From: Promicromonospora thailandica
GTDB taxonomy: Bacteria; Actinomycetota; Actinomycetes; Actinomycetales; Cellulomonadaceae
Direction of reading: 5' to 3'
DNA: 64,000 nucleotides
Assembly (NCBI RefSeq): GCF_024171955.1
Contig: NZ_JAMTCS010000013.1
Location: 1-64,000, forward strand
The position numbers and the translations under genes are program-made. Shown here one piece after another: positions 1-64,000 of the stretch (the first letter of the stretch is position 1; every line of letters starts with the position of its first letter). Under the pieces are notes generated by a model, which was given only the letters and a program-made list of their open reading frames with translations, made no database searches and was not told where the DNA came from.

Positions 1-1
1 C

Positions 2-1078
2 CCGGACCTGATGGTGTACCTGACCGCTCTGGTGCCGATGGCTCAGGGTGTGCAGGCCTACGCCCAGCTGGACGCGCACGCCCGGGCGGCTAAGGCCGCG
101 GGGGATGGGCGGGGTGTGGGGCAGATCATGGCCGACACCCTGGTGGAGCGGGTCACCGGGCGGGGCGAGGGTGGGGCGGGGGAGGTGCCGGTGACGGTGA
201 ACCTGCTGGTCTCGGACCAGACCCTGCTGGCCAGTGGTAACCACCCAGGAATCCTGGTCGAGGGTGGCCCGCTGGGGGCGGGTGTGGTTCCGGGTCCGGT
301 GGTGCGCAACCTGGTCGCGCACGGGATGGATGCGGGCGCGGCGTGGTTGCGGGGCATCTACGTCGACCCGCGGGGTCGGTTGGTGGCCACGACGTCCGCC
401 GCCCGGTTCCATCCGCCGGGGTTGAGTGCGTTGTTGCGGGCCCGGGAGCAGGGCGTGTGTGCCACGGCGTGGTGTGACGCGCCGGTACGGCACCTGGATC
501 ATGTGACCCCGCACGCCCAGGGTGGCCCGACCGGTCTGGACAACGGGCAGGGCCTGTGTCAGCGGTGCAACCACGTCAAGCAGGCACCGGGCTGGTCCCA
601 GAAGAGCGTCACGGTGCACGGGCGGCACGGGGTGGAGACCCTGGCCCCGACCGGGCACCGGTACCTGGCCGTGGCACCCCGACCACCCCAACCATTGCGG
701 GCAGTAGACCTTGATGCTGCCACCGTCCCGACCCGGGCCGAGGGGGACACCGGCATGCCCGCTGGCGACGTCCAGGTGGATGGGGCATCGAGCACCGGCG
801 CGGCGGCCGACGGTGAGGTGCCTGCGGTCGGTGAGCGGGTCCCGGGCTGGACGCCGGCGGTGGGGGTCACTGGTCCAGTGGTGGGCAGGGTGCCGCGTAG
901 CCGGTACCAGATCGGGTGCCACACCCGGTCCGAGCGGGCCACGGTCGCCTACCGCCCCAGCCCGACACCCCCGAACACCCGAACAGCACCAGCACCCCGG
1001 CCGGCACCCCGGCCACCCGGCCGGGCACCCCGGCGCGCCCGCCGCGCCGACCTCACCTGGGCCCACCCCACCGGCTGA
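2..1078 (+). CDS. DUF222/HNH endonuclease domain protein, 5' end outside window
   Basis: This is the C-terminal part of a DUF222-type protein ending in an HNH nuclease domain. The reading frame is open to the left edge, so the true start lies outside the window. The HNH core is visible at about 480-590: a CxxxxxC-like start (VCATAWC), then HLDHVTP, GLDNGQGLC and CQRCNH, which supply the Zn-binding cysteines and the catalytic histidines. A low-complexity Pro/Arg-rich tail follows (about 940-1075). Actinobacterial genomes carry many paralogues of this family. They are often linked to 13E12-type repeats, but their biological role is poorly known. I see no flanking repeats that would make it a mobile element here. 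Confidence 0.85.
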   Translation, partial: PDLMVYLTALVPMAQGVQAYAQLDAHARAAKAAGDGRGVGQIMADTLVERVTGRGEGGAGEVPVTVNLLVSDQTLLASGNHPGILVEGGPLGAGVVPGPVVRNLVAHGMDAGAAWLRGIYVDPRGRLVATTSAARFHPPGLSALLRAREQGVCATAWCDAPVRHLDHVTPHAQGGPTGLDNGQGLCQRCNHVKQAPGWSQKSVTVHGRHGVETLAPTGHRYLAVAPRPPQPLRAVDLDAATVPTRAEGDTGMPAGDVQVDGASSTGAAADGEVPAVGERVPGWTPAVGVTGPVVGRVPRSRYQIGCHTRSERATVAYRPSPTPPNTRTAPAPRPAPRPPGRAPRRARRADLTWAHPTG

Positions 1079-1086
1079 CCCGGCAG

Positions 1087-1215
1087 GCGCCCGGCCGCGT
1101 ACCGGTCGGCGTACTCCGCCCCGGGCGGGACCACGGTGATGACGTCGATCAGCACGCCGTCCGGCGCGCCCACGACGAAGTGCCGCTGACCGAACGCCTC
1201 CGTACGCAGCAACAA
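1087..1215 (-). pseudogene. Fragment of a VOC (glyoxalase-fold) family protein
   Basis: Translating the minus strand gives FGQRHFVVGAPDGVLIDVIT followed closely by PPGAEYADRYA. This is the typical C-terminal end of a VOC-superfamily protein, with the phenylalanine-glycine-glutamine-arginine-histidine motif and a DPxGvlvDvi-like stretch. The N-terminal three quarters of such a protein are absent, because the complete small gene at 1230-1529 lies immediately upstream. No stop codon ends the homologous part at the expected place; the frame runs on antisense to the HNH gene. I read it as a decayed remnant left by deletion or insertion. Confidence 0.5.
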
Positions 1216-1229
1216 CGGCAGCAGCCCGG

Positions 1230-1529
1230 TCAGACCGGGTCGGTGAACGACACCGGCTTGCCGGCAGCTCGGGCGTAAGCGATCTCCCTGCGCGTGGAGT
1301 CGCCGACGTACCCACCGGGGTTGACCACCAGGACCCGGTCGGCCAGGTCGATCTTGCGCAGGTGGAGCGCGTCCACGACCGCCTTCTGCTCGGGGGTGAC
1401 CGGTCCGTCGACCTCGCCCGGCGCCAGGACGATGACGCCGGCGAAGGTCAGGTCACGGTTCGCCGCGCGCAGCTCGTCCACGAACCGGGCCGAGCCGCAG
1501 AGGCAGACGATCTCAGGTCGGTCGGTCAC
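1230..1529 (-). CDS. Small nucleoside 2-deoxyribosyltransferase-like protein
   Basis: This is a 99-residue protein of Rossmann-like fold. It opens with VCLCGSARF (a conserved CxCGSxRF strand and loop) and continues with LADRVLVVNPGGYVGDSTRR and EIAYARAAGKPV. These are the hallmarks of the small nucleoside 2-deoxyribosyltransferase/DUF4406-like group, in which the glutamate in the GDSTxxEI segment is usually the catalytic or ribose-binding residue. The substrate cannot be told from sequence. It lies downstream of the CPBP gene on the same strand with an 18-base gap, so it may be cotranscribed. Many annotations would call it hypothetical. Confidence 0.7.
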   Translation of the reverse strand: MTDRPEIVCLCGSARFVDELRAANRDLTFAGVIVLAPGEVDGPVTPEQKAVVDALHLRKIDLADRVLVVNPGGYVGDSTRREIAYARAAGKPVSFTDPV

Positions 1530-1547
1530 CCGACGACAGAAGCCGGG

Positions 1548-2255
1548 TCAGGCGGCGATCTCCGGGGCCAGCGCGTACGCGATCACCGTGACCGAGTTGT
1601 TGAAGGCGTGCACCACCACGCCCGGCCACACCGAGCCGCTGCGCCTGCGGAGCTCGGCGGTGATGAGCCCGACCACCAGGGCAGCGGGGAGCACCACGTT
1701 GATCCCGTGCAGCAGGGCGAAGATGACGGCGCTGCCCACCGTGGCGATCACAGGGCCGTAGCGGAGCAGGCCGGTCGTCACCACTCCGCGGAAGAGGAGC
1801 TCCTCACCGATGGGCGTGAGCACCGCCAGCCCGATCGCCGTCACCACCAGGAACCCGAGACCGCCGCTCGCCCCCTCGGCATAGCCGGCCTGGGTGTCCG
1901 TCGGGACGTCGAACAGCCACATGAACAGCGGCACGAGCGCGCCCTTGGCGAGCAGGGCGACGGCGCCGCCCGCCACCCCGATCCAGATCCAGCCGGGTGT
2001 CGTGCGCCGGACGCCGAACTCGCCCCAGGGCCGGCGTCGTACCGCGGCCGCGGCCACGAAGGCGATGGTGCCGGCGACGCCCGAGAGGCACGCCAGGAAC
2101 GCCCCGCCCGCGGGTCCCGTGAGATCGAACGAGTCGGGGAGGACCAGGGGCAGGCCGATGCCGACCACGGCCATCACGGCGATGCCGACGACGATCTCGG
2201 TCCAGCCCGGCCGGACGGTCCGGGCACTCGTCCCCGGTGTGAGTTCAGCTGTCAT
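1548..2255 (-). CDS. CPBP family intramembrane glutamic endopeptidase
   Basis: This 235-residue membrane protein has about six to seven hydrophobic segments. The three CPBP (Abi/CAAX protease-like) motifs are present: EELLFRG (paired glutamates and arginine), FALLHG and HAFNNS. These supply the glutamate/histidine active site within the membrane. Family members process prenylated or other small membrane substrates, and some give bacteriocin self-immunity. The ATG sits 6 bases after a good -10 element, implying a leaderless mRNA. The promoter is MerR-like (2262-2292). A second CPBP gene is transcribed divergently. Confidence 0.88.
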   Translation of the reverse strand: MTAELTPGTSARTVRPGWTEIVVGIAVMAVVGIGLPLVLPDSFDLTGPAGGAFLACLSGVAGTIAFVAAAAVRRRPWGEFGVRRTTPGWIWIGVAGGAVALLAKGALVPLFMWLFDVPTDTQAGYAEGASGGLGFLVVTAIGLAVLTPIGEELLFRGVVTTGLLRYGPVIATVGSAVIFALLHGINVVLPAALVVGLITAELRRRSGSVWPGVVVHAFNNSVTVIAYALAPEIAA

Positions 2256-2261
2256 GCCCCG

Positions 2262-2292
2262 AGTACAGACCGTGTTCCAGGGACAGGGTCAA
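2262..2292 (-). promoter_or_regulatory. MerR-type promoter (19-base spacer) of the CPBP gene
   Basis: Read on the minus strand: TTGACC (-35, 2292-2287), a 19-base spacer (2286-2268) containing CTGTCCCTGGAACACGG, then TGTACT (-10, 2267-2262), followed by six bases and the ATG at 2255. A 19-base spacer with an imperfect dyad in it is the signature of MerR-activated promoters. The element matches the one before the merR-like gene near 59.3 kb at 23 of 31 positions. Confidence 0.6.
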
Positions 2293-2410
2293 CCGCTGTT
2301 GCATCCTTCGATGGAACCCGCGCGCTTCGGTCCTTTGCCCGGCGCGGGCCGGGGGCCCGCGTCCGTAGCGTCGTTGCACGTCAGCACAGCTACGACGAAA
2401 GAAGTCGACC

Positions 2411-3295
2411 ATGACCTCCCTCGCTGAGGCACCAGCCCGGCCGGGTCTGCGCGGACTGATCGCGCGCCGCCCCGTCACGGTGTTCTTCGTGCTCGCCAAC
2501 CTGGCGAGCTGGTTCGCCTGGACGCCCTACATCATGTCGCGCCACGGCCTGGGCATCTGGGACTTCGAGTTCGCCGGCGGCGCGCTCGGCTCCCAGCTCC
2601 TGGGTGTGCTGCCCGGCGCCTACCTCGGCCCCATCGCCTCCGCGCTCCTCGTCACGGCCGTGGCCGACGGGCGTGCGGGCCTGCGCGAGTGGGCCGGCCG
2701 CCTCTGGCGCTGGCGCGTCTCGTGGCGCTGGTACGTCGGCATCCTGCTCGGCGTCCCTGCCGCGTTCATCCTGGCCACCCTGTTCGTGGGCGGCGAGGCG
2801 CAGGTGCCGTCGCTCATGGTCCTCGCGGCGTTCGTGCCCGGCCTCCTGCTGCAGATGATCACCACGGGCCTGGCCGAGGAGCCGGGCTGGCGCGACTTCG
2901 CCCTTCCCCGGCTGCAGCGGTCGGTCGGCCCGCTCGGCGCCGCCGCGATCGTCGGCCCCCTGTGGGGGCTGTGGCACCTGCCGCTGTTCCTCACGCAGTG
3001 GGGCGGCGGACCGGGCGTCGAGTGGTACCGCCCGCTCGAGTTCATCACCTTCTGCATCGCATTCAACGTCGTGATGATGTGGGTCTTCAACCGCACCGGC
3101 CAGAGCCTGCCCCTGGCGATGCTGCTGCACGTCAGCGTCAACAACTTCGCCTCGGTGGTCTGGAGCGACATGTTCCCCGGGCTGCACACCGACTACATCC
3201 AGCACGCCATCCTGGTCGGGTCGTCCGTCGCGGCGGCGATCCTGCTGGTGACCACGCGGGGCCGCCTCGGTTACGACAGGGTGGTCACCCGGTGA
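2411..3295 (+). CDS. CPBP family intramembrane metalloprotease-like protein
   Basis: This 294-residue polytopic membrane protein belongs to the CPBP family subgroup with motif EEPGWRDFALPRLQ (paired Glu and Arg), then WGLWHLPLF (His) and LLHVSVNN (His, Asn). All residues needed for the glutamic-protease active site are present. It is larger than the divergent CPBP protein at 1548-2255 and not closely similar outside the motifs. Its stop codon overlaps the GTG of the next gene by four bases, and the chain of overlaps runs on into the two-component system. It therefore probably belongs to a four-gene operon, possibly an envelope stress or peptide-immunity module. Confidence 0.88.
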   Translation: MTSLAEAPARPGLRGLIARRPVTVFFVLANLASWFAWTPYIMSRHGLGIWDFEFAGGALGSQLLGVLPGAYLGPIASALLVTAVADGRAGLREWAGRLWRWRVSWRWYVGILLGVPAAFILATLFVGGEAQVPSLMVLAAFVPGLLLQMITTGLAEEPGWRDFALPRLQRSVGPLGAAAIVGPLWGLWHLPLFLTQWGGGPGVEWYRPLEFITFCIAFNVVMMWVFNRTGQSLPLAMLLHVSVNNFASVVWSDMFPGLHTDYIQHAILVGSSVAAAILLVTTRGRLGYDRVVTR

Positions 3296-4170
3296 GGTGG
3301 CGCTGGGTCGACCGTGAGATCGACCGCCTCGACCCCGACGTGGACTGGGAGCGCATGATCTCCCTCCACGTCGGGCACCAGGTCCCGGTGCTCGGGCTGG
3401 CCATGATGGTCTACCCGGGCACCATGCGGATGATGCAGCCGGCGGCGGGCGCCGAGACGCTCGCCGCCACCGGCAAGCTCGTGCGGCACCGGGACCGGCG
3501 GTTCGACGACGGGAACCAGTACCTGACGGCCTGGCTGGTCGACGGCGTCTCGAGCGCCGCCGGCCGCCGGGCCAGCGAGCGGCTCAACCGGGTCCACCAC
3601 GCCGCCGACCGGGCCACGCCGCACCTGCCCGGCAACTTCGACCGGCTCGACGACTTCGTCTACCCGCTGGTGCTCCTCGCCACGTCGGAGGACCGGCTGC
3701 GGACGTCGCTGGGCTTGCCTCCGACCGGCGAACGCATGAAGATCGCCTGGCACCGTTGGGCGCAGACGCTCTTCCGGCACCTGGAACGCGCGTCCGGACC
3801 GCTGGCGGACGAGGCGTTCCCGGAGGACTGGCACGCGATGACGGAGTTCGCCATGACGTTCGACGCCCGGCCCTACGAGCCGACCCCGGCCGGCCACCGG
3901 GTCGCGGCCGCCATGTCCGACCATTTCGCCGCCCGCTGGTTCCCGGCGCCGCTGCGCTGGTTCGGCCGCGACCTGACGCGTTACCTCGTCGGCGAGCGCG
4001 TCGCGCGGCTGCACCGGATCGGCTGGCCGAGTCCCTGGCGCGTGCGGCTCGTCCGCCTCGCGCTGCGGTCCGCGTTCCGCGCCCAGGCGGTGCTGCCCGA
4101 CTACCGCACGCCCCTGCCGGTCCGGCTCCGCCGGGTCCGGGAGCGGCGGCTCTCCCGGAGGACACGATGA
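3292..4170 (+). CDS. Oxygenase MpaB-like / DUF2236 family protein
   Basis: This 292-residue protein starts at a GTG that overlaps the upstream stop (GTGA). It matches the overall pattern of the DUF2236/MpaB-like family (related to latex-clearing protein Lcp): an N-terminal REIDRLDPDVDWERM segment, RRFDDGNQYL, then RLNRVHHAAD and a late RYLVGERVARLHRIGWP helix. Members are heme or heme-like oxygenase-fold proteins with largely unknown substrates. I cannot confirm the heme ligands by eye. Its coupling between a CPBP protease and a sensor kinase suggests a shared envelope or lipid-related role, which is inference. Confidence 0.6.
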   Translation: MRWRWVDREIDRLDPDVDWERMISLHVGHQVPVLGLAMMVYPGTMRMMQPAAGAETLAATGKLVRHRDRRFDDGNQYLTAWLVDGVSSAAGRRASERLNRVHHAADRATPHLPGNFDRLDDFVYPLVLLATSEDRLRTSLGLPPTGERMKIAWHRWAQTLFRHLERASGPLADEAFPEDWHAMTEFAMTFDARPYEPTPAGHRVAAAMSDHFAARWFPAPLRWFGRDLTRYLVGERVARLHRIGWPSPWRVRLVRLALRSAFRAQAVLPDYRTPLPVRLRRVRERRLSRRTR

Positions 4171-5450
4171 GTACGAGCACGGGTGAGGGCCGGCTGTCGG
4201 ACGTCGCCGTGGCCCTCGGCTGCTGGGTGGGCGCGACGGCGCTGCTGGTCGGCGTCGGCCACGCCGTGGCCCTCGACGACGCGGGCGACGTCGTGACCCC
4301 CGGCTTCGGGCAGGGCGCCTGGTGGTGGACCCTCGGGGCACTGACCCTGCAGGCCGCCCTGCTCCTGTGCGGCCGCCGCTTCCCGCGGGCGACTCTGGTC
4401 GCCGTCGCAACCGTCGTCCCCGTGCTGGCGTTCCTCGGCGCGGGGGACGCGACCAGCTTCGGCGCGCTGGCCGTGATCATCGCGGCCTACGCGGTGACGG
4501 TGCGGTCCGGAGCCGTCGAGGCGGCGCCCGCGCTGCTGTCGGCGGTCGCGCTCGTGGGCCTGGGCAGCACCCTCGGCGCGCTGTTCACCGGGGCCCAGGC
4601 GGGCCTGGCCTGGGGGACCGGCCTCCTCCAGGCCGTGTCCGTCGTCGGGGTGCCCGCCGTCGTCGCCGTGTTCGTGCTGGCCCGCCGGGAGGCCCGCGCG
4701 GCCCAGGCCGACCGGCTCGCGGCCCTGGGCCGCGAGCACGAGGCGCTGGTCCAGGTCGCGCTCTCCCGCGAGCGCATGGCGATGGCCCGCGAGCTGCACG
4801 ACATCGCCGCACACCACCTGACCGGCATCGCGGTGATGACCGGCGTGCTGGAGCGGCAGATCGACGTCGCGCCCGACGACGCCAAGGCCGCCGTGCGCCA
4901 GGTGCGGTCGCAGAGCACCGCGATGCTGCGCGAGATGCGGGGCCTGGTGGGTCTGCTGCGCGACCCCGGCGCGGGCCCCGAGGAGCGGACGCGCGGCGTG
5001 GAGACCCTCTCGGGCATCCCGGCCCTGGTCGACGCCGCCGCCGAGGCGGGCACCGACGCGCACCTGCGGGTGCACGGGACGCTCGACACGTCCGTCGCCG
5101 TCGGCCCGCTGGCGCAGCTCGCGGCCTACCGGACGGTGCAGGAGTGCCTGTCCAACGCCGCCCGGCACGCCCCGGGCGCCCGGTGCGACGTGGAGGTCGA
5201 CCTGCGCGACCCCGCGCACGTCGTCGTCACGGTCCGCAACGGGGCGCCCCGACGGGCGCCGTCCGCGCACGGTTCGGGCGGGTTCGGGCTCGTGGGCATG
5301 CGGGAGCGTGCCGAGCTCACCGACGCGCGCCTCACCTACGGCCCCACCGACGACGGCGGCTGGCTGGTCACCTTGACGATCCCCACCGAAGCCGACACCG
5401 TGAGCGCACGCAGGAACGGCACGACGAACGACGAGGAGCCCACGCGGTGA
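4167..5450 (+). CDS. Two-component sensor histidine kinase (NarL-partner, HisKA_3)
   Basis: This 427-residue kinase starts at ATG 4167, overlapping the previous stop (ATGA). Residues 10-175 hold about five hydrophobic segments with very short loops, so sensing is probably intramembrane. The dimerisation/phosphoacceptor helix carries RELHDIAAHHLTGI with H211 as phosphorylation site (HisKA_3 type). The C-terminal HATPase contains VQECLSNAARHAPGA (N box) and GSGGFGLVGMRERAEL (G boxes). It is coupled by a GTGA overlap to the response regulator, its obvious partner. DesK-like kinases with this architecture often sense membrane state or antibiotics. Confidence 0.92.
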   Translation: MSTSTGEGRLSDVAVALGCWVGATALLVGVGHAVALDDAGDVVTPGFGQGAWWWTLGALTLQAALLLCGRRFPRATLVAVATVVPVLAFLGAGDATSFGALAVIIAAYAVTVRSGAVEAAPALLSAVALVGLGSTLGALFTGAQAGLAWGTGLLQAVSVVGVPAVVAVFVLARREARAAQADRLAALGREHEALVQVALSRERMAMARELHDIAAHHLTGIAVMTGVLERQIDVAPDDAKAAVRQVRSQSTAMLREMRGLVGLLRDPGAGPEERTRGVETLSGIPALVDAAAEAGTDAHLRVHGTLDTSVAVGPLAQLAAYRTVQECLSNAARHAPGARCDVEVDLRDPAHVVVTVRNGAPRRAPSAHGSGGFGLVGMRERAELTDARLTYGPTDDGGWLVTLTIPTEADTVSARRNGTTNDEEPTR

Positions 5451-6124
5451 TCGAGGCAGTGATCAAGGCAGTGGTGGCCGACGACCAGCCGCTCGTCCGG
5501 GCGGGCCTCACGGCCATGCTCGACATGGAGGCCGACATCGAGGTGGTGGGCACGGCGTCGGACGGCACCGAGGCCGTGGAGGTCGCCCGCCGCACCCGGC
5601 CCGACGTCGTCTGCATGGACATCCGCATGCCCGGCCTCGACGGCATCGAGGCCACCCGGCAGCTCTGCGGCCCCGGCGTGCCCGACCCGATCCCCGTGCT
5701 GATCCTGACCACGTTCGACATCGACGACTACGTGTTCGGTGCGCTCGAGGCCGGGGCGTCCGGGTTCCTGCTCAAGGACGCCGAGCCGGATTCGGTGGTC
5801 GCGGCCGTGCGGTCCGTGGCGGCCGGCCAGGGCACCCTGGACAGCTCCGTCACCAAGCGGGTGCTGAGCGAGGTCGTCACCCGGCGCCGCACCCAGCCCG
5901 TCACCGCGGCCCGCGCCACCGACCTGCTCACCCCGCGCGAGGTCGACATCCTGCTGCGCCTCGCCGAGGGCCTCTCCAACGAGGAGATCGCCCGGGCCCT
6001 CTACCTCGAGGTCTCGACCGTGAAGTCGCACCTCGCGCGGATGATGCCCAAGCTGGGCGTCCGCTCACGCCTCCAGGCGGCCGTCTGGGCCTATCAGAAC
6101 GGCCTGGCCCAGCCCGGCGCCTGA
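5447..6124 (+). CDS. LuxR/NarL-family response regulator
   Basis: This 225-residue regulator has a receiver domain with acidic pair D12/D13, phosphoacceptor D58 in VVCMDIRMPGLDG, T88 and K110 (FLLKDAEPD). A C-terminal LuxR-type helix-turn-helix follows (LTPREVDILLRLAEGLSNEE to HLARMMPKLGV). Start choice: GTG 5447 overlaps the kinase stop; an in-frame GTG at 5459 is an alternative. It should be phosphorylated by the upstream kinase and may regulate its own operon. Its 3' end overlaps the convergent XRE gene by 60 bases. Confidence 0.92.
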   Translation: MIEAVIKAVVADDQPLVRAGLTAMLDMEADIEVVGTASDGTEAVEVARRTRPDVVCMDIRMPGLDGIEATRQLCGPGVPDPIPVLILTTFDIDDYVFGALEAGASGFLLKDAEPDSVVAAVRSVAAGQGTLDSSVTKRVLSEVVTRRRTQPVTAARATDLLTPREVDILLRLAEGLSNEEIARALYLEVSTVKSHLARMMPKLGVRSRLQAAVWAYQNGLAQPGA

Positions 6125-6976
6125 CCCCAGCACCCGGGCCAGCTTGTCGGCGTCCTCCGACCCCGGGTCCGGCACCAGGACGACCATCATCAGGTGCTCG
6201 GCACCGTTGATGCTCAGCCGCTCGCGGTTCACGGTCAGCTCGCCGACGCGGGGGTGGACGACGCGGACGGGCGAGCCCCACTGCCCGCGCACCTCGTGCC
6301 GGGCCCAGAGCCGGCGGAACAACCCGCTGGCCTGCGTGAGCTCGTCCACGAGGGCCGTCAGGCGCGGGTCGTCGACGTCGCCACCCACCGCCTGGCGCAG
6401 GTTCGCCACGAGGCACTCCGAGTAGTCCGCCCAGTCGGGGAACAGGGCCTGCACCTCCGGGTCCACGAACATGTCCCGGAGCTGGTTGTGCCCCGCGTCG
6501 AGGTGGGGGGAGAGCGCCCGGGCGAGGTCGTTCGCCGCGACGACGTCGAAGTAGCGGTCCTCGACGTAGGCCGGCTGGGCGAGCGAGCCCAGCAGCGCCA
6601 GGGCGCCGGGCGGCAGGGTCGCGTGGTGCGGGCGCGGCGGCCGGGGAGCGTCCTCCACCAGGCTGCGCAGGTGGGCCACGTGGGTCTCGTCGAGCCGCAG
6701 CACGCGCGCGAGCGCGGCGATGACCTGGGGTGACGGGTTGCGGTCGCGGCCCCGCTCCAGCCGCAGGTAGTAGTCGGCACTGATGCCCGCGAGCATCGCG
6801 ACCTCCTCGCGCCGCAGCCCCGGCACCCGCCGCACGCCACCCTCGGGCAGGCCCACCTGCTGCGGCGTGACCTGCTCGCGCCGGGCCCGCAGGTAGGCAC
6901 CGAGCGCGTTGCCGGAGGGGGGTCCTGCGAGACCCCTGTCTCGACGGGGCTCTGTCTCGGTCGGTGTGCGCTGCAT
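6065..6976 (-). CDS. XRE-family regulator with MmyB-like ligand domain
   Basis: This 303-residue protein has an N-terminal helix-turn-helix (LGAYLRARREQVTPQQVGL; GLRREEVAMLAGISADYYLR; LERGRDRNPSPQVI). A C-terminal MmyB-like PAS-type sensor domain follows (PAYVEDRYFDVVAANDLARA, FPDWADYSECLVANLRQAVG). Such proteins in actinobacteria typically repress or activate a divergent oxidoreductase gene, and here an SDR starts 70 bases away in the opposite direction. The start ATG at 6976 is preceded by a strong GAGGAGG Shine-Dalgarno sequence. The 3' end runs 60 bases into the response-regulator gene, so both transcripts are antisense there. Confidence 0.88.
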   Translation of the reverse strand: MQRTPTETEPRRDRGLAGPPSGNALGAYLRARREQVTPQQVGLPEGGVRRVPGLRREEVAMLAGISADYYLRLERGRDRNPSPQVIAALARVLRLDETHVAHLRSLVEDAPRPPRPHHATLPPGALALLGSLAQPAYVEDRYFDVVAANDLARALSPHLDAGHNQLRDMFVDPEVQALFPDWADYSECLVANLRQAVGGDVDDPRLTALVDELTQASGLFRRLWARHEVRGQWGSPVRVVHPRVGELTVNRERLSINGAEHLMMVVLVPDPGSEDADKLARVLGSGAGLGQAVLIGPDGRLEA

Positions 6977-6988
6977 AACCTCCTCAAC

Positions 6989-7015
6989 GGTCCGCACGGA
7001 CCTCGTATTTCGTAT
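6989..7015. promoter_or_regulatory. Candidate operator between XRE regulator and SDR
   Basis: The divergent intergenic region holds a perfect hexamer dyad GGTCCG-CA-CGGACC (6989-7002), followed at once by a direct repeat of TCGTAT at 7003 and 7010. This is the most structured part of the 69-base gap, and an XRE dimer could bind here. No binding data are available. Confidence 0.35.
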
Positions 7016-7045
7016 CGGCTCGCAGCACGCGAGGAAGGCAGGCGC

Positions 7046-7732
7046 ATGACCGTCACACTGATCACCGGGGCCAACAAGGGCATCGGCCGCGAGACCGCCC
7101 GGCAGCTCGTGGAGCTGGGGCACGACGTCTACGTCGGCGCGCGGGACGTCGGGCGCGGCGAGCAGGCCGCGCGGGAGGTGGGCGCGCGCTTCGTGCAGCT
7201 CGACGTCACCGACGACGCCTCGGTGCGCGGCGCCCTCGCGGCGATCGACGCCGAGCAGGGCCGGCTCGACGTCCTGGTGCACAGCGCGGGGTTGCTCGGG
7301 GACGGCGACGTCGACGCGGACAAGGCGCTGCGCGTGTTCGACACCAACGCGGTGGGCGTCGTCCGCGTCACCGAGGCGGCGCTGCCGCTGCTGCGCCGGT
7401 CCGCCAGCCCCAACGTGGTGACGCTGTCCAGCAGCGCGGGGTCGTTCTGGGCCGTGACCAACCCCGACCGGCTGGAGCACCAGCTGCCGACCCTGCTCTA
7501 CTCCGCGTCGAAGGCGGCCGCGACCATGCTCACCGTCCGCTACGCGCAGGCGGAGCCCGGCATCCGGTTCAACGCCCTGGAGCCCGGCACCACGGCGACC
7601 GACATGACCGCGGCCTTCGGCATCGGCCGCCCGGTACAGGAGACCGCCCGGTTCGTGGTGCGGTGGGCGACGCTCGGCGCCGACGGGCCGACCGGCACCT
7701 TCCAGGACGAGACCGGCGAGCTGCCCTGGTAG
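7046..7732 (+). CDS. SDR family NAD(P)-dependent oxidoreductase
   Basis: This 228-residue classical short-chain dehydrogenase has the cofactor motif TGANKGIG near the N-terminus, LDVTDD for the adenine ring, HSAGLLG in place of NNAG, the catalytic Ser in TLSSSAGS, and YSASKAA. It resembles the carbonyl-reductase-like (CBR1/SDR21C) group that begins with TGANKGIG. GAGGAAGG precedes the ATG. It is divergent from the XRE/MmyB regulator, a common arrangement in which the regulator controls the SDR. The physiological substrate is unknown. Confidence 0.88.
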   Translation: MTVTLITGANKGIGRETARQLVELGHDVYVGARDVGRGEQAAREVGARFVQLDVTDDASVRGALAAIDAEQGRLDVLVHSAGLLGDGDVDADKALRVFDTNAVGVVRVTEAALPLLRRSASPNVVTLSSSAGSFWAVTNPDRLEHQLPTLLYSASKAAATMLTVRYAQAEPGIRFNALEPGTTATDMTAAFGIGRPVQETARFVVRWATLGADGPTGTFQDETGELPW

Positions 7733-7767
7733 ATCAGGCCGGGTAGATCAGCCCGGGTAGATCAGCC
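7730..7767. repeat. 14-base tandem repeat joining two convergent stop codons
   Basis: About 2.7 copies of a 14-base unit, TAGATCAGSCCGGG, lie at 7730-7743, 7744-7757 and (partial) 7758-7767. The first copy contains the TAG stop of the SDR gene. The third contains the TCA that is the minus-strand TGA stop of the transglycosylase gene. It probably arose by replication slippage. Confidence 0.7.
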
Positions 7768-8490
7768 GCCGTACGACTCCGCGAGGTCTGCGACGTCGTG
7801 CGCGTACGACACCGAGCGGTTGTACGCGCCGAGTGCGGCCGTCCACCCGTCGTCCGAGGTGACGTCGCCGCCCGTGGCGCACAGGTAGCGGGCGGCGGTC
7901 AGGGCGGCGTCGTCGATCTGGTGCGGGTCCGCCCGGCCGTCCAGGTTCCCGTCCTGGGCGTGCTCGCCCCACGTGGTCGGGATGAACTGCATGGGGCCGA
8001 CGGCGCGGTCCCACTCGACGTCGCCGTCCAGCACGCCGCCGTCGGTGTCGAGGATCTCCATGACACCCTCCCGGCCGTCCAGGGGGATGCCGACGATCGG
8101 CGGGCGCACGGTCCCGTCGGCCCAGGCGCGTGCCCCCAGGTAGCTGCCGTGCACCGACTCGACCGCGCCGATCCCGGCGAGCGTGTTCCAGCCCAGGCCG
8201 CATCCCTCGTCGGCCTGCGCCAGCCGGAGCGCGGCGCCCGCGTACGCGGCCAGCGCGCGCCGGGGGATGCCGGTGCGCGCCGCGGTGTCGCGGAGCCAGC
8301 CCGGGTCCGCGAGCTCGGCGAGCGGCGTCTCCGCGGCGGCGTCGGGGCTCGCGTCGGGCAGCAGCTGCTGCGGGGCGGGCGGGTAGTCGAGCTCGAGAAC
8401 GGACGGCCAGCTCCGCTCCGCCGGGCCGCAGCCCGACAGGAGCAGCACGGCGGCGAGGGCGGGGGCCCAGGACGTTGCTCTCACGGTCAC
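7762..8490 (-). CDS. Lytic murein transglycosylase lipoprotein (MltB-like)
   Basis: This 242-residue protein starts at GTG. Its N-terminal signal sequence ends in a lipobox (LLLSGC), so it should be a lipoprotein of the outer membrane leaflet. The SLT/MltB-like domain follows: GWNTLAGIGAVESVHGSYLG with the catalytic glutamate in GAVES, VGPMQFIPTTWGEHAQDGN, and a late ALGAYNRSVSYAHDV helix. The family cleaves the MurNAc-GlcNAc bond to form 1,6-anhydro ends, acting in cell-wall remodelling. Length and motifs are normal for actinobacterial SLT lipoproteins. It ends only 30 bases from the convergent SDR gene. Confidence 0.88.
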   Translation of the reverse strand: MTVRATSWAPALAAVLLLSGCGPAERSWPSVLELDYPPAPQQLLPDASPDAAAETPLAELADPGWLRDTAARTGIPRRALAAYAGAALRLAQADEGCGLGWNTLAGIGAVESVHGSYLGARAWADGTVRPPIVGIPLDGREGVMEILDTDGGVLDGDVEWDRAVGPMQFIPTTWGEHAQDGNLDGRADPHQIDDAALTAARYLCATGGDVTSDDGWTAALGAYNRSVSYAHDVADLAESYGG

Positions 8491-8548
8491 TCCGAGGTCG
8501 ACGACGTCGAGCGACCGCCCCCTCGGTGCTCGCTGGTCCAGAGACTAC

Positions 8549-8579
8549 GGGGTGCGACCGGATGATCCGGTCGCACCCC
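8549..8579 (-). terminator. Perfect 15-base-stem hairpin downstream of the PadR gene
   Basis: A 31-base perfect palindrome: GGGGTGCGACCGGAT, one central G, then ATCCGGTCGCACCCC. It starts about 42 bases after the stop of the PadR gene (minus strand) and lies upstream of the transglycosylase start. It has no T-tract, as is common for actinobacterial terminators. It could alternatively be an operator for the transglycosylase gene, whose GTG is 59 bases away. Confidence 0.6.
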
Positions 8580-8620
8580 GACGACGCCTGCAAGACCTCC
8601 CGGAAACGTCCTCGGGGTGC

Positions 8621-9289
8621 CTATTCGGTGTCTGTCTCCGGCGCCTCCCCCGCGAGGGTCAGGTAGACCTCGCGGCGTGCGGTGCCGAGCAGCGCGGCGA
8701 CGGCCGCGACCTGCTCCGGGCTGCCGGTACGGGCCACCTGCTCGACGGCGTCGGCCAGGGCGCGCAGCTCGTGCCGCAGCTCGCGGCCGTGGCCGCGCCC
8801 GACCTGCTCCCACGGGGTGCCGAGCTCGTCCCGGTGCTCCTCGACGTAGGCGGTGCCCGCGTCGGTCAGTGTGGCGAGCTTGCGGCCGCCCTCCTCGGAC
8901 AGGAGCACGAGGCCCTCGTCCGCGAGCAGGGACAGCGCGGGGTAGACGGCGCCGGCGCTCGGCCGCCAGCGGCCGTCCGTCCGCTCGGCCAGCTCGCCGA
9001 TGATCTGGTAGCCGTGCATGGGCTGCTCCGACAGGAGCAGCAGGATCGCGGCGCGGATCTCGCCGCGCCCGGCGCGGCGGGGGCCGCGCGGACCCCGGTG
9101 CCCGCCGCGACCGCCGTGGCCGTGCGGGCCGAAGCCGCCGCGGGGACCGAAGTCGCCGTGGCGCTCGCGGGTGTACTCGTCCGGGATGCCGATCAGCGCG
9201 GGCCGCAGGCCGGGGACGAAGATCGGGATGTCGACGGCGCGACGGCCGCGGTTCCGGGTGTGGTTCTGGGTGTGGTCATGGGTACGCAT
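8621..9289 (-). CDS. PadR family transcriptional regulator
   Basis: This 222-residue protein has an N-terminal Gly/His/Arg-rich tail of about 70 residues with repeated HGGRGGHRGPRGPRR-like sequence, which may bind metal or nucleic acid. A PadR winged helix follows: AILLLLSEQPMHGYQIIGEL, RPSAGAVYPALSLLADEGLV and GGRKLATLTDAGTAYV. A C-terminal helical dimerisation region (RELRHELRALADAVEQVA) completes it. PadR proteins repress small-molecule-responsive genes and usually autoregulate. The tandem repeat at 9398-9419 in the upstream region is a likely own operator. No target transporter is adjacent. Confidence 0.9.
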   Translation of the reverse strand: MRTHDHTQNHTRNRGRRAVDIPIFVPGLRPALIGIPDEYTRERHGDFGPRGGFGPHGHGGRGGHRGPRGPRRAGRGEIRAAILLLLSEQPMHGYQIIGELAERTDGRWRPSAGAVYPALSLLADEGLVLLSEEGGRKLATLTDAGTAYVEEHRDELGTPWEQVGRGHGRELRHELRALADAVEQVARTGSPEQVAAVAALLGTARREVYLTLAGEAPETDTE

Positions 9290-9397
9290 GGGTGTGTCTC
9301 CTTGATGCTGTGGCGGCGGGGCGAGGCGGTGCGCGGTCGCGCACGGCGGCGTCTCGTACTCCTGCCGGTCGGGAGCGTCCTGCTCGACCGACGTTCC

Positions 9398-9419
9398 AAA
9401 GATAGATCAAAGATATATC
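9398..9419. promoter_or_regulatory. Tandem 11-base repeat, candidate PadR operator
   Basis: Two directly adjacent 11-mers, AAAGATAGATC (9398-9408) and AAAGATATATC (9409-9419), differ at one base. They lie about 110 bases upstream of the PadR start and 107 bases upstream of the HAD gene, in an AT-rich island unlike the surrounding sequence. On the minus strand the repeat offers TATCTTTGA and TATATCTTT, resembling known PadR sites and a -10 element. Confidence 0.5.
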
Positions 9420-9525
9420 GTTACGCAACCCCTCCGGGCGAACCGGGGGTCACAAATTTTTCGCCCTGTCCGAAACTCGGGGGTGAAGTGCTGTGACTTC
9501 CCCTCTCGCCGTGCGTCTCAGGGTC

Positions 9526-10422
9526 ATGACGGATACGACAGGAACAGTGACGACGCCCACGACCGACGACGCTCAGGGATCCACACGCCGTATCCGCGGA
9601 GGACGAACCGCGGGCGGCGCCCTGGTGGCGCTCGACATCGACGGCACCCTGCTGTGCGCACGGGCCGCCGTGCCGGAGGTGACCGTCGCGGCGGTCGCCG
9701 CGGCGCGGCTCGCGGGGCACCACGTGGTGCTCGCCTCCGGCCGATCGCTCGTGGGGGTGCTGCCGGTCGCCCGCTGCCTGGGCATCGACGCGGGCTGGGT
9801 GGTGGCGTCCAACGGTGCCGTCGTCGCGCACCTCGACGCGTCCCGGCCGGGTGGCTACGAGCTCGACACGGTGCACACCTTCGACGTGGAGCCGGTGATC
9901 CGGCGCGCCCGCGTGCTCGTGCCCGGCGTGCAGGTGGGGGTCGAGGAGATCGGCTGGGGGTACCGGGTCACCCGCCTCTTCGACCCGGCCCTGGTGAACG
10001 GGGAGCAGCGGCAGGTGCCCGACGCCGAGCTGTGGGACGTGCCCGCCACCCGCCTCATCCTGCGCGGCGACGGTGCGGCGCACCTGGTGGAACCCCTGCG
10101 GGCCCTCGGGGTCACCGCCGTGCCCGCGGCGCCCGACTGGGTCGACGTCACTCCGCAGGACCTGAGCAAGGCGACGGCGCTCGAACGCGTGCGAAAGCAT
10201 CTCGGCGTCGACCCGGCCCGGACCGTCGCGGTGGGTGACGGCGTCAACGACCTGGAGATGATCGCGTGGGCGGCGCGCGGCGTGGCCATGGGCCACGCCC
10301 CGGCCGCGCTGCGCGACGCCGCGGACGAGGTGACCGGCACCATCGAGGAGCACGGCGTGGTCGCGGTGCTGCGCAGCCTCGGCGCCGGTCAGCGTGCGGC
10401 CGGCGGGGCCTCCCAGCGGTAG
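9526..10422 (+). CDS. HAD-superfamily (Cof-type) phosphatase
   Basis: This 298-residue protein belongs to the Cof/type IIB subgroup. It has VALDIDGTLL (nucleophile and acid aspartates), VLASGRSL (motif II Ser), a C2 cap of about 100 residues, KATALERV (motif III Lys) and VAVGDGVNDLEMI (motif IV). Such enzymes hydrolyse phosphorylated sugars or cofactors such as pyridoxal or flavin phosphates; specificity cannot be read here. I place the start at ATG 9526; GTG 9493 and GTG 9511 are in frame and would only add a disordered tail. The last 34 bases overlap the convergent TRIC gene. Confidence 0.88.
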   Translation: MTDTTGTVTTPTTDDAQGSTRRIRGGRTAGGALVALDIDGTLLCARAAVPEVTVAAVAAARLAGHHVVLASGRSLVGVLPVARCLGIDAGWVVASNGAVVAHLDASRPGGYELDTVHTFDVEPVIRRARVLVPGVQVGVEEIGWGYRVTRLFDPALVNGEQRQVPDAELWDVPATRLILRGDGAAHLVEPLRALGVTAVPAAPDWVDVTPQDLSKATALERVRKHLGVDPARTVAVGDGVNDLEMIAWAARGVAMGHAPAALRDAADEVTGTIEEHGVVAVLRSLGAGQRAAGGASQR

Positions 10423-11000
10423 CGCAGGGAGACCATCCGGAGCGCGAACACGAGCACCGCGACGGCCCAGGCCGCGACCAGGCCGAACCAGTCCAGCCAG
10501 GAGGTGAGCGCCGTGAGCCCGGCCCCGATCAGGGCCGGGATGGCGTAGAGGCCGCGGGCACGGAAGATCTGCGGCACGTCGTTGGCGACGACGTCACGGA
10601 TGACGCCGCCGCCGACGGCGGTCACCACGCCCAGGATCGACGCCGCCGCGTGGTTCATGCCCGCGTCCAGCGCCACCAGTGTGCCCGTGACCGAGAACAG
10701 GGCCATGCCCGCGGCGTCGAACGTGAGCAGCACGTCGTGGAAGCGCTGCACCACGTGGGCGAAGAAGTAGACCACCACGGCGGCGACCACCGGGGGCACC
10801 AGGTAGACGGGGGAGTCGAAGGCACGCGGCACGCCGACGTCGAGGATGACGTCGCGCAGGATGCCGCCGCCCAGGCCCACGCAGGTGCCCAGCAGCAGGG
10901 AGCCGACGATGTCGAAGCTGCGCCGCTGCGCGAGCAGGGAGCCGGACACGGCGAAGAAGAACACGCCCAGCAGATCAGGGACGAGCTGCGTCCACGCCAC
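10389..11000 (-). CDS. TRIC-family cation channel protein
   Basis: This 203-residue membrane protein has two repeats of three helices plus a seventh. Each repeat has the TRIC signature: GLGGGILRDVILDVG and AVGGGVIRDVVANDVP. Prokaryotic TRICs form trimeric potassium-permeable channels. I choose GTG 11000 because GGAAAGGAG lies six bases before it; the in-frame GTG at 11030 would add ten residues without a ribosome site. Lipid or divalent regulation is known for the family. The gene may follow the unknown gene 11061-11480 in one transcript (60-base gap). Confidence 0.88.
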   Translation of the reverse strand: MAWTQLVPDLLGVFFFAVSGSLLAQRRSFDIVGSLLLGTCVGLGGGILRDVILDVGVPRAFDSPVYLVPPVVAAVVVYFFAHVVQRFHDVLLTFDAAGMALFSVTGTLVALDAGMNHAAASILGVVTAVGGGVIRDVVANDVPQIFRARGLYAIPALIGAGLTALTSWLDWFGLVAAWAVAVLVFALRMVSLRYRWEAPPAAR

Positions 11001-11060
11001 GTCCGGCTCCTTTCCTGCGTACCTGCGCACACTCTGGCAGACGCCGGCGTGCGCGGCCCG

Positions 11061-11480
11061 TCACGCCGCGGCCGCCGCCGCGAAGCGGGCGACCAGGTCG
11101 CAGACCTCGGCCGGCTCGAAGATCTGGCGGCCCAGGAGCAGGGCGGCCTCGGGGCGGTCGTGCTCGGCGCACCGGGCCCGCACCTCCGCGGCCTCGTAGA
11201 GGTCCAGCGACGCCCTGAGGTTCGACGCCCGGCCCGCCCGGACGAAGGCGGCCGCGGGGGCGAGGCCGTCGAAGAAGACCCAGCGGTCGTCCAGCTCCAC
11301 GGCTGCCCCGCGGCAGATGTGCACCCCGGAGGCCTCGAGGGCGGCGGGCAGCGCCGGATGGTCGACGACGGCGGTGTACTCGCGCCGTGCCGGAGTCGTC
11401 CGGGCGTCCCAGGTGCCGGTGTCCTGGCCGTACGCCCGGCAGACGGACGTGACGGGTGTGGTGGAGGTCGTCAGAGGCAT
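11061..11480 (-). CDS. Hypothetical protein (139 aa)
   Basis: I do not recognise this protein. It is 139 residues, soluble, without signal peptide, and ends in an alanine-rich helix (VARFAAAAAA). It has cysteines at CRAYG, ICRGAA, RARCAEHD and EVCDLV, and one aromatic stretch DDRWVFFDGLAPAAAF. The coding assignment is supported by strong codon bias, a Shine-Dalgarno sequence (GAAGGA) six bases before the ATG at 11480, and an AT-rich, dyad-containing promoter region upstream. It could be a small binding protein linked to the TRIC channel downstream, but nothing proves this. Confidence 0.6.
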   Translation of the reverse strand: MPLTTSTTPVTSVCRAYGQDTGTWDARTTPARREYTAVVDHPALPAALEASGVHICRGAAVELDDRWVFFDGLAPAAAFVRAGRASNLRASLDLYEAAEVRARCAEHDRPEAALLLGRQIFEPAEVCDLVARFAAAAAA

Positions 11481-11530
11481 ATCGATCCTTCACGTAATAT
11501 TGCCCGTGTTCGCGGGCATATGGGCGGAAT

Positions 11531-11550
11531 ATGCATGCAGATACATGCAT
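11531..11550. promoter_or_regulatory. Inverted repeat in AT-rich leader of the unknown gene
   Basis: ATGCATG (11531-11537) and CATGCAT (11544-11550) form a perfect 7-base dyad with a 6-base spacer. The dyad lies 51-70 bases upstream of the ATG at 11480. A second small dyad, GCCCG..CGGGC, lies at about 11500-11516. The whole stretch 11480-11560 is markedly less GC-rich than its surroundings and probably holds the promoter and an operator. The gap 11481-11614 contains no gene. Confidence 0.4.
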
Positions 11551-11614
11551 TTCCGGTCGTATGTCACCCAGCGCGCGGAGCGATTCGGGGGGTGCTCCGC
11601 CCGGGGTCGCCGGC

Positions 11615-12094
11615 CTAGCCCGCGGTCGCCACGGCCTGCGGCACGAGGCGGGTCCAGTCCACCGAGGAATGCAGCATCTCGGTCAGTCCAATACGTTCGA
11701 CGGGTATTTTCGCATCACGAATTGAATGTTCGAGATCGGCGTTCCACGTATCCGTCGTGGCGAGCACGATCCGCGCCGAGAAAGGCGCTTTGTTCGACAC
11801 CGCCAGAAATGGCCCCACCTCGGCCGCCGACAAAGGGGTGGCCGGGTCGTGGAACGCGCAGCGCACAGCCACCAGGCGCGCGGTGCCCTCCTCGCGTGCC
11901 ACCAGGTCGATGCCGCTGCCGGGACCCTGGTGGGCGGGCCATTCGTCCCACGACCACACCGCGTCGTACGCGGCGGTGCACTCCTCGTCGGTGCGCAGGA
12001 ATGCCTTCATCAGGTCCTCGAACTTCTCGTTCCGGTCCGACTCGGAGTCGGACCGGAACATGTAGTCGTCGAGGAGGTCCTCGAGTGCGGTCAT
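11615..12094 (-). CDS. Stand-alone degenerate PD-(D/E)XK (Mrr-like) nuclease domain
   Basis: This 159-residue protein matches the N-terminal restriction-endonuclease-like domain of very large helicase/type ISP-like restriction proteins. It shows KFEDLMKAFLRTDEE, VWSWDEWPAHQGPGSGIDLV, an APFSARIVLATTDTW strand and IPVERIGLTEM. The first acidic residue is kept (D63 in GID), but the expected QCKF strand reads RCAF: the glutamine-type and lysine catalytic positions are R78 and A80. The helicase and methylase parts are missing. It looks like a truncated, probably inactive domain kept as a small protein, or a remnant. The start at 12094 gives a clean N-terminus. Confidence 0.6.
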   Translation of the reverse strand: MTALEDLLDDYMFRSDSESDRNEKFEDLMKAFLRTDEECTAAYDAVWSWDEWPAHQGPGSGIDLVAREEGTARLVAVRCAFHDPATPLSAAEVGPFLAVSNKAPFSARIVLATTDTWNADLEHSIRDAKIPVERIGLTEMLHSSVDWTRLVPQAVATAG

Positions 12095-12137
12095 ATCGGC
12101 ATTCTGTCAAGAAGTTCCGGCGACCGCTCACCGGGCC

Positions 12138-13229
12138 TCAGATATTCAGCACCCGCCGGGCGTTGTCCGCGTAGAGGCCCGGCAGCAGGTGCGCCGGCAG
12201 CGCCGCCCCCGCGATCTGCCAGCGGCCCTGCGGGGGCACCTCGTCGCCCGGCGCGTAGTCGAAGCTCTCGTCGTCCGTCTCCAGGAACCGGAAGTGCACC
12301 TCAAGCTGCTCGACCGACAGCGGGTAGGCGTCGGTGCCGAACAGCACGCGGTCGGGGAAGGCCTCGACGAGCCGCCGGAACCGCCGGGGCTGGCGGCCGA
12401 GCTCGCCGAGGCGGCCCGCGATGTCGACCACGAGGTTGGGCGCGACGCGCAGCAGCGACTCGACGCGGTCGAGGTCCTCGGCCACGCAGCCCACGTGCGC
12501 GCCGATGTAGCGGGTGCCCGGCGTGGCCACGAGCAGCCGCTCGAACGCGTCGATCAGGTCGTCGAAGGCCGGGTAGCGACCGCGGTCGGCGAACGACCAG
12601 TCGGGCTGGCCCGCCAGCTCGTCGAACCGCTCGTTGTGCTCGTCCAGCGGGTCGAAGAACGCCCGGGGGTCGGCGACGTGCACGAGGGCCGGCAGCCCCA
12701 GCTCGCCCGCCAGGGCCAGCACGCCGACCACCCGCGGGTCGTCCGGGAGCACGAGCTCGCCGTCCGGCCCCCGGACCGTGAGGCCCACGTTCTTCCACAC
12801 CTTGACGCCGCGGGCGCCGCGCGCGGCGCTGTCGCGGAGCTGGTCGGCGATCTCGCGCTCGCCGCCCGGCCGGGCCAGGAGGGTCCAGTCGACCTGGCAG
12901 AACGTGACGAAACGGCCGGGGTGCGCACGGTCGTAACGGTCGAGGTTGGCGTCGAGCTCCTCGCCCCACAGCCCGTCGAGGTTGACGACGGTCTCGATGC
13001 CGGCGCCGTCCATCATCGCCAGCAGCGCGTCGACGTCGGGCGTGCACCAGTCCTGCGTGAGCCAGCGGCCGAGGTGGTTGTGCACGTCCACGGCGGGTAC
13101 CGCCGCGCGGCGCACACGGGTGACGGGCACCGAGACGCGGGGCCGCGGCTTCCAGTCGACGAGCCGGAGGTCCGGCACGGTGATCCCGGACGGGCCACCG
13201 GCGCCCAGCGGGTCGGGAGCGTGGGTCAT
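12138..13229 (-). CDS. Amidohydrolase family protein (PF04909-like)
   Basis: This 363-residue TIM-barrel metal hydrolase has AVDVHNHLGRWL (HxH metal pair), GVKVWKNVGL (lysine region), LPALVHVADPRAFFDP (His), YIGAHVGCVAED (His) and RVLFGTDAYPLSV (Asp). This is the amidohydrolase_2 group, whose members act as decarboxylases, lactonases or hydrolases, rather than NagA-type deacetylases. It is divergent from the SIS gene of the sugar cluster, with a DeoR-like palindrome in the shared gap, so it may be a lactonase or side-enzyme of the same pathway. The substrate is unknown. Confidence 0.85.
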   Translation of the reverse strand: MTHAPDPLGAGGPSGITVPDLRLVDWKPRPRVSVPVTRVRRAAVPAVDVHNHLGRWLTQDWCTPDVDALLAMMDGAGIETVVNLDGLWGEELDANLDRYDRAHPGRFVTFCQVDWTLLARPGGEREIADQLRDSAARGARGVKVWKNVGLTVRGPDGELVLPDDPRVVGVLALAGELGLPALVHVADPRAFFDPLDEHNERFDELAGQPDWSFADRGRYPAFDDLIDAFERLLVATPGTRYIGAHVGCVAEDLDRVESLLRVAPNLVVDIAGRLGELGRQPRRFRRLVEAFPDRVLFGTDAYPLSVEQLEVHFRFLETDDESFDYAPGDEVPPQGRWQIAGAALPAHLLPGLYADNARRVLNI

Positions 13230-13307
13230 GACTGCCTCCTGGAGGGAAAGTGATCGTGCCGTCCACGAGGATCGGGCACGCGTGCACGGATTGCCGACTT
13301 GTTACGC

Positions 13308-13334
13308 GATTCAATCAGTCAGAATGATCGAATC
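13308..13334. promoter_or_regulatory. Candidate DeoR operator in the amidohydrolase/SIS intergenic region
   Basis: A 27-base near-palindrome: GATTCAATCAGTC, central A, GAATGATCGAATC (11 of 13 base pairs). It includes TCAATCAG-T-CAGAATGA (13311-13327), which matches the site upstream of the DeoR gene (20131-20147, opposite strand) at 13 of 17 positions. It lies 79 bases from the amidohydrolase start and 90 from the SIS start, so it could control both. Confidence 0.55.
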
Positions 13335-13423
13335 CGCCAGTCTTGGTGACTGGCGCGCAACTGTCGAGCACCATGGGCGGCGACGGCGCCTACCGGCGCA
13401 CCGCACGACGACAGGAAGCGCAC

Positions 13424-14311
13424 GTGAGCATCAGCACCACCACCGAGCGTGAGATCCGCAGCCAGCCCGAGGTCTGGGCCCGCGCCGCCGCGGCGGCCGC
13501 CGACGGCGCGCAGGTGCTTGGCCGCCCGGGAGAACGCGTCCTGGTGCTCGGCTGCGGCACCAGCGCGTTCGTGGCCGAGTCCCTCGCCGTGCTGCGCGAG
13601 CGCGCCGGGCAGGGCGAGACCGACGCCGCCTACGCGTCCGAGTGGACGCCGGGCCGCGGCTACGACCGCGTGGTCGTGATCAGCCGCTCGGGTACCACGA
13701 GCGAGGTGCTCGAGGCGCTCGGCAAGGTGCCGGAGGGTACCCGCACGAGCGCCGTCGTCGGCGTCGCGGGCACGCCCGTGGCCGAGGCGGCGGACGAGGT
13801 GCTCGTGCTGGACTTCGCCGACGAGGAGTCGGTGGTCCAGACCCGGTTCCCCACCGCGGTGCTCGTGCTCGCGCGCACCGGGTTCGGCGAGGACCTGACC
13901 GCCGCGACCGAGCAGGCCCGCGCCGCGCTCGACGCCCCGCTGCCGGTCGACGTGACGGCCTTCGAGCACTTCGTGTTCCTCGGCCGGACGTGGACCTACG
14001 GCCTGGCCCAGGAGGCCGCGCTCAAGATCCGCGAGGCCGCGCAGGCCTGGTCCGAGTCCTACCCGGCCCTCGACTACCGCCACGGCCCCGTGGCGGTCGC
14101 GGGGGAGCGGAGCCTCGTGACCCTCTTCGGCGACGCCGACCCGGTGCTCACCGCCGACATCGAGCGCACCGGCGCCACCGTCCGGCACGACGACCTCGAC
14201 CCCCTGGTCCAGCTCGTGCAGGCACAGCGCCTGGCCGTCGAGGTCGCACGGTCGCGCGGGCTGGACGCGGACACCCCCCGCCACCTCACGCGGTCGGTCG
14301 TGCTCGGCTGA
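13424..14311 (+). CDS. SIS-domain sugar-phosphate isomerase/deaminase (AgaS-like)
   Basis: This 295-residue protein contains two SIS domains. The first has VLVLGCGTSAFVAESLAVL and VVVISRSGTTSEVLEAL (phosphosugar-binding Ser/Thr). The second has FVFLGRTWTYGLAQEAALKI and KIREAAQAWSESYPALDYRH. The ALKIREA and ES..YRHGP motifs are shared with AgaS and GlmS isomerase domains, which bind ketose/aldose-6-phosphates and release ammonia from amino sugars. The start is GTG 13424, nine bases after AGGAAG. It heads the sugar operon, so the likely reaction is galactosamine-6-phosphate to tagatose-6-phosphate plus ammonia, inferred from context. Confidence 0.8.
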   Translation: MSISTTTEREIRSQPEVWARAAAAAADGAQVLGRPGERVLVLGCGTSAFVAESLAVLRERAGQGETDAAYASEWTPGRGYDRVVVISRSGTTSEVLEALGKVPEGTRTSAVVGVAGTPVAEAADEVLVLDFADEESVVQTRFPTAVLVLARTGFGEDLTAATEQARAALDAPLPVDVTAFEHFVFLGRTWTYGLAQEAALKIREAAQAWSESYPALDYRHGPVAVAGERSLVTLFGDADPVLTADIERTGATVRHDDLDPLVQLVQAQRLAVEVARSRGLDADTPRHLTRSVVLG

Positions 14312-14361
14312 CCCCAACACCCCACCCCCCGTAGAAGAACGCAGAGAGACGAGGACGACCC

Positions 14362-15681
14362 ATGCTGCGTCATCACCCCCTCAGGAGCGGCGCCCTCGGC
14401 GCCGTCAGCCTCCTCGTGACCACGGCCCTGCTCACCTCGTGCTCGTCGGGCACGCAGGGCGCCACGACCCTCGACAAGGACGCCGACGTCACGCTCACCT
14501 GGTGGACCGGTCAGGCCGACCAGGCCCAGACCATCCTCACCGGGCTGGCCGAGGAGTTCGAGCAGGAGCACCCCAACGTCACCATCGAGGTGTCCTCGGG
14601 CGCGCCGTCGACCGAGGACCTGCTCCAGAAGCTGTCCTCGTCGTTCGCCGGCGGCACCTACCCGGACATCTCCTACGCGTTCGGTTCCTGGGCGAGCGAG
14701 CTCGCCGAGTCGGAGCGCACGCTCGACATCACCGACCAGGTGTCCGACCCCGCCGTCGGCTGGGAGGAGTTCTCCGGGGCGGCCCGCGCGACGGCGCAGC
14801 CGACGGGCGAGGCGACCATCGGCTTCCCCGCGGTGGTGGACAACATCTCCCTCATCTACAACAAGACCGTCTTCGACGCGGCCGGTGTCGAGTACCCGAC
14901 CGAGGACTGGACCTGGGACGACTTCCGGGCCGCGGCCAAGGAGCTCACCGACCCCGCCACGACGACGTACGGGTACGGCTACTCGGTCTCCGGCTCGGAG
15001 GAGACCACCTGGCAGTTCTGGCCGCACCTGTGGCAGAACGGCGGCGAGATCCTCGACGAGTCCGGCACGCAGGCGACGTTCGACTCGGAGGCCGGCGTCG
15101 AGGCGCTGACCCTGCTGCGCGACATGGCGGTCGAGGACGAGTCGGTGTACCTGGACCAGACCGACACCAAGTTCGGCCAGATCTTCGCGAGCGACCAGAT
15201 CGGCATGATCACCTCGGGCCCGTGGTCGCTGTACGACCTGCAGACGGCGGGCACGGAGTACGGCGTCGTGCCGCTGCCGGGGACCGACGGCGACCACACC
15301 ACGATCTCGGGCGCCGACCTGTGGGTGCTCTTCGACCACCAGGACGCCAACCGCGAGTACTGGGCGTACGAGTTCACGAAGTGGCTCACCGACCCGGAGC
15401 AGGACGTGCGCTGGAACGTCGCCTACGGCAACCTGCCGCTGCGCGAGAGCGAGATCGACTCGCCGGAGTTCCAGGAGCAGGTCGAGGCGATGCCCGGGCT
15501 GGACGTCATGGCCGCCAACAGCGCGAACGCCACCATCCCGCGGCCCACCTTGCCCGGGTACGTGAACCTGTCGGAGGCGATCGGCACCGCGATCTCCGAG
15601 GTGCTGCAGGGTCAGGGCGAGCCGGCCGAGGCCCTCGAGCGGGCCGCCGACGAGGCGACGGCCGCGCTGGCGGACAAGTGA
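14362..15681 (+). CDS. Sugar ABC transporter substrate-binding lipoprotein
   Basis: This 439-residue family-1 extracellular solute-binding protein has a signal peptide ending in a lipobox (LLTSCSSG). The mature part begins with ADVTLTWWTGQADQAQ, typical of sugar-binding proteins, and keeps a Trp/Tyr-rich binding core (SYAFGSWASELAE, SGPWSLYDL, WAYEFTKWL). It should capture the oligosaccharide or monosaccharide outside the membrane and hand it to the two permeases that follow with 4-base overlaps. No ATPase is encoded nearby; actinobacterial sugar importers of this class commonly share a housekeeping MsiK ATPase. Confidence 0.92.
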   Translation: MLRHHPLRSGALGAVSLLVTTALLTSCSSGTQGATTLDKDADVTLTWWTGQADQAQTILTGLAEEFEQEHPNVTIEVSSGAPSTEDLLQKLSSSFAGGTYPDISYAFGSWASELAESERTLDITDQVSDPAVGWEEFSGAARATAQPTGEATIGFPAVVDNISLIYNKTVFDAAGVEYPTEDWTWDDFRAAAKELTDPATTTYGYGYSVSGSEETTWQFWPHLWQNGGEILDESGTQATFDSEAGVEALTLLRDMAVEDESVYLDQTDTKFGQIFASDQIGMITSGPWSLYDLQTAGTEYGVVPLPGTDGDHTTISGADLWVLFDHQDANREYWAYEFTKWLTDPEQDVRWNVAYGNLPLRESEIDSPEFQEQVEAMPGLDVMAANSANATIPRPTLPGYVNLSEAIGTAISEVLQGQGEPAEALERAADEATAALADK

Positions 15682-16565
15682 GCCCGGGCCGCCGCGTCCG
15701 GGAGGGGCTGACCGGCTGGGGGTTCGTCGCCCCCGCGACCCTCATCGTCCTGGGTCTGTCGATCTTCCCCGCGGTCTGGGCGTTCCTGCTCTCCCTGCAG
15801 GACTGGAACGGGTTCTCGGTACCCGAGCCGGTGGGCCTGGCCAACTACCAGGAGATGGTCGCGGACCCGGACCTGGCGGCGGCGGTGGGGCACACCCTGC
15901 TGTACACGGCGTTGTTCGTGCCGGCCTCGGTGCTGCTGGGCCTGGGGCTCGCCGTCGCGCTGAACCGGCGGATCGTCCTGGTCGGGGTGTACCGCACGCT
16001 GATCTTCCTGCCGTTCGTCGTGTCGGCCGCCGCGACGGGCATCCTCACGACCTACCTGTTCAACCCCCAGTTCGGGCTGGTCAACAACGTGCTGCGGGTG
16101 CTGGGCCTGCCCCAGCAGGGCTGGCTCGAGGACCCGCAGCAGGCCATGGTGGTCATCGCGCTCATGTCCCTGTGGGGGCAGGCCGCCTTCACCACCGTCA
16201 TCTACCTGGCGGCGCTGCAGGACATCCCCGCGGAGCTGACGGAGGCGGCGCGCGTCGACGGCGCCAACCGGTGGCAGTCGTTCTGGCACGTCACGTTCCC
16301 GCAGCTCGCGCCCGTGACGGTGTTCGTCGGCATCTGGCAGACCATCCAGGCGATCCAGCTCTTCGACCTCGTGTACACGACCACGCGCGGCGGGCCGCTG
16401 GGCTCCACCGAGACCGTCGTCTACTACCTGTGGACCTCGGCGTTCAAGGACCTGGAGTTCGGCTACGCGTCGGCCGTGGCCTACGGGCTGTTCGCCGTCA
16501 CCCTCGCGATCACCATCGGCGTGACGATCTACTCGCGCCGCAGCACGGTAGGAGGTCTGGCATGA
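15678..16565 (+). CDS. Sugar ABC transporter permease (MalF-like)
   Basis: This 295-residue inner-membrane permease has about six transmembrane helices. The EAA loop, EAARVDGANRWQSFWHVTFP, docks the ATPase. It begins at GTG 15678, overlapping the binding-protein stop by four bases, and is itself coupled to the second permease. The N-terminus GFVAPATLIVLGLSIFPAVW is typical of UgpA/LacF-type components. It forms the heterodimeric channel with the product of 16562-17449. Specificity is set by the binding protein. Confidence 0.92.
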   Translation: MSPGRRVREGLTGWGFVAPATLIVLGLSIFPAVWAFLLSLQDWNGFSVPEPVGLANYQEMVADPDLAAAVGHTLLYTALFVPASVLLGLGLAVALNRRIVLVGVYRTLIFLPFVVSAAATGILTTYLFNPQFGLVNNVLRVLGLPQQGWLEDPQQAMVVIALMSLWGQAAFTTVIYLAALQDIPAELTEAARVDGANRWQSFWHVTFPQLAPVTVFVGIWQTIQAIQLFDLVYTTTRGGPLGSTETVVYYLWTSAFKDLEFGYASAVAYGLFAVTLAITIGVTIYSRRSTVGGLA

Positions 16566-17449
16566 CCCTGCTCGCCTCGCCCCGCCCGCCGGTCTACGGA
16601 CCGCAGGAGCCCGAGCCGGAGCCCGGCCCGCGCCGTCGTCGCCGCACCGGGTGGTGGCACCTCGTGCTGGTGCCCGTGGCGGTGGTCTTCGCCGTGCCGT
16701 TCGTGCAGATGTTCCTCACGTCGCTCACGCCCGAGTCGGAGATCAACCGGTTCCCGCCGCGGTTCTTCCCCTCGGAGCTGACGTTCGACGGCTACGCCAA
16801 GCTGTTCCGCGACTCCGACGTGCTGCTGTGGACCGGGAACACCGTGCTCGTCTCGGCGGTCGCGGTGGTCTCGCACCTCGTGCTCTGCTCGCTGGCCGGC
16901 TACGGGTTCGCGCGGCTGAAGTTCCCCGGGCGGCACGTCGGGTTCCTGCTGATCGTCGCCACGATCATGATCCCCACGCAGCTGCTCATGGTGCCCACGT
17001 ACGTCATGTTCGCGCGGGTGGGCCTCATCGACACGCTCGCGGCGGCCATGGTGCCGTGGCTCGCCTCGGTGTTCGGGATCTTCCTGATGCGGCAGTTCTT
17101 CCTGTCGCTGCCGGCGGAGCTGGAGGAGGCCGCCGTGCTGGACGGCTGCAGCCGCTTCGGCACGTTCTGGCGCATCATCCTGCCGCTGGCCCGCCCGGCC
17201 CTGGCCACCCTGGCGATCTTCACGCTGCTCAGCTCGTGGAACGACCTGGTGTGGCCGCTCATCGCGATCAACAACCCCGACGCGTTCACCCTGCAGCTCG
17301 GCATCACGAACTTCCAGGGCGCACGCCGCACCGACTGGTCCCTGCTGATGGCGAGCAACGTGGTGGCTACGCTGCCCTTGATCGCGTTCTTCGTCGTGGC
17401 CCAGAAACAGTTCATCGCCACCATGACCTTCACGGGAGTCAAGGGATGA
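16562..17449 (+). CDS. Sugar ABC transporter permease (MalG-like)
   Basis: This 295-residue permease starts at ATG 16562 within the overlap ATGA. A Pro/Glu/Arg-rich cytoplasmic N-terminus of about 30 residues precedes six membrane helices. The EAA loop reads EEAAVLDGCSRFGTFWRIIL. The C-terminus FIATMTFTGVKG is the usual ending of UgpE/LacG-type permeases. It pairs with the upstream MalF-like permease and is followed, again with a 4-base overlap, by a sugar kinase. This supports import of a free sugar that is phosphorylated in the cytoplasm. Confidence 0.92.
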   Translation: MTLLASPRPPVYGPQEPEPEPGPRRRRRTGWWHLVLVPVAVVFAVPFVQMFLTSLTPESEINRFPPRFFPSELTFDGYAKLFRDSDVLLWTGNTVLVSAVAVVSHLVLCSLAGYGFARLKFPGRHVGFLLIVATIMIPTQLLMVPTYVMFARVGLIDTLAAAMVPWLASVFGIFLMRQFFLSLPAELEEAAVLDGCSRFGTFWRIILPLARPALATLAIFTLLSSWNDLVWPLIAINNPDAFTLQLGITNFQGARRTDWSLLMASNVVATLPLIAFFVVAQKQFIATMTFTGVKG

Positions 17450-18405
17450 CCGACCAGCACGCTGCACGCCCGGTCGTGGTCGCCGGCGACGCCAACGTCG
17501 ACCTCGTCCTGCGCGGTGACGTCGTGCCCCGGTTCGGTCAGGCCGAGCAGCTCGCCGACTCGGGCGACCTGGTGCTCGGCGGGTCCGCGAGCATCGCGGC
17601 CTCGGGCGTGGCGCGCCTCGGCGTGCCGACCTCGCTCGTGGCCCGCGTGGGCGCCGACACGTTCGGCACCTTCACGCTCGACGCGCTGCGAGCCTCCGGG
17701 GTCGACGTCGACGAGGTCGAGGTGGCGGACGACGAGCCGACCGGGCTGTCGGTCATCCTGTCGACGCCGTCCGACCGGGCGATCCTCACCGTGCCCGGCA
17801 CGATCCCGACGCTGACGGGGGAGCGGGTCAGCCGGGTGCTCGACGGGCGCGGCCCCGGCCTGCTGCACGTCGCCTCGTACTTCCTCCAGCCCGGCCTCGC
17901 CCGCGACCTGCCGGGCGTGCTCGCCCGGGCCCGGGCGCAGGGCTGGACCACGAGCCTCGACACCAACTGGGACCCCGCCGAGAAGTGGGCGGGCCTGGCC
18001 GAGGTGCTCGGCGAGCTCGACCTGCTCCTGCCCAACCGCAACGAGCTGCGGGCGATCGCGGGGGCGCTCGGCGAGCCCGCCGACCTCGACGACGTCGAGC
18101 TCGCGGTACGGCTCGCGCGGCGCGGCCCGCGCGTGGTCGTCAAGGACGGGGCGGACGGCGGCTGGTCGGTCGGTGCGGACGGCGTCGTCGTGCGCGCGCC
18201 CGGTGTCCCCGTCGACGTCGTCGACACGACCGGCGCGGGCGACAGCTTCGACGCCGGGTACCTCGCCGCCGTGGCGAGCGGGGTCGACGACGAGCAGGTG
18301 CGCGTGCGCTGGGCCACCGTGGCCGGCTCGCTGTCCACCCTGGGCTCCGGCGGCACGGGGCGGCAGGCGACGCGCGCGGACCTCGACCGGGAGCTCGCAC
18401 GGTGA
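17446..18405 (+). CDS. PfkB-family carbohydrate kinase (ribokinase-like)
   Basis: This 319-residue kinase has VVVAGDANVDLVLRGDV at the N-terminus, LVLGGSASIAASGVARLG (GG substrate motif), LLLPNRNELRAIAG and the catalytic/anion-hole motif DTTGAGDSFDAGYLAA. This ribokinase/KDG-kinase-like architecture differs from the second PfkB kinase immediately downstream (LacC/FruK type). Because the sugar enters through an ABC importer and not a PTS, a first phosphorylation is needed; this enzyme is the best candidate for sugar-6-phosphorylation. Start ATG overlaps the permease stop. Substrate identity is inferred from operon logic only. Confidence 0.85.
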   Translation: MTDQHAARPVVVAGDANVDLVLRGDVVPRFGQAEQLADSGDLVLGGSASIAASGVARLGVPTSLVARVGADTFGTFTLDALRASGVDVDEVEVADDEPTGLSVILSTPSDRAILTVPGTIPTLTGERVSRVLDGRGPGLLHVASYFLQPGLARDLPGVLARARAQGWTTSLDTNWDPAEKWAGLAEVLGELDLLLPNRNELRAIAGALGEPADLDDVELAVRLARRGPRVVVKDGADGGWSVGADGVVVRAPGVPVDVVDTTGAGDSFDAGYLAAVASGVDDEQVRVRWATVAGSLSTLGSGGTGRQATRADLDRELAR

Positions 18406-19310
18406 TCTCCGCCCTCGCCCTCAGCCCCTCGCTCGACGTCACGTACGAGGTCGAGGAGCTGGACGGCATCCAGCGGCCGCTGTCGGTGCACAAGGTCGCG
18501 GGCGGCAAGGCGCTCAACGCCGCCCGGGCCGCCGCCTGTCTCGGGGCCCGGGTGGCCGCCGTCGCGGTGCTGGGCGGGGGTGCGGGGCACGACGTCGCGG
18601 CCGGTGCGCGTGCCGACGGCGTCGACCTGCACGTGGTGCCGGGCGAGCCGACCCGGAGCTGCGTGTCGGTCTTCTCGCGCGCCGACGGGCGGCTCACCGA
18701 GATCTACGAGCGCGCCGTGCCGGTCTCGGTGAGCGCGGCGTCCGCCGCCGTGGACGCTGCCGTGCGGCTCGCGCGGACGAGACCGGGGTGGTGGCTCGTC
18801 TCGGGCGGGCTGCCCGACTCGGTGTCCCGGGGGCTGGTGGGCGAGATCGTGCGGCGGCTGCGCGGCGCGGGCGTCCGCGTCGCGGTGGACACGCACGGCG
18901 AACCGCTGCACGCGGCCGTCGCGGCGGCGCCCGACCTCGTCAAGGTCAACCGCGCCGAGGCCGCGGAGCTCGTCGGCGGCGACGCGCCCGTGCCCGACCT
19001 GCTCGCCGCGGTGCGCGAACGCACCGGGGGGCTGGTGGTGATCACCGACGGCGCCGACGGGTCCTGGGCCACCGACGGCGACCGGGTGCTGCGGGCCACG
19101 CTGACCGGGCACACCGGGGGCTTCCCCGTCGGCAGCGGCGACTCGTTCCTCGGCGGCCTGCTCGTCGCGCTGGACCGCGGCGACGACCTCGCCGCGGCGC
19201 TCGCGCTGGCCACGGCCGCGGGGACGGCGAACGCCCAGGGGCCCGGCGCCGCCGTGCTGGACGCGGACCTGGCCCGCCGGCTCGCGGGCCAGGTGACCGT
19301 CTCCGGCTAG
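18402..19310 (+). CDS. 1-phosphofructokinase/tagatose-6-phosphate kinase family protein (LacC-like)
   Basis: This 302-residue PfkB kinase of the hexose-phosphate kinase subgroup starts LALSPSLDVTYEVEEL, the ALNPalD-type opening of LacC, FruK and PfkB. It continues with VAGGKALNAARAAACLGA, VKVNRAEAAELVG and GSGDSFLGGLLVAL (the GxGD base). The context of an AgaS-like SIS protein and a class II aldolase favours phosphorylation of tagatose-6-phosphate to tagatose-1,6-bisphosphate. It begins at GTG 18402, overlapping the upstream kinase stop, and its stop overlaps the DeoR stop on the opposite strand (19307-19310). Confidence 0.8.
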   Translation: MISALALSPSLDVTYEVEELDGIQRPLSVHKVAGGKALNAARAAACLGARVAAVAVLGGGAGHDVAAGARADGVDLHVVPGEPTRSCVSVFSRADGRLTEIYERAVPVSVSAASAAVDAAVRLARTRPGWWLVSGGLPDSVSRGLVGEIVRRLRGAGVRVAVDTHGEPLHAAVAAAPDLVKVNRAEAAELVGGDAPVPDLLAAVRERTGGLVVITDGADGSWATDGDRVLRATLTGHTGGFPVGSGDSFLGGLLVALDRGDDLAAALALATAAGTANAQGPGAAVLDADLARRLAGQVTVSG

Positions 19311-20113
19311 TCCGGCACCACCTGCACGTCCACGCCCTCCGCCGCGATGGCGGCCAGCGCGTCCGGGTCGGCCGACGAGTCCGTGACGAGCACGTCGACC
19401 TCCGCCAGGTCGGCCACCTTCGCCAGGGTCACCCGCCCCACCTTCGAGCCGTCCGCGACGACCACCACGTGCTCGGCGTGCGCCAGCATGGCGTGGTTGG
19501 TGCGCGCCTCGGTCTCGTCGTGGGTCGTGGCGCCGCCCCGCACGCTGATGCCGTCCGTGCCGAGGAACGCCGTGCCGACGTTGATCGCGTTGAACGTGTT
19601 CTCGGCCAGCGCCCCGACGGCCTCGAACGAGCTGGACCGCACGAACCCGCCGGTCATGATGACCTTGAGGTTGCTGCGCGAGGCGAGCTCCGTGGCCGTC
19701 GTCAGCGCGTTGGTGACGATCGCGAGGTCGGGCCGGGTGGCCAGCGCGCGGGCGACGGCGGCCGCCGTCGTACCGCCGCTGATGGCGACCGAGTAGCGGC
19801 CCGGCGGCAGCAGGGAGGCCGCGTGCTCCGCGATGCGCGACTTCGCGTCCCGGAACCGGTTGTCCCGCAGCAGCACGGGCACCTCGGTGGTGGGGTCGAG
19901 CGCGCGGACGCCGCCGTGCGTGCGCACCAGCAGGCCCTGGTCCTCCATGGCGGCCAGGTCGCGCCGCATCGTCGCGGACGAGACGCCGAGCTCGCGCACC
20001 AGGTCGGTGAGCCGGGTGGTGCCGTGGGCGTTGACGTAGGTCAGCACCCGCATCATGCGCTCCGTGCGCTTGTGCGAGATGGCGCGAGGGCCGGGCTCCA
20101 CGGTGGTCGCCAT
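19307..20113 (-). CDS. DeoR/GlpR-family transcriptional repressor
   Basis: This 268-residue regulator has an N-terminal winged helix-turn-helix (KRTERMMRVLTYVNAHGTTR, VRELGVSSATMRRDLAAMED, VRTHGGVRAL). A DeoRC sugar-phosphate sensor follows (YSVAISGGTTAAAVARAL, TNALTTATELA, TGGFVRSSSFEAVG, VADGSKVGRVTLAKV). Family members release DNA on binding a pathway sugar phosphate. The gene is embedded between the two halves of the sugar cluster in reverse orientation. Similar palindromic sites lie just upstream of its own start and before the SIS gene, so it probably represses the whole cluster and itself. Confidence 0.92.
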   Translation of the reverse strand: MATTVEPGPRAISHKRTERMMRVLTYVNAHGTTRLTDLVRELGVSSATMRRDLAAMEDQGLLVRTHGGVRALDPTTEVPVLLRDNRFRDAKSRIAEHAASLLPPGRYSVAISGGTTAAAVARALATRPDLAIVTNALTTATELASRSNLKVIMTGGFVRSSSFEAVGALAENTFNAINVGTAFLGTDGISVRGGATTHDETEARTNHAMLAHAEHVVVVADGSKVGRVTLAKVADLAEVDVLVTDSSADPDALAAIAAEGVDVQVVPD

Positions 20114-20127
20114 GCCGATCCCTTCTC

Positions 20128-20150
20128 GAATCGCTCAGTCTGATTGATCG
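20128..20150. promoter_or_regulatory. Candidate DeoR operator in the deoR/GH4 intergenic region
   Basis: TCGCTCAG-T-CTGATTGA (20131-20147) is an imperfect dyad whose right half is the exact complement of TCAATCAG seen at 13311. On the reverse strand the 17 bases match the site at 13311-13327 at 13 positions. It lies 18 bases upstream of the DeoR start and 66 bases from the GH4 start, a good place for autoregulation plus control of the GH4/aldolase unit. Confidence 0.5.
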
Positions 20151-20212
20151 TTTTCCGGGAAATCTGATCGCATTCTTGCACATCTCGCGCGAGCCCACGG
20201 ATGATCGTCGGC

Positions 20213-21529
20213 ATGGTCAGCATCGCGTTCATCGGCGCCGGGAGCGTCGTCTTCACCCGGCAGCTCGTCGCCGACATCCTGCGCTTCCCCGAGCTGGTGG
20301 ACGCGCGTCTCGTGCTCCACGACATCGACCCCGAGCGGCTGGCGGTCGCCGAGGCGACGGCCCGCCAGGTGGACCGGCAGCTCGGCGGGCGGGCGACCGT
20401 CGTCGCGACGGCCGACCGCCGCGCGGCCCTCGACGGCGCCGACTTCGTGATCAACATGATCCAGGTGGGCGGCGTGCCCGCCACGGAGCGCGACCTCGAG
20501 ATCCCCGCCCGGTACGGGCTGCGCCAGACCATCGGCGACACGACCGGCGTGGGCGGCATCTTCCGTGCGCTGCGCACCTTCCCCGTGCTGGAGGCGCTCG
20601 CCGCCGACATGCGCGAGCTGTGCCCCGACGCGTGGCTGCTCAACTACACCAACCCGATGGCCATGAACGTGTGGTGGCTGTCCGTGGTGGCGCCCGAGCT
20701 CAAGGTCGCCGGGCTGTGCCACAGCGTGTACTGGACCGCGCACGACCTGGCCGAGCTCGTGGGCGTGCCGGTCGAGGAGACCCGCTACCGCGCCGCCGGC
20801 GTCAACCACCAGGCGTGGCTGCTCGAGTGGGAGCACCAGGGCCGCGACCTGTACCCGCTGCTGCGCGAGCGCATCGCCGCCGACCCGGAGCTCGAGCGCC
20901 GCGTGCGCGTCGAGATCTTCCGCCGCATCGGCTACTACCCGACGGAGACCAGCGAGCACTCCTCGGAGTACCTGTCCTGGTTCCTGCGCTCGGACGCGCA
21001 GATCGAGCGGTACCGGCTGCAGCCCCTGGAGTACGTGGGCATCAGCCACGAGAACCTCGCCGAGCTCGAGCGCGCCCGGCAGACCCTGGCCGCGGGCGGC
21101 GACCTCGAGCTGGAGGAGGGCGCGAGCGAGTACGCGCCGCAGATCATCCACTCGCTGGTCACCGGAACGCGCCGGGAGATCCACGTCAACGTGCCCAACC
21201 GCGGCCTCATCGACAACCTGGGCCAGGACGCCGTCGTCGAGGTGCCCGCCGTCGTGGACGGGAACGGCCTCGTGCCCGTCGCGATGGGCGCCCTGCCCCT
21301 CCAGTGCGCGGCCGTGAACCAGGCCTACGTGTCCGTGGGCCGGCTCACGGTCGAGGCCGCCCGCACGGGCGACCCGCTGCTCGTGCGCCAGGCCGCGCTC
21401 ATGGACCCCAACACGGCCTCCACACTGACCCCCGAGCAGATCTGGGCGCTGTGCGACGAGCTCACGGCCGCGCACGGCGACCTGCTGCCCGAGGCGCTGC
21501 GCGCCCCCGTGCCGGCGGGCGTCCTGTGA
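20213..21529 (+). CDS. Glycoside hydrolase family 4 (alpha-galactosidase-like)
   Basis: This 438-residue GH4 enzyme uses NAD and a divalent metal. It has IAFIGAGSVVFTRQL (NAD-binding GxGS), NYTNPMA, the metal-site cysteine C169 in GLCHSVYW and metal-site H199 in GVNHQAWL. Within GH4 the residues after the cysteine track specificity, and CHSV is the alpha-galactosidase (MelA) pattern. Family mechanism is redox: oxidation at C3, elimination, rehydration. The start is ATG 20213; ATG 20201 would add four residues. It probably splits the imported alpha-galactoside or galactosaminide in the cytoplasm. No signal peptide. Confidence 0.85.
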   Translation: MVSIAFIGAGSVVFTRQLVADILRFPELVDARLVLHDIDPERLAVAEATARQVDRQLGGRATVVATADRRAALDGADFVINMIQVGGVPATERDLEIPARYGLRQTIGDTTGVGGIFRALRTFPVLEALAADMRELCPDAWLLNYTNPMAMNVWWLSVVAPELKVAGLCHSVYWTAHDLAELVGVPVEETRYRAAGVNHQAWLLEWEHQGRDLYPLLRERIAADPELERRVRVEIFRRIGYYPTETSEHSSEYLSWFLRSDAQIERYRLQPLEYVGISHENLAELERARQTLAAGGDLELEEGASEYAPQIIHSLVTGTRREIHVNVPNRGLIDNLGQDAVVEVPAVVDGNGLVPVAMGALPLQCAAVNQAYVSVGRLTVEAARTGDPLLVRQAALMDPNTASTLTPEQIWALCDELTAAHGDLLPEALRAPVPAGVL

Positions 21530-22359
21530 CCCTCGCGCGCACCGGGGACCTCGTCGGCGGGACCGGCGCCGTCCTCGCCTTCAACGTCATCACCCTGGAG
21601 CACGCCGAGGGCATCGCCGACGGGCTGTCCGCCGCCGGCGTGCCCGGCATCCTCCAGGTCAGCGAGAACGCCGTGCGGTTCCACGGCGGCCGGATGGCGG
21701 CGCTGGTCGCGGCCTGCCGCGAGGTGGCCGCGGCGGCCGACGTGCCGGTCTCGGTGCACCTGGACCATGTCCAGGACCTCGCGCTGGCCCGCCAGGTGGT
21801 CGCCGAGGCGGGGCGCCTGGACATCTCGTCGCTCATGGTCGACGCCGCACACCTGCCGTACGAGGAGAACGTCGCGACGACGGCGGAGCTCGCCGCCGCC
21901 GGGCACGCGCAGGGCCTGTGGGTCGAGGCCGAGCTCGGCGAGATCGGCGGCAAGGACGGCGCCCACGCGCCGGGGGTGCGCACCGACCCGGACGAGGCCG
22001 CGTCGTTCGTCGAGCGGACGGGCGTGGACGGGCTCGCGGTGGCCGTGGGCAGCTCGCACGCCATGACGACGGCGACCGCCCGGCTCGACCACGACCTCAT
22101 CGCCCGCCTCGCCGAGCGCCTGCCGGTGCCGCTGGTGCTGCACGGGTCCTCCGGCGTGCCGGTCGACGGGCTGCGCGCGGCCGTGGCGGCGGGCATCCGC
22201 AAGATCAACGTCGGCACGGCGCTCAACGTGGGCTACACGGCGCAGGTGCGCAGCTACCTCGCGGGGGACGACAAGGTCACGGACCCCCGCAAGTACCTCG
22301 CGGGGGCCCGTGACGCGGTCCGGGACACGGTCAGGGACCTGGCGGGCGCGCTGGCCTGA
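21526..22359 (+). CDS. Class II fructose/tagatose-bisphosphate aldolase (KbaY/GatY-like)
   Basis: This 277-residue zinc aldolase has VLAFNVITLEHAEGI, SVHLDHVQD (catalytic D80, zinc H81), VEAELGEIGGKDG (E region), LVLHGSSGVP (zinc His) and GIRKINVGTAL. Length and the GGKDG loop fit the tagatose-1,6-bisphosphate aldolase/short FBA subgroup better than long FbaA enzymes. Cleavage would give dihydroxyacetone phosphate and glyceraldehyde-3-phosphate, the end of the predicted tagatose pathway. GTG 21526 overlaps the GH4 stop by four bases. It ends four bases from the convergent EF-hand gene. Confidence 0.85.
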   Translation: MTLARTGDLVGGTGAVLAFNVITLEHAEGIADGLSAAGVPGILQVSENAVRFHGGRMAALVAACREVAAAADVPVSVHLDHVQDLALARQVVAEAGRLDISSLMVDAAHLPYEENVATTAELAAAGHAQGLWVEAELGEIGGKDGAHAPGVRTDPDEAASFVERTGVDGLAVAVGSSHAMTTATARLDHDLIARLAERLPVPLVLHGSSGVPVDGLRAAVAAGIRKINVGTALNVGYTAQVRSYLAGDDKVTDPRKYLAGARDAVRDTVRDLAGALA

Positions 22360-22363
22360 CGGG

Positions 22364-22573
22364 TCAGGCGTCCCAGGCCTCCGTGAACTCGGCCAGGTCG
22401 ATGCGGCCGTCCTTGTCGTGGTCGGCCTTGCCGAAGATCTGCTCCAGGTCCTTGTCGCTCGTCTCCTCGCCGCGGGTGGCCATGGCCTGGCGGAACTCCT
22501 CCGCGGTGATGCGGCCGTCGCCGTCGCCGTCGAACTCGACGAAGGTGCGGGTGAGCTCGTCGTCGGCAGTCAT
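22364..22573 (-). CDS. Small EF-hand calcium-binding protein
   Basis: This 69-residue acidic protein is made of two canonical EF-hands. The loops are residues 15-26 (DGDGDGRITAEE) and 51-62 (DHDKDGRIDLAE), each with Asp at 1, 3, 5 and Glu at 12. Start ATG 22573 is set by a strong GGAGG Shine-Dalgarno sequence; the longer open frame upstream is unlikely to be translated. It has no signal peptide, so it is a cytoplasmic calcium buffer or sensor comparable to other actinobacterial calmodulin-like mini-proteins. Its partner is unknown. Confidence 0.88.
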   Translation of the reverse strand: MTADDELTRTFVEFDGDGDGRITAEEFRQAMATRGEETSDKDLEQIFGKADHDKDGRIDLAEFTEAWDA

Positions 22574-22731
22574 GGGTCTTACCTCCGCGGGGTGGGGAAA
22601 CGGGTCGCGCACATGCAACCACAGAACCGCGGCGGCGTGCCGCGAATGTCGCGTGTGTGTCGGGTACGCGTCGGGTACGGTGCGGCGTGCCGCTCGTCGT
22701 CGTCCCGGAGGTCGGACATGAGGTCGCACGC

Positions 22732-23325
22732 ATGAGGCTCTACGCCGCCGCGCCCGCCCGGGCCGCCCGCCAGGTGCTCGGCGACCTGCTGCTGCTCGCG
22801 TGGGTCGCGGGCTGGGCCTGGGCCGGGCAGCAGGCCCGCGCCGCCGTGGACCTGCTGGGCACGCCCGGCCGCGAGACGGCGTCGGCGGCCGACGACCTGG
22901 CCGGGCGGTTCCACGACGTGGAAGGCCGTATCGACGACCTGCCGGCGGTGGGCGACGACCTCGCCGCCCCGTTCCAGGGTGCCGCCCAGGCGGCCGAGAG
23001 CCTGGCCGCGGCGGGCCGCGCCCAGGCCGAGACGGTCACCGACGTCGCGCTGCTGGCCGGGCTCGCGGTGTTCCTCGTGCCCGTGCTGCTCGTCGCCGTG
23101 CTGTACGTGCCGCTGCGCGTGCGGTTCGTGCGCCGCGCGTCCGCGGGCCGGCGGCTGGCCGCCGCCGACCCGGCCCTGCTCGCCCTGCGCGCCCTGGCCA
23201 ACCGCCCGCCGCGCGACCTGCTCCGGATCACGCCCGACCCGGCGACCGCCTGGCGCACGGGCGACCCCGACACCATCCGGGCCCTCGCCGACCTGGAGCT
23301 CCGCTCCCTCGGCCTCAGACGCTGA
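22732..23325 (+). CDS. Hypothetical membrane protein with two transmembrane segments
   Basis: I do not recognise the family. This 197-residue protein has a membrane segment near residues 15-30 (VLGDLLLLAWVAGWAWAGQQ), an extracytoplasmic helical stretch rich in Ala/Asp that looks coiled-coil-like (TASAADDLAGRFHDVEGRID, AAQAAESLAAAGRAQAE), and a second strong membrane segment (LLAGLAVFLVPVLLVAVLYV). A basic cytoplasmic C-terminal domain follows (RFVRRASAGRRLAAADPALL). The layout resembles a small sensor-like or structural envelope protein. The start ATG 22732 follows a region without a clear ribosome site. It overlaps the convergent hydrolase gene by 11 bases. Confidence 0.7.
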   Translation: MRLYAAAPARAARQVLGDLLLLAWVAGWAWAGQQARAAVDLLGTPGRETASAADDLAGRFHDVEGRIDDLPAVGDDLAAPFQGAAQAAESLAAAGRAQAETVTDVALLAGLAVFLVPVLLVAVLYVPLRVRFVRRASAGRRLAAADPALLALRALANRPPRDLLRITPDPATAWRTGDPDTIRALADLELRSLGLRR

Positions 23326-24001
23326 GCGCGGCCTGGGTGAGGAGGCGGGCCAGGGCGGCCGGCGCCGAGAACATGGGCCAGTGGCCCGAGTCCAGGTCGA
23401 CCAGGTCGAGGCGCTCGGCGCGGGCGAGCTCCGGCACGTCGCCGGCGTCGATCCACTCCCGGGCCTGCGCGGGCGTGAACTCCGGGCACACGACCGTCAC
23501 CGGCACGCCGAACCGGCGCTCGTCGGTCAGGTGCACCACGCCGTGCGCCACGCCCTCCGGCACGGGCACCGCGGCGGCCGCCACCGCGTCCCGGGTCGCC
23601 CGGTCCAGGTCGGCGATGTCCGGCCCCTCGAACGGCTCCCAGCCGGGGAACGGCATCACGCCGTCCACGACCGGGAACAGGTCGGCGTACGTCTTGCCGT
23701 CGTCCCAGGGGAAGCCGCCCACCAGGACCACGCCCGCGACCGCGTCGGGGCGCGCGTCGGCGGCCAGCCACGCCAGCGTGCAGGCGGCCGAGTGCCCCAC
23801 GACCAGCGGGCGCCCGTCGGCCGCGTCGACGGCGGCGAGCACGGCGGCCACCTGGTCGTCGAGCGTGGCCGACCCGGAACCGTCGCCCTGACCGGGCAGC
23901 GCGACGGGTACGGGCCGGTGCCCGAGCGCCGTGAGCTCGGGGACGACGCGGTCCCAGGCCGCGGCGTCGAGCCAGAGGCCGCCGATGAGCAGGATGTCCA
24001 T
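23315..24001 (-). CDS. Alpha/beta hydrolase
   Basis: This 228-residue alpha/beta hydrolase starts ILLIGGLWLDAAAWDRVVPE, with the oxyanion-hole region near GGLWLD. The nucleophile elbow is VVGHSAACTLA with S71, and a late DSGHWPMFSAP segment supplies the catalytic histidine. It lacks a signal peptide. The compact form (no large lid) is typical of the esterase/RsbQ-like soluble hydrolases; the substrate is unknown. It is divergent from the DHFR-like gene, separated by 159 bases. Confidence 0.85.
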   Translation of the reverse strand: MDILLIGGLWLDAAAWDRVVPELTALGHRPVPVALPGQGDGSGSATLDDQVAAVLAAVDAADGRPLVVGHSAACTLAWLAADARPDAVAGVVLVGGFPWDDGKTYADLFPVVDGVMPFPGWEPFEGPDIADLDRATRDAVAAAAVPVPEGVAHGVVHLTDERRFGVPVTVVCPEFTPAQAREWIDAGDVPELARAERLDLVDLDSGHWPMFSAPAALARLLTQAALSV

Positions 24002-24160
24002 GATCGTGTCTCCAGAGGGATGGCAGGTGCTGACAGGACCACCGTAGGACCGGTTCCGGACGATCTACGTCCGGTATCGCGGCGTCCGGTTCCGACCGAT
24101 GAGTTTTCTGCCAGGCTTCCGTCCACCCCGTCACACGGCACCGAACCGAGGAGAACCCCC

Positions 24161-24736
24161 ATGCGCACCATCGTCGCCACGCACTTCGTCTCGATCGACG
24201 GCAAGGTCGACCCGACCGGCGGCGACCCGGAGCTGCACGACACGGCCTGGACCTTCCGCACCGTGGCGCCGGCGCCGGAGTCCTACGAGCTCAAGGCGAA
24301 GGAGCAGGAGGAGGCCGCGGGCCTGCTGCTCGGACGGGCCAGCTACCAGATGTTCGCGCCCGTCTGGCCCGGCATGACGGACGAGTTCCCGCGCTACAAC
24401 GCGCTGCCCAAGTACGTCGTGTCCACGACGCTGACCGACGACGACCTCGTCGACGACTGGGGCGACATCACGATCCTGCGCTCCCTGGACGACGTCGCCC
24501 GCCTCAAGGAGGCGGGCGACGGCGAGCTCCAGGTGCACGGCAGCGTCTCCCTGACCCGGGCGCTCGCGGACGCCGGTCTGATCGACGCCTACCACCTGCT
24601 CGTCTTCCCCGTGCTGCTCGGTCAGGGCAAGCCCCTGTTCAGCGATGCCGACAAGCCGGCCCAGAAGCTCACCCTGACCGAGCACGCCGTCTACGGCAAC
24701 GGGGTGCAGAAGCAGATCTTCGAGGTGGTGCGCTGA
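24161..24736 (+). CDS. Dihydrofolate reductase/RibD C-terminal family protein
   Basis: This 191-residue protein has the stand-alone RibD_C/YwjB-like fold. It begins RTIVATHFVSIDGKVD, has LLLGRASYQMFAPVW (NADPH-binding helix), YVVSTTLTD, LQVHGSVSLTRALADAGLID and a PVLLGQGKPLF loop. These are the standard landmarks of this DHFR-like group; few members have a known substrate, and they are not the essential FolA. The ATG is preceded by GAGGAG. It stands alone between divergent and convergent neighbours. Confidence 0.88.
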   Translation: MRTIVATHFVSIDGKVDPTGGDPELHDTAWTFRTVAPAPESYELKAKEQEEAAGLLLGRASYQMFAPVWPGMTDEFPRYNALPKYVVSTTLTDDDLVDDWGDITILRSLDDVARLKEAGDGELQVHGSVSLTRALADAGLIDAYHLLVFPVLLGQGKPLFSDADKPAQKLTLTEHAVYGNGVQKQIFEVVR

Positions 24737-24739
24737 GCG

Positions 24740-25189
24740 TCAGCTCACGTCGCCGCGCCAGGCGCCGGTCTCACCACCGCGCTTCTCGACGAACTCCTTG
24801 AACCGGTCCAGGTCGCCCTGGACGCGCCGGTCGTCGACGTTGAGCGCGCTCCCGATCTTCTCGGCGGCGCCCTCCGGCTCCCAGTCGAGCTGGACGGTGA
24901 CGCGGGTCGCGTCGTCCTGCAGGCGGTGGAACGTCACGACGCCCGCCTGCTGCGGGCCGGTGCGGCTCGTCCACGCGACCCGCTCGTCCGGGTGCTGCTC
25001 GGTGATCTCGGCGTCGAACTCGCGCTCGACCCCGCCGATCTTCGTCTTCCAGTGGGTATGCGTGGGGTCGAGCTGGCGGATCTCCTCGACACCCTCCATG
25101 AAGCGGGGAAACTCCTCGAACTGCGTCCACTGGTTGTAGGCGGTACGCACGGGGACGGCCACGTCGATCGACTTCGTGATGCTCGTCAT
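24740..25189 (-). CDS. SRPBCC (START-like) family protein
   Basis: This 149-residue polyketide-cyclase/COQ10-type helix-grip protein opens with SITKSIDVAVPVRTAYNQWT, followed by FEEFPRFMEGVEEIRQLDPT and WKTKIGGVEREFDAEI. The family binds hydrophobic ligands in a central cavity; members of this cytoplasmic group are often stress-induced and of unknown function. The 3' end is three bases from the convergent DHFR-like gene. It is divergent from the WYL regulator, which may control it. Confidence 0.88.
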   Translation of the reverse strand: MTSITKSIDVAVPVRTAYNQWTQFEEFPRFMEGVEEIRQLDPTHTHWKTKIGGVEREFDAEITEQHPDERVAWTSRTGPQQAGVVTFHRLQDDATRVTVQLDWEPEGAAEKIGSALNVDDRRVQGDLDRFKEFVEKRGGETGAWRGDVS

Positions 25190-25266
25190 GAGCCTCTCCT
25201 CTCGTCGGGAGTCTCCACCGTGGCAAGGGTGGCGCCCACTCGCACGTGCGGCCGTACCCTGCTCCT

Positions 25267-26247
25267 GTGGCCGCCGAGACCAGCCCCACCGCCCGCGCGC
25301 TGCGCACGCTGGAGGTTCTGCAGACCCGCCCCGGCACGACGGCGGGCGAGCTCGCCGACCGGCTGGGCGTCACCGAGCGTGCCGCCCGCCGGTACGTCGG
25401 GATCCTGCGCGAGGCCGGGATCCCCGTCACGTCGGTGCGCGGCCCGTACGGCGGCTACCGGCTCGGACGCGGCACCCGGCTGCCGCCGGTCTCCTTCACG
25501 CAGGCCGAGGCGCTGGGCCTGGTCATGGCCGTGCTGGACGGGCACCCCGAGGCGGACGACCTCGTCGACACCGCGCTCGCCAAGGTGGTCCGCGCGCTGC
25601 CCGAGGCCGTGGGCCGGCAGGCGGCCACGCTGCGCGAGCACGCGTCCGCCGCCCCCGACCGGTTCGCCGCCCGTCCTGACACCGCGATCACCAGCGACCT
25701 CGTCGCGGCCGTCGCGGCCCGACGGCAGGTGCGGGTCACCTATCGTGCCGAGGCCGGCAGCGAGCGGGCCGCCGAGGTGGACCCCTGGGCCGTCGTGGTG
25801 CGGTACGGGCGCTGGTACCTGCTGTGCCACTCGCACCGGGCGGACGCCGTGCGCACCTACCGGGTGGACCGGGTGCTCGCCGTCGAGCACACCGACCGGC
25901 CGTTCGCGCCACCGGACGGGCTGGATCCCGTCGCGGCGCTCGAGGAGCACCTCGGCAGCGGCTGGCGGTACGCCACGCGCGTCGTCTTCGACGCCCCGCT
26001 GTCCGACGTCGCGCCCTGGGTCGGTGCGCAGATGGGGCGCCTGGAGGACGCGGGGGACCGGTGCGTGCTCGTGGGCAGCACGCGCAACCCCGCGATGTAC
26101 GCCCAGGAGTGGCTGGCGAGCGTGCCGTTCCCGTTCCGGGTCGAGGGCGGGCCCGAGCTGCGGGCCGCCGTCGGCGCGGTCGCGGAGCGGCTGGCCGCGG
26201 CCGTGGCGGACCCGCCGCCGGAGGACGGCCGCCCGGTCGACCGGTGA
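25267..26247 (+). CDS. WYL-domain helix-turn-helix regulator (YafY-like)
   Basis: This 326-residue protein has an N-terminal HTH (ARALRTLEVLQTRPGTTAGE, LADRLGVTERAARRYVGILR, RGPYGGYRLGRG). A WYL domain lies near residues 150-210 (VRVTYRAEAG, VVVRYGRWYLLCHSHRADAV, RTYRVDRVLAVE), followed by a WCX extension. WYL domains bind nucleotides or nucleic acid and tune the HTH. GTG 25267 is chosen as start; the region upstream is non-conserved. It is divergent from the SRPBCC gene across 77 bases, suggesting control of that gene. Confidence 0.88.
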   Translation: MAAETSPTARALRTLEVLQTRPGTTAGELADRLGVTERAARRYVGILREAGIPVTSVRGPYGGYRLGRGTRLPPVSFTQAEALGLVMAVLDGHPEADDLVDTALAKVVRALPEAVGRQAATLREHASAAPDRFAARPDTAITSDLVAAVAARRQVRVTYRAEAGSERAAEVDPWAVVVRYGRWYLLCHSHRADAVRTYRVDRVLAVEHTDRPFAPPDGLDPVAALEEHLGSGWRYATRVVFDAPLSDVAPWVGAQMGRLEDAGDRCVLVGSTRNPAMYAQEWLASVPFPFRVEGGPELRAAVGAVAERLAAAVADPPPEDGRPVDR

Positions 26248-26276
26248 GCTCGGCCGGCCTGTGGAAGCATGCGGTC

Positions 26277-27233
26277 ATGACCCGGCTGGCCATCATCTGG
26301 AACCCGTCCAAGACGAGCAGGGAGAACCTCGAGACCGCGCTCGAGGCCGTGATCGAGGCCGCCCCGGACGACGGTGCGGCGGCTGCGACCGACGTGCGCT
26401 GGTACGAGACCAGCCCCGAGGACGCGGGTCACGGCACGGCCGCGCGCGCGGTGGAGGAGGGTGCCGAGGTGCTCGTGGCGGCGGGCGGCGACGGCACCGT
26501 GCGCGCCGTGGCGGCGTACCTGGGCGAGTCGGGGGCCGACGCCGACCTGGCGATCGTGCCGCTCGGCACGGGCAACCTGCTGGCCCGCAACCTCGGGGTA
26601 CCGGTCGGCGACGTGCCCGCCGCGTTCGCGCGGGCGCTCGCGCCCGAGGCGCGCCCGGTCGACCTGGGGTGGCTGGAGGCCGACCTGGGAGAGGGGCCGC
26701 AGCGCCTCGCGTTCGCCGTCATGGCCGGGTTCGGCCTGGACGCGCACATGATCACCGAGACGAACGACGACCTCAAGGACCGCGTGGGCTGGCTCGCCTA
26801 CGTGGAGTCGCTGGGCCGGGCGCTGACGGCCAGCGAGACGCTGGAGGTCACCCTCGCCGCCGACGACGGCGAGCCCGAGCGCACCACCGTGCACACCCTG
26901 CTGGTCGGCAACTGCGGCATGCTCCAGGGCGGCATCACGCTCCTGCCCGACGCCGACCCGCGCGACGGCGAGCTGGACCTGCTGCTGCTGTCCGCGCAGG
27001 GCGCCGCCGGCTGGGCCGACACGGTGCGCAACATGGTGTGGGACAACGGCCTCAAGCGGCTCGCCACGGGGGTGGTCGAGGCGCAGAGCAGCGACAGCGC
27101 CGCCCACGGCCGCGTGCGCGCCCTGCGGGTCGAGCTCGCCGAGCCGCGGGTGCTGGAGATCGACGGCGAGGACCTGGGCACCGCCACCGCGTTCGCCGTG
27201 GAGGTCCAGGCGGCTGCGGTGCGGGTGCGGTGA
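26277..27233 (+). CDS. Diacylglycerol/lipid kinase (DagK/YegS family)
   Basis: This 318-residue lipid kinase has RLAIIWNPSKTS, the nucleotide-binding VLVAAGGDGTVRAVAAYL, IVPLGTGNLLARNLG, the substrate region FAVMAGFGLDAHMI and DADPRDGELDLLLL (acidic metal/catalytic residues). GGDGT and GTGN are diagnostic of the family, which phosphorylates diacylglycerol or related lipids at the inner membrane face. The start is ATG 26277, 30 bases after the WYL stop, so the two may be cotranscribed. Two strong hairpins follow its stop. Confidence 0.9.
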   Translation: MTRLAIIWNPSKTSRENLETALEAVIEAAPDDGAAAATDVRWYETSPEDAGHGTAARAVEEGAEVLVAAGGDGTVRAVAAYLGESGADADLAIVPLGTGNLLARNLGVPVGDVPAAFARALAPEARPVDLGWLEADLGEGPQRLAFAVMAGFGLDAHMITETNDDLKDRVGWLAYVESLGRALTASETLEVTLAADDGEPERTTVHTLLVGNCGMLQGGITLLPDADPRDGELDLLLLSAQGAAGWADTVRNMVWDNGLKRLATGVVEAQSSDSAAHGRVRALRVELAEPRVLEIDGEDLGTATAFAVEVQAAAVRVR

Positions 27234-27239
27234 GACGAG

Positions 27240-27314
27240 GTCGGCGCGGGATCCGCGCCGACCCAGCGATCGTGCCCGGGATCAGGCCCGGAAGTGGGCA
27301 CGATCGCTGGGTCG
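27240..27314. terminator. Two adjoining hairpins after the lipid kinase gene
   Basis: Hairpin A: GTCGGCGCGG-GAT-CCGCGCCGAC (27240-27262), 7 bases after the stop. Hairpin B: a perfect 19-base stem, 27259-27277 (CGACCCAGCGATCGTGCCC) with 27296-27314, around an 18-base loop. The two share four bases (27259-27262), so they are mutually exclusive when fully formed. A is probably the intrinsic terminator. B could be a second terminator, an RNA switch for the next gene, or a palindromic repeat. No T-tract. Confidence 0.55.
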
Positions 27315-27340
27315 CAAGAAACCAGAGACGGGAGATCAGG

Positions 27341-27658
27341 ATGGGAAAGACGATGAAGGGCCAGGAGCGGCCGGCGAAGCGGGGCGGGGTCAAGGGCTTG
27401 ATCACGGCCGCGGCGGTCGCGCTGACCGTCGCGGCCGTGATCAAGGAGCTGCGCACCCCGGCGCCGGAGCGCACGTGGCACGGCAAGGTCGCGTCAGTGG
27501 TTCCCTACGAGTTCCGCCCGCCCACCCTGGAGCGCGTCCGTGAGCGGCTGTGGGACCCCGAGGCCGCCCACGTCGTGGGCCCGCGGGTGTTCGGCGTGGG
27601 CTGGTCGGTCAACCTGGGCAGGGTGCTCGCGGTCGCCCGCGCGAAGATCGGTGCGTGA
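27341..27658 (+). CDS. DUF5808 domain-containing protein
   Basis: This 105-residue protein has a basic N-terminus, one membrane-like segment (GLITAAAVALTVAAVIKEL) and a C-terminal DUF5808 motif: LWDPEAAHVVGPRVFGVGWS followed by VNLGRVLA. In family members this WDP...vp..fGwGwtvN segment lies next to transmembrane segments and has unknown function. The ATG has a modest AGATCAGG upstream. It stands directly after the long hairpin at 27259-27314, which could influence its expression. Confidence 0.8.
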   Translation: MGKTMKGQERPAKRGGVKGLITAAAVALTVAAVIKELRTPAPERTWHGKVASVVPYEFRPPTLERVRERLWDPEAAHVVGPRVFGVGWSVNLGRVLAVARAKIGA

Positions 27659-27701
27659 TCCAGCCACGGAGCACCACTGCGGCAAGGCGCCGCCGGCACC
27701 C

Positions 27702-29279
27702 TCACGGTCGCTGGTGCTCCGTAACGCGCGCTGGAGCGTCGTCCGCGCCGAGCAGGAACGGCCGCAGCAGGTCCGGCACGGCGGCGTCGGCGAGCGCCAG
27801 GCCGTCGGCCTGGCCCGCGTCACGGACGGCGTAGGCGCCGGTGCCCGCCGCCGTGGTGGCCAGCACCGTCACCAGCCCGGCGCGGCGCTGGAACACCGAC
27901 TGCCGCACGGTCCAGCCCACGATGCCGCGACGTTGGAGCGCCACGGTGGAGCGCCGCACCGTGCCGCTGCGAGCCACGAGGTAGGCGCCGGTGAGCGCGT
28001 GCCCCAGCGCGCGGTAGGCGTCGAGGGCCAGCGCCACCGCGACGGGCACCAGCACGAGCGCGCTGATCCACGCGACGTGCAGCAGCACCGGCGTGAGCAG
28101 CAGGCCGAGCATCACGAGCACGGCCTCCACCGCGAGCACCGGGGCCAGCGCCCAGCGCACCCGGCGTCCGCGCGCCGCGAGGGGGTGGCCGGCGAGCGGC
28201 GCCGCCGTCGGGGCGGCCGGCTCGCGCAGCACGGCCGCCGCCACCTGGTCGGCCAGCTCCTTCGGGGCGGCGGGCAGCAGCGTCCGGCTCTCGGACTTGT
28301 CCTCCTCGCTGGTCGTCAGCCCGGTGGCCACGGCGTCCACGCGCGCGGCACCGGCGAGCCGGACGCCCAGGGGCTCCACCAGCTCGATGCCGCGCAGCCG
28401 CGATTCCTCGAGCGAGATGGACCGCGTGGTGAGCAGGCCGCGTCGCACGCGGAGCGTGCCGTCGGCCTCCCGGTCGAGCGTGTGGTTCCACCAGGTCTCG
28501 ACCCACAGCGCGAGTGCGGCCACGGCACCGACCAGGAGCAGGCCGGCGAGCAGGGCGAGCGCGACGAGCAGCACCGGCGCCAGGCCGAACCACGACCCGA
28601 CCGCGGCGAACAGGTCGTCCTGCCGCCCGAACCACTCGGACACCTGGATCACGCCGCCCGCCGCGGCCGCGCCGAGCGCCGGCGGCACGAACGACAGCGG
28701 CGCGTACCGGATCCAGCGGGGGTCGAAGCGGGCCAGGGCGCCGTCGGCCGGCTCGGCGTCGGGCACCGGGCGTGCGGCGTGCGCGAGCAGCGTGGCCCGC
28801 AGCGCGTCGGCGGCGTCGCGCCGCAGGGGCCAGAGCGTGACGGTGCCCTCGGCCCCGGCGTGCTCGCCCGTGCCCACCCGCACCGTGGCCACGCCGAGCA
28901 CGCGCAGCACCGGGTCGGCCGTGAGGTCCACCGACCGGATCCGTTCGCGGCGCAGGGCCAGCCGCTTGCGGAACACGACGCCCGTGTGCACGTGCAGCCG
29001 GTCGGTGTCCACGTGGTAGCGGGTCACGCGCCACATCCACTCGCCGCACCCCGCGCCGACGGCGACGGCCAGCACCGACGGCGGCACCGTCCAGGCGAGC
29101 GCCGTGCCGAGCGACGTGCCGACGGCGACCCAGTAGGCGGTCAGGAGCGCACCACCGACCACGGGGCCCGCGGTGTAGAGCGCCGCGGCGAGCACGGCGG
29201 CCCGGCGGTCGAGGCGGTCCCAGGACGGGTCGGGCACGGCTCGGTCGGGCACGGCAGGGTCGGGTGCCGGCGTCGTCAC
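27702..29279 (-). CDS. Triple bPH2-domain membrane protein (YdbT-like)
   Basis: This 525-residue membrane protein contains three bacterial PH (bPH2, formerly DUF304) domains separated by pairs of membrane helices. They are near ITRYHV-like VTRYHVDTDRLHVHTGVVFR, then TLDREADGTLRVRRGLLTTR with SISLEESRLRGIELVEP, then GAYLVARSGTVRRSTVAL. This is the YdbT architecture known from Bacillus, where it works with the single-domain YdbS encoded next to it. GTG 29279 overlaps the stop of the YdbS-like gene (GTGA). A role in envelope stress or antibiotic tolerance is possible but unproven. Confidence 0.85.
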   Translation of the reverse strand: MTTPAPDPAVPDRAVPDPSWDRLDRRAAVLAAALYTAGPVVGGALLTAYWVAVGTSLGTALAWTVPPSVLAVAVGAGCGEWMWRVTRYHVDTDRLHVHTGVVFRKRLALRRERIRSVDLTADPVLRVLGVATVRVGTGEHAGAEGTVTLWPLRRDAADALRATLLAHAARPVPDAEPADGALARFDPRWIRYAPLSFVPPALGAAAAGGVIQVSEWFGRQDDLFAAVGSWFGLAPVLLVALALLAGLLLVGAVAALALWVETWWNHTLDREADGTLRVRRGLLTTRSISLEESRLRGIELVEPLGVRLAGAARVDAVATGLTTSEEDKSESRTLLPAAPKELADQVAAAVLREPAAPTAAPLAGHPLAARGRRVRWALAPVLAVEAVLVMLGLLLTPVLLHVAWISALVLVPVAVALALDAYRALGHALTGAYLVARSGTVRRSTVALQRRGIVGWTVRQSVFQRRAGLVTVLATTAAGTGAYAVRDAGQADGLALADAAVPDLLRPFLLGADDAPARVTEHQRP

Positions 29280-29806
29280 GTCGCGTCCTCGGGCGTGGCC
29301 TGGGTGGCCAGCGTCAGGTCGGCGGCGAGGGCCGCGGCCGTCTCTGCGTCGAGGCCCGGGGCCTTGACGGCGCCGCGGGCGGACGCCGTCGTCACGGTGA
29401 GCGTGGCCAGCCCGAAGCGCTGCTCGAGCGGGCCGCGGACCGTGTCCACGGTCTGGATCCGGGACAGCGGGGCGATGCGCCACTCCTGGAAGAACCAGCC
29501 CGTGCGCGTGTACACGGCCTGGTCGGTGACCTCCCAGCGGTGGTGGCGGAACCACAGGCGGGGGAGGGTGACAGCGGCCAGCGCGCCGATCGCGGCGATC
29601 ACGCCGCCCGGCAGGAACAGCCACAGGCGCGCGGGCGGGAGGAGCGCGCCGAGCACCGCCAGGGGTACCACGGCTACCGCCGTCCAGAGCACGAGCTGCC
29701 AAGTCCACCACCCGACGGCGCGCGGGTCCACGGCGTGCCGGGGCGGGCGCAGGCTGAGGGCGGGCTTCGGACTGTCGTCGGGGCTCGGCGCGGTCACGCC
29801 AGCCAT
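29276..29806 (-). CDS. Single bPH2-domain membrane protein (YdbS-like)
   Basis: This 176-residue protein has two membrane helices (WWTWQLVLWTAVAVVPLAVL and LWLFLPGGVIAAIGALAAV) followed by one bPH2 domain (RHHRWEVTDQAVYTRTGWFF, QEWRIAPLSRIQTVDTVRGP, LATLTVTTASA). It forms the standard partner of the three-domain protein encoded downstream with a 4-base overlap. ATG 29806 begins the conserved part; the proline-rich N-terminus is cytoplasmic. The gene is divergent from the FAD oxidoreductase gene. Confidence 0.85.
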   Translation of the reverse strand: MAGVTAPSPDDSPKPALSLRPPRHAVDPRAVGWWTWQLVLWTAVAVVPLAVLGALLPPARLWLFLPGGVIAAIGALAAVTLPRLWFRHHRWEVTDQAVYTRTGWFFQEWRIAPLSRIQTVDTVRGPLEQRFGLATLTVTTASARGAVKAPGLDAETAAALAADLTLATQATPEDAT

Positions 29807-29927
29807 GCTGTCAACCCCGGGCGGGGGCGGCAACGCAATTCGGCCCCGGTCGATGAGTCCCGGCGCGAGTGCCGGTCTCACCAGCACGAGGCCGCGGCGG
29901 GTCGGCCCTGACAGGAGGAGCGAGCAC

Positions 29928-31238
29928 ATGGATGCGACCGACGGTGGTTCGGGCCCGGAGGTGCTGCTGCCGGGAGACGCCGCGTACGACGAGGCGCGCC
30001 GGGTGTGGAACGCGATGGTCGACCATCGGCCCGCCGTCGTGGTCCGGTGCCGGGACACGACCGACGTCGTGGCGGCGCTGGCCCGGGCCCGCCGGGACGG
30101 CCTGGAGGTGGGCGTGCGCTGCGGCGGGCACAGCGTGGTGGGGCACGGGGTGCCGGACGGCGGCCTGATGATCGATCTGACGCCGATGGGCGCCGTCCGT
30201 GTGGACCCCGTCCGCCGGCGGGCGTGGGTGCAGGGCGGCGCCCTGCTCGGCGCGCTCGACGCAGCCACGCAGCCCTACGGCCTGGCGACCACGGCGGGCA
30301 ACGTCTCACACACGGGGGTGGGCGGGCTGACGCTGGGCGGCGGCATGGGCTGGCTGGCCCGGCAGTACGGCCTGACCTGCGACAACGTGGTGTCCTTCGA
30401 GGTGGTCACGGCGGCGGGCGAGGTGGTGCGCGCGTCCGCGGACGAGCGACCCGAGCTGTTCTGGGCGCTGCGCGGTGGCGGCGGGAACTTCGGCGTGGTC
30501 ACCGAGTTCGAGCTCCGGCTGCACGAGACCGGCACCCGGGCCCTGAGCGTCGAGCTCGACTTCCCCGTGGCCGGTGCCGCCGCGACGGTGGCCCGCTGGC
30601 GCGACCTGGCCGAGGGCGCGCCGCGCGCCGCGACGTACACGGCGGGCGTGTTCGACGGCGTGCTGACCCTCGGCCTGGTGTGGGTGGGCGACCCGGACGA
30701 CGGGCGGACGCACGGCGAGGTGCTCGACGCGCTGGGGGAGCCGGTCGCTCGCCGGGTGGCCGAGCTGTCCTACCTCGAGCTCCAGAGCCGGGAGGACAGT
30801 GAGCGCGGGCACGCGGTGCGCCGCTACTGGAAGGGGCACTACCTGCGGGAGCTGTCCGCGGGTGCGATCGACGCGCTGCTGGCCACCGAGCCGGGCACGC
30901 ACGCCGGGCTCCAGGCGTACGGCGGCGCGATCGCCGACGTGCCCGACGCGGACGCGGCGTTCGGGCAGCGGCAGACCGCGTTCGAGTACGTCGCGGCCAC
31001 GGGGTGGACGGATCCCGGCGAGGACGACGCCCGCGTCGGCGCGGCCCGCGCGAGCGCGGCCCGGATGGCTCCCTACGCGAGCGGCGTCTACGTCAACGCT
31101 CTCTCGGACGACGGCGCCGCCGGCGTCCGCCGTGCCTACCCGCCGGAGAAGCTCGCCCGGCTGGCCGCGGTCAAGGCGGCGTACGACCCCGGCAACGTGT
31201 TCCACCTCAACCAGAACATCGAGCCCGCGGCGCGATGA
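29928..31238 (+). CDS. FAD-binding berberine-bridge-type oxidoreductase
   Basis: This 436-residue vanillyl-alcohol-oxidase/BBE family flavoprotein has VGVRCGGHSVVGHGVPDGGL (GGHS histidine for covalent flavin), NVSHTGVGGLTLGGGMGWLA, RGGGGNFGVVTEFEL and the BBE C-terminal motif YDPGNVFHLNQNI. The histidine of GGHS is the usual 8-alpha attachment point; I do not see the second cysteine attachment of bicovalent members in its usual GxCxxxG form. Such enzymes oxidise sugars or alkaloid-like alcohols. AGGAGG precedes the ATG. No obvious partner gene. Confidence 0.88.
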   Translation: MDATDGGSGPEVLLPGDAAYDEARRVWNAMVDHRPAVVVRCRDTTDVVAALARARRDGLEVGVRCGGHSVVGHGVPDGGLMIDLTPMGAVRVDPVRRRAWVQGGALLGALDAATQPYGLATTAGNVSHTGVGGLTLGGGMGWLARQYGLTCDNVVSFEVVTAAGEVVRASADERPELFWALRGGGGNFGVVTEFELRLHETGTRALSVELDFPVAGAAATVARWRDLAEGAPRAATYTAGVFDGVLTLGLVWVGDPDDGRTHGEVLDALGEPVARRVAELSYLELQSREDSERGHAVRRYWKGHYLRELSAGAIDALLATEPGTHAGLQAYGGAIADVPDADAAFGQRQTAFEYVAATGWTDPGEDDARVGAARASAARMAPYASGVYVNALSDDGAAGVRRAYPPEKLARLAAVKAAYDPGNVFHLNQNIEPAAR

Positions 31239-31378
31239 GCGGGCGTGTGCGCCGGTCAGCGGCATGATCCGGCAGTGATCCCGCCGAGAACCGCTGCTCG
31301 TGCGAGTGACCAGGGGCGGGCACACGATGATCCGGAACCCGGCCTGGGCCGGGCACCGATCCCGTCGCAGGAGGACCC

Positions 31379-32782
31379 ATGTCCGCGCCACAGCACTCGT
31401 TCCGAACCGTCGCCCGACCCGTCGCGACGCTGCTGGCCGTCGCGCTCGCGACGGCGGGCTGCGCCCGCGGGATCAGCGCGGAGGGCGAGGGGCCGGACGT
31501 CGACTTCGGGGCGTCGCCGTCGCCCGGCGGCACGCTCCAGGTGATGGGGTTCGGCACGGGCGACGAGATCGGCCAGGTGCGGCACGAGCGTGCCACGCAG
31601 GCCCTCGGGGTCGACGTGAAGCTCTCCGAGGGCGAGCTCGACCCGCAGGCGTTCCTGTCCGCCGCCGCGGCCGGCAACCCGCCCGACCTCGTCTACGCCG
31701 AGCGCGACCAGATCGGCACGTTCGCGTCGCGCGGCGCGATCCTGCCCCTGTCGGAGTGCATCGACGCGCAGGGCATCGACACCGACGCGTTCGTCGGCAC
31801 CGCGGTCGACGAGGTGACCTTCGGCGACGAGCTCTACGGCGTCCCGGAGTTCAACATGGTGCAGGTCACCATGGCGAACGCCGACCTGCTCGACGAGGCA
31901 GGACTGGGCCTCGCCGACGTCGACGGCTCCGACCCGGACGCCGTCCTGGCGGCCACCGAGGCGCTGACCCGCCGCGACGGCGGGAAGCTGTCGGTGATCG
32001 GCGTCGACTCCAAGCTCCCCGAGTTCCTGCCGCTGTGGGCCAAGGGTCGGGGCGTCGACCTGCTCTCGGCCGACGGCCGCACCGCTCAGCTCGACGACCC
32101 CGAGGTGGTCGCGGCGCTGGAGCACGCCGTCGCGGTCTACGAGGCCCAGGGTGGGTTCCCGGACGTCAAGACGTTCCGCGACTCCGCGGACTTCTTCGGG
32201 GCGGGCAACCAGTTCGCGACCGGACAGCTCGGTGCCATGGCGATGGAGCAGTGGTACGTCAACGTCCTCAACGAGAGCTCGCCGGACGCGCCGCTGGCCT
32301 TCGGCCCGGTCAAGGGGTCCGACGGCGAGGTGCACGCCTTCGCCACCGGCTCCGCGTGGGCGATCCCGGTGGGCGCGAGCGACCCGGCCGCCGCGTGTGC
32401 CTACGTGGCCCGCATGACCGAGACGGAGGCGTGGGTGCGGGCCGCGCAGGCGCGGGCCGACGCCCGCGCGGCCGACGGCCTGGTGTTCACCGGCGTGCTC
32501 ACCGGCAACGAGGAGGCCGACGCGCAGATCCGCGACACGGTGCTCGCTCAGGACCCGCCCGAGCCGTGGCGCTCCGCGATCGACGCCGTCTACGAGGCCA
32601 ACGAGCACACCTTCGCGCTGCCCGCCAGCCCCGCGGGCGCCGAGTTCGAGACCGCGTGGCAGGACGCCGTCAACCGCGTGCTCAACGGTCAGCAGGAGCC
32701 CGCCGACGCGCTGGCCCAGGCCCAGGAGGAGGCCCAGGCGGCGCTCGACGAGGCCTGGGCGGGCTGGGACGAGAAGCAGTGA
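31379..32782 (+). CDS. Sugar ABC transporter substrate-binding lipoprotein (second system)
   Basis: This 467-residue extracellular solute-binding protein has a signal peptide with lipobox (LATAGCARG). Mature residues include GGTLQVMGFGTGDEIGQVRH and a later VGTAVDEVTFGDELYGVPEF segment typical of family-1 sugar-binding proteins. It is longer than, and clearly different from, the binding protein at 14362-15681. CAGGAGGA precedes the ATG. It is followed with 4-base overlaps by two permeases. No glycosidase or regulator lies next to it, so its sugar is unknown. A shared MsiK-type ATPase elsewhere is expected. Confidence 0.88.
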   Translation: MSAPQHSFRTVARPVATLLAVALATAGCARGISAEGEGPDVDFGASPSPGGTLQVMGFGTGDEIGQVRHERATQALGVDVKLSEGELDPQAFLSAAAAGNPPDLVYAERDQIGTFASRGAILPLSECIDAQGIDTDAFVGTAVDEVTFGDELYGVPEFNMVQVTMANADLLDEAGLGLADVDGSDPDAVLAATEALTRRDGGKLSVIGVDSKLPEFLPLWAKGRGVDLLSADGRTAQLDDPEVVAALEHAVAVYEAQGGFPDVKTFRDSADFFGAGNQFATGQLGAMAMEQWYVNVLNESSPDAPLAFGPVKGSDGEVHAFATGSAWAIPVGASDPAAACAYVARMTETEAWVRAAQARADARAADGLVFTGVLTGNEEADAQIRDTVLAQDPPEPWRSAIDAVYEANEHTFALPASPAGAEFETAWQDAVNRVLNGQQEPADALAQAQEEAQAALDEAWAGWDEKQ

Positions 32783-33687
32783 CGACCAGCGCCCGCGCCC
32801 GCCGCGAGCGCCGCACCGGGCTGGCGTTCATCAGCCCCTGGATCGTCGGCTTCGTGGTGTTCACGGCCTGGCCCATCCTCTACTCCGGCTACCTGTCCCT
32901 GACCGACTACGACGTGCTCACCGACCCGGCATTCGTCGGCCTGGAGAACTACGAGCGCATGGCCGCCGACCCGCAGGTGCGGCTCGCGCTGTGGAACACG
33001 CTGCAGTACGCGGTGGTGCAGGTGCCGCTGTACGTGCTGGTGTCGCTCGCGCTCGCGCTGCTGCTGCACCAGGCGGGCCGCGCGTCCGGGTTCTTCCGGA
33101 CCGCGTTCTTCGTACCGAAGATGACGCCGCCGGTCGCCGTCGGCGTGCTGCTGCTCCTGCTGTTCAACGGCCAGTACGGCCTGGTCAACGAGGCGCTCGC
33201 CGCCGTGGGCGTCGACGGCCCGAGCTGGACCACCGACCCGGCGTGGGTCAAGCCCGGCCTCGCCCTGGTGAGCCTGTGGTCGGTGGGGACGGCCGTGGTC
33301 ATCCTGCTCGCGGCGCTGCAGGACGTGCCCGCCGAGCTGTACGACGCCGCGCGCGTCGACGGGGCGGGCTGGTGGCGCCGCACCCGCACCGTGACGCTGC
33401 CGATGATCAGCGGCGCCCTGTTCTTCGTGACCGTGGTCAACACCATCGCCGCGTTCCAGATGTTCACCGAGGCGTACTCGGCGTACTTCGGCGCGGGCAC
33501 GTCCAGCTACTCCAACGACGCCGCCCTGTTCTACGTCATCTACCTGTTCCGCGAGGGGTTCGCCGAGCTGCACATGGGGTACGCCTCCGCGCTTGCGTGG
33601 CTGCTGTTCGTCGTGATCATGCTGGTCACCGCCGTGCAGCTGCTCGTGTCGAGACGCCTGGTCTACTACGAGGGGGAGCAGCGATGA
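32779..33687 (+). CDS. Sugar ABC transporter permease (MalF-like, second system)
   Basis: This 302-residue permease with six membrane helices has an N-terminus RTGLAFISPWIVGFVVFTAW typical of UgpA/LacF components. Its EAA-type loop is YDAARVDGAGWWRRTRTVTL. Start GTG 32779 overlaps the stop of the binding protein (GTGA), and its own stop overlaps the next permease. It forms a heterodimer with the product of 33684-34517. Confidence 0.92.
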   Translation: MTTSARARRERRTGLAFISPWIVGFVVFTAWPILYSGYLSLTDYDVLTDPAFVGLENYERMAADPQVRLALWNTLQYAVVQVPLYVLVSLALALLLHQAGRASGFFRTAFFVPKMTPPVAVGVLLLLLFNGQYGLVNEALAAVGVDGPSWTTDPAWVKPGLALVSLWSVGTAVVILLAALQDVPAELYDAARVDGAGWWRRTRTVTLPMISGALFFVTVVNTIAAFQMFTEAYSAYFGAGTSSYSNDAALFYVIYLFREGFAELHMGYASALAWLLFVVIMLVTAVQLLVSRRLVYYEGEQR

Positions 33688-34517
33688 GGGGGCGCCGCAC
33701 CGTGCGCGTCGTGGTCGTGGCGGCGCTGACCGTCCTCGCCGTGGTGTTCGTGTACCCGCTGGTGTGGCTGGTGTCGGCGTCGTTCAAGCCGCGCGCCGAG
33801 ATCTTCGACAACCGGCTGCTGCCGCGCACCCCGACGCTGGAGAACTACCTCACGGTGTGGGACGCGGCGCCGCTCGGGCTGTGGCTGGCCAACACCCTGG
33901 TGGTGACGGCGCTCGCGGCCACGACCGTGACGCTGTCCAGCGCGCTGGTGGCGTGGGGGTTCGCGCACTACCGGTTCCGGGGGCGCGGGCCGCTGTTCGG
34001 GCTGGTGCTCGCGACGATGATGCTGCCGGGTGCCGTGACGCTCATCCCGACCTATCTCATCTGGCACCAGCTCGGGTTCGTCGGTACGACGGTGCCGCTG
34101 TGGGCGGGCAACCTGTTCGGCAGCGCGTTCTACATCTTCCTGCTGCGGCAGTTCTTCCTGGGGCTGCCGCGCGAGCCGTTCGAGGCTGCACGGCTGGACG
34201 GTGCGAGCGAGTGGGCCCTGTTCTGGCGCATCGCGGTGCCGCTGTGCCGGCCGGCGCTGGTGCTCGCGTTCCTGTTCGAGGCGCAGGCCTCGTGGACGGA
34301 CCTCATGCGCCCGCTGGTCTACCTCCAGGACACCGCGACGTTCACCGTGCCGCGTGGGCTCAAGGCCGTGATCGACCAGTTCGGTCCGGGCGGCGAGTCG
34401 CAGTGGGAGGTGGTGGTCACGGCGTCGGTGATCACGACCGTGCCGATGATCCTGCTGTTCTTCGCCGGGCAGCGGTACTTCGTGCAGGGCATCGCCACCA
34501 CGGGCTCGAAGGGTTAG
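33684..34517 (+). CDS. Sugar ABC transporter permease (MalG-like, second system)
   Basis: This 277-residue permease has six helices, EAA loop FEAARLDGASEWALFWRIAV and the usual C-terminus YFVQGIATTGSKG. ATG 33684 overlaps the preceding stop. It is the last gene of the three-gene importer. Its TAG stop overlaps the stop of the convergent TPP enzyme gene by four bases (34514-34517), so transcripts from both sides must terminate inside each other. Confidence 0.92.
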   Translation: MRGRRTVRVVVVAALTVLAVVFVYPLVWLVSASFKPRAEIFDNRLLPRTPTLENYLTVWDAAPLGLWLANTLVVTALAATTVTLSSALVAWGFAHYRFRGRGPLFGLVLATMMLPGAVTLIPTYLIWHQLGFVGTTVPLWAGNLFGSAFYIFLLRQFFLGLPREPFEAARLDGASEWALFWRIAVPLCRPALVLAFLFEAQASWTDLMRPLVYLQDTATFTVPRGLKAVIDQFGPGGESQWEVVVTASVITTVPMILLFFAGQRYFVQGIATTGSKG

Positions 34518-36178
34518 CGGGTGCGGTTGGCCCGCAGGATCTCCTCCTGGTACGGCGCGACGACCGATCCGGAGACGCGGCAGTCCAGCACGAGGAAGCG
34601 CCGCCGGTCGACCGGCTCGGCCGACCAGGCGGCCAGCCGGTCCAGGTCGCCGAGGGTGCGCACGACGACGCCCTCGGCCCCGACGGCGGTCGCCAGGGCG
34701 GCGAAGTCGGTCTCGGGGATGAGCATGGGCTCCTCGGCGAGGCCCTGCCGCCCGTAGACGTGCACCTCGGCGCCGTAGGCGGCGTCGTTCCACACGACGG
34801 CGAGGCCGCGGCCGCCCGCGGTGCGCACGGCGGTCTCGAGGTCGGCCAGCGCCATGAGGCCGCCGCCGTCGCCCGTGGTGAGCACGACGGCGTCGTCGGG
34901 CCGGGCAGCGGCGGCGCCGGCCACGCTCGGGAAGCCGAGGCCGATGGACTGGTAGGCGGTGCCGACCATCATCATGCGGTCGGGGGAGGCCACGGGCCAG
35001 TACATGTTGGCCCAGCCGATGAAGTGCCCGCCGTCGGAGACGACCACGCGGTCGCGCGGCAGCGTCCCCGCGAGCCGGTGGGCGACGGCGCGCGGGTCGA
35101 GGCGGCCGTCGGGCGCGAGCCCGTCGTCGGGGCCGGTGTCGTACCGGCGGGCCGCCGCGACGTCGACGGTCTCGCGCCAGCCCGACGGCCTGGCGCCCTG
35201 GGCGCGCAGCTCGTCGACGAGCGCACGGGCCACGAGGGCGGCGTCGCCGCGGATGAACCCGCCGACGTGGCGGTGCGTGGCCGCGGCCGCGATGTCCACC
35301 TGGACCACGCGCGTGCCGGGCGCGAACAGCTCGCCGAACCGCATCGTGAACTGGTTGAGGGACGCGCCGAGCACGACGGCGACGTCGGCCTGCCGCACGA
35401 GCTCCATCGCGTCGGCCGCGCCGAACCCGCCCGCGACGCCGAGGTCGTACCGGCCGTCGGGGAACACGCCGCGGCCCAGCGCGGTCGTGGCGGTCAGGGC
35501 ACCCGTGGCCTCGGCGAGCTCGCCCAGGGCCTCGCCCGCCCCGGCCAGCCACGCGCCGCGGCCCGCGAGCAGGACGGGACGCTCGGCGTCGGCGAGGTGC
35601 CGCGCCAGGTCGGTGATGGCGGCGGCGTCGAACGGGCCCGCCGGGGCGAGGGGAGCGGGCAGCACGGGCTCGGGCGCCTCGGGCACGGGCCCGGCCTCCA
35701 GCGCGGCGACGTCGTAGGGGATGGCCAGCACCACGGGCACGCGGTAGGTCAGGGAGTGCTCGATGGCGATGACGCTCGTGGCGGCGGCGTCGGCGCGGCC
35801 GACGGTGTACGTCCGCGCGCCGACGGCGGCCGCGAGCGCGATCTGGTCCACGTCCCAGGGGCGCGGGCCCGAGGTGGGCTCGTCGCCCGTGAGGAGCACG
35901 AGCGGCACGCGGGCCTGCGCGGCCTCGGCCAGCGCGGTGAGGGCGTTGGTGAAGCCTGCGCCGTAGGTGGCCGTGGCCGCCGCGATGCGGCCCGAGGCGC
36001 GGAAGTACGCGTCGGCGGCGACCACGCCGCCCGCCTCGTGGCGCACGGCGGTGAAGCGCGCGGTGGTCGAGCGGGTCAGGTCGTCGAGGAACCAGGCGTT
36101 GCCGTTGCCCATGACGCCGAAGACGTGGTCGACGTGGCGGGCGACAGTACGGGCGACGTGTGCGGACACGGTGGGCAC
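34514..36178 (-). CDS. Thiamine-pyrophosphate-dependent enzyme (acetolactate synthase/decarboxylase-like)
   Basis: This 554-residue TPP enzyme has three domains. The N-terminal PYR domain has VFGVMGNGNAWFLDDL and RFTAVRHEAGGVVAADAYFR with catalytic E48. A middle Rossmann domain follows (ERPVLLAGRGAWLAGAGEAL). The C-terminal PP domain has LTTGDGGGLMALADLETAVR (the GDG...N-type motif, ending VVWNDAAYG). It resembles acetolactate-synthase-like decarboxylases (benzoylformate or indole/phenylpyruvate type); the reaction cannot be fixed. Its position in the aromatic island suggests decarboxylation of an aryl-2-oxo acid. GTG 36178 is preceded by GGAGG. It has its own promoter (36304-36327). Confidence 0.8.
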   Translation of the reverse strand: MPTVSAHVARTVARHVDHVFGVMGNGNAWFLDDLTRSTTARFTAVRHEAGGVVAADAYFRASGRIAAATATYGAGFTNALTALAEAAQARVPLVLLTGDEPTSGPRPWDVDQIALAAAVGARTYTVGRADAAATSVIAIEHSLTYRVPVVLAIPYDVAALEAGPVPEAPEPVLPAPLAPAGPFDAAAITDLARHLADAERPVLLAGRGAWLAGAGEALGELAEATGALTATTALGRGVFPDGRYDLGVAGGFGAADAMELVRQADVAVVLGASLNQFTMRFGELFAPGTRVVQVDIAAAATHRHVGGFIRGDAALVARALVDELRAQGARPSGWRETVDVAAARRYDTGPDDGLAPDGRLDPRAVAHRLAGTLPRDRVVVSDGGHFIGWANMYWPVASPDRMMMVGTAYQSIGLGFPSVAGAAAARPDDAVVLTTGDGGGLMALADLETAVRTAGGRGLAVVWNDAAYGAEVHVYGRQGLAEEPMLIPETDFAALATAVGAEGVVVRTLGDLDRLAAWSAEPVDRRRFLVLDCRVSGSVVAPYQEEILRANRTR

Positions 36179-36303
36179 GGGGCCTCCAGGGAACAGTGAC
36201 GGATGAGTGGTGCGGTCCGTATGTGTCCCGGGCGGGCCCCCCGGGGGCCCGTCGCGCGCCCCTTTTTCGAGCGCAGGCGGGAGATGATCCGCCTCGACGC
36301 GCT

Positions 36304-36327
36304 GAGTATAACCACGGGTACAACCAC
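36304..36327 (-). promoter_or_regulatory. Promoter with 12-base tandem repeat upstream of the TPP gene
   Basis: Plus-strand GAGTATAACCAC (36304-36315) and GGGTACAACCAC (36316-36327) are adjacent 12-mers identical at 10 positions. On the minus strand this reads GTGGTTGTACCC then GTGGTTATACTC, containing a strong -10 TATACT (36310-36305). The implied leader to the GTG at 36178 is about 120 bases and holds a 9-base-stem hairpin, CGGGCCCCC-C-GGGGGCCCG (36233-36251). Direct repeats overlapping a -10 suggest an operator. Confidence 0.45.
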
Positions 36328-36330
36328 AGG

Positions 36331-38217
36331 TCAGACCGGTCGGAGCGCGCCCCCGAGGAAGGCGGTCAGCTCGTCGCGCGCGGTCAGGGGCAGCACGGCG
36401 GCCACGTACTGGTCCGGCCGTACGACGACGACGGCGCCGCCGCGGTCGATGCCGCGCAGCTCGAAGATGTCGTGGGCGGGGTCGGCGGCGTACACCTTCT
36501 CGTAGTCGACGAGGCCGAACGGGCCGACCCGCGGCCGGAACACCGCGGGCACCGACGGGTGCTCGATCGCGTGGTGGTCCTGCTGGTAGACGACCTTGAC
36601 GTCGAGCACGGCGTCCGGGTCGCCGCCCGCGGGCGTGTGCCGCAGCAGCGGGGAGCCGGGTGCGGTGCCGAGCCAGTCGGCCCAGTCGCGCAGCGCCGAC
36701 GGTGCGTCCGGGGCGCCGGCGTCGGCGAACGCGTAGACGCGCCAGCGCCCGTCGGCGCGCGCGTGGTGACCCAGGTGCGCCGGGTTGCCGTCCGCCACGC
36801 GCGCGACCGGCGCCGACTTGAACCGCTTGCCCACCGGGAAGCCCGTGGCGAGGTGCTGGTGCTCGGCACCCGCCACGATCATCGACGGCTGGTACCGCGT
36901 CATGAACCCGCAGGGGAACTCCGCGGTCTTGACGTAGAAGTCCTCGAGATACGTGGGGTCGGGCAGGTCCTCGGGCCGGGTCGCCATGAGCCGCGACCAC
37001 TCCCGGTCGAAGTCGATGAGCTCCTGCGCGACGACCTGCCGCTCGGCGGAGTAGGTGGCCAGCAGCGACTCCGGCGCGCGCCCCGTGAGCACGTGCGCGA
37101 GCTTCCAGGCGATGTTCCACCCGTCCTGCATGGACACGTTCATGCCCTGCCCGGCCTTGGCGCTGTGCGTGTGGCACGCGTCGCCCGTGAGGAACACCCG
37201 GGGCGTGCGGGTGCCGGCCAGCTCGGCGGGCACGTCGTCGAACCCGTCGGTGACGCGGTGGCCCACCTCGTAGACGCTGTGCCAGGGCACGTCCTTCACG
37301 TCGAGCGTGTAGGGGTGGATGATCCGGTTGGCGCGCGCGATGATCTCGTCCAGCGACGTCGCGCGCACGCGTCCGCCGTCGTCGGCCGGGACCTCCCCGA
37401 GGTCGACGTACCAGCGGGCCAGGAACCCGCCCTCGCGGGGGATGAGCAGGATCGAGCCGCCGTCGTGCGACTGGATGGCGCACTTGGTGCGCACGTCCGG
37501 GAAGTCGGTCACGGCGAGCACGTCCATCACGCCCCAGGCGTGGTTGGCCTTGTCGCCCACGGCGGTGCGGCCGATGGCCTGCCGGACGGCGGAGTGCGCG
37601 CCGTCGGCCCCGACGACGTACCGGGCGCGGACGGTGCGCTCGGCGCCCTCGTGCGGGCCGGCGGTGTGGCGGAGAGTGACGGTGACGAAGCCGTCTCCCG
37701 CCGGCACGCTCAGCCCCGTGACCTCCAGGCCGTAGTCCGGGCGCACGCGACCCGGGGCGTTCGCCGCGACCTCGGCGAAGTAGTCCAGGACGCGCGCCTG
37801 GTTGACGATGAGGTGCGGGAACTCGCTGATGCCGTCCGGGTCGTCGGGCGGCACCGCCCCGCGCACGATGTTCTCGGGGCGTGCCGGGTCCGGCTTCCAG
37901 AACGCCATCTCGGTGATGCGGTAGGCCTCGGCCGTGATGCGCTCGGCGAACCCGAACGCCTGGAACGTCTCGACGCTGCGCGCCTGGATGCCGTCGGCCT
38001 GCCCCATCTCCAGACGTCCCGCGCGCCGCTCGACCACGTGGGTGCGGATGTCCGGGAACTGCGCGAGCTGCGCGGCCGTGATCATGCCCGCCGGCCCGCT
38101 GCCCACGATCAGCACGTCGACCTCGTCGGGCAGCCCGGCGGGGCGCACCAGGCCGTAGCCGGCGGCCGGGCGCACGTGCGGGTCGCCGGTGACGTACCCG
38201 TGGTGGTGGAACTGCAT
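36331..38217 (-). CDS. FAD-dependent aromatic hydroxylase (3-hydroxybenzoate 4-monooxygenase/phenol hydroxylase-like)
   Basis: This 628-residue class A flavin monooxygenase has VDVLIVGSGPAGMITAAQLA (FAD GxGxxG), RYVVGADGAHSAVRQAIG (DG motif) and VFLTGDACHTHSAKAGQGMN with VSMQDGWNIAWKLA (GD motif). A thioredoxin-like C-terminal domain from about residue 450 marks the phenol hydroxylase/MobA subgroup. Known MobA enzymes convert 3-hydroxybenzoate to protocatechuate. Here the neighbour operon degrades homoprotocatechuate, so a hydroxyphenylacetate is the more likely substrate (inference). It follows the MHS transporter gene by 11 bases. Confidence 0.85.
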   Translation of the reverse strand: MQFHHHGYVTGDPHVRPAAGYGLVRPAGLPDEVDVLIVGSGPAGMITAAQLAQFPDIRTHVVERRAGRLEMGQADGIQARSVETFQAFGFAERITAEAYRITEMAFWKPDPARPENIVRGAVPPDDPDGISEFPHLIVNQARVLDYFAEVAANAPGRVRPDYGLEVTGLSVPAGDGFVTVTLRHTAGPHEGAERTVRARYVVGADGAHSAVRQAIGRTAVGDKANHAWGVMDVLAVTDFPDVRTKCAIQSHDGGSILLIPREGGFLARWYVDLGEVPADDGGRVRATSLDEIIARANRIIHPYTLDVKDVPWHSVYEVGHRVTDGFDDVPAELAGTRTPRVFLTGDACHTHSAKAGQGMNVSMQDGWNIAWKLAHVLTGRAPESLLATYSAERQVVAQELIDFDREWSRLMATRPEDLPDPTYLEDFYVKTAEFPCGFMTRYQPSMIVAGAEHQHLATGFPVGKRFKSAPVARVADGNPAHLGHHARADGRWRVYAFADAGAPDAPSALRDWADWLGTAPGSPLLRHTPAGGDPDAVLDVKVVYQQDHHAIEHPSVPAVFRPRVGPFGLVDYEKVYAADPAHDIFELRGIDRGGAVVVVRPDQYVAAVLPLTARDELTAFLGGALRPV

Positions 38218-38228
38218 CGGTGGTCCTC

Positions 38229-39581
38229 TCAGGCCCTGGCCAGGCCGTAGACGGGGTTGACGGCCTGCACGTGCTCGTGGTCGGGGCCCAGCGGGATGCC
38301 CGTGCGGTCACGCAGCAGCAGCACCGCCGCCAGGCCGAGCAGCGTCATCCCCGCCAGATAGATCGTCACCGACGTGGCGCTGCCCGTCGCCTGCACCAGC
38401 GCCGTCGCGATGGTGGGCGCGAACGCGCCGCCCAGGATCGAGCCGATCGCGTACGAGATGGACACGCCCGAGAACCGGATCGACGCGGGGAACAGCTCCG
38501 CGTACAGCGCGGCCTGCGGCCCGTAGGTGAGCCCCAGACCCACCGACAGGAACGACAGGCCCAGCAGCAGGGAGCCGAACGTGCCGCCGTGCACCAGCGG
38601 GAACAGGGCCAGGACGCCCGCGAGCTGCACCACGAAACCCACCGCGTACGTGGTGCGGCGGCCCAGCCGGTCCGACACCCACCCCGCGAACCACGTCGAG
38701 GCCAGCCAGACGACGGCCGACGCCGTCACCGCCCACAGCACCAGCCCCTGGCCCATGCCCACCGCCCCCTGCGGGTCCGACGCGTAGCGCTGCACGTACC
38801 CGCCCGTGGTCATGTAGCCCACCGCGTTGTTGCCCGCGAACACCAGCGCCGCCACGATCACCAGCGGCGTGTGCCGGCGGAACAGGCGCACCACCGGCTG
38901 CCGCGTGGTCTGCGCCCGCTCGGCGATCTCGACGAACACCGGGCTCTCCTCGACGCTGCGGCGCACCCAGTACCCGATGCCGATGAGCACCACGCTGAGC
39001 AGGAACGGCACGCGCCAGCCCCACGCGAGGAACGCGTCGCCCGGGGCGACGGCGGTCATCAGGGCCAGCACCCCCGAGGCCAGGAGCAGACCCAGCGGCA
39101 CCCCGATCTGCGGGGAGGCGCCGTACAGGCCCCGGCGGCGCACGGGCGCGTGCTCGCACGACATGAGCACCGCGCCGCCCCACTCGCCGCCCGCCGAGAT
39201 GCCCTGCAGGATCCGCAGGAGCACCAGCAGCACCGGCGCCGCGACGCCGATCTGCGCGTACGTGGGCAGCACCCCGATCAGCGCCGTCGCCACGCCCATG
39301 AGCACGAGCGTGAGCACCAGCACCACGCGCCGCCCGTACCGGTCGCCGAGGTGGCCCGCGACGAACGCGCCCAGCGGCCGGAACAGGAAGCTGACCCCCA
39401 CCGAGCCGAACGCCAGCAGCGTCGCGAGCCCCGCGCCCGCCGGCTCGAAGAAGAGCTGCCCGAACACCAGGCCCGCGGCGGAGGCGTAGACGAAGAAGTC
39501 GTACCACTCGACCGTGGTGCCGACGATCGTGGCCGCGACGACACGACGGCGCTCGCGGGCGGTGGGCTGTGCCTCTGACAT
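38229..39581 (-). CDS. MFS transporter, metabolite:H+ symporter (MHS) family
   Basis: This 450-residue, 12-helix transporter has the MHS hallmarks: GTTVEWYDFFVYASAAGLVF at helix 1, DRYGRRVVLVLTL and LVLLRILQGISAGGEWGGAV at helix 4, and GWRVPFLLS. Members take up dicarboxylates, aromatic acids or betaines with protons. As the first gene of the minus-strand unit with the flavin hydroxylase, it probably imports the aromatic substrate. It is divergent from the FAH-RraA gene over a 117-base region with repeated ATACGA motifs. Confidence 0.9.
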   Translation of the reverse strand: MSEAQPTARERRRVVAATIVGTTVEWYDFFVYASAAGLVFGQLFFEPAGAGLATLLAFGSVGVSFLFRPLGAFVAGHLGDRYGRRVVLVLTLVLMGVATALIGVLPTYAQIGVAAPVLLVLLRILQGISAGGEWGGAVLMSCEHAPVRRRGLYGASPQIGVPLGLLLASGVLALMTAVAPGDAFLAWGWRVPFLLSVVLIGIGYWVRRSVEESPVFVEIAERAQTTRQPVVRLFRRHTPLVIVAALVFAGNNAVGYMTTGGYVQRYASDPQGAVGMGQGLVLWAVTASAVVWLASTWFAGWVSDRLGRRTTYAVGFVVQLAGVLALFPLVHGGTFGSLLLGLSFLSVGLGLTYGPQAALYAELFPASIRFSGVSISYAIGSILGGAFAPTIATALVQATGSATSVTIYLAGMTLLGLAAVLLLRDRTGIPLGPDHEHVQAVNPVYGLARA

Positions 39582-39652
39582 CGTATGACTCCCTCGTCAT
39601 CGCCCTCGTCGTTGCCGGGCTCGCACCGACCATATACGATCTGTGATACGAA
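39580..39652. promoter_or_regulatory. Divergent control region with repeated ATACGA motifs (candidate GntR sites)
   Basis: ATACGAT at 39634-39640 and ATACGAA at 39646-39652 are direct repeats 12 bases apart. ATCGTAT, the reverse complement of ATACGAT, sits at 39580-39586, on the start codon of the MHS transporter gene. GntR/FCD regulators bind short sites of this kind. A GntR gene is the second gene of the plus-strand operon, so control of both directions by it is plausible. Confidence 0.4.
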
Positions 39653-39698
39653 GCACCAGGGGTCGCAGCGGACCCGGAGGCCGAGGGCAAGGGAGCTC

Positions 39699-41168
39699 AT
39701 GGGTACGCACGGGATCGGGCCGTTCGCGCAGCGGCCGGGCAAGGTCGTCGCCGTCCACCTCGCCTACGCCTCGCGCGCCGCGCAGCGCGGACGGCGGCCC
39801 GCGGCGCCGTCCTACTTCCTCAAGCCCACGAGCTCGCTGGCCGCGAGCGGCGGCGTCGCCGAGCGGCCCGCCGGCGCCGAGCTGCTGGCCTTCGAGGGCG
39901 AGGTCGCGCTGGTCGTCGGCGAGCCGGCCCGGAACGTCACGGTCGAGGACGCGTGGGACCACGTGGCCGCCGTGACCGCGGCGAACGACCTGGGCGTGTA
40001 CGACCTGCGGTGGGCCGACAAGGGCTCCAACGTGCGCTCCAAGGGCCGCGACGGCTACACGCCGGTGGGCCCGGACCTGATCGACGCGCGCGTGGTCGAC
40101 CCGGGGGCCCTGCGCGTGCGCACGTGGGTCAACGGCGACCTCGTGCAGGAGGACACGACCGGCCCCGACGTGCTGCTGTTCCCCTTCGCGCAGATCGTGG
40201 CCGACCTGTCGCAGCACCTCACGCTCGAGCGGGGCGACGTGATCCTGACGGGCACGCCGGCGGGCTCGAGCGTCGTGGTGCCCGGTGACGTGGTCGAGGT
40301 CGAGGTGGACGCGCCGGCCGCGCCGGGCGCGCCGACGTCGGGCCGGCTGGTCACCACCGTGACGCAGGGCGAGGTGCCGTTCACGGACGTCGGCGCCGGG
40401 CCGAGGGTCGACGACACGCAGCGCGCCGAGGCCTGGGGGAGCCGGGAGGCGGCGGGGCTGGAGGCGCCGTTCGAGCTCACGGAGGAGCTGGCCGACCTGC
40501 TCCGCCGCACGCCCGTGGCGGGTCTGTCCGCGCAGCTGCGCACGCGCGGGCTCGACCACGCCGTCATCGAGGGCGTGCGGCCGCTCGCGCCGGGCACGAC
40601 GCTCGTGGGCCGGGCCCGGACCCTGCGGTTCGTGCCCTACCGGGCCGACCTCTTCGCGGCGCACGGCGGCGGGTACAACGCGCAGAAGCGGATGTTCGAC
40701 ACGGTGGACGCCGGCGAGGTGATCGTCATCGAGGCGCGCGGCGAGCCCGGAGCGGCCACGCTCGGCGACGTGCTCGCGCTGCGCGCGCAGGTGCGCGGCG
40801 CGGCGGGCGTGGTGACCGACGGCCGGGTGCGCGACTCCGAGGCCGTCGCCGCCACCGGGCTGCCCGTCTTCGCCGCCGGGCCGCACCCCGCGGTGCTCGG
40901 CCGGCGGCACGTGCCGTGGGACACCGACGTGGCCGTGGCCTGCGGCGGCGCCACGGTGCTGCCCGGCGACGTCGTGGTGGGGGACGCCGACGGCGTCGTC
41001 GTCATCCCGCCGCACCTCGTCGCCGAGGTGGCGCAGGCCGCGCTCGCGCAGGAGGAGCAGGACGAGTGGGTGGCCCGGCAGGTGGCCGACGGGCACGCCG
41101 TCGACGGCCTGTTCCCGCCGAACGAGGAGTGGCTCGCGCGCTACCGGGCGTCCCGGGAGGACGCGTGA
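39699..41168 (+). CDS. FAH-family isomerase fused to RraA-like domain (HpcE/HpaG-type role)
   Basis: This 489-residue, two-domain protein has residues 1-250 of the fumarylacetoacetate-hydrolase fold. Metal ligands E66 and E68 lie in FEGEVALVVG and D97 in AANDLGVYDLRW, followed by KGRDGYTPVGPDL and VILTGTPAGSS. Residues about 262-489 are RraA/HMG-aldolase-like: GAATLGDVLALRAQVRGAAG followed by VVTDGRVRDSEAV, with the R-D pair used by that family for aldol or decarboxylase chemistry. In enteric bacteria HpcE is a double-FAH enzyme that decarboxylates OPET and isomerises the product; here one half seems replaced. Its AAGGGAG supports ATG 39699. Confidence 0.85.
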   Translation: MGTHGIGPFAQRPGKVVAVHLAYASRAAQRGRRPAAPSYFLKPTSSLAASGGVAERPAGAELLAFEGEVALVVGEPARNVTVEDAWDHVAAVTAANDLGVYDLRWADKGSNVRSKGRDGYTPVGPDLIDARVVDPGALRVRTWVNGDLVQEDTTGPDVLLFPFAQIVADLSQHLTLERGDVILTGTPAGSSVVVPGDVVEVEVDAPAAPGAPTSGRLVTTVTQGEVPFTDVGAGPRVDDTQRAEAWGSREAAGLEAPFELTEELADLLRRTPVAGLSAQLRTRGLDHAVIEGVRPLAPGTTLVGRARTLRFVPYRADLFAAHGGGYNAQKRMFDTVDAGEVIVIEARGEPGAATLGDVLALRAQVRGAAGVVTDGRVRDSEAVAATGLPVFAAGPHPAVLGRRHVPWDTDVAVACGGATVLPGDVVVGDADGVVVIPPHLVAEVAQAALAQEEQDEWVARQVADGHAVDGLFPPNEEWLARYRASREDA

Positions 41169-41878
41169 CCGGCACCTCGGCCGTCGAGGACGCGTTCGCG
41201 GCGGTCAGCAAGTCCCAGCTGGCCTACCGGTCCCTGCGCGACCGGATCGCCCGCCGCGAGCTGAGCCCGGGCTACCGCCTGGTGCTGCAGAGCATCGCCG
41301 ACGAGCTCGAGATGAGCGTGGTGCCCGTGCGCGAGGCCATCCGGCGGCTGGAGGCCGAGGGCCTGGTCACCTACGAGCGCAACGTCGGCGCGCGGGTCGC
41401 CATGATCGACGAGCACGGCTACGTCGACGCCATGCAGGCCCTCGGCGTCGTCGAGGGCGCGGCCACCGGGCTCTCCGCCCCCGCCGTCTCGGCGGCGGAC
41501 CTGGGCCGCGCCCGCGAGGTGAACGGCCAGCTCCGCGCCCTGCTCGACCATTTCGACCCGCACGCCTTCACCGCGCTGAACCAGCGGTTCCACTCGGTGC
41601 TGTTCGAGTCGTGCCCCAACGGCCTGCTGCTCGACATGGTGCACCGCGGCTGGGCGCAGCTCTCCGGGCTGCGCGACTCCACGTTCGCGTTCGTACCCGG
41701 CCGGGCCCACGCCTCGGTGGCCGAGCACGACCACATCCTCGACCTCATCGCCCGCGGGGCCGACCCGCTCGAGATCGAGATCGCCGCGCGCGACCACCGC
41801 TGGGCGACCATGCAGGCCTTCCTCGACGCCCGCGCCGACCGCGCCGGCCGACCCGCCCGACCCACGGAGACACTGTGA
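41165..41878 (+). CDS. GntR-family (FCD) transcriptional regulator
   Basis: This 237-residue protein has an N-terminal GntR winged helix (LAYRSLRDRIARRELSPGYR, IADELEMSVVPVREAIRRLE, AEGLVTYERNVGARVA) and an FCD-type helical effector domain. Histidines in NQRFHSVLF, VAEHDHILDLI and AARDHRW probably form the metal/acid-binding site. It is translationally coupled (GTGA) to the FAH-RraA gene and to hpaE, so it is the likely pathway-specific regulator, responding to an aromatic acid intermediate. Candidate sites are in the 39580-39652 region. Confidence 0.9.
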   Translation: MTGTSAVEDAFAAVSKSQLAYRSLRDRIARRELSPGYRLVLQSIADELEMSVVPVREAIRRLEAEGLVTYERNVGARVAMIDEHGYVDAMQALGVVEGAATGLSAPAVSAADLGRAREVNGQLRALLDHFDPHAFTALNQRFHSVLFESCPNGLLLDMVHRGWAQLSGLRDSTFAFVPGRAHASVAEHDHILDLIARGADPLEIEIAARDHRWATMQAFLDARADRAGRPARPTETL

Positions 41879-43380
41879 CCCAGCCGACCCGATCTCTGCC
41901 CGCCGACCTGCCCGAGCGCATCCGGCACTACATCGGCGGTGCGTTCGCCGACTCGGCCGACGGCGCCACGTTCGACGTGCTCGACCCCGTGACCGACGAG
42001 GTCTACGCGCAGGCCGCCGCCGGCAAGGCCGCCGACGTCGACCGCGCCGTCGCCGCCGCGCGGAAGGCCTTCACCGACGGTCCGTGGCCCCGCATGCTGC
42101 CGCGCGAGCGCTCGCGGGTGCTGCACCGGATCGCGGACCTCGTCGAGTCCCGCGACGCGCGGCTGGCCGAGCTGGAGAGCTTCGACTCGGGCCTGCCCAT
42201 CACGCAGGCGCTCGGCCAGGCGCGCCGGGCCGCGGAGAACTTCCGGTTCTTCGCCGACCTGGTGGTCGCCCAGACCGACGACGCCTTCAAGGTGCCCGGG
42301 CGGCAGCTCAACTACGTCAACCGCAAGCCGATCGGCGTGGCGGGCCTGATCACGCCCTGGAACACGCCGTTCATGCTCGAGTCGTGGAAGCTCGCGCCGG
42401 CGCTGGCCACGGGCAACACGGTGGTGCTCAAGCCCGCGGAGTTCACGCCGCTGTCGGCGTCGCTGTGGGCGGGCATCTTCGAGGAGGCCGGCCTGCCCGA
42501 GGGCGTGTTCAACCTGGTCAACGGACTGGGGGAGGAGGCGGGCGACGCCCTGGTGAAGCACCCCGACGTGCCGCTCATCTCCTTCACCGGCGAGAGTGCC
42601 ACGGGGCAGCTCATCTTCGCCAACGCCGCACCGCACCTCAAGGGCCTGTCGATGGAGCTGGGCGGCAAGTCGCCCGCGATCGTCTTCGCCGACGCCGACC
42701 TGGAGGCCGCGATCGACGCGACGATCTTCGGCGTCTTCTCGCTCAACGGCGAACGCTGCACCGCGGGCAGCCGCATCCTGGTCGAGCGCGCCGTCTACGA
42801 CGAGTTCGTCGAGCGCTACGCGACACAGGCCGCGCGCGTCCGGGTCGGCTACCCGCACGACCCCGCCACCGAGGTGGGCGCGCTCGTGCACCCCGAGCAC
42901 CTCGCCAAGGTCCTGGAGTACGTCGAGCTCGGCAAGGGGGAGGGCCGCCTGGTCGCGGGCGGCGGGCGCCCCGAGGGCTTCAGGACCGGCAACTTCGTGG
43001 CGCCGACCGTGTTCGCGGACGTGCCGCGCGACGCCCGGATCTTCCAGGAGGAGATCTTCGGGCCGGTGGTCGCGATCACCCCGTTCGACACCGAGGCCGA
43101 GGCGCTCGAGCTGGCCAACGGCGTGAAGTACGGTCTGGCGGCCTACGTCTGGACCAACGACCTGCGGCGCGCGCACACCTTCTCCCAGTCGGTCGAGGCC
43201 GGCATGGTCTGGCTCAACTCGAACAACGTGCGCGACCTGCGCACCCCGTTCGGCGGCGTCAAGGCCTCGGGGCTCGGCCACGAGGGCGGGTACCGCTCGA
43301 TCGACTTCTACACGCACCAGCAGGCGGTGCACGTGACGCTCGGCGCCGCCCACAACCCGACGTTCGGCAAGGGGGCCTGA
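41875..43380 (+). CDS. hpaE: 5-carboxymethyl-2-hydroxymuconate semialdehyde dehydrogenase
   Basis: This 501-residue aldehyde dehydrogenase has all catalytic residues: N163 (TPWNTP), K186 (VVLKPAEF), E261 (SMELGGKSP) and C295 (LNGERCTAGSR). The length and the NSNNVRDLRTPFGGVKASGL ending fit the HpaE/HpcC group. The reaction is NAD-dependent oxidation of the ring-cleavage semialdehyde (CHMS) made by HpaD. GTG 41875 overlaps the gntR stop. hpaD follows after 4 bases, so flux enzymes are made together. The assignment rests on family plus operon context. Confidence 0.88.
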   Translation: MTQPTRSLPADLPERIRHYIGGAFADSADGATFDVLDPVTDEVYAQAAAGKAADVDRAVAAARKAFTDGPWPRMLPRERSRVLHRIADLVESRDARLAELESFDSGLPITQALGQARRAAENFRFFADLVVAQTDDAFKVPGRQLNYVNRKPIGVAGLITPWNTPFMLESWKLAPALATGNTVVLKPAEFTPLSASLWAGIFEEAGLPEGVFNLVNGLGEEAGDALVKHPDVPLISFTGESATGQLIFANAAPHLKGLSMELGGKSPAIVFADADLEAAIDATIFGVFSLNGERCTAGSRILVERAVYDEFVERYATQAARVRVGYPHDPATEVGALVHPEHLAKVLEYVELGKGEGRLVAGGGRPEGFRTGNFVAPTVFADVPRDARIFQEEIFGPVVAITPFDTEAEALELANGVKYGLAAYVWTNDLRRAHTFSQSVEAGMVWLNSNNVRDLRTPFGGVKASGLGHEGGYRSIDFYTHQQAVHVTLGAAHNPTFGKGA

Positions 43381-43384
43381 CGCG

Positions 43385-44476
43385 ATGTCCATTCCTACGC
43401 CCACGGCGCCCCCGCCCGACATCGTGCGGTGTGCCTACCTCGACCTCGTGGTGACCGACCTGGCCGCGTCGCGCGACTTCTACGTGGACGTGCTCGGGCT
43501 GGTCGTCACGTACGAGGACGCCGAGGCCGTCTACCTGCGCAGCCTCGAGGAGTTCATCCACCACAACCTGGTGCTGCGCAAGGGTCCGGTGGCCGCGGCC
43601 GCCGCGTTCGCCTACCGGGTGCGCTCGCCCGAGGAGCTCGACCGGGCCGTGGCGTTCTACCGCGAGCTCGGCTGCCGGGTGGAGCGGCGGGCCGAGGGCT
43701 TCACGCGCGGCGTGGGCGACTCGGTGCGTGTGACCGACCCGCTCGGCTTCCCGTACGAGTTCTTCTACGACGTCGAGCACGTCGAGCGCCTGGCCTGGCG
43801 GTACGACCTGCACACCCCTGGCGCACTGGTGCGCCTGGACCACTTCAACCAGGTCACGCCCGACGTGCCGCGCGCCGTGCGGTACATGGAGGACCTCGGC
43901 TTCCGGGTCACGGAGGACATCCAGGACGCCGAGGGCACCACCTACGCCGCGTGGATGCGCCGCAAGCCGACGGTGCACGACACGGCGATGACCGGCGGCG
44001 ACGGGCCACGCCTGCACCACGTCGCGTTCGCCACGCACGAGAAGCACAACATCATCGCCATCTGCGACAAGCTCGGCGCCCTGCGGCAGAGCGACCGCAT
44101 CGAGCGCGGCCCGGGCCGGCACGGCGTGTCCAACGCCTTCTACCTGTACCTGCGCGACCCCGACGGCCACCGCGTGGAGATCTACACGCAGGACTACTGG
44201 ACGGGCGACCCGGACAACCCCGTGGTCACCTGGGACGTGCACGACAACCAGCGGCGCGACTGGTGGGGCAACCCCGTGGTGCCGTCCTGGTACACGGAGG
44301 CCTCGCCCGTGCTGGACCTCGACGGCAACCCGCAGCCCGTCGTCGCGCGCACCGACACCTCGGAGATGGCGGTGACCATCGGCGCCGACGGGTTCTCCTA
44401 CACCCGCCCCGAGGACGACGAGGACGCGCTGCCCTCGTGGAAGCAGGGCGAGTACAAGCTGGGGCACCAGCTGTGA
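43385..44476 (+). CDS. hpaD: 3,4-dihydroxyphenylacetate (homoprotocatechuate) 2,3-dioxygenase
   Basis: This 363-residue type I extradiol dioxygenase has two VOC repeats. Metal ligands H153 (LDHFNQ), H212 (LHHVAF) and E265 (VEIYTQ), and second-sphere N155, W190, H198 and Y255, match the Brevibacterium fuscum HPCD residues H155, H214, E267, N157, W192, H200 and Y257 with a constant offset of two. This makes the function secure: ring cleavage of homoprotocatechuate to CHMS with O2. Sequence alone does not tell Fe from Mn; close actinobacterial homologues use either. Confidence 0.93.
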   Translation: MSIPTPTAPPPDIVRCAYLDLVVTDLAASRDFYVDVLGLVVTYEDAEAVYLRSLEEFIHHNLVLRKGPVAAAAAFAYRVRSPEELDRAVAFYRELGCRVERRAEGFTRGVGDSVRVTDPLGFPYEFFYDVEHVERLAWRYDLHTPGALVRLDHFNQVTPDVPRAVRYMEDLGFRVTEDIQDAEGTTYAAWMRRKPTVHDTAMTGGDGPRLHHVAFATHEKHNIIAICDKLGALRQSDRIERGPGRHGVSNAFYLYLRDPDGHRVEIYTQDYWTGDPDNPVVTWDVHDNQRRDWWGNPVVPSWYTEASPVLDLDGNPQPVVARTDTSEMAVTIGADGFSYTRPEDDEDALPSWKQGEYKLGHQL

Positions 44477-45273
44477 CGGCCGGGCGCACGCTGGACGACG
44501 CCGCGGTCACCGCGATCGCCGACGAGCTCGCGCGGGCCGAGGCGGACCGCACCACGGTGCCGCTGCTCACCGCCCGCCACCCGGGCATGACGGTCGAGGA
44601 CGCCTACGCCGTGCAGAACACGTGGCGCCGCCGGGGCATCGAGGCCGGGCGGCGGCCCGTGGGCCGCAAGATCGGCCTCACCTCAAAGGTGATGCAGGCG
44701 GCCACCGGTATCACCGAGCCCGACTACGGCGCGATCTTCGCCGACATGGTGGTCGAGAACGGCACGGTCGTCGAGCACGCGCGGTTCTCGAACGTGCGGG
44801 TCGAGGTCGAGCTGGCCTTCGTGCTGCGCGACCGCCTCACCGGCCCGCACGCCACGGTGTTCGACGTGCTGCGCGCCACCGAGTACGTGGTGCCCGCGCT
44901 GGAGATCCTGTCGTCCCGGATCGAGATGCCCGGCCGCACCATCGTCGACACCATCAGCGACAACGCCGCCATGGGCGCCATGGTCCACGGCGGGCGGCCC
45001 GTCGCCCCCGACGCCGTGGACCTGCGCTGGGTCTCCGCGCTCCTGCACCGCAACGAGACCGTCGAGGAGTCCGGGGTCGCGGCGGCGGTGCTGGGCCACC
45101 CCGCGGCCGGCGTCGCGTGGCTCGCGAACAAGCTCGCGCAGCACGGCGACGCGCTCGAGCCGGGCGAGATCGTCCTGGCGGGCTCGTTCACCCGCCCGGT
45201 CTGGATCGAGCCCGGCGACACCGTGCTGGCCGACTACCGAGAGCTGGGGACCGTCTCGTGCCGCTTCGTGTGA
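44473..45273 (+). CDS. hpaH: 2-oxo-hept-4-ene-1,7-dioate hydratase
   Basis: This 266-residue protein is of the FAH-like hydratase family (MhpD/HpaH). It has RPVGRKIGLTSKVMQAATGI, metal-site acidic residues E111, E113 (RVEVELAFVL) and E144 (PALEILSSRI), and NAAMGAMVHGGRP. Length and spacing fit HpaH. It adds water to 2-oxohept-ene-dioate to give 4-hydroxy-2-oxoheptanedioate, the HpaI substrate. GTG 44473 overlaps the hpaD stop and its own stop overlaps the hpaI start, so expression is strictly coupled. Confidence 0.9.
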   Translation: MTAGRTLDDAAVTAIADELARAEADRTTVPLLTARHPGMTVEDAYAVQNTWRRRGIEAGRRPVGRKIGLTSKVMQAATGITEPDYGAIFADMVVENGTVVEHARFSNVRVEVELAFVLRDRLTGPHATVFDVLRATEYVVPALEILSSRIEMPGRTIVDTISDNAAMGAMVHGGRPVAPDAVDLRWVSALLHRNETVEESGVAAAVLGHPAAGVAWLANKLAQHGDALEPGEIVLAGSFTRPVWIEPGDTVLADYRELGTVSCRFV

Positions 45274-46049
45274 CCCTCCCGCCCACCTTCCGCGACCGGA
45301 TCGCCGCGGCCGACCGGCCGCAGGCCGGCATGTGGGTCTGCACCGGCAGCCCGGCGGTCGCCGAGATCTGCGCCGGGGCGGGCCTCGACTGGCTGCTGAT
45401 CGACGCCGAGCACTCGCCGATCGGCCTGGAGTCGACGACGGCGCTGCTCCGGGCCGTCGCGCCGTACCCGGTCACACCCGTGGTGCGCGCGCCGTCGGAC
45501 GACGTCGTGGTGCTCAAGCAGCTGCTCGACCTCGGCGCGCAGAACGTGCTCGTGCCCATGGTCGACACCGCGGAGCAGGCCGCCGCCGTCGTGCGCGCCG
45601 TGCGGTACCCGCCGCGGGGCGTGCGGGGTGTGGGCAGCGCGCTGTCCCGCGGCGCCCGGTGGAACCGCGTCGAGGGCTACATGCGCGACGCCGACCGGTA
45701 CGTCTCCCTGTTCGTGCAGGTCGAGTCCGCGGCTGCGGTCGAGAACGCCGCGGAGATCGCGGCCGTCGACGGCGTGGACGGCGTCTTCGTGGGGCCGTCC
45801 GACCTCGCGGCGTCGATGGGCCTGCTCGGGCAGCAGACGCATCCGGACGTCGTGGCCGCGGTGCGGCGCGCGTTCGAGGCCGTCCGGGCCGCGGGCAAGC
45901 CGGTGGGCGTCAACGCCTTCGACCCCGAGGCCGCGCGGGCCTACCTGGAGGCCGGGGCATCGTTCGTGCTGGTCGGCGCCGACGTCGCCCTGCTCGCCCG
46001 GGGCTCGGAGGAGCTGGCCGACCGCTGGGCCGGGCCCGCGGGGGAGTGA
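45270..46049 (+). CDS. hpaI: 4-hydroxy-2-oxoheptane-1,7-dioate aldolase
   Basis: This 259-residue HpcH/HpaI-type class II pyruvate aldolase shows D45, H48 (LLIDAEHSP), R73 (VVRAPS), E152 (FVQVESAAAV) and D178 (VGPSDLAAS), which correspond to E. coli HpaI D42, H45, R70, E149 and D175 with a constant offset of three. It cleaves the substrate to pyruvate and succinate semialdehyde. I choose GTG 45270 (overlap GTGA, protein starting MTLPPTFRDRI) instead of GTG 45258, since homologues start at this point. It is the last gene of the operon; a succinate semialdehyde dehydrogenase is not present nearby. Confidence 0.92.
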   Translation: MTLPPTFRDRIAAADRPQAGMWVCTGSPAVAEICAGAGLDWLLIDAEHSPIGLESTTALLRAVAPYPVTPVVRAPSDDVVVLKQLLDLGAQNVLVPMVDTAEQAAAVVRAVRYPPRGVRGVGSALSRGARWNRVEGYMRDADRYVSLFVQVESAAAVENAAEIAAVDGVDGVFVGPSDLAASMGLLGQQTHPDVVAAVRRAFEAVRAAGKPVGVNAFDPEAARAYLEAGASFVLVGADVALLARGSEELADRWAGPAGE

Positions 46050-46052
46050 CTC

Positions 46053-46607
46053 CTACGCCCGCGTCAGCGCGAGCAGCCGGTCCCGGAGGCGTTCCAGCTC
46101 CTGCGGCTCCGGCTCCATGCCCCACACGGGCTGCGCGCTGACGCCGTCCGCCGCCGCCAGCACGAGCGACAGCACGTCCTCGGGCAGGCCGTCCGCCCGC
46201 AGGTCCGCCTGCCAGCGCAGGGCGTCGGCCCGGGCCAGGTCGGCGACCGCCGCCACGGTCGACAGGTGCGCGACGAGCACCAGCGCGTCCCGCGTCGCCG
46301 CGGCGTCCAGGGCCTCGTGCACCGACACGCGCACGTACGCCCGCATCAGCCGTCCCGGTTCCGTGTCCGCCGGGTCGACCGCGGCCTCCACGGCCGCCCG
46401 GAACCGCTCCAGCCACTCGCGGGCCAGCGCCAGGAGCAGCTCCTGCTTGCTCGCGAAGTGGTAGAGCAGGCCGCCCTTGGACACGCCCGCGCGGCGCGCG
46501 ACGTCGTCGAGCGTGGCCGAGACGCCCCGCTCGCGGACCACCTGCGCCGCCGCGTCCAGCAGCGCGGTCCGCGTCTGCTCCGGGTCCCTGCCCGCCGTCC
46601 GGCCCAC
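46053..46607 (-). CDS. TetR-family repressor of the adjacent exporter
   Basis: This 184-residue regulator has the HTH TRTALLDAAAQVVRERGVSA, ATLDDVARRAGVSKGGLLYH and FASKQELLLALAREWLERF, and a helical ligand-binding C-terminus. GTG 46607 is selected because GAGGAGG lies just before it; the in-frame GTG at 46637 has no such site. It is divergent from a DHA2 exporter, with a palindrome overlapping the exporter -10, the classical arrangement for local repression and drug-induced release. It ends four bases from the convergent hpaI gene. Confidence 0.9.
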   Translation of the reverse strand: MGRTAGRDPEQTRTALLDAAAQVVRERGVSATLDDVARRAGVSKGGLLYHFASKQELLLALAREWLERFRAAVEAAVDPADTEPGRLMRAYVRVSVHEALDAAATRDALVLVAHLSTVAAVADLARADALRWQADLRADGLPEDVLSLVLAAADGVSAQPVWGMEPEPQELERLRDRLLALTRA

Positions 46608-46657
46608 GTACCCCTCCTCGTCGCATCGTGACGGCACGCACTCTAGCCGCCCACCAA

Positions 46658-46681
46658 ACTGTACCGGCTGGACGGTATAGT
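46658..46681 (+). promoter_or_regulatory. TetR operator overlapping the exporter promoter
   Basis: ACTGTACCG (46658-46666) and CGGTATAGT (46673-46681) form a 9-base dyad with one mismatch and a 6-base spacer. The right arm contains the -10 hexamer TATAGT (46676-46681), and the exporter GTG starts seven bases later, so the mRNA is probably leaderless. Repressor bound here would block the promoter directly. Confidence 0.65.
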
Positions 46682-46687
46682 TGCCGG

Positions 46688-48235
46688 GTGACCGTCTCCC
46701 CGCCCGCCCTCTCCACCCGCCGTCGCTGGGCCGCCCTCGCCGTCCTGGTGCTGGCCGTCGGCCTGCTCGCCATCGACGGCACCGTGCTGTACCTCGCCGT
46801 CCCGTCGCTCACCCGCGACCTCGAACCCACGGCGACCCAGGTGCTGTGGATCGGGGACATCTACTCGCTGGCGATCGCCGGCCTGCTCGTCACGATGGGC
46901 ACCCTCGCCGACCGGGTCGGGCGCAAGCGCCTCCTCCTGGTCGGCGCGACGGCGTTCGGCGCGGCCTCCGCCCTCGCGGCCTTCTCGCCCGACGCCGAGA
47001 CCCTCGTCGCCGCCCGCCTGCTGCTCGGCGTCGCGGGCGCCACGATCATGCCCTCCACGCTCTCGCTCATCCGCACCCTGTTCCCCGACGCCCGCGAGCG
47101 CAGCCGCGCCATCGCGGTCTGGTCGGCGGCCGCGGGCGGCGGCGCGGCCATCGGCCCCCTGGTCGGTGGCCTGCTGCTCGAGCACTTCTGGTGGGGGTCC
47201 GTCTTCCTGGTCAACGTGCCCGTCGTCATCGTGCTCGTGGGGGCCGGCGCCGTGCTCCTGCCCGAGGCCAAGGACCCCGCCCCGGGCCGCCTCGACCTGC
47301 TGTCCGTGCTGCTGTCGTTCGCCGCCGTCATGCCGCTCGTCTGGGCGATCAAGCACGCGGCCTCGGCCGGCGTCGACCTGCCCGCGGCCGGCGCGCTGGC
47401 GCTCGCGGTGGGTGCCGGCGTCTGGTTCGTGCGGCGGCAGGGCCGGCTCCTGGCGGACGGCCGCGGCCCGCTGCTCGACGTCGGCCTGTTCAAGGTCCCG
47501 GCGTTCAGCGGCGCCGTGACCGCGAACCTCATCGCGATCTTCGCACTGACCGGCATGCTGTTCTTCTTCTCCCAGTACCTCCAGCTCGTGCGGGGCTTCT
47601 CGCCGCTGGTCGCGGGCCTCGCCGAGCTGCCCGCGACCGTCGCCTCGATCGCGGTGGTCGCGGTCGTGGGCTGGTCGGTGGCCCGGTTCGGCCGCGGCGA
47701 CGCGATCGCCCTCGGCCTGGGGGTCACGGCCCTCGGTACGGTGGCCATCGCGCTGGCCGAGGGCGCCGACCACTACGCCTGGCTCGCCCTGGCCCTGGTG
47801 CCCGCGGGGCTGGGCGTGGGCCTCGCGATGACGCTCACCACGGACGCCGTCGTCTCGGCCGTGCCGCCCACGAAGGCCGGCGGCGCCTCGGCCATCTCCG
47901 AGACGGCGTACGAGCTCGGCGTCGCGCTCGGCGTGGCCGTGCTCGGCTCGCTGGTCACGCTCGGCTACCAGGCCCGCGTGGCGCTCCCCGCGGGCCTGCC
48001 CGACGACGTGCGCGCCGGGGCCGGGGACTCGCTCGCCGCCGCGGTGGCGCTCGCGGGCGACCGGCCCGACGTGGTGGACGCGGCCCGGGAGGCGTTCGTG
48101 GGGGCGCTGCAGACGGCGTGCGTCGTGGCGGCGGTGCTGACGGCGGTGGCGGCCGTCGTCGCGTGGCGGCTGATCCCGAACGAGGGGCTCAGCGCCCGAG
48201 GCGCGGCGCCCAGGAGTCCTCGCGCACGTCGATGA
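46688..48235 (+). CDS. DHA2-type MFS multidrug exporter (EmrB/QacA-like, 14 TM)
   Basis: This 515-residue drug:H+ antiporter has helix 1 motif AVGLLAIDGTVLYLAVPSLT, motif A GTLADRVGRKRLLLVGA, motif B-like ARLLLGVAGATIMPSTLSLI and motif C-like AAGGGAAIGPLVGGLL. The length and about 14 hydrophobic segments place it in the QacA/EmrB subgroup, which exports toxic cations or antibiotics. GTG 46688 is immediately downstream of the -10. Regulation by the divergent TetR protein is strongly suggested. Its 3' end overlaps the convergent zinc-protein gene by 47 bases. Confidence 0.9.
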   Translation: MTVSPPALSTRRRWAALAVLVLAVGLLAIDGTVLYLAVPSLTRDLEPTATQVLWIGDIYSLAIAGLLVTMGTLADRVGRKRLLLVGATAFGAASALAAFSPDAETLVAARLLLGVAGATIMPSTLSLIRTLFPDARERSRAIAVWSAAAGGGAAIGPLVGGLLLEHFWWGSVFLVNVPVVIVLVGAGAVLLPEAKDPAPGRLDLLSVLLSFAAVMPLVWAIKHAASAGVDLPAAGALALAVGAGVWFVRRQGRLLADGRGPLLDVGLFKVPAFSGAVTANLIAIFALTGMLFFFSQYLQLVRGFSPLVAGLAELPATVASIAVVAVVGWSVARFGRGDAIALGLGVTALGTVAIALAEGADHYAWLALALVPAGLGVGLAMTLTTDAVVSAVPPTKAGGASAISETAYELGVALGVAVLGSLVTLGYQARVALPAGLPDDVRAGAGDSLAAAVALAGDRPDVVDAAREAFVGALQTACVVAAVLTAVAAVVAWRLIPNEGLSARGAAPRSPRARR

Positions 48236-48479
48236 ACGCGCGGGTGCAGCGGTCGCACGCGTCGAGGTGCAGCTCGACGCGGCGGCCGCGGCTCGGCCGC
48301 AGCGTCCCCGCGACGTAGTCGTGCAGCGCCGCGCGGGTGCGGCGGCAGTCGGGCCCGGTCGCGGGCCGGGCACGGGGCGGCGGCCCGGCAGGGGCGGTGC
48401 CCGGGAGGTCGGCCAGGGCCGCGCGCAGCGCGGCGACGTCGGCCCGGCGAGCGGTCCGCGCGCTGCTCGTGATCGTCAC
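48189..48479 (-). CDS. Small zinc-finger anti-sigma-like protein (ZAS)
   Basis: This 96-residue protein has a ZAS-type zinc motif: C45, then H71-LDA-C75-DR-C78 (HxxxCxxC). From C45 onward 29 of 46 residues are identical to the zinc domain of the sigma/anti-sigma fusion at 55178-56989, and its N-terminal RRADVAALRAALADL matches RQADVAMLRAALADL of that protein. The sigma region 4 between these blocks is missing and replaced by a Pro-rich linker; there is no membrane segment. It may titrate or inhibit the related sigma domain. GTG 48479 is the start; the C-terminus overlaps the exporter gene. Confidence 0.75.
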   Translation of the reverse strand: MTITSSARTARRADVAALRAALADLPGTAPAGPPPRARPATGPDCRRTRAALHDYVAGTLRPSRGRRVELHLDACDRCTRAFIDVREDSWAPRLGR

Positions 48480-48657
48480 GCGGTCCCGCCCCTCTCCATG
48501 CCGTGGTTCACCCGCGGAGCAAGGGTTCCACATGTGCCGGGGGTCGCGGAACGTGCGCGTGATACGCGGCCGTGTCGGCCGGACGATGTCCCGATCTGTG
48601 GGGTGGTGGTCCGTCCGAACGGTGGGCGGGGCACAGGACCGGGGGGACGGTGGACCT

Positions 48658-49344
48658 ATGAGCGAGCCACTGACCGCACCACCGACCGCACCGTCGGGCG
48701 AGTGCTTCGACCGCACCATCGCCGGGATCGCCGTCCCGGACACCGACCTCGTCCGCGCCGCGACCGCCCTGGTGCGGGAGGCCGCCGACGACACCGTGTT
48801 CCACCACTCCCGCCGCGTCTACCTCTGGGGCATGCTCCAGCTCGCCGCGCAGGGCCGGACGGCGGACCCCGAGCTGGCCTACGTCGGCGCCATGTTCCAC
48901 GACCTCGGCCTCACCCCGGCATACCGCACGAGCGACCGCCGGTTCGAGATCGACGGCGCGGAGGCCGCCTACGGGTTCCTGCGCGACCACGGGCGGTCCC
49001 CGGAGGACGCGCGTGCGGCGTGGCTCGCCGTCGCCCTGCACACGACGCCGGAGGTGCCGCACCACCTGGCCCCCGAGGTCACCGTGGTGACGCTCGGCGT
49101 GGAGACCGACGTGCTCGGCCTGCGCCTCGACCGGATCGAGCCCGGTCCGCGCGCCGAGGTGCTGGCCGCGCACCCGCGGCCGGACTTCAAGAACCGCATC
49201 CTGCGGGCGTTCTACGAGGGCATGGCCTCGCGCCCCGCGACCACGTTCGGCACGATGAACGATGACGTGCTGGCCCACTTCGACCCCGCCTTCCGGCGGG
49301 TGGACTTCGTACGTGTGATCCAGGAGAACGCCTGGCCCGAGTGA
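48658..49344 (+). CDS. HD-domain phosphohydrolase-like protein
   Basis: This 228-residue HD-superfamily protein shows DTVFHHSRRVYLWGML (first His), YVGAMFHDLGLTP (the HD pair H81/D82) and WLAVALHTTPEVPHHLAPEV (later His residues). The arrangement resembles the cyanamide-hydratase-like HD group more than (p)ppGpp or dGTP hydrolases. The substrate is unknown. The ATG has a GGGGGGACGG purine-rich stretch upstream. The following regulator gene starts 32 bases on, so both may be cotranscribed. Confidence 0.82.
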   Translation: MSEPLTAPPTAPSGECFDRTIAGIAVPDTDLVRAATALVREAADDTVFHHSRRVYLWGMLQLAAQGRTADPELAYVGAMFHDLGLTPAYRTSDRRFEIDGAEAAYGFLRDHGRSPEDARAAWLAVALHTTPEVPHHLAPEVTVVTLGVETDVLGLRLDRIEPGPRAEVLAAHPRPDFKNRILRAFYEGMASRPATTFGTMNDDVLAHFDPAFRRVDFVRVIQENAWPE

Positions 49345-49375
49345 CGGGCCGGGACGGCAGGACAGGAGGGTGCCG

Positions 49376-50356
49376 GTGCCGGAGACGCGCGATGTGGTGT
49401 TCGTCGTCTTCGACGGCGTCAAGATGCTGGACGTCACGGGGCCGGCCGAGGTCTTCGCCGAGGCGCGGACCCTCGGTGCCGGCTACACGCTGCGCTACGT
49501 GTCGGTCTCGGGCGGGCCGGTCCGCACGTCCATCGGCGCGCTGCTGCCCGCCGGCCCCGTGACCGACCTGTGTGACGCGGGGGACATCGACACGCTCGTC
49601 GTGCCCGGGGGTGACGATCTGGTGGGCCTGCCGGTCCCGTCCGGGCTGGTCGAGGCCGTGCGGCTGCTGCGGCCGCGGGCCCGGCGGCTGGTCTCCATCT
49701 GCACCGGTTCGTTCGTGCTCGCCGCCGCCGGGGCCCTCGACGGGCGCCGGGCCACCACCCACTGGCGGCACGCCCCGCTGCTGGACCGCGCCTACCCGGA
49801 CGTCCGGGTGGAGCGCGACGCGCTCTTCGTGGAGGACGACGGCGTGCTCACCTCGGCGGGTGTCTCGGCGGGCATCGACCTCGCCCTGGCGCTGGTCGAG
49901 CGGGACCACGGTCCCGACCTCGCCCGCGAGGTGGCCCGTGGCCTCGTGATGTTCATGCAGCGCCCGGGCGGGCAGTCGCAGTTCTCCGCGCCGCTCGCGC
50001 TGCGGGCGCCGCGTGTCCCGGCCCTGCGGGCCGTGGTCGACCTGGTGTCCGCGCAGCCGGCGCTGGAGCACACCGCCACGTCGCTGGCGGCGGCCGCCGG
50101 CGTGACGCCCCGGCACCTCGCTCGCCTCTTCCAGGCCGAGCTCGGTACGTCTCCGGCCCGGTTCGTCGAGGACACGCGCCTGGACCACGCGAAACGCCTG
50201 CTCGACGCCGGGCACGGCGTCGCCGAGGCGGCGCGGGGCGCCGGGTTCGGCAGCCCCGAGACGATGCGGCGACGGTTCGTGGCCCGGCTGGGCGTCTCGC
50301 CGAGCAGGTACCGCGCGCGGTTCTCGGCGACCGGCCCGGGGGACCGGTCCGGCTGA
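49376..50356 (+). CDS. GlxA-type regulator (DJ-1/PfpI domain plus AraC HTH)
   Basis: This 326-residue protein has an N-terminal DJ-1/PfpI-like domain with VVFVVFDGVKMLDVTGPAEV, IDTLVVPGGDD and the elbow cysteine SICTGSFVLAAAG. A C-terminal AraC double HTH follows (TATSLAAAAGVTPRHLARLF, TSPARFVEDTRLDHAKRLLD, AARGAGFGSPETMRRRF). These GATase1-like AraC regulators respond to small nitrogen compounds or aldehydes. AGGAGG at 49364-49369 favours GTG 49376 over GTG 49370. It follows the HD gene, which may be its target. Confidence 0.9.
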   Translation: MPETRDVVFVVFDGVKMLDVTGPAEVFAEARTLGAGYTLRYVSVSGGPVRTSIGALLPAGPVTDLCDAGDIDTLVVPGGDDLVGLPVPSGLVEAVRLLRPRARRLVSICTGSFVLAAAGALDGRRATTHWRHAPLLDRAYPDVRVERDALFVEDDGVLTSAGVSAGIDLALALVERDHGPDLAREVARGLVMFMQRPGGQSQFSAPLALRAPRVPALRAVVDLVSAQPALEHTATSLAAAAGVTPRHLARLFQAELGTSPARFVEDTRLDHAKRLLDAGHGVAEAARGAGFGSPETMRRRFVARLGVSPSRYRARFSATGPGDRSG

Positions 50357-50372
50357 GCACCCCGGCCGGCGG

Positions 50373-50867
50373 CTACCCGGCCGCGCGGTCCGGCGCCGTG
50401 TCGAGGCGCGAGCGCAGGGCTGCCGTGAGCGCCTCGACCTGGTCGAGCTGCTCCGGGGTCAGGGCATCGACGAACAGCTCCCGCACCGCGCGCAGGTGCG
50501 GCACCGACGCCGCGCGGAACGACCGCGCGCCGTGGTCGGTGAGCTCGACCTCGGCGCCGCGGAAGTCGTCCGCGCACTCGACGCGGCGCACCAGGTCGCG
50601 GTTCTCCATGCGGCGCAGGTGGTGGGACAGGCGGCTGCGTTCCCAGTCGACGGCGTCCGCCAGCTCGGAGGACCGCAGGCGGCGGCCGTCGGCCTCGCTG
50701 AGGGCCAGCAGCACCGTGTAGTCGGCGGACGTGAGCCCCGACTCCTTCTGGAGGCGGCTGGTCAGGCGGGCGTTGAGGGTCTGCGCCGTCTCGATGAAAC
50801 CGCGCCAGGCGCGCAGCTCGTCGGGCGTGGGCGACCGGCGGGCGCGGGGTCGCGTGCTGTCCGTCAC
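50373..50867 (-). CDS. MarR-family transcriptional regulator
   Basis: This 164-residue winged-helix protein has LQKESGLTSADYTVLLALSE, SSELADAVDWERSRLSHHLR, RMENRDLVRRVECADDFRGA and the wing EVELTDHGARSFRAA. The WERSRLSHHLxRME pattern is a common actinobacterial MarR subgroup. GTG 50867 is chosen because GGAGG precedes it. The divergent gene encodes a luciferase-like monooxygenase, and two identical-core palindromes lie between them, so the protein almost certainly represses both directions. Confidence 0.9.
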   Translation of the reverse strand: MTDSTRPRARRSPTPDELRAWRGFIETAQTLNARLTSRLQKESGLTSADYTVLLALSEADGRRLRSSELADAVDWERSRLSHHLRRMENRDLVRRVECADDFRGAEVELTDHGARSFRAASVPHLRAVRELFVDALTPEQLDQVEALTAALRSRLDTAPDRAAG

Positions 50868-50880
50868 GGGGACCTCCAGT

Positions 50881-50925
50881 GGTTGACGCGTCAACCATAT
50901 CGGGAGCATGATTGACGCGTCAATC
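50881..50925. promoter_or_regulatory. Twin palindromic MarR operators
   Basis: GGTTGACGCGTCAACC (50881-50896) and GATTGACGCGTCAATC (50910-50925) are both perfect 16-base palindromes with the same core TTGACGCGTCAA. Their centres are 29 bases apart, close to three helical turns, placing two dimers on the same DNA face. The first lies 14 bases before the marR start, the second 23 bases before the ATG of the monooxygenase gene. Confidence 0.8.
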
Positions 50926-50947
50926 ACTTCGGCGAGCGGGAGTTCTC

Positions 50948-52015
50948 ATGAGCGACACCTCCACGGACATCGAGTTCGGCATCGACACCTTCGGCGACCT
51001 GCCGCTGGACGACGACGGCCGGCTGGTCTCCTACGGCGAGGCGATCCGCCGCACGGTCGAGGAGGCCGTGCTCGCCGACGGCGCGGGCGTCGACGTGGTC
51101 GCCCTCGGGGAGCACCACCGGCCCGAGTTCGCCATCTCCACCCCGGAGACGGTGCTGGCCGGCATCGCGACCCGGACGTCCAACATCCGGCTCGCCTCGG
51201 GCGTGACCGTGCTGAGCTCCGACGACCCGGTGCGCGTGTTCCAGCGGTTCGCGACGGTCGACGCGCTCTCCGGCGGCCGGGCCGAGGTGATCCTCGGGCG
51301 CGGCTCGTTCACCGAGTCGTTCCCGCTGTTCGGCTACGACCTGCGCGACTACGACCAGCTCTTCGAGGAGAAGCTCGACCTGTTCGTGAAGCTCCTCGAC
51401 GAGAAGCCGGTCAGCTGGGAGGGGACGCTGCGCCCGGCGCTGCAGGACGCCGACGTCTTCCCGAAGACCGACTCCGGCCGTCTCACCACGTGGGTCGGGG
51501 TGGGCGGCTCACCGCAGTCCGTGATCCGCACCGCCCGCCACGGGCTGCGGCTCATGCTCGCGATCATCGGCGGCGCGCCCGACCGGTTCGCGCCGTACGT
51601 GGACCTGTACCGCCGCGCAGCGGACCAGTTCGGCACCACCGCCACCCCGGTGGGCATGCACTCGCCGGGCTTCGTCGCCGCGACGGACGAGGAGGCCAAG
51701 GAGCTGTTCTACCCCGGGTACAAGGTGATCCGGGACCGCATCGGCGCGCAGCGCGGCTGGCCGCCCCTGCGCCGCGACGAGTTCGACGCCGAGGTGGCGC
51801 ACGGCTCGCTCTACATCGGCTCGCCCGAGACCGTCGCCCGCAAGATGGCGGCGGCCATCCGGGCCCTCGACGTCGGCCGGTTCGACCTCATCTACTCCGC
51901 GGGCGGGGCCATGCGCGCCAGCGACCGGCTGCGTGCCGTCGAGCTGTACGGCACGCAGGTGCTGCCGATGGTCCGCGAGCTGCTCGCCGACGAGCCCGTG
52001 CCGGTGACGGCATGA
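50948..52015 (+). CDS. Luciferase-like (LLM class) flavin-dependent oxidoreductase
   Basis: This 355-residue bacterial-luciferase-fold protein begins [15 protein letters not shown]. It then has [54 protein letters not shown] and [15 protein letters not shown]. It matches the LLM family that uses FMN or F420 with O2 or other acceptors; the HHRPEF motif is typical of the group found with MarR control. ATG 50948 follows GGGAG. It is coupled by ATGA to an F420-reductase-like protein, which may supply reduced cofactor. Confidence 0.88.
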
Positions 52016-52683
52016 CCGCCCCCGTGACCGGTCCGGTGCGCACGATCGGCGTCCTCGGCGCGGGCAAGGTCGGCACGGTGCTCGCCCGCCTCGCCGTCGC
52101 GGCCGGCTACCGGGTGCTCGTGGCCGGGTCGGGCGACCCGTCCCGCATCGCGCTGACGGTCGAGGTGCTCGCCCCGGGCGCGGAGGCGGTCGACGCGACG
52201 ACGGCGGCCCGCGCGGCTGACGTCGTCGTCCTGGCCCTGCCGCTCGGCAAGCTCCCGGCCGTCCCGGCGGACGCGCTGTCCGGGCGGCTCGTGATCGACG
52301 CCATGAACCACTGGTGGGAGATCGACGGGCCCCGCGACGGGCTCCTCGCCGCCGACGTCTCCACGAGCGAGCACGTCCAGGCCGCGCTGCCCGGCACGCG
52401 CGTGGTCAAGGCCTTCAACCACATGGGGTACCACGACCTGCAGGACGGTGCCCGGCCGGCCGGCGCGCCGGGCCGCAAGGCGATCGGGATCACGGGTGAC
52501 GACCCGGCCGACGTCGCCGCCGTGGCCGCGGTCGTGGACGCGCTCGGGTTCGACCCCGTGCCCGCGGGCCCGCTCGCGCAGGGGGTCCGCATGGAGCCGG
52601 GCACGCCCGCCTTCGGCGCGAACGTCGAGGCGGAGCGGCTGCGCGAGCTGCTGGACGCCGCCCCGGAGCGGGTCGTCGTCTGA
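52012..52683 (+). CDS. NADPH-dependent F420 reductase-like/NAD(P)-binding protein
   Basis: This 223-residue Rossmann protein shows [20 protein letters not shown] (GxGxxG), [36 protein letters not shown] and [16 protein letters not shown]. This pattern is that of F420_oxidored family proteins, which exchange hydride between NADPH and F420 or act as simple NADP oxidoreductases. Coupled translation (ATGA) with the LLM monooxygenase supports a two-component oxidation module. Whether it truly binds F420 cannot be decided from sequence. Confidence 0.85.
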
Positions 52684-52691
52684 ACGGTGCC

Positions 52692-53864
52692 TCAGCCCGC
52701 GCACTGCCCGGTGGAGACGGGTGAGGTGAGGGCCGCGGCCTGGTCGGCGACCGGCCGCAGCTCGGCGTTCGTCATCGCGAAGCCGACGTCCGGGCTGGTC
52801 TCGGCCCGGGCGAAGACGACGCCGGCGACCTCGCCGTCCGTGGTGAGCAGCGGTCCGCCCGAGTTCCCGGGGCGCACCACGGCGGCCAGCGAGTAGACCT
52901 CCCGGTCGGCGCCGCCCCGGCCGTAGGAGTCGGGCACCATCGTGGTGCTGACGTCGATCACCCCGGCGCTGCCGGACGTGAACGGACCGCCGTAGGGGTA
53001 GCCCTGCACGACGGCGCTGTCACCCACCGAGAGCGTCGGCCCGAGGGGGAGCGGGCCCGCGGCGAGGTCGTCCACGGCGATGACCGCGAGGTCGTCGGTC
53101 GGGTCGTAGTAGACCACGCGACCCTCGCGCACCTCGCCGCCCGGCAGCTCCACCACGGGCCGGTCCACGCCTGCCACCACGTGCGCGTTGGTCACCAGGC
53201 GGTCGGCGGCCACGACGAAGCCCGACCCGGTGGAGCTCGTGCCGCACGCGTAGGCGATGCCCGAGATGCGGGCCACCGACCGCGCCGCGGCCTCCAGCTC
53301 CGGGTCGTCCAGGTCGACCACGGGCACCACCGCGTCCTGCGCCGGCACCATCAGGATGTTGAGGCGCGGCAGGCCGTCGTCGAGCACGAACGCGCGCGCC
53401 TGCGCGAGCGGGCGGCCCACCGCGGGCGGCGTCAGCTCGTCGATCGTGCGCAGCACGGCCGACGATGACACCGCGGGCGCGACGCCCGGCACACCGGTGG
53501 CACCGACCGCGTGCCCCACGAACGACAGCGCCAGGGCCACGACCCCCACGTTCGCCACGCCGCCGAGCAGGCGCTCCAGGGGGCGCAGCGACGTGCGGTC
53601 CACACCCTGCCGGAGGTTGCGGCCCAGGCCCGCACCCAGCGACGCGCCGAACAGCGGCAGCAGCACGGCCACCGCGATCGACACCGGCCCGCGCCACTGC
53701 GTGGTGGGCATCAGGTCGTTCACGGCGGGCACGGCCCAGAACACGGCGGCGCCGCCGAGCACCAGCCCGATCAGGCCGCCGAGCGTGGCCAGCAGCCCGC
53801 GGCTGAGGCCGGCCATCAGGGCGATGAAGAGCGCGAGGAGGAGCACCAGGTCGAGCAGGGACAT
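52692..53864 (-). CDS. MarP-like membrane serine protease
   Basis: This 390-residue protein has residues 1-125 forming a CvpA-like membrane domain with about four helices. Residues 195-385 form a chymotrypsin-like protease with H228 (VTNAHVVAG), D257/D258 (DPTDDLAVI) and S335 (RPGNSGGPLL). C207 and C387 occupy the positions that form the activating disulfide in Mycobacterium tuberculosis MarP, required for acid and oxidative stress resistance. The protease domain lies outside the membrane. ATG 53864 follows AAGGAG; the upstream open frame is not conserved. Confidence 0.88.
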   Translation of the reverse strand: MSLLDLVLLLALFIALMAGLSRGLLATLGGLIGLVLGGAAVFWAVPAVNDLMPTTQWRGPVSIAVAVLLPLFGASLGAGLGRNLRQGVDRTSLRPLERLLGGVANVGVVALALSFVGHAVGATGVPGVAPAVSSSAVLRTIDELTPPAVGRPLAQARAFVLDDGLPRLNILMVPAQDAVVPVVDLDDPELEAAARSVARISGIAYACGTSSTGSGFVVAADRLVTNAHVVAGVDRPVVELPGGEVREGRVVYYDPTDDLAVIAVDDLAAGPLPLGPTLSVGDSAVVQGYPYGGPFTSGSAGVIDVSTTMVPDSYGRGGADREVYSLAAVVRPGNSGGPLLTTDGEVAGVVFARAETSPDVGFAMTNAELRPVADQAAALTSPVSTGQCAG

Positions 53865-54012
53865 GAGGGCTCCTTCGACAGGGTCGGCTGGGCGCCGGCC
53901 GGGCGGTAGGAGACGACCGTAGACGGTCGACGGCCCGGGTGCGGGCGTCGACCCGCGTCCGTTCACCCGATCCGCAGATTCACGCCCAGACGTTCACAGG
54001 CGACGGTCCCGC

Positions 54013-54807
54013 TCAGGGCACGATCGAGTCCACGTAGCCGCCGTCGACCCGCACGGCCGCACCCGTCGTCGCCGAGGCGAGCGGCGAGCTGAGGTAGGCC
54101 ACGAGGTTCGCGATCTCCTCCGGCTCGATCAGCCGCTGCAGCAGCGACTGCGGGCGGTGCGTGCGCATGAACTCGCGCTGGGCCTCGTCCCACGGCAGCG
54201 CCGGGTCCACGAGCTCGTACACGAACTTCTCGACCCCGCCCGTGTGCGTGGGACCCGCGATCACCGAGTTGACCGTCACGCCCGTGCCCGCCGCCTCCTT
54301 CGCGAAACCCCGTGAGACGCCCAGCAGCGCCGTCTTCGAGACGCCGTAGTGGATCATCTCGGCCGGGATCACGATGGCCGAGTCGCTCGCCACGTTCAGC
54401 ACGCGACCCCACCCGCGCGCGGTCATGCCGGGCAGCGTCGAGCGGATCAGCCGCACCGCCGCCAGCACGTTCACCTCGAAGTACCGGCGCCACTCGTCGT
54501 CGTCGATCTCCAGGGGCGGCACGCTGCCGAAGATGCCGAGGTTGTTCACCAGCACGTCGACGTCGCCGGTGGCGGCGAGCGCCTCGGTCGCGCCCTCCGC
54601 GGTGCTGACGTCGCCGGTCGCGGCCACGAGGTCCCGCTCCGGGGACTGCTCCCGCAGCTCGTCGATCGTGGCCCGCACGCCGTCCTCCCGCCGGCCGTTG
54701 ACCGCCACCCGGGCGCCGGCATCGGCCAGCGTCGCCGCGATCGCGCGGCCGATGCCCTGGGTCGAGCCGGTCACCAGGGCCGTGCGTCCCGCGAGATCGA
54801 TGCGCAT
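54013..54807 (-). CDS. SDR family oxidoreductase
   Basis: This 264-residue classical SDR shows TALVTGSTQGIGRAIAATLA (cofactor), VAATGDVSTAEG, VLVNNLGIFGS (NNxG variant NNLG), LNVASDSAIVIP (catalytic Ser), YGVSKTALLGVSRGFAKEAA (YxxxK) and a C-terminal TGAAVRVDGGYVDSIVP. The NNLG and the ADGG-like ending fit the FabG-like/3-oxoacyl reductase-type group; substrate unknown. ATG 54807 has GGAGTGTC upstream. It stands alone; 54808-55177 downstream of the next gene contains only repeats. Confidence 0.88.
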   Translation of the reverse strand: MRIDLAGRTALVTGSTQGIGRAIAATLADAGARVAVNGRREDGVRATIDELREQSPERDLVAATGDVSTAEGATEALAATGDVDVLVNNLGIFGSVPPLEIDDDEWRRYFEVNVLAAVRLIRSTLPGMTARGWGRVLNVASDSAIVIPAEMIHYGVSKTALLGVSRGFAKEAAGTGVTVNSVIAGPTHTGGVEKFVYELVDPALPWDEAQREFMRTHRPQSLLQRLIEPEEIANLVAYLSSPLASATTGAAVRVDGGYVDSIVP

Positions 54808-54914
54808 GCTGACACTCCTTGCTGTCGGGCCGAGACCTGCCGCTCCCAGGCTGCCACGCCCCCTGCCACCTGGCTCGCACAGGGCGTGGCTCGCGAGGTC
54901 GGTCCCTTGCGTTG

Positions 54915-55042
54915 AGGTCGGTCTCTTGCCCCGAGATCGGTCCATTGATGGACCGATCTCGAGACAGGGGACCGACCTGGTGAGGTTGGGGCTGCTGGTT
55001 CTCTGTGGGAGTCACAGAGTCACAGGGGGAAGGCCACCAGCA
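54915..55042. repeat. Decayed duplicate of a gene tail plus 64-base palindromic element (copy 1)
   Basis: The first 64 bases (54915-54978) match copy 2 (55101-55164) at 63 positions. They form a large hairpin with outer arms AGGTCGGTC/GACCGACCT and an inner perfect 13-base stem CGAGATCGGTCCA/TGGACCGATCTCG around TTGA. Positions 54979-55042 resemble 55165-55236, the last codons of the sigma/anti-sigma fusion gene, but carry an in-frame TGA where copy 2 has a Trp codon. A further 19-base half-arm copy precedes at 54896-54914. No gene is seen in 54808-55177. Confidence 0.75.
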
Positions 55043-55100
55043 CGGGCTGGTGAGTGTGCTCAGGGTCGCTGCGCCCCCACCCATGGGGTGGGAGTTCGCC

Positions 55101-55164
55101 AGGTCGGTCTCTTGCCCCGAGATCGGTCCATTGATGGACCGATCTCGAGACAGCGGACCGACCT
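55101..55164 (-). terminator. 64-base palindromic element after the sigma fusion gene (copy 2)
   Basis: This hairpin starts 14 bases downstream of the stop codon (55178) of the minus-strand sigma/anti-sigma fusion gene. The structure is the same as copy 1: outer 9-base arms, inner perfect 13-base stem, TTGA loop. Its position makes a transcription terminator the simplest role, though there is no T-tract. The near-identity to copy 1 in a decayed context points to recent duplication or gene conversion. Confidence 0.65.
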
Positions 55165-55177
55165 GGTGAGGCTGGGG

Positions 55178-56989
55178 TTACTGGTTGTCTGTGCGGGTCC
55201 AGCGTTCCCAGAGCCACAGGACGAAGACCACCAGCAGGAATGCCGGGACACCTGCGATGCCCAGCCGGGCGAACCAGTGCAGCAGCTCCGCGCCGACCCG
55301 GGGGCCCGACGCGTCCGTGCCGGTGGGGCCGGCCGCACCAGGCGGGGGAGCGGTGGTGCCCGACGGCGGCGCGAGGTCATCGGTGCCGGGGTCGCCCGCG
55401 TTGTCGCTGCCGTTGGAGCTGCCGTCCTCTTCCACGCCGACGGTCCCGGTGCTGCCCGTCCTGCCGGTGTCGCCCGCGGCCTGGTCCGGGGTGCCGTCGC
55501 CGATGCCCAGGCCCGCGAGCAGGTCCCGGACCGCAGCACCCACTCCGACCGGGGCAGTCTCGGCGCGTCCGGGCCCGTCCGCTGACTGCCCGTCGGCCCT
55601 GCCGCCGGATCCAGCCCCGCCGTCACTCGCCGCGTCGTCGTGCTCGGCGCCGGAGCGCGGTTCGCCGGTGGCGCCTCCAGAGGTCTCGTCCGGGGTGCCG
55701 CTCGTGCCGTCAGCGCCGTCCCCACGGGCCTGGTCATCCGTCGTGCCGGCACCTGACGCGTCGCTGCCGACGGCGGCGTCCGATCCGTCGACCGCCGGAC
55801 CGTCACCGCCCGCGCCCGCGGGGTCGTCGCCGGCCGCCGCGCCGGCTCCGCTGTCGCTGCCACCGGCAACCGTGCCGTTGTCGCTGCCCGCGGCACCGCC
55901 GCCGCTGCCGTCACCCGCGCCGTCACCCGCGCCGCCGCCACTGCCGTCGCCACTGCCGTCACCGCGGCCACCCGCGCCGCCGCCACTGCCGTCGCCACCA
56001 CCGCCCGGGCCACCGCCGGCCGCGCCACCACCGCCCGCACCGTCCGCGCCCGCTGGCGGGGCCTGGACCGACTGGGCCGCCGGAGGGTCGTCCGGCTGGA
56101 GCGCCGCCAGGGCCGCCGCGCCACCGCCGACCACAGCCGCTGCCACCGCCGCGGCGACCGCGGCCTCCTTGGTGCCGAACCTCCGCCCGCCCGCGCCGCC
56201 GCCAGACCCGCCCGCCCCACCCGCGGAACCCGCGCCCCCGCCCACCAGCCCTGCGCCGACCCCCGCACCCAGCGCACCCGTGGCCACGGCCCCCGCCACG
56301 ACGTGCTGGCCGAGGTCGCGCAGCATCCAGGACACCTCGCGCACGTCGAGGAAGGCGCGCGTGCACTCGGCGCAGCCGTCCATGTGCGCCTCGACGCGGC
56401 CGCGGCGGCGGGGGAGCAGCCGGTCCTTGAGGTAGTCGTGCATCGCGGCACGCGTGGCACGGCACTCCGGCTCGTTGACGGCCTGCGCGTGCGCGGCGGC
56501 GAAGGCACCGGCCAGGCGTTCCTCGGCGCGGCGCAGCCGCATCGTCACGGCGTGCGGCCGGACCCCGAGACCGGACGCGATCTCGCTCACCGCCCGGTCG
56601 TGCACGTGGCGCTCGACCAGGATGCGGCGGTCGTCGTCGGCCAGGTCGGCCAGGGCGGCGCGCAGCATCGCGACGTCGGCCTGTCGTTCGACGGCGGGCT
56701 CGGCGCCCTCGACCGGGGGAGCGAGGCCGTCCAGCGCGTCGTCCTCGACCGCGGTGGTGCGCCCGGCCTCGCGGGTCAGCGAGATGGCCTCGTTCATCGC
56801 GGCCCGGCGCCAGTAGGGGGCGGGGTCGGCGATGCTGCCGCCGGTGGAGACGATGCGGACCATCTTCTCCAGGGCCCGGCTGGCGGCCTCCTCGGCGTCG
56901 ACGCCGGGCACCCGGGCCATCACCGAGCGCACGACGTTCGGGCGGTGCACCACCCAGTCGTCGATCTGCAGTGCGCGTGCCGCCGTCAT
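55178..56989 (-). CDS. ECF-type sigma factor fused to zinc anti-sigma domain and membrane-spanning C-terminus
   Basis: This is a 603-residue, multi-part protein. Residues 10-75 resemble sigma region 2 (VVRSVMARVPGVDAEEAASR, YWRRAAMNEAISLTRE). Residues 104-165 resemble region 4 (LADDDRRILVERHVHDRAVS, EIASGLGVRPHAVTMRLRRA). Residues 176-220 are a ZAS-like zinc module with C176, H202, C206, C209 (HMDGCAEC). A membrane helix lies near 275-297 (AAVAAAVAAAVVGGGAAALA). About 250 Gly/Asp/Ser/Ala-rich residues follow, then a C-terminal membrane helix (IAGVPAFLLVVFVLWLWERW). ATG 56989 lies eight bases after GGGAGGGGG. Such C-terminally extended ECF factors are known in actinobacteria; self-inhibition at the membrane is inferred. 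Confidence 0.8.
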   Translation of the reverse strand: MTAARALQIDDWVVHRPNVVRSVMARVPGVDAEEAASRALEKMVRIVSTGGSIADPAPYWRRAAMNEAISLTREAGRTTAVEDDALDGLAPPVEGAEPAVERQADVAMLRAALADLADDDRRILVERHVHDRAVSEIASGLGVRPHAVTMRLRRAEERLAGAFAAAHAQAVNEPECRATRAAMHDYLKDRLLPRRRGRVEAHMDGCAECTRAFLDVREVSWMLRDLGQHVVAGAVATGALGAGVGAGLVGGGAGSAGGAGGSGGGAGGRRFGTKEAAVAAAVAAAVVGGGAAALAALQPDDPPAAQSVQAPPAGADGAGGGGAAGGGPGGGGDGSGGGAGGRGDGSGDGSGGGAGDGAGDGSGGGAAGSDNGTVAGGSDSGAGAAAGDDPAGAGGDGPAVDGSDAAVGSDASGAGTTDDQARGDGADGTSGTPDETSGGATGEPRSGAEHDDAASDGGAGSGGRADGQSADGPGRAETAPVGVGAAVRDLLAGLGIGDGTPDQAAGDTGRTGSTGTVGVEEDGSSNGSDNAGDPGTDDLAPPSGTTAPPPGAAGPTGTDASGPRVGAELLHWFARLGIAGVPAFLLVVFVLWLWERWTRTDNQ

Positions 56990-57102
56990 GCCGCGTGCCC
57001 CCCTCCCGACCGGAGATGCTTCCACCGGGGTCGGGAGGGCGCGCGACGAGCCGGACGATGTGCGTCAACGCACGTCGACGCGCCCCCGTGCGGTCGGGTG
57101 CG

Positions 57103-57615
57103 TCAGCGCCGGCGCAGCACCAGGCCGCGCACGAACGCCGCCTGGCCGGCGTGCTGCATGTCGTCGTTGACGACGCTCACGAGCCGCACGCCCAGGGTCA
57201 CCGGCGGGTTCCACGACTCGTCGACCACACGGTTCAGGTCGTCGTCCGACAGCGTGGCCAGGTAGCGCACCGTGCGGTCGTGGACGGCGTCGTGGTAGCC
57301 CACCAGGAGGTCGGCGGAGGGCACCCGGACGGCGGACACCTCGTCGGCGTCGTGCCCGTACCCGGTGTCCTCCGCCGGGAACGGCAGGCCGAACCGGCGG
57401 TCCCACCCGTCGTCGGACCAGACCTGGCTGGTGCCGGCGGCGTCGGCCACGTGGTCGTCCTGCACCCGGGTGAGGTGCCAGACGAGCCAGGCGACGGTGT
57501 TCGCGTCGTCGTCCAGGCGGAACGCGAGCTCGTCGGGCGTCAGCCCCCGGACCGCGCCGTGGACGGCCTGGCGGATCCGGCCGAATGCGTCCGTGAGCAG
57601 GTCGGTACCGTGCAT
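57103..57615 (-). CDS. DinB/DUF664 family (mycothiol-dependent) protein
   Basis: This 170-residue four-helix-bundle protein shows FGRIRQAVHGAVRGLTPDEL, NTVAWLVWHLTRVQDDHVAD (first His), VGYHDAVHDRTVRYLATLSD (His) and SVVNDDMQHAGQAAFVRGLV (third His). This three-histidine metal site and the HLTRVQDDH motif mark the DUF664/mycothiol-transferase-like DinB group, which in actinobacteria handles electrophiles with mycothiol. It stands alone, 113 bases from the sigma fusion start and 75 from the GPP34 gene, all on the minus strand. Confidence 0.85.
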   Translation of the reverse strand: MHGTDLLTDAFGRIRQAVHGAVRGLTPDELAFRLDDDANTVAWLVWHLTRVQDDHVADAAGTSQVWSDDGWDRRFGLPFPAEDTGYGHDADEVSAVRVPSADLLVGYHDAVHDRTVRYLATLSDDDLNRVVDESWNPPVTLGVRLVSVVNDDMQHAGQAAFVRGLVLRRR

Positions 57616-57690
57616 CGGGATCGTTCCTCTCGGTGGCGGGCGTCGTGCTCGCCACGATGCCACACGATCCCGTCCGCGGGTGCGACCGGG

Positions 57691-58425
57691 TCAGGTGCGG
57701 GGCAGCACCGCCGCCGCGATGACCACGTTGTTGACGATGGTCGCGGTGACGGTGCGCGCCACGGCCTCCGCGGCGGCGCCCGCGCCCCAGTTGCCCTTCT
57801 TCAGCTCCTCCGCGCGCTCGATCACCGCGGTGCCCCAGGGGATGTCGCGGTTGAACTGGGGCAGGGTGCCGCTGCCGTAGACGAGCGCGGCGAGCGCCGC
57901 GACCCGGGGCGTCGGCTCCGCGCCGTCGACCAGCACGGCGCGGACGTCGGCCAGCAGGCCGGCGCGGCGGCCGGACTCGCCGTCGGCCAGCACCTGGGTC
58001 TCGAACAGGCCGAGGGCCTTGCGCGTGCTGCGCCGGATGTCGCCGCGCTGGACGAGGCGGTCCAGCAGCGGCTCGCGCAGCGACGGCCCGGTCGCGGCGA
58101 GGACCGTCTGCACGCCGCGCGGCTTGTCGGCGACGTACTCCCAGCTCGCGCGCAGCAGGTGGTCCGACGGCGGGCTGTCCGGCACGGCCTCGACGGTCGT
58201 CGTGCCCAGCTTCCCCGTGCCGGTCCGGACGTGGTCGCCCAGGCCGAGGTCGGCGAGGACCGCGCCCGCGAGCACGTAGTAGAGGGTGCCCTCCCCGGCG
58301 ATCACCCCGGAGTCGGGCTGGAACAGCAGCAGGAGGAGGTCCTCCGCCACGGTGGGCGCGCCGAGCGCGCTCCGGTCGGTGTCGGCCGTGGTGGGCGCGT
58401 CGGGCTCGTGGTGCTGGTCGGTCAT
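57691..58425 (-). CDS. GPP34 (GOLPH3-like) family protein
   Basis: This 244-residue protein has the GPP34 fold: VAEDLLLLLFQPDSGVIAG, YYVLAGAVLADLGLGDHV, DIRRSTRKALGLFETQVLAD, a central RAGLLADVRAVLVDG and LPQFNRDIPWGTAVIERAEE. Eukaryotic GOLPH3 binds PI4P and sorts Golgi enzymes; bacterial members occur mainly in actinobacteria and their role is unknown, although membrane binding is plausible. Its start overlaps the stop of the merR-like gene (ATGA), so the two are produced together and the regulator probably controls this protein. Confidence 0.88.
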   Translation of the reverse strand: MTDQHHEPDAPTTADTDRSALGAPTVAEDLLLLLFQPDSGVIAGEGTLYYVLAGAVLADLGLGDHVRTGTGKLGTTTVEAVPDSPPSDHLLRASWEYVADKPRGVQTVLAATGPSLREPLLDRLVQRGDIRRSTRKALGLFETQVLADGESGRRAGLLADVRAVLVDGAEPTPRVAALAALVYGSGTLPQFNRDIPWGTAVIERAEELKKGNWGAGAAAEAVARTVTATIVNNVVIAAAVLPRT

Positions 58426-59210
58426 CGGTCGGTCCCCTCTGTCTGGTCGGGTGTGTGGTCGGCGGACATCCCCTGGGCCTCCCGGATCGCGCGCACCTGC
58501 TCGTTCGCGATCGCGCTGGCCCGCGCGAGCACCTCGAGCTGCGCCGGGTTGTACAGCTCCACGACGGCGTCGACGAAGGTCTCCCGGGTGACGTGCTCGC
58601 TCTTCGACAGGTGGGAGACGGGGTCGCTCAGCCACGGGTAGTCGAGGAGGTTCTGGGCGATGGCCGGCGCGAGGCGTTCGGCGAGGTCGATGCGGGTGGC
58701 CTCGTCGGCGTCGGGCGGCAGGTCGTCCATCTCGGCGCTGACCGCGTCCGTGTCGGCCTCGACCATCGCGCGGACGTCGGCGAGGGCAGCCTCGTCGTAC
58801 AGCTGCGTGTAGATGTGGACCAGCGAGCTGTCCGCCTCCGACATCCGCGACGCGAGCGACTCGAAGCCGGCCGGCCCGTCCGCGGGCGCCTGCTCGCGCA
58901 GGATCGCCGCGATGTCGGACCGGGCCTTCTCGAGGTGCTCGATCCGCACCTTGAGCTCGGCGTCGATCTCGCGCAGGGCCTCGGGGGTGCTGCTGGCGGC
59001 CGCGCCCACCTCGCCGATCTGCGCGAGCGGCACGCCGAGGTCGGCCAGCCGCCGGATGCGCAGCAGGCTCACCAGGTGCCGCACCTCGTACTGCTTGTAC
59101 CCGTTGTACCGGCGCTCCGGCTCCTCGAGCAGGCCGAGCCGGTGGTAGTGGCGCACGGTGTTCACCGTGGTGCCTGCCAGGTCGGCGAGCTCGCGTGTGC
59201 TCCAGGCCAT
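58422..59210 (-). CDS. MerR-family transcriptional regulator
   Basis: This 262-residue protein has an N-terminal MerR winged HTH: TRELADLAGTTVNTVRHYHR, LGLLEEPERRYNGYKQYEVR and HLVSLLRIRRLADLGVPLAQ. A dimerisation coiled coil (EIDAELKVRIEHLEKARSDI) follows. The C-terminal half (about 150 residues) is an unrecognised helical domain without metal-binding cysteines, pointing to an organic ligand. ATG 59210 is the start. The promoter at 59264-59294 has MerR features, so autoregulation is likely. It is coupled to the GPP34 gene. Confidence 0.88.
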   Translation of the reverse strand: MAWSTRELADLAGTTVNTVRHYHRLGLLEEPERRYNGYKQYEVRHLVSLLRIRRLADLGVPLAQIGEVGAAASSTPEALREIDAELKVRIEHLEKARSDIAAILREQAPADGPAGFESLASRMSEADSSLVHIYTQLYDEAALADVRAMVEADTDAVSAEMDDLPPDADEATRIDLAERLAPAIAQNLLDYPWLSDPVSHLSKSEHVTRETFVDAVVELYNPAQLEVLARASAIANEQVRAIREAQGMSADHTPDQTEGTDR

Positions 59211-59263
59211 GCCCTCGTCCCATTCCGCGCTCGCGGAGCGCCTCGTCGGGGATGTCACCGGCA

Positions 59264-59294
59264 AGCAGACACCCTGTTCCCAGAACATGGTCAA
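59264..59294 (-). promoter_or_regulatory. MerR-type promoter of the merR/GPP34 operon
   Basis: On the minus strand: TTGACC (59294-59289), a 19-base spacer holding the perfect dyad TGTTC-TGG-GAACA (59287-59275), then TCTGCT (59269-59264). It leads to the merR ATG at 59210. Long spacer plus central dyad is typical for MerR proteins, which untwist the DNA to activate. It matches the promoter at 2262-2292 in 23 of 31 positions. Confidence 0.6.
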
Positions 59295-59352
59295 GGGGCC
59301 GGTCGGCGGACGCGACCCCGGGCCGGGCGAACCGCCGCCTACACTCCGGAGG

Positions 59353-60060
59353 ATGGGTCAGGGGTCGCGGTCGAACCGGCGTGTCGTCTACGAGACGCTG
59401 CGCCGCCGCGTGCTGACCCTGGAGCTGCCGCCGGGCGCCGCCCTGTCGGAGAACGAGCTCGCGGCCGCCCTCGGGGTGAGCCGCACGCCGGTGCGCGAGA
59501 GCCTCATCCTGCTGGGGGAGGAGGGGCTGGTGCGCGTGTACCCCAAGGTGGGCTCGTTCGTCTCGCGGGTCGACGCGCGCCGGGTCGCGGACGCGCAGTT
59601 CCTGCGGGAGGCGGTCGAGCTCGCCGCCCTCGACGACCTGCCGGAGACCCTCGACCCGGACCTGCTGGCCGCGCTGCGCGACAACCTCGCGCAGCAGCGC
59701 GAGCCGGGGCTCGACGTGGAGCGGTTCTTCGAGCTCGACGAGGCGTTCCACCACGGCCTCCTGCGGCTCAGCGGGCACGGCCGCGCCTGGTCCACGGTGG
59801 TGGCGGCCAAGGCGCACCTCGACCGGGCCCGGCGCCTGGGACTGCACGAGCCGGACGGCGTGGACCGGTTCGCCGGTGAGCACCGCGACATCCTCGACGC
59901 GATGGTGGCGGGCGACCTCGCCGCCGCGCGCAGCGGGCTCCGCGCGCACCTGCGTGCCGTCTTCGACGACATCGAGCGGACGCGCAGGCGCTCGCCCGAG
60001 CTGTTCGCGGCCGACGACGGGCCCGTGCCCGCGCGCCGCGGCGTCGCCGTCCGCGGGTAG
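59353..60060 (+). CDS. GntR-family (FCD) transcriptional regulator
   Basis: This 235-residue regulator has the GntR HTH (VVYETLRRRVLTLELPPGAA, LSENELAAALGVSRTPVRES, LILLGEEGLVRVYPKVGSFV) and an FCD effector domain with metal-site histidines in FELDEAFHHGLLRLS and FAGEHRDILDAM. GGAGG abuts the ATG, so the start may be leaderless or slightly different. The neighbouring genes are an acyl-CoA-ligase operon with its own TetR gene, so the GntR target is not evident. It ends 34 bases before the TetR-type palindrome. Confidence 0.88.
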   Translation: MGQGSRSNRRVVYETLRRRVLTLELPPGAALSENELAAALGVSRTPVRESLILLGEEGLVRVYPKVGSFVSRVDARRVADAQFLREAVELAALDDLPETLDPDLLAALRDNLAQQREPGLDVERFFELDEAFHHGLLRLSGHGRAWSTVVAAKAHLDRARRLGLHEPDGVDRFAGEHRDILDAMVAGDLAAARSGLRAHLRAVFDDIERTRRRSPELFAADDGPVPARRGVAVRG

Positions 60061-60094
60061 GCACTGGACAGGGCACCGCGCGGCCTGGCACGCT

Positions 60095-60124
60095 GTCGTG
60101 ACTAAGCAAGCGCTTAGTCACGAC
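60095..60124 (+). promoter_or_regulatory. Perfect 30-base TetR-type operator
   Basis: GTCGTGACTAAGC (60095-60107), spacer AAGC, GCTTAGTCACGAC (60112-60124): a perfect 13-base dyad. The core CTAAGCAAGCGCTTAG resembles operators of TetR proteins that control fatty-acid/acyl-CoA genes. It stands 20 bases upstream of the SDR start and must control the SDR/ligase/TetR operon, most likely bound by the TetR protein encoded as its third gene. Confidence 0.75.
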
Positions 60125-60144
60125 TCAGACACGACGGGGTGCCG

Positions 60145-60918
60145 ATGAGGGGACGTTTCGAGGGGCGCGTGGTCGCCGTCACCGGGGCCGCGCGCGGCAT
60201 CGGGTTCGCGGCCGCGCAGCGGTTCGCCGCGGAGGGCGCGTCGGTCGCGGTGATCGACCTGGACGAGTCCGCGGCGGCCGCCGCCGCCGCGGCCCTGGAG
60301 CCGCGGGACGGGGCGGCCCGGGCGGTCGGCATCGGCGCGGACGTGGCCTCGTCCGCCGACGTCGAGGCCGCCGTCGGCCGCGTCGTCGACGAGCTCGGCG
60401 GCCTGCACGTGCTCATGAACAACGCGGGCGTCACGCGCGACAACCTGCTGTTCAAGATGTCCGAGGACGACTGGGACCAGGTGCTCGGCGTGCACCTCAA
60501 GGGCGCGTTCCTCATGACCCGGGCCGCGCAGGCGCACTTCGTGCCGCAGCGCTACGGCAAGGTGGTCAACCTCTCCAGCATCTCGGCGCTCGGCAACCGC
60601 GGGCAGGCCAACTACGCCGCCGCCAAGATGGGCGTCCAGGGCCTCACCCGGACCCTCGCCATCGAGCTCGGGCCGTTCGGGGTCACCGTCAACGCCGTCG
60701 CCCCCGGGTTCGTCGCCACCGAGATGACCGACGCCACGGCCGCCCGCCTCGGCCTGACCGTCGAGGAGTTCCGCAGCCGCACCGCGCAGGGCAACCCCGT
60801 CGGCCGGATCGGGGCACCCGAGGACATCGCCGCCGCGGCGGCCTTCCTCGCCTCCGACGAGGCCTCCTACATCACCGGGCAGACCCTCTACGTGGACGGC
60901 GGGCAGACCCTTGGCTGA
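60145..60918 (+). CDS. FabG-like SDR (3-oxoacyl reductase/3-hydroxyacyl-CoA dehydrogenase type)
   Basis: This 257-residue SDR shows VVAVTGAARGIGFAAAQRFA, VIDLDES, HVLMNNAGVTRDNLLFKMSE, VVNLSSISALGNRGQANYAA with AAKMGVQGLTRTLA (YAAAK active site) and the ending ITGQTLYVDGGQTLG. The NNAGVTRDNLLFKM segment is typical of FabG and of related acyl reductases. ATG 60145 is chosen; GTG 60139 is possible. First gene after the TetR operator and coupled to an acyl-CoA ligase, so it probably acts on acyl-CoA derived from the ligase. Confidence 0.88.
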   Translation: MRGRFEGRVVAVTGAARGIGFAAAQRFAAEGASVAVIDLDESAAAAAAAALEPRDGAARAVGIGADVASSADVEAAVGRVVDELGGLHVLMNNAGVTRDNLLFKMSEDDWDQVLGVHLKGAFLMTRAAQAHFVPQRYGKVVNLSSISALGNRGQANYAAAKMGVQGLTRTLAIELGPFGVTVNAVAPGFVATEMTDATAARLGLTVEEFRSRTAQGNPVGRIGAPEDIAAAAAFLASDEASYITGQTLYVDGGQTLG

Positions 60919-62557
60919 GCAGGCCGCCCTGCCCGGCCTCATGCAGGAGCGGGCGCTCGAGATCGGCACCCTCCTGCGCCGCGCGGAGACCATGTTCGCC
61001 CACAAACGGGTGGTCACCGGGACCCTGACGGGCGAGACCACGGCCACGTGGGGCGAGGTCGCAGCCCGCGCCCGGCGCCTGTCGGCCGCCCTCGACCTGC
61101 TCGACGTGCCCCGGTCGGCCCGCGTGGGCAGCTTCGCGTGGAACACGCAGCGGCACGTCGAGCTCTACCTCGGGGTGCCGAGCGGCGGACGCGTGCTGCA
61201 CACCCTCAACCACCGCCTCTTCGCGGACGACCTGCGGCACGTCCTCGCCGACGCCGCGGACGACGTCGTGGTCGTCGACCGGTCGCTGCTGCCCACCGTG
61301 TGGACGGTGGTCGCGGAGGCGCCCACCGTCCGCTGGGTCGTCGTGACCGACGACGGCGCCGACACGCCCCTGCCCGACGACCCCCGCGTGCTCGACTACG
61401 AGGACCTGATCGCGCGGGTCCCCCACCCGGCGCCGCCGTCCGCCGTCCGCGTGGCCGAGGGCGACGCCGCCTGCCTGTGCTACACCTCCGGCACCACCGG
61501 ACGGCCCAAGGGCGTGCTCTACAGCCACCGGTCCGTGGTGCTGCACGCGCTCGTGCTGCTCGGCACCGACAGCTTCGCGGTCGGCGAGCGCGACGTGATC
61601 ATGCCCGTCGTGCCCATGTTCCACGTCAACGGGTGGGGGCTGCCCTACGCGGCGGCGCTCGCGGGCGCCACCCTGGTGCTGCCCGGCCCGGACACGGCGC
61701 CCGCCGCCCTCGTCGACCGCCTCGAACGGCACCGCGTCACGCTCACGGCCGGGGTGCCCGCCGTCTGGCGGAGCCTGCGGCCGCTGCTCGCGGGCCGGGA
61801 CCTGTCGGCCCTGCGGCTGGTGGTGAGCGGCGGCAGCGCGCTGCCCGACTCGCTGTCGCAGGCCTGGGAGCGCGACGCGGGCGTACCGATCACCGGCTCG
61901 TGGGGCATGACGGAGACGAGCCCCGTGGTCGCCGTCGGCCGCGTCCCGACGGCGCGGGACGGGCTGGCGCCCGACGAGCGCCGGCGTCTGCTCGGGCAGC
62001 CCGGTCCGACCGTGCCGCTGGTCGACGTGCGCGTGGTGGACCCGGAGGGCCGGCCGGTGCTGCGCGACGGCGCGACGTCGGGCGAGCTCCAGGTGGCCGG
62101 GCCGACGATCGCGGCGGGGTACCACGGCGCGGACCCCGCCGGCGCCGACTCGTTCACCGCCGACGGGTGGCTGCGCACGGGCGACGTCGCCACCCTGGAC
62201 GAGCTCGGCACCGTGCGGATCGTGGACCGCACCAAGGACATGATCAAGTCGGGCGGCGAGTGGATCTCGTCGGTGACCCTGGAGAACCACCTCATGGACC
62301 ATCCGCACGTCCTGGAGGCGGCGGTGGTGGGCGTGGCCGACGAGCGCTGGGGCGAGCGGCCCCGCGCCTTCGTGGTCCTGGCGGACGACGCGCTCGACCT
62401 GCCCGACGACCTGCCCGGCATCGAGGCCGCCCTGCGCGAGCACCTCGCCGGGCGGGTGGCGTCCTGGTGGGTGCCGGACCGGTTCGTGGTGCTGGACCGG
62501 ATCCCACGGACGGCCACGGGCAAGTTCTCCAAGGTGGCGCTGCGGCGGCATGCTTGA
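60911..62557 (+). CDS. AMP-binding acyl-CoA synthetase (fatty-acid-CoA ligase-like)
   Basis: This 548-residue ANL-superfamily enzyme shows ACLCYTSGTTGRPKGVLYSH (P-loop), VPMFHVNGWGLPYAAALAG, GSWGMTETSPVVAVG, DGWLRTGDVATLDELGTVRI and the terminal RIPRTATGKFSKVALRRH with catalytic lysine. It activates a carboxylic acid via acyl-AMP to acyl-CoA. Close relatives are medium/long-chain ligases; the actual acid is unknown. The most upstream start is TTG 60911, overlapping the SDR stop by eight bases; ATG 60941 is an alternative. Confidence 0.88.
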   Translation: MAEQAALPGLMQERALEIGTLLRRAETMFAHKRVVTGTLTGETTATWGEVAARARRLSAALDLLDVPRSARVGSFAWNTQRHVELYLGVPSGGRVLHTLNHRLFADDLRHVLADAADDVVVVDRSLLPTVWTVVAEAPTVRWVVVTDDGADTPLPDDPRVLDYEDLIARVPHPAPPSAVRVAEGDAACLCYTSGTTGRPKGVLYSHRSVVLHALVLLGTDSFAVGERDVIMPVVPMFHVNGWGLPYAAALAGATLVLPGPDTAPAALVDRLERHRVTLTAGVPAVWRSLRPLLAGRDLSALRLVVSGGSALPDSLSQAWERDAGVPITGSWGMTETSPVVAVGRVPTARDGLAPDERRRLLGQPGPTVPLVDVRVVDPEGRPVLRDGATSGELQVAGPTIAAGYHGADPAGADSFTADGWLRTGDVATLDELGTVRIVDRTKDMIKSGGEWISSVTLENHLMDHPHVLEAAVVGVADERWGERPRAFVVLADDALDLPDDLPGIEAALREHLAGRVASWWVPDRFVVLDRIPRTATGKFSKVALRRHA

Positions 62558-63173
62558 GCCCGTGGAGAGCGACGACGTACTGCCCGGCGCCGAGGCCTAC
62601 GGGCCCGTACCCCGCAGGCTGCTGGCCTCAGCGGTGCGGTGCTTCGCGGCGAACGGCTTCCACGGCACGACGACGCGGGACATCGCCGGGGGCGCGGGCC
62701 TGAGCCCCGCCGCGCTCTACGTGCACTTCCCGTCCAAGGAGCTGGCGCTGTACGAGATCGTCCGCCGGGGGCACCAGCATGCGTACGACATCCTGAGCAC
62801 CGAGGTCCCGAGCACCGACGCGGCGGACCCGGCCGCCCGGCTCGGGGCCCTCGTGGCCGCGTACACGCGGTTCCACGCGCACCGCCACGTCATCGCCCGC
62901 GTGTGCCAGTACGACCTGGCGGCGCTGAGCGAGGACCACTACGCGGAGGTGCTGCGGATCCGGCACGAGACCAACGAGATCTTCCGGCTCGCCGTCGCCG
63001 CGGGCGTGGACGCCGGGGCGTTCGACCCGGACCTCGACGTGCGGCGGGTGGCCCGGGCCCTCATCTCGCTCGCGATCGACCTGGTGCGCTGGTACCGGCC
63101 GGACGGCCCGGAGACGCCGGAGCAGCTCGGCGAGCTCAACGCGCGGCTCGCGCTGCGGATGGTGGCGCGCTGA
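62550..63173 (+). CDS. TetR-family regulator of the acyl-CoA operon
   Basis: This 207-residue protein has the HTH RLLASAVRCFAANGFHGTTT, DIAGGAGLSPAALYVHFPSK and ELALYEIVRRGHQHAYDILS, and a ligand-binding domain with HRHVIARVCQYDLAALSEDH (KstR2/FadR-like pattern in which histidines line the acyl-CoA pocket). It overlaps the ligase gene by eight bases, so it is made with the operon it most likely represses through the 60095-60124 palindrome. Acyl-CoA is the expected inducer. Confidence 0.88.
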   Translation: MLEPVESDDVLPGAEAYGPVPRRLLASAVRCFAANGFHGTTTRDIAGGAGLSPAALYVHFPSKELALYEIVRRGHQHAYDILSTEVPSTDAADPAARLGALVAAYTRFHAHRHVIARVCQYDLAALSEDHYAEVLRIRHETNEIFRLAVAAGVDAGAFDPDLDVRRVARALISLAIDLVRWYRPDGPETPEQLGELNARLALRMVAR

Positions 63174-63207
63174 GGTCGCGCGGGCTGCGGACAGGGTGTG
63201 GATCGCC

Positions 63208-63891
63208 TCAGTCGAGCGGTGTCGCCGCGTCGCGCAGGGACCGCAGGGTGCGGCGGGCCGCCGGCGTGTCGGGCACCATGGCCAGCAGGAGCTGCCGGTC
63301 CGGCGTGCCCGACGCCGCGGAGGTCAGCGTGCGCACCCACTCCATCCCCGCCTCCAGCTCGCCGAGCGCGTCCGTGGCGCCGTCGCTGCGGGCCCAGTTG
63401 CGCAGGGCCGACCGGTGCATGGCGTCGATCAGCGCGGCCAGCCCGGTGCTCTGGTAGGCGGGCGTGCCGGGCGGCAGACGGGTGCGCAGGAACGCGGACG
63501 TCAGGGTCACGTAGCGCTCGTGCTCGACGATCTCCCGGTTGCGCAGCTCGGGCACGAGCCGGGTGAGCCGGTACCGGCGGAAGACGAGCTGGGGCCGGCT
63601 CAGGAAGTCCCGCAGCGACTCCTCGGTGCCGGCGATGACCACCTCCACGGGGTCGTCGTCCGGCCCGGCCGAGGCCAGGTGCCGGTCCAGCACCGCGAGC
63701 CGCGCCGAGTGGTCGGGGAACGGGAGCTCGTCCTTGCCGCCGAAGTGCCGGAACACCGTGCGGCGCGAGACCCGGGAGGCCTCCGCCACGGCCTCGACCG
63801 TGACCGCCTCGTAGCCCTGCTCCAGGAACAGCGCCATGGCGGTCTCCGCGATGCGGTACTTGGCGTCCTGCCCTCGTTCGGCCACCGCCAC
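63208..63891 (-). CDS. TetR-family transcriptional regulator
   Basis: This 227-residue protein has the HTH YRIAETAMALFLEQGYEAVT, VEAVAEASRVSRRTVFRHFG and KDELPFPDHSARLAVLDRHL, and a helical C-terminus (FRRYRLTRLVPELRNREIVE). The VSRRTVFRHFGGKDE recognition segment is a common actinobacterial subgroup (TetR_C_17-like). GTG 63891 is the longest start; GTG 63885 is possible. The target probably lies to the right beyond the window, or is the gene itself. Convergent with the acyl-CoA operon TetR gene. Confidence 0.85.
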   Translation of the reverse strand: MAVAERGQDAKYRIAETAMALFLEQGYEAVTVEAVAEASRVSRRTVFRHFGGKDELPFPDHSARLAVLDRHLASAGPDDDPVEVVIAGTEESLRDFLSRPQLVFRRYRLTRLVPELRNREIVEHERYVTLTSAFLRTRLPPGTPAYQSTGLAALIDAMHRSALRNWARSDGATDALGELEAGMEWVRTLTSAASGTPDRQLLLAMVPDTPAARRTLRSLRDAATPLD

Positions 63892-63946
63892 CCCACTTCC
63901 TCGGTCGCTGCCGGGATCGGCCCGTCGCCGGCACCACAGTCTAGGA

Positions 63947-63993
63947 GGACGGCGGCGGCCCGGGCCCGTGGTGCGTTCGGGCCACCGCCGTCC
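63947..63993. terminator. Hairpin near the right edge
   Basis: A 16-base stem (63947-63962 with 63978-63993, 15 of 16 paired) encloses a 15-base loop. It is the only structure seen in the 109 bases after the last gene. Most likely it terminates a gene entering from the right on the minus strand; the TetR start lies just beyond. No gene is visible in 63892-64000. Confidence 0.45.
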
Positions 63994-64000
63994 CGGGTCA

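Follow-up and report, generated by a model that had tools for sequence, protein, structure and literature searches.

A protein joining FAH and RraA-like domains in actinobacterial homoprotocatechuate operons, a probable stand-in for HpaG and perhaps HpaF

The stretch of DNA considered here, hereafter the window, comprises 64,000 nucleotides of Promicromonospora thailandica (contig NZ_JAMTCS010000013.1, positions 1 to 64,000). At 39699..41168, on the forward strand, it contains a gene whose product of 489 amino acids brings together two domains. The first is an FAH domain (FAA_hydrolase, PF01557; 39741..40361, +), matched by Pfam over residues 15-221 with an E-value of 1e-45. The second is RraA-like (PF03737; 40524..41003, +; residues 276-435, E 6e-34, 117.9 bits against a cut-off of 24.5), and is also placed by NCBIfam matches and by an alignment with the structure 3noj. 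An earlier note on this DNA had proposed that a single protein carries both domains, and the Pfam matches on one open frame of 489 residues confirm it. A longer mechanical reading frame begins at an upstream ATG at 39585, and conservation starts only near residue 12. A chance junction or a frameshift artefact is ruled out, as 90 fetched loci have the fusion in one open frame.

The fusion heads an operon in which all genes lie on the forward strand. It is followed by a GntR/FCD regulator (41165..41878, the start being approximate; Pfam), the CHMS dehydrogenase HpaE (41863..43380; TIGR02299, 654.7 bits, over the cut-off of 638.35), the homoprotocatechuate 2,3-dioxygenase HpaD, of the glyoxalase fold (43385..44476; TIGR02295, 430.6 bits, over the cut-off of 321.4), an HpaH-like hydratase (44476..45273; TIGR02312, 349.4 bits, just below the cut-off of 351.5) and an HpaI-like aldolase (45270..46049; TIGR02311, 316.5 bits, 52 below the cut-off of 368.8). 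The four hpa genes that had been named beforehand are indeed next to the fusion, HpaE and HpaD with scores over their NCBIfam cut-offs, HpaH and HpaI with scores below theirs.

Three genes run divergently, on the reverse strand. The nearest encodes an MFS carrier (38229..39581, -), whose best NCBIfam model, the metabolite/H+ symporter TIGR00883, gives 382.3 of 443.45 bits, below the cut-off. Beyond it lies an FAD aromatic hydroxylase of the phenol 2-monooxygenase type (36331..38217, -; NF006144, 1009.4 bits), a candidate for the upstream hydroxylase; it is a single-component FAD enzyme, not HpaBC, and is found in 56 of 80 fusion loci. The third is a TPP-dependent enzyme (34514-36142, -), which falls short of the cut-offs of all the NCBIfam models listed for it and is present in 33 of the 80 loci; it could supply aromatic pyruvates to the pathway.

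The full length of the fusion, from residue 9 to 487, is matched by the NCBIfam model NF009399 (PRK12764.1; 797.9 bits, cut-off 444), as are all 34 members scanned, the window protein among them. The fusion itself is therefore already catalogued, and the missing part is its function: NCBI names the family "fumarylacetoacetate hydrolase family protein", without a specific function, and such proteins carry annotations such as RNase regulator or dimethylmenaquinone methyltransferase. The fusion passes NF006093, the PRK08245 subfamily of RraA (225.8 bits, cut-off 208), and fails the two models for HMG/CHA aldolases (TIGR02798, 66.3 of 304.5 bits; NF006731, 72.8 of 179 bits). That the locus has no classical HpcE or HpaG1-G2, as the earlier note had it, holds for every model concerned: NF011750, which describes the bifunctional HpcE/HpaG with two FAH domains, gives 122.5 bits against a cut-off of 811; TIGR02303 (HpaG-C, OPET decarboxylase) gives 145.4 against 276.4; TIGR02305 (HpaG-N, HHDD isomerase) gives 95.2 against 228.65; and the fusion has one FAH domain only.

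How widespread is this arrangement? A scan of contigs with the fusion protein (E up to 1e-3) returned at least 256 matching stretches, of which the best 80 were taken; these relatives, 64-94% identical, align with the protein over almost its entire length, and their contigs, going by the names, are presumably actinobacterial. Sixty-six loci are well flanked, with at least 5 kb before and at least 6 kb after the gene. When neighbours are counted at 45% identity or more, HpaE is present in 65 of them, HpaD in 65, HpaH and HpaI in all 66, and the GntR regulator in 62; the one well-flanked locus with neither an HpaE nor an HpaD match is L071. By position, then, the fusion replaces HpcE/HpaG, as had been suggested, since it is linked to each hpa gene in 65 or 66 of the 66 loci.

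HpaD scores over its cut-off in 13 of 396 actinobacterial genomes. The fusion is present in eight of these (G000, G008, G225, G257, G268, G316, G343 and G338); four have a single FAH adjoining HpaE (G081, where it is cut by a run of N, G032, G058 and G111); and the last, G109, has a separate RraA adjoining HpaD. RraA proteins of the PRK08245 type (E up to 1e-45) occur in 10 of the 396 genomes, nine of them among the 13, and the tenth, G026, has a separate RraA; with the same search no fusion was found outside the 13 HpaD genomes. Fisher tests of the co-occurrence give about 1e-14 and 1e-13 with related genomes treated as independent, so that these small values overstate the independence of the cases.

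In two of these genomes halves of the fusion type occur as separate genes. In G109 both halves exist as separate genes on different contigs. Its RraA (L104) scores 342 bits on the RraA part of NF009399 and adjoins an HpaD over the cut-off and a gene of the DHDPS family; no FAH match was found on that contig. Its FAH (L160) is 46% identical to the FAH half of the fusion and shares its stretch with an HpaE-like dehydrogenase that is below the cut-off (512.2 of 638.35). G338 has a separate FAH of the fusion type near HpaD (L105:855-1490) as well as a complete fusion adjoining HpaE (L156:2291-3703). Separate genes of one pathway that fuse later are as expected of linked steps.

A side observation concerns the DHDPS-family protein (PF00701), which occurs in some actinobacterial hpa loci outside the class of the window (L100:4489-5439, L104:5887-6840 and L156:3709-4608). 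No HpaI match was found in these three stretches, and an alternative aldolase or hydratase is a possible role for it.

The FAH half was examined in an alignment of 90 rows, the window protein and 89 relatives, with L045 left out for its length. The metal ligands E66, E68 and D97, which had been described as intact, are so: together with the lysine K115 they are invariant in 90 of 90 rows. The same E, E, D and Lys are found in all five HpaG-C-type FAHs sampled. The five HpaG-N-type FAHs (from E. coli, Azotobacter, Pseudomonas frederiksbergensis, Vitreoscilla and Paraburkholderia) have all lost the E-x-E ligands, the Vitreoscilla row scoring 227.0 on TIGR02305, just below the cut-off of 228.65. 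The triad is also kept in ordinary FAHs, such as the one on contig C17 of the window's own genome and G268_L106, and is the usual state of the fold.

A second feature sets the FAH half apart. Where the C-type proteins have a His and a Glu (5/5 rows) in a region that we take to be a lid, the fusion has the invariant stretch S25-R26-x-x-Q29-R30-G31-R32, with R26 and Q29 in 90 of 90 rows; the G338 fusion, which is outside these rows, has Glu at 29. The Ser-Arg pair is already present in the separate FAHs of G338 and G109, and the change from His to Arg is therefore probably older than the fusion.

Family placement is less telling. The best E-value of TIGR02303 against 34 fusion members is 1.6e-53, and the FAH half is closer to HpaG-C than to HpaG-N in 90 of 90 rows. 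This closeness was considered as proof of decarboxylation and rejected: three other FAHs (C17, Rind_L142 and G268_L106) behave likewise, and all five other FAHs that were scored on TIGR02303 reach 167-211 bits, more than the window protein. An agreement with HpaG-C at N111 and T121 was dropped as well, because M and L occupy these positions in the two closest separate FAHs. Two trees of FAH domains, the second without Drad_hyp1370, the window's own HpaH, single_Rleg (long branches) and two fusion rows, left the fusion clade unplaced. In the hpa loci without a fusion the single FAH is HpaG-C over the cut-off in five of the six scanned (three from actinobacteria outside the class of the window and two from Deinococcus, G081 having been left out), and the sixth, from Rhizobium, has 161.1 against 276.4.

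In the RraA half, all 90 rows agree at G356, D357, R378 and D379. The motif GD...DGRVRD, given in the earlier note as the signature of the family, is present in the window protein; the family consensus, in turn, is DGGVRD, with G at residue 376 in 85 of 90 rows and R in two. The best PDB match of this half is 5x15. When it is aligned with the HMG/CHA aldolase 3noj, R378 coincides with Arg-123 and D379 with Asp-124. In the aldolase this pair binds the metal and stabilises the enolate of pyruvate; the enzyme also decarboxylates oxaloacetate, at a rate of about 2 per second, and exchanges the methyl protons of pyruvate (PMC5065237). The fold is thus capable of both decarboxylation and proton transfer on a 2-oxo acid. 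In a tree of RraA domains the 12 fusion rows cluster, and the G338 fusion lies next to the separate RraA of G109, where the branching order is not resolved.

Separate RraA proteins resembling PRK08245 are also met away from hpa genes. In two of four plasmid loci opened (L133:4992-5717 and L135:4992-5717) such a protein, annotated as a ribonuclease activity regulator, adjoins an L-arabinonate dehydratase. This is as expected of 2-oxo-acid chemistry, and these two are likely sugar-acid enzymes.

The genome of the window (24 contigs, 99.82% complete) has three FAH matches, namely the fusion, HpaH and the protein on C17, and two RraA matches, the fusion and one on C3. A profile search of its 24 contigs for the CHM isomerase HpaF (PF02962) found none, and HpaF was likewise found in none of 48 genomes of actinobacteria, of which 43 carry the fusion, in a search whose sensitivity rests on one positive, a Rhizobium plasmid (157.8 bits), 14 standard control genomes having given no PF02962 match. 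Nor was PF02962 found in the four single-FAH actinobacterial genomes or on the D. deserti plasmid, and the same four genomes gave no match to a PRK08245-type RraA. Could a tautomerase of the 4-OT type (PF01361) stand in for HpaF? The window's own genome has two matches, and such proteins occur in just 10 of 20 fusion genomes; this candidate is ruled out as a regular substitute.

The FAH on C17 was considered as a separate OPET decarboxylase for the operon. All 15 genomes searched have a counterpart of at least 59% identity, even the three among them that gave no HpaD match, so that it looks like a housekeeping protein not tied to the operon, and the candidate was discarded. It is the only FAH of the genome besides the fusion and HpaH, and no separate decarboxylase that always accompanies the operon was found.

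From all this we infer that the fusion acts on CHM, OPET and HHDD, and we put the probability that it serves the segment from CHM to OHED at roughly 80%, the association with hpa genes across genomes giving it good support. It would probably be the actinobacterial stand-in for HpaG, and for HpaF too. The earlier note had spoken of the substitution of one half of a bifunctional enzyme; the stand-in for HpaG agrees with that idea, and its scope appears larger, since HpaF, whose absence the note had missed, was found in none of the 48 actinobacterial genomes. Coverage of the HpaF step by the fusion is plausible, and it may be unnecessary, for CHM isomerisation can occur spontaneously, according to a passage of the Acinetobacter baumannii study (PMC12718150).

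In the mechanism that we propose, the conversions CHM → OPET → HHDD → OHED would take place on one polypeptide, acting between HpaE and HpaH. The metal-bearing FAH half would take hold of OPET, a tri-acid, by its 2-oxo-carboxylate end and decarboxylate it, as has been proposed for the C-terminal half of HpcE, an arginine-rich lid replacing the one with His and Glu. The RraA half, with its Arg and metal-Asp pair suited to a pyruvate-type enolate, would shift a proton, from HHDD to OHED and perhaps also from CHM to OPET.

Which half, then, does what? In HpcE the metal-bearing C-terminal FAH has been assigned as decarboxylase and the N-terminal FAH as isomerase, an assignment that the A. baumannii study describes as based on structure alone (PMC12718150). 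The FAH half of the fusion keeps the ligands that five of five isomerase-type FAHs have lost, which favours FAH as the decarboxylase and RraA as the isomerase; we hold this division of labour at even odds. The metal FAH also seems to be the part that is never given up, and the parsimonious reading, held with moderate confidence, is that it would be the decarboxylating one. There are counterweights: the HpaG-C score of 145.4 bits, far under the cut-off, the presence of the ligands in ordinary FAHs, the unplaced trees, the loci of Deinococcus and some actinobacteria with one FAH and no RraA, in view of which RraA is perhaps dispensable, and the tautomerase activity of FAHD proteins, to which we return below. 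The A. baumannii enzymes add a caution, because there the isolated "isomerase" decarboxylates better than the isolated "decarboxylase", and decarboxylation needs the OPETD-HHDDI complex, which is 60-fold better than OPETD and 12-fold better than HHDDI alone (PMC12718150). Given such a need for a complex, it is understandable that two domains should be covalently joined, whatever the task of each half.

The earlier note had put forward the opposite split, with RraA as the decarboxylase and FAH as the isomerase. On this view the RraA half would act on OPET by way of an enolate bound to the metal, and the FAH half would be an isomerase or tautomerase. The catalytic residues of RraA are invariant, the HMG/CHA aldolase of the same fold does decarboxylate oxaloacetate, and in G109 it is the separate RraA that sits beside HpaD on a contig with no FAH match. 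FAHD proteins, moreover, carry the same metal triad as the fusion. They act mainly as tautomerases of oxaloacetate, which they decarboxylate on average about 20,000-fold more weakly (PMC10825186). Against it stand the E-x-E ligands, absent from the N-type FAHs of hpa operons (5/5) and present in the C-type FAHs (5/5) and in the fusion, the decarboxylase-type FAH in five of the six single-FAH loci scanned, and the fact that G109 does have a fusion-type FAH, on another contig. The reverse of the note's assignment fits better, and we regard its version as unlikely, with about half the weight that we give to the FAH half as decarboxylase.

It is less probable still that the FAH half carries out both the decarboxylation and the isomerisation of HHDD, leaving the RraA half to replace only HpaF, in the step from CHM to OPET. 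The absence of HpaF from the 48 genomes and the irregular presence of 4-OT-type tautomerases would agree with this, and so would the single-FAH operons, which suggest that one FAH may suffice for the remaining steps. Such operons also speak against it: the four single-FAH genomes and the D. deserti plasmid have no HpaF match, and those four no PRK08245-type RraA, so that CHM isomerisation may need no enzyme at all. Least probable is that the RraA half is off the main path, as a scaffold or with an aldolase or oxaloacetate decarboxylase side activity; complex formation does stimulate OPET decarboxylation in A. baumannii (PMC12718150) and an aldolase role would be natural beside L-arabinonate dehydratase, but the catalytic residues are invariant, the operon already has an HpaI-like aldolase, and in G109 the separate RraA is associated with HpaD without fusion.

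We would give slightly less than an even chance to the most far-reaching reading, in which one polypeptide of two unrelated metal-enolate folds replaces HpaF, HpaG-C and HpaG-N, and the RraA half contributes an activity not recognised before in RraA proteins, isomerase/tautomerase or else OPET decarboxylase, in a meta-cleavage trunk pathway.

Why does this matter? According to its authors, the 2025 A. baumannii study completes the enzyme assignments of the pathway; in that organism the middle segment runs best when three proteins are present, of which two form a complex (PMC12718150). A natural fusion in which the metal FAH is retained and has an RraA partner could show on which domain the chemistry depends. 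Its role would also give a function to a recurrent family, with at least 80 full-length relatives, that databases name only by fold, and a defined catabolic role would correct the annotations as RNase regulator or dimethylmenaquinone methyltransferase.

A search of the open-licence literature found no description of the fusion or of an RraA half in the homoprotocatechuate pathway; a paper on an Arthrobacter FAH deals with a different one (PMC7356986). NF009399/PRK12764.1 describes the same full-length fusion, and what is new here is the proposed pathway role. Other actinobacterial solutions exist, since the homoprotocatechuate cluster of Rhodococcus ruber Chol-4 is described with a 4-oxalocrotonate tautomerase (PMC6498646). 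With the HMG/CHA aldolase (3noj) and the RraA-fold protein 5x15 the RraA half aligns on the same G-D and R-D residues; unlike the aldolase, it is fused to FAH, linked to hpa genes and below the HMG/CHA aldolase cut-offs.

Corynebacterium aurimucosum offers a closer parallel. In the 2010 account of its hpaGLEDHI-gabD2 cluster, hpaG is called OPET decarboxylase and hpaF lies elsewhere, as cauri_0890; the passages of that account on the cluster mention no RraA domain in hpaG (PMC2830990). The gene order is that of the fusion operons, with the regulator second and E, D, H and I after it, and this order, together with the relative L068 from C. minutissimum, suggests by analogy that the C. aurimucosum hpaG may be the fusion.

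The closest known systems are HpcE/HpaG (E. coli B REL606 hpaG, PDB 1gtt) and the split OPETD/HHDDI pair (hpaG1/hpaG2). Unlike HpcE/HpaG, the fusion has an RraA domain in the place of the metal-less FAH, its FAH half belongs to neither the HpaG-C nor the HpaG-N family, and its genome has no HpaF match. In both the known systems and the fusion, however, there are two domains, of which one is a metal-bearing FAH, encoded in an hpa operon near hpaE and presumed to lead from CHM/OPET to OHED.
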